A DNA stretch of 6,699 bases from Halomonas halophila. GTDB taxonomy: Bacteria > Pseudomonadota > Gammaproteobacteria > Pseudomonadales > Halomonadaceae. The stretch spans positions 537 to 7,235 of the forward strand of contig DJIP01000006.1 of the NCBI GenBank assembly GCA_002433675.1, read 5' to 3'. The position numbers and the translations under genes were made by a program. Shown piece after piece: positions 1-6,699 of the stretch. How positions within the stretch are numbered: the stretch's first letter is position 1; each line of letters starts with the position of its first letter. A model generated the notes under the pieces. The model did not search any database and was not told the DNA's origin. It saw only the letters and a program-made list of their open reading frames with translations.

Positions 1-120
1 CGAAAGGCATTGGACATGGCGGCGATCTCTGCGCTGCGGAGTGTTGTTGTGGTGGCTGAAGGGTGACGCTGCCTGACCGGCAAGGTCAAGCAGACTGTAT
101 CGACGGTATCGGACGATCGC
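1..120. other. Left flank without a supported gene
   Basis: This stretch lies downstream of the c-di-GMP gene. The plus strand is open from base 1 to a stop at 64-66, but those 21 codons resemble nothing I recognise and do not show the G/C-ending codon bias of the neighbouring genes. A minus-strand ATG at 17-15 (M-S-N-A-F, then the window ends) could start a further gene, but no good ribosome binding site precedes it. I see no convincing terminator hairpin after the stop codon at 121-123. A short imperfect direct repeat (GTATCG) lies around 98-113 and has no clear meaning. Confidence 0.3.
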
Positions 121-2304
121 TCAGGCGATGCCAGTGGGGTGGGAAGGTCTGCCTCCAGGCTCAAGCTCAGGTGGACGCGCCTTGCGCACCGGCGTATCCA
201 GGGGGACGTGGCGGGCGTCCTCTGTGGCCTCTGCCACGAGGTGACCGTTGGCCAACAGTGCCTTGAGCTCTTCACCCGGGATGGGTTTACTGAACAGGTA
301 GCCTTGGTACTCATGGCCCTTCAATTGTCGGATAAAGGCCAGTTGCTCAGGGCGCTCGACACCTTCTGCGATGATATGAAGCCCCAGGCTCCGGGCCAGT
401 GATATCACCGCCTGGACGATGGCCGCGTCCTGTTCGCAATCGACCACGCCTTGCATGAAAGTGCGGTCGATCTTCAGACGGTCCACGGGCAAATTCTTCA
501 ACTGGGTCAAGTTGGAATAGCCGGTGCCGAAATCGTCGATGGACATCAGCACTCCCATTTCGCGCAGGGTGCTCAGTACCTCCAGGGCGCGATCAGGGTT
601 CTGCACCAGGGTGCTCTCGGTCAGTTCGAGTTCCAGCAGGTGGGGAGGAAGACCCGATTCGGCAAGCGCCGCCTTGATGGTGGCCACGAAGCCGCGATGA
701 TTGAGCTGAATGGCGGAGATGTTGACCGCCACCGGCAATGGCTCGCCGGACTCCTTTAGCCACTCGCTCGAGAACCGGCAAGCGGTGTGTAGCACCCATG
801 CGCCCAGCGGAAGGATCAAACCACAGTCTTCGGCGACGGGAATGATCTCGTCGGGCGTGACCCGGCCGAGTTCCTCATCGTGCCACCGCAGCAGTGCCTC
901 GACGCCAGAGACCTCGCCGCTGTCGACGCGGATCTTCGGCTGGTAGGCCAGGCTAAGGCGATCCTCCTCGATGGCCTGGGTCAGGCGTCGCTCTAGGGTA
1001 CTGCGGCGGTCTGCCTCGGAGGTCATGTCCGATGCGAAGAATTGGAAGTTGTTGCGTCCCTGCTGCTTGGCGCGATACATGGCGGCATCGGCGTGGACCA
1101 TCAGGGCGTGCTTGCTGCGCCCGTGGTCGGGGTAAAGGCTGATGCCCAGGCTGGTGGAGACCTTGACCATGCTGTTGCCGATCTGGAAGGGCTTGTCCAG
1201 CGAACTGACGATGCGCTGGGCCAGCGCTTCGGCGTCGCCGCGCCTGGCAACCTGATGGGTGACCACCATGAACTCGTCGCCGCCCACCCGGGCGACCAGA
1301 TCGCTGTCGCGCACCGCCATCTGCAGGCGTCGGGCCGCGCCCTTGATCAGCTCGTCACCCACATGGTGGCCGAGGCCGTCATTGACCTGCTTGAAGCGGT
1401 CCAGGTCGACGAAGAACACCGCGAAGGTATCGACGTTGTCCTCAAGCAGTTCATCGAGGTGCTCCTCGAGCTTCAGCCGGTTGGGCAGTTGGGTCAGGAC
1501 ATCGTGATGGACCAGATCCTTGAGTTCCTGATTGGCCCGTTGAAGCGAACGTGCCAGCTGAGCATTGCGCGAGGAAAGGTGGGCGTCGTAGATCGACATC
1601 ATCAACGCTGCCAGCATGATGCAGGTGGCGACCAGCGCCACCACGATGGCCAGCCGGTCGGTGCCGATGCCCGGGGCCGAGGCCGAGTAGCTCAGGGTGC
1701 GGTAGCTGGTGGCGGCCATGCCGGTGTAGTGCATGCCCGAAATGCCTGCGGCCATGACCAGCGAGGCCAGGCCACGTTGCCACAGCGGGGAGCGTCCCCC
1801 CACCGGGTTGAGTCGAAAGGCCAGGCTGAGGGCGACCGCCGAGGCCAGCACGGCGATGACCACGGACAGGGCAAACAGATCCGGTCGGTAGCGCAGGCTG
1901 TCTACCGACAGCATGGCCTCCATACCGATGTAGTGCATCAGGCAGACGCCGCTACCCATGATCAGCGCGCCGACGGCCAGACGTGGTCTGGTGAGGCGTC
2001 CGGACTGGACCGTGGCGAGGGCCAGCGCCGAAGAGAGAACGCTTGCCAGCAGGGATGTCAGGGTGAGGGGAATGCCGTAGGCGAAGTGCGAGTCGGGGTC
2101 CATGGCCAGCATGCCGACGAAGTGCATCGACCAGATGCCTGTGCCCATGGCGAAGGCGCCGCCGGCAAGCCACAGCTGACGGGCAAGGCCGTGGCTCGAT
2201 CTGACGCGACCGGCGAGATCCAGGGCGGTGAGCGAGGCGATGGCGGCGATGCCAAGGCTCAGGGCGACCAGTGCCGGGTTGTAGGACGCAAGCGAGTGGT
2301 CCAT
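121..2304 (-). CDS. MHYT-GGDEF-EAL membrane cyclic-di-GMP synthase/phosphodiesterase
   Basis: A 727-residue inner-membrane protein that should make and/or degrade the second messenger c-di-GMP, which controls the switch between motility and biofilm. Residues 10-240 form about seven hydrophobic helices with the MHYT sensor motif three times (MHFVGM 60-65, MHYIGM 123-128, MHYTGM 191-196). In this family these His and Met residues are proposed to bind a metal, possibly copper, and to sense O2, CO or NO. A polar linker that may be a coiled coil (243-265) leads to the GGDEF domain. Its active-site GGDEF is intact (341-345), as is an inhibitory-site RxxD (332-335) five residues before it. The EAL domain keeps EAL (469-471), the VNIS Asn (528), the ELTES Glu pair (560, 563), DDFGTGYS (590-597), KID (611-613) and EGVE (647-650). 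Both halves therefore look catalytically competent. A proline-rich tail (about 690-727) is of unknown role. The ATG at 2304 follows AAGGA (2315-2319) at 10-nt spacing. Which activity dominates cannot be read from sequence. Confidence 0.95.
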   Translation of the reverse strand: MDHSLASYNPALVALSLGIAAIASLTALDLAGRVRSSHGLARQLWLAGGAFAMGTGIWSMHFVGMLAMDPDSHFAYGIPLTLTSLLASVLSSALALATVQSGRLTRPRLAVGALIMGSGVCLMHYIGMEAMLSVDSLRYRPDLFALSVVIAVLASAVALSLAFRLNPVGGRSPLWQRGLASLVMAAGISGMHYTGMAATSYRTLSYSASAPGIGTDRLAIVVALVATCIMLAALMMSIYDAHLSSRNAQLARSLQRANQELKDLVHHDVLTQLPNRLKLEEHLDELLEDNVDTFAVFFVDLDRFKQVNDGLGHHVGDELIKGAARRLQMAVRDSDLVARVGGDEFMVVTHQVARRGDAEALAQRIVSSLDKPFQIGNSMVKVSTSLGISLYPDHGRSKHALMVHADAAMYRAKQQGRNNFQFFASDMTSEADRRSTLERRLTQAIEEDRLSLAYQPKIRVDSGEVSGVEALLRWHDEELGRVTPDEIIPVAEDCGLILPLGAWVLHTACRFSSEWLKESGEPLPVAVNISAIQLNHRGFVATIKAALAESGLPPHLLELELTESTLVQNPDRALEVLSTLREMGVLMSIDDFGTGYSNLTQLKNLPVDRLKIDRTFMQGVVDCEQDAAIVQAVISLARSLGLHIIAEGVERPEQLAFIRQLKGHEYQGYLFSKPIPGEELKALLANGHLVAEATEDARHVPLDTPVRKARPPELEPGGRPSHPTGIA

Positions 2305-2334
2305 TCAGATGAGATCCTTGAGCGTAAAGTGCCA

Positions 2335-2362
2335 GAGTCGGTCGAGTGTGGCTTTTACTTTA
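2335..2362 (-). promoter_or_regulatory. Weak candidate sigma-28 (FliA)-like promoter
   Basis: On the minus strand TAAAGTAA (2362-2355) is followed after 12 nt by ACCGACTC (2342-2335). The FliA consensus as I recall it is TAAAGTTT, N11, GCCGATAA. Here the -35 half matches 6 of 8, the -10 half only 4 of 8, and the spacer is one base long. The site lies about 30 bp upstream of the GGDEF-EAL start, which is a sensible place. Motility-linked control of a c-di-GMP gene is plausible, but the match is poor enough to be chance. Confidence 0.2.
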
Positions 2363-2386
2363 CCCTCTGCCTCGTATAGGAGGTGA

Positions 2387-2400
2387 GGCAATCTCCTGAA
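2387..2400 (-). repeat. 14-bp direct repeat, copy 1
   Basis: GGCAATCTCCTGAA (plus strand) occurs here and again at 4062-4075 in the same orientation. In the second copy the minus strand supplies the AGGAG ribosome binding site and spacer of the gabD-like gene. Here no start codon follows, so this copy is not a working translation start. By rough estimate an exact 14-mer repeated in a window this size is somewhat unlikely by chance, but not impossible. Confidence 0.5.
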
Positions 2401-2555
2401 AATCCAGCTTTTCTTAGGTTTGTGACAGAGTCATGAGTTTCCGGCGTCGCCTTGAGCGTCTGACAGCCAGGGCACAAGGCAGGACAGGGTGGTGACTGGC
2501 TGCCTCGTTCGGGAGTGCACGGGAGGACCAGAGACAGCGTGGGATGGATGGGCGC

Positions 2556-2589
2556 TCCCTCGGGAGAAGGCTGCGCTTCTCCCGGGGGA
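2556..2589 (-). terminator. Strong hairpin after the gabD-like gene, possible terminator
   Basis: An inverted repeat with 14-bp arms (2556-2569 and 2576-2589, one T-G wobble pair) and a 6-nt loop begins 17 bp beyond the gabD stop codon. Its position and stability fit a transcription terminator for that gene. No run of T follows the hairpin on the minus strand, however, so it is not a textbook intrinsic terminator. It may work with Rho, as a 3'-end stabiliser, or as a roadblock. Confidence 0.5.
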
Positions 2590-2606
2590 TTCAGGGTGTG
2601 TACACG

Positions 2607-4058
2607 CTAGCCATGGGCGGTGCACAGGTACTTGGTCTCGAGATATTCCTCCATGCCCTCGAGGCCGCCTTCACGACCAAGGCCAGACTGCTTGACGCCA
2701 CCAAAGGGGACCTGGGGTCCGGTGATATCCATGGTGTTGGTACCGACCATGCCGACTTCCAGGCGTTGCTGGTAGCGACGGATGCGCTGCTGGTCCTTGG
2801 CATAGACGTAGGCCGCCAGGCCGTAGACCGTGTCGTTGGCAGCGGCGATGGCCTCGTCGTCGCTGTCGAAGGCACGCACCGGGGCGAGGGGCGCGAAGGA
2901 TTCTTCACTGGCGATGCGCATATCATCGGAGAAGTCGGCCACCAGGGTCGGCATGAAGAAGCGTGGCCCCGGGGCCTGGTCCTGGTCGCGACCGAGCACG
3001 CGTGCGCCCCGGGATCTGGCGTCCTCGACCAGTTCGCTGGCCTTGGCCACCGCGTCGCGGTTGATCAGCGGGCCGATCTTGCTGTCCTCATCGAAGCCGT
3101 TGCCCACCGGCATGTCATTCATGCGTTGGGTGAAGCGCTCGATGAAGGTGTCGTAGAGAGAACGGTGGACGAACAGGCGGTTGGCCGCCACGCAGTCCTG
3201 GCCGCTGGTCTGGAAGCGGGCGGCGATAGCGCCTTCCACGGCGGCGTCCAGGTCGGCGTCCTCGCAGACGATAAATGGGGCATTGCCACCCAGCTCCATG
3301 GCGCTGCGCTTGACCGTGTCGGCGGCCTGAGCCAACAGCGTCCGGCCGACCTCGGTGGAGCCGGTGAACGACAGCGCGCGAACGCGATCGTCGCCACAGA
3401 CCTTTTCGGAAAAGCGCTTGCCGGGGCAGGTGAGGACGTTGAACTCGCCCCGGTTGAGCCCGGCCTGTTCGGCCAGTCTGGCCAGGGCAAGCGCACAGAA
3501 AGGGGTCTGGCTTGCCGGATTGACCAGGGTGGTGCAACCCGCGGCCAGTGCGGCCCCGACCTTGCGGGTAATCATCGCCAGCGGGAAGTTCCAGGGGGTA
3601 ATGATGGCCACCACGCCGACCGGCTGGCGTAGCGTGCCAAGCGAGATGTCGGGGTCATCCGAGGCCAGGGTATCACCGGCAATGCGTCGCGCCTGGCCGG
3701 CAAACCAGCGCAGGAAGCTGGCGGCGTATTCGACCTCGCCGCGGGCCTCGGCCAGGGGCTTGCCCTGCTCCAGGGTCATCAGGCGGGCCAGCGCCTCGGC
3801 ATTGTCCTGCATCGCCTGGTACCAGGCCATCAGTGCGTCGGCGCGCTCCAGGGCGGGGGTGTCACGCCAGCGCTCGAAGGCCTGGCTGGCGGCGTCGATG
3901 GCTTCGCCCAACTGGTCCTCGGTCAGCTGGGGCACCTTGCCGATGGACGCTTCGGTGGCCGGGTCTTCGACCTCTTGGGTCTTGCCGTCGCTGGCCTCGA
4001 CCCAGTGCCCGCCGAGATAGGCATGGTCTGTCATCAGGTGGTTCTCAGGGGTGTGCAT
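2607..4058 (-). CDS. gabD: NAD(P)-dependent aldehyde dehydrogenase, succinate-semialdehyde dehydrogenase-like
   Basis: A 483-residue cytoplasmic aldehyde dehydrogenase, close in length and sequence to E. coli GabD (482), which oxidises succinate semialdehyde to succinate in 4-aminobutyrate breakdown. Visible landmarks are TPWNFP (154-159), FTGSTEVG (231-238), catalytic Glu255 in MELGGNAP, catalytic Cys289 in [18 protein letters not shown] (451-463) and a GabD-like end (EYLETKYLC). Several usual residues differ. The cofactor-binding Lys of the LKPAS motif is Asn180 (codon AAT). The FGP of the EESFGP motif is FAP (388-390). The Arg six residues before the catalytic Cys, which binds the substrate carboxylate in human SSADH, is Gln283. 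The second Cys of the redox-switch CVC is Ala291. The aldehyde substrate and coenzyme are therefore uncertain. The ATG at 4058 has AGGAG nine bases upstream; Met9 (4034) is a poorer alternative. The frame stays open to 4712, but that part is antisense to the next gene. No gabT or gabP is in view. Confidence 0.88.
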
Positions 4059-4061
4059 AGG

Positions 4062-4075
4062 GGCAATCTCCTGAA
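4062..4075 (-). repeat. 14-bp direct repeat, copy 2 (gabD ribosome-binding region)
   Basis: Second copy of the 14-mer found at 2387-2400. On the minus strand it reads TTCAGGAGATTGCC, containing the AGGAG Shine-Dalgarno sequence nine bases before the gabD ATG. This ribosome binding site decides the start at 4058. Confidence 0.55.
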
Positions 4076-4098
4076 GAAGTTCCGTTTCCACCCTCCCC

Positions 4099-4127
4099 AA
4101 ACTACGCTGCAACGAGCATGTCCTCAA
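4099..4127 (-). promoter_or_regulatory. gabD: Candidate sigma-70 promoter of the gabD-like gene
   Basis: On the minus strand TTGAGG (4127-4122) and TAGTTT (4104-4099) are separated by 17 bp and would start transcription about 35 bp before the gabD ATG. The match is 4 of 6 at -35 and only 3 of 6 at -10. A 7-bp inverted repeat (CCACCCT near 4088-4094, AGGGTGG near 4145-4151) brackets the area and might be an operator, but its arms are far apart. Confidence 0.3.
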
Positions 4128-4211
4128 GCCGGACTCGGAGTGGTAGGGTGGGGAAGAATCGACACCGGACGTCCCTGTGGATCCCCCGCAGGGGCGATGA
4201 CAGGAGGTCCC

Positions 4212-5483
4212 ATGAACGTTCGCAGTGAAGGCGTGGTGATCGTAGGTGGTGGTGCCGGCGGCCTTGAGCTTGCCATCCGGCTGGCCAAGGCAGGCCACAA
4301 GGACGTATTGCTGATCGACCGTAGCGCCACCCATGTGTGGAAACCGCGGTTGCACGAGCTCGCCGCCGGTTTTCGGCGTGGTGAGGTCGACGAGCTGGAC
4401 TACGCCGGACTCGCCGAGCACTGGGGGTTCGGTTTCGAGCGCGGTGAACTCGCGGACATCGATCCCGAGGCGCGTACGCTGACCCTGGCCGAGTGGCGCG
4501 AAGACGACGGTCGGGTGAGGGTGCCCGGTCGCCGCATCGGCTACCAGGCGGTGGTGCTGGCGATTGGCGGGGTGACCCCGGACATGGGCGTGGAGGGCGT
4601 GCTCGAGCATGCCTTGATGCTCGACAGCGAGGCCGACGCCGAGCGACTGTTCGAGCGCTTCTCGACGGGGCTGCTGGCGCATCGCGCCAAGCAGAGCAGC
4701 GATCCCTTCCATATCGCTATCGTCGGTTCAGGGGCCACCGGGGTAGAACTGGCGGGGTTGCTGGCCACCGAGGCGCGGGCCTCGAGTGTGGCACCAAGAG
4801 AGTGCCAGCCCAGGGTCAAGGTGACCCTGCTGGAGGCGACCGATACCTTCATGCCAGGCATGGAGGATGAGGTGCGCCAATCCATTCGCAAGCGCCTTTT
4901 AAATGTCGGCATCGACATTCACACCGAACAGCAGGTCAGCCGCGTCGATCGCGACCGTCTGACCACCGACGGTGGCGACGAGTTTCAGGCGGACCTGACC
5001 ATCTGGGCGGCCGGCCGCGTGGGCCCGCCGGTGGCCGACTCGATCGACACGCTGGCGACCAGCAAGAAGCGCCAGTGGCGGGTGAGGCCGACCCTGCAGA
5101 GTGTCGACAGCGATCACGTCTTTGCGCTGGGTGACTGCTCGGTTATCGACGACGAGCCCGCACCGCCCACCGCCCAGGCGGCCAGCGAGCAGGCAGAACA
5201 CCTGGCCAAGGAGTTGCCGCGTTTTCTCGCGGGGGAAACGCCCGCGCCCTTCGTCTACGAGGACAAGGGCACCCTGCTGTCGCTGGGTGAGGCCGGTAGT
5301 GTCGGCGAAGTGAAAGGCTGGTTCGCCGACGACGTCCAGTTGCGCGGGCGACTCGCGCGGGCGGCCTATCAGGGGCTGCAGCGCCAGCACCAGTTCATCC
5401 TGCTGGGGCCGCTCAAGGGTACCGCCGAGGCGCTGAGCGACGTCCTTGGCCGCTCGGTCGGGCCACGCCTCAAGATCCACTGA
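4212..5483 (+). CDS. ndh: Type II NADH:quinone oxidoreductase (NDH-2), FAD-dependent
   Basis: A 423-residue flavoprotein that should pass electrons from NADH to membrane quinone without pumping protons. It has an N-terminal FAD Rossmann motif VIVGGGAGG (9-17), the NDH-2 signature HVWKPRLHELAAG (41-53), a second, NADH-binding Rossmann motif IVGSGATGVE (170-179), IWAAG (264-268) and the FAD-contacting ALGDC (305-309). The C-terminal part (about 377-423) resembles the amphipathic membrane anchor of E. coli Ndh (434 aa) and ends PRLKIH, like PRLKLH there. There is no signal peptide or true membrane span, so it is probably a peripheral protein on the inner face. The quinone-site motif AQxAxQ reads AQAASE (321-326) followed by Gln, so the usual Gln is Glu326. 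The ATG at 4212 has a full AGGAGG (4202-4207) at a short 4-nt spacing; the ATG at 4197 lacks a good site. It is divergent from the aldehyde dehydrogenase and convergent with DUF1826. A related FAD reductase with another acceptor is possible. Confidence 0.88.
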   Translation: MNVRSEGVVIVGGGAGGLELAIRLAKAGHKDVLLIDRSATHVWKPRLHELAAGFRRGEVDELDYAGLAEHWGFGFERGELADIDPEARTLTLAEWREDDGRVRVPGRRIGYQAVVLAIGGVTPDMGVEGVLEHALMLDSEADAERLFERFSTGLLAHRAKQSSDPFHIAIVGSGATGVELAGLLATEARASSVAPRECQPRVKVTLLEATDTFMPGMEDEVRQSIRKRLLNVGIDIHTEQQVSRVDRDRLTTDGGDEFQADLTIWAAGRVGPPVADSIDTLATSKKRQWRVRPTLQSVDSDHVFALGDCSVIDDEPAPPTAQAASEQAEHLAKELPRFLAGETPAPFVYEDKGTLLSLGEAGSVGEVKGWFADDVQLRGRLARAAYQGLQRQHQFILLGPLKGTAEALSDVLGRSVGPRLKIH

Positions 5484-5515
5484 TCACGCGTTGCGTGCGC
5501 CGGCGGGCGCCCGAC
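5484..5515. other. Short convergent intergenic gap with small GC hairpin
   Basis: Only 32 bp separate the stop codons of ndh and the DUF1826 gene, which face each other. The gap contains a 5-bp GC stem (GCGCC 5497-5501, GGCGC 5506-5510) with a 4-nt loop and no T-run on either side. It could weakly end transcription in both directions. Otherwise the two transcripts would overlap as antisense. Confidence 0.3.
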
Positions 5516-6205
5516 TCAGCTCGGATCGATGGTCAACAAAAGGCGCGTCTCCCCTGCCTGCTGCGCCGGGCTGCGGTGTACCAGACCGCGGCCCTCGTTG
5601 CCGCTCCAGCCGTCCCCTTTCAACAGTGCCAGGTCGCCGCTGGCCAGTCGCTCGATGGCGTGGGGCTGGCGAAGCGTCTCCGGCTTGTTCGGCGAGGGCG
5701 CGCCTAGCCCGGCGCGATTGACCGCAGACTCGGGCAGCCATTCGCTGCCCGGCCCCCGATAGCTGGTGACCAGTCGCACCGGCAACTTGTCGCAGTGAAA
5801 GCGTGGACACATGGCGCTGTCCAGCAGGCGTAGCCTTACCCCCAGGGTGTCGGTGTCGAACAGCATCGCCATGGCCTGGGTCACCAGCAAGACGTCATCC
5901 ACCAGCGGGCCAGCCTGTTCCTGGACGGGCATGCTGCGCCTGAGTTCGCGCTTCATGGCATCGTCGGGAACCCCCAGCCACTGAAAGCTCCAGCGACGCT
6001 CTGTCTCGCACTGTGCCTGGATGCTGTGTTCCAGGCTGGGGGACAGCGTGCGCTGCATCACCGTGATGGAAATGTCGTGCTCGAAGATGCGCGGCAGGAT
6101 CGAGACGTCGTTGCCGAGGGCCCAGTGGGCACTAGGCTGTGTCTCGAAAGAAGTGGCCGGGGGGGCATCGACGACGCAGGAGGGCAATGAACTGGGCAGC
6201 GACAT
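5516..6205 (-). CDS. DUF1826 family protein, predicted metalloenzyme of the zinc-starvation response
   Basis: A 229-residue soluble protein that I recognise as DUF1826, a family without an assigned function. The conserved core is CPRFHCDKLPVRLVTSYRGPG (around 133-153) and, nearer the end, GDLALLKGDGW (190-200) and GLVHRSP (207-213). His137-x-Asp139, then His210, then Arg221 eleven residues later, reproduce the HxD...H-x10-R pattern of Fe(II)/2-oxoglutarate dioxygenases. The GDLALL strand before the second His also fits that double-stranded beta-helix fold. This function is my inference. There is no signal peptide or membrane span. I chose the ATG at 6205 because GGAG precedes it by 8 nt; the in-frame ATG at 6250 lies inside the Zur operator and would overlap the promoter. 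The gene is divergent from zigA and shares its Zur box, so it is probably repressed when zinc is plentiful. The family assignment is fairly secure and the chemistry is not. Confidence 0.85.
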   Translation of the reverse strand: MSLPSSLPSCVVDAPPATSFETQPSAHWALGNDVSILPRIFEHDISITVMQRTLSPSLEHSIQAQCETERRWSFQWLGVPDDAMKRELRRSMPVQEQAGPLVDDVLLVTQAMAMLFDTDTLGVRLRLLDSAMCPRFHCDKLPVRLVTSYRGPGSEWLPESAVNRAGLGAPSPNKPETLRQPHAIERLASGDLALLKGDGWSGNEGRGLVHRSPAQQAGETRLLLTIDPS

Positions 6206-6232
6206 CTTGGCGTCTCCATGGGAAGTGTTTAC

Positions 6233-6251
6233 AATGTTATAACGTAACATT
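6233..6251. promoter_or_regulatory. Zur operator shared by DUF1826 and zigA
   Basis: AATGTTATAACGTAACATT has perfect 7-bp inverted arms (6233-6239 and 6245-6251) around a 5-bp spacer. Laid on the 23-bp E. coli Zur consensus as I recall it (centre at 6242), 17 of the 22 specified positions agree. Zur is the zinc-loaded repressor of zinc-uptake and zinc-sparing genes. The box lies 27 bp before the DUF1826 start and 69 bp before the zigA start, between two divergent genes of which one, zigA, belongs to a known Zur-controlled family. It probably represses both. Confidence 0.88.
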
Positions 6252-6264
6252 TAGGGCGTGGAAA
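6236..6264 (-). promoter_or_regulatory. Candidate sigma-70 promoter of the DUF1826 gene
   Basis: On the minus strand TTTCCA (6264-6259, 4 of 6) and TATAAC (6241-6236, 5 of 6) are 17 bp apart, predicting a start near 6229 and a leader of about 25 nt. The -10 hexamer lies within the Zur box, so Zur binding would block RNA polymerase. On the plus strand a TTTACA (6228-6233) could be the zigA -35, but its -10 partner is weak. Confidence 0.45.
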
Positions 6265-6290
6265 GCACCTCGTGCGGCGAGGGGCTTTCC
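6260..6290. other. Long hairpin in the zigA leader
   Basis: GGAAAGCACCTCG (6260-6272) and CGAGGGGCTTTCC (6278-6290) pair over 13 positions with one A-G mismatch and a 5-nt loop. The outer AAAGC/GCTTT arms resemble a bidirectional terminator, but no T-run follows. It lies between the Zur box and the zigA ribosome binding site. It would be in the zigA transcript if transcription starts near the box, but upstream of the DUF1826 transcript. Confidence 0.55.
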
Positions 6291-6320
6291 TGCGTGAGGT
6301 CATATGGGGAGAAGATATTC

Positions 6321-6699
<379 letters not shown>

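Follow-up and report, generated by a model that had tools for sequence, protein, structure and literature searches.

The closest described relatives of the gene analysed here are PA5534 and FTN_1758, which belong to the same Pfam family (DUF1826, PF08856) and which, in the parts of the published reports accessible to us, are zinc-responsive and lie beside COG0523 genes. According to these partial texts, FTN_1758 was induced more than 30-fold by qRT-PCR both when zur was mutated and when a zinc chelator was added, and 8-fold by RNA-Seq (PMC5786701); PA5534 was up 57.5-fold in a znuA deletion (PMC4542158, Table 2), and a figure of Zur-regulated COG0523 clusters includes DUF1826 (PMC2770081). As for function, the accessible passages describe PA5534 and PA5535 as metallochaperones by annotation whose function is unknown (PMC13083405), call a DUF1826 protein a metallochaperone or guess that it is one (PMC13083405, PMC11761036), and count the PA5534 unit with COG0523 (PMC10393844) or list it among genes raised by N-acetylcysteine (PMC9431628). 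Within the one literature collection searched, and in the portions of text that it returned, we found no paper calling DUF1826 an oxygenase or linking the Zur/COG0523 response to one. These passages describe the protein as hypothetical, a guessed chaperone or a zinc-sparing paralogue; to read it as an oxygenase is our addition.

A second point of comparison, and the nearest parallel in the literature covered, is the CciO/PiuC/YbiX type, for which the accessible text describes a cytoplasmic Fe(II)/2-oxoglutarate dioxygenase-family gene that a metal repressor (Fur) controls and that lies beside a metal-uptake gene, CciO being required by the neighbouring iron receptor (PMC12004947). The likeness, drawn by description, has its differences: the metal there is iron, not zinc, and a TonB receptor gene stands where DUF1826 has a COG0523 GTPase. 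By analogy, DUF1826 would be the zinc-side counterpart of CciO.

We analysed a stretch of 6,699 nucleotides from Halomonas halophila (the window), in which one reading frame on the minus strand, at the coordinates given by an earlier note on this DNA, encodes 229 amino acids plus a stop. Its product matches DUF1826 with 172.7 bits against a cut-off of 22, and a Pfam search at E up to 10 returned no other family. It is the one DUF1826 copy found in its own genome assembly, which is 87% complete. An alternative in-frame ATG upstream, at 6250, would give 244 residues; because it falls within the palindrome described below, we infer that translation starts at 6205. As that note had also said, a zinc chaperone gene lies next door: zigA is divergent from the DUF1826 gene, and the piece inside the window scores 223 bits with the ZigA model NF038288, rising to 752 bits with its in-frame neighbours in the whole genome (Table 1). 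On the other side, a pyridine-nucleotide-disulphide (FAD) oxidoreductase gene (4215-5483, plus strand) is convergent with the DUF1826 gene across a gap of 32 bases; its product has a Pyr_redox_2 match, and its top NCBIfam model falls far below its own cut-off. The rest of the window carries an MHYT-GGDEF-EAL protein, likely a membrane-bound c-di-GMP enzyme (121-2304, minus strand), and an aldehyde dehydrogenase (2607-4016, minus strand), whose nearest models are succinate-semialdehyde dehydrogenases with scores under their cut-offs.

Table 1. Features of the DUF1826/zigA region, numbered from the first nucleotide of the window.
Feature	Position	Strand	Basis
DUF1826 protein of 229 aa with a predicted Fe(II)/2-oxoglutarate oxygenase fold	5516..6205	-	PF08856, E 1.2e-50; model pLDDT 92.1; fold matches
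Arg221 codon, predicted 2-oxoglutarate binder	5543..5545	-	456/459 relatives; pairs with PhyH Arg (profile alignment)
His210 codon, predicted third metal ligand	5576..5578	-	457/459 relatives; pairs with PhyH distal His (profile alignment)
His137-x-Asp139 codons, predicted metal ligands	5789..5797	-	each in 457/459 relatives; codon positions by arithmetic
Palindrome AATGTTATAACGTAACATT, likely Zur operator between divergent genes	6233..6251		three genome places within two mismatches; similar box at 61/116 loci
zigA start (COG0523 zinc metallochaperone GTPase), cut by window end	6321..6699	+	PF02492; NF038288

The earlier note had proposed that DUF1826 is a hidden Fe(II)/2-oxoglutarate dioxygenase on the strength of His137, Asp139, His210 and Arg221 and of a GDLALL strand, and this numbering is correct, GDLALL being residues 190-195. 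To follow the residues across the family, we counted them in 459 distinct DUF1826 sequences, that is, 346 database proteins together with the proteins from our loci. These relatives come from the window's own phylum, Bacteroidota and one Myxococcales record; a copy with three stops inside the match (L115) was left out. The HxD...H triad of the oxygenase superfamily runs in order across the family, followed by the basic residue that the superfamily carries after the distal His, here an Arg 8-13 residues on. Far from varying freely, each of the four positions is near-invariant (Table 1), and all four occur together in 454 of the 459 proteins. Retention is similarly high for Arg52 (452), Cys133 (457), Arg144 (458), Lys196 (450), Arg211 (452, with Lys in 6) and Ser212 (455). 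An alignment of 23 diverse members, whose identity to the query is 19-51%, has 11 invariant columns (R52, C133, H137, D139, R144, G151, G197, H210, R211, S212 and R221), and all four named residues are among them; the chance that four given positions out of 229 all fall within 11 is about 3e-6, a rough figure, as His, Asp and Arg are often conserved anyway.

TauD-like enzymes have ten residues between the distal His and the Arg, and the spacing of exactly ten that had been claimed does hold between H210 and R221 of the window's protein. It fails as a family rule: the HxD spacing is constant in the 454 proteins, and the distal His-to-Arg spacing is 10 in 315, 11 in 129, 13 in 5, 8 in 4 and 9 in 1. 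Moreover, the Pfam TauD family (PF02668) gave no match at E up to 10, either in the window's protein or in the 23 members. The exceptions to the conserved set are few. L116 is a 61-residue fragment; single proteins have Gln at 210 (P0305), Glu at 221 (P0331) or a gap at 221 (P0325); and in L117 the family match is confined to the N-terminal half, without the HxD, the distal His or the Arg. As this last copy is near ZigA yet lacks the triad and the Arg, it counts against the oxygenase explanation. The L117 relative itself (4928-5632 of that locus) may be a degenerate copy or a pseudo-oxygenase.

Cys133 also counts against the oxygenase reading, being near-invariant yet outside the usual facial triad. 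It would suit a protein that keeps the oxygenase fold as a non-enzymatic metal carrier, in which HxD...H, perhaps with Cys133, would hold zinc or another metal and exchange it with ZigA or with clients. The adjoining ZigA gene and the metallochaperone label, called or guessed in the accessible parts of PMC13083405 and PMC11761036, are in line with such a carrier. However, a carrier does not need Arg221 and Ser212, which are nonetheless kept in 456 and 455 of the 459 sequences, and we consider this alternative improbable.

The predicted structure points in the same direction as the triad and the Arg. AlphaFold2 models of the window's protein (pLDDT 92.1) and of a Bacteroidota relative (pLDDT 92.5) were compared with the PDB, and in all four outputs the best 50 matches belong to the Fe(II)/2-oxoglutarate-oxygenase superfamily, some by their titles and others by what we take to be their membership, with one title silent (3pl0); the absence of a family from these listed matches does not exclude that family. 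TM-scores to the listed PDB chains are modest, and the proteome p-values are weak. The predicted fold in both independent models is thus the double-stranded beta-helix of the superfamily. Neither of the outcomes that the earlier note had named as refuting its idea, a different fold or free variation at the four residues, was seen. The best two matches in the viral library BFVD are A0A3G5A5D1 and A0A3G5ADC6, uncharacterised giant-virus proteins with TM 0.63/0.59 and 0.59/0.47, above the listed PDB chains.

Among the listed PDB matches are ACC oxidase and isopenicillin N synthase. These two enzymes make no use of 2-oxoglutarate, so that the fold alone is no proof of the co-substrate, and DUF1826 might accordingly be an Fe(II) oxygenase that works without it. 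Against this, an Arg 8-13 residues past the distal His is kept with the triad in 454 of 459 sequences, and the DUF1826 Arg aligns with that of PhyH; we regard a 2-oxoglutarate-free enzyme as very improbable. The fold matches bear equally on the kind of substrate. In the VIA list for the window's protein, Pseudomonas putida prolyl-4-hydroxylase and PHD2 stand on top at about 10% identity, with small-molecule enzymes within one Z unit, which leaves room for a protein-hydroxylating Fe(II)/2-oxoglutarate enzyme, prolyl-hydroxylase-like, acting for example on ZigA or on a ribosomal protein. For the Bacteroidota relative, however, small-molecule enzymes lead the list, again tied, and the prolyl-4-hydroxylase profile gave no signal in the profile comparison, so that a protein substrate appears rather unlikely.

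At the level of sequence models, the assignment is hidden. HMMER searches gave no oxygenase link for DUF1826, whether against PDB sequences (phmmer and profile searches), with Pfam on the 23 diverse members at E up to 10, or with NCBIfam on the window's protein at E up to 0.01. A profile-profile comparison was made with hhalign, in which two DUF1826 queries were aligned with prolyl-4-hydroxylase, PhyH, AlkB and cupin profiles (built from 29 of 31, 23 of 30, 21 of 21 and 28 of 30 fetched loci, as the others lacked a similar partner) and with 40 unrelated profiles as a control, whose maxima were 21.8 and 24.3. PhyH (PF05721) scored 29.7 and 26.4, above both maxima and the only oxygenase profile tried to beat the unrelated ones with both queries; the match is weak, with a probability of 12% and 5.5%, and spans residues 187-229 only, and HMMER gives no match between the two families. 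Its alignment pairs G190, H210, S212 and R221 with a Gly, His, Ser and Arg of PhyH, that is, with its distal His, the Ser at His+2 and the Arg at His+11. AlkB reached 22.4 (just above 21.8) and 20.4 (below 24.3), cupin stayed within the range of the unrelated profiles (18.1 and 18.9), and the prolyl-4-hydroxylase profile (PF13640 type) remained below the control maximum (11.9 and 11.4), with no HMMER match either. The weakness of the PhyH match and the missing prolyl-4-hydroxylase signal count against the oxygenase explanation, as does the variable His-to-Arg spacing.

Some database names, and a remark on the family in the accessible part of PMC5786701, make DUF1826 a succinylglutamate desuccinylase. 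All 23 diverse members match DUF1826 and none matches a peptidase or AstE family at E up to 10, and the listed fold matches are oxygenases; we therefore reject this identity, which has next to no likelihood left. Taken together, the two concordant predicted folds and the conserved triad and Arg indicate that DUF1826 is very probably an Fe(II)/2-oxoglutarate oxygenase, as the earlier note had suspected, with iron binding and 2-oxoglutarate turnover predicted from sequence and model.

We further examined the promoter region, where the palindrome AATGTTATAACGTAACATT lies between the start codons of the DUF1826 gene and zigA. As the search pattern was composed after the window's site had been seen, its match there is no evidence; what tests it is where else in the genome it occurs and how often relatives carry it. 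When up to two mismatches are allowed, the 4.28-Mb genome holds AATGTTATANNNTAACATT at three places, against one for a backward-pattern control. One of the other two is the divergent promoter that separates a ZnuA gene from an ABC ATPase/ABC-3 permease pair; the remaining one precedes another such pair. An operator-like palindrome is hence common to the DUF1826/zigA promoter and to promoters of metal-uptake transporters in this genome, as in a Zur regulon. The genome stretch beside znuA (L234) reads N over its positions 1-240 (X in translation), and the znuA neighbour is visible in part.

Among relatives, 61 of 116 loci carry TGTTATANNATAACA, at two mismatches or fewer, upstream of DUF1826. 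Of 580 stretches of 400 bases drawn at random from these loci, 33 have it, although some of those stretches will include the true site. Most of the 61 box-bearing loci are close Halomonadaceae kin; in the set L066-L118 the box is present in 17 of 51, the window's own copy (L070) included. At a further 28 of 117 loci the box is absent and the gene immediately follows a same-strand COG0523 gene; 20 of 117 have neither the box nor a COG0523 gene nearby, which counts against our explanation. The zinc-starvation setting assumed by the earlier note nevertheless finds backing in the adjoining ZigA gene, in the shared palindrome at metal-uptake promoters and in the published zinc-depletion induction of orthologues. 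Zur control of the DUF1826 gene is very likely.

The neighbourhood of the family was surveyed in 398 genomes of the phylum. DUF1826 is present in 47 of them and a ZigA match at E 1e-100 in 93 (65 of which pass the curated cut-off), and the two occur together in 34 (Fisher p 2e-14, uncorrected for kinship). In 28 of the 47 genomes DUF1826 lies within 1.5 kb of ZigA, with L116 (a fragment) and L117 (a degenerate copy) both counted. Two genomes (G182 and G329) have two DUF1826 genes each, one copy near ZigA and the other not. Across 117 loci, the recurrent neighbours are COG0523/CobW (65), FolE2 (47), ABC ATPase (37), ABC-3 permease (30), ZnuA (24), DksA (22) and a Fur-family regulator (10), where names come from Pfam on one representative per cluster (20 clusters named, five without a family), the clustering is noisy, with a largest cluster of 85 loci made up mostly of opposite-strand ORFs, and L070-L100 have flanks of about 1.5 kb only. 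No DUF1826-COG0523 fusion was seen among 9,797 reading frames of L001-L118, which include 117 DUF1826 and 79 COG0523 frames. The remaining 13 of the 47 genomes have DUF1826 without ZigA. This number counts against the explanation as a whole, and it also argues against a carrier that exchanges metal with ZigA and against ZigA as the general target of a protein hydroxylase. ZigA as an obligate partner or general substrate is weakened by it.

Returning to an Fe(II)/2-oxoglutarate oxygenase, we propose that zinc starvation would switch on the DUF1826 gene through the palindrome lying between it and the divergent zigA. In the protein, His137, Asp139 and His210 would hold Fe(II), and Arg221, perhaps with Ser212, would hold the 5-carboxylate of 2-oxoglutarate. 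Oxygen and 2-oxoglutarate would then yield CO2, succinate and a ferryl species, which would hydroxylate one conserved substrate. The enzyme would in this way provide an iron-using step during zinc scarcity, alongside FolE2, ZigA and the Znu transporters. As a whole, this explanation, an oxygenase induced by zinc starvation, is probable. Because Arg52, Cys133, Arg144, Lys196 and Arg211 are near-invariant across phyla, we take the substrate to be a single conserved one; that it is small and anionic is a tentative guess from these residues. It is still more speculative that DUF1826 is a Zur-induced hydroxylase of one conserved zinc-handling molecule or protein, through which iron, oxygen and 2-oxoglutarate would gate the zinc economy.

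In the accessible literature, strong induction by zinc depletion is on record for this family, yet its protein is treated there as hypothetical or, by guess, as a chaperone. Assigning an enzyme class opens the function of DUF1826 to direct testing. If the assignment is true, an iron- and oxygen-dependent step would join a response that is usually portrayed as taking up zinc, chaperoning it and replacing zinc proteins by zinc-free ones.
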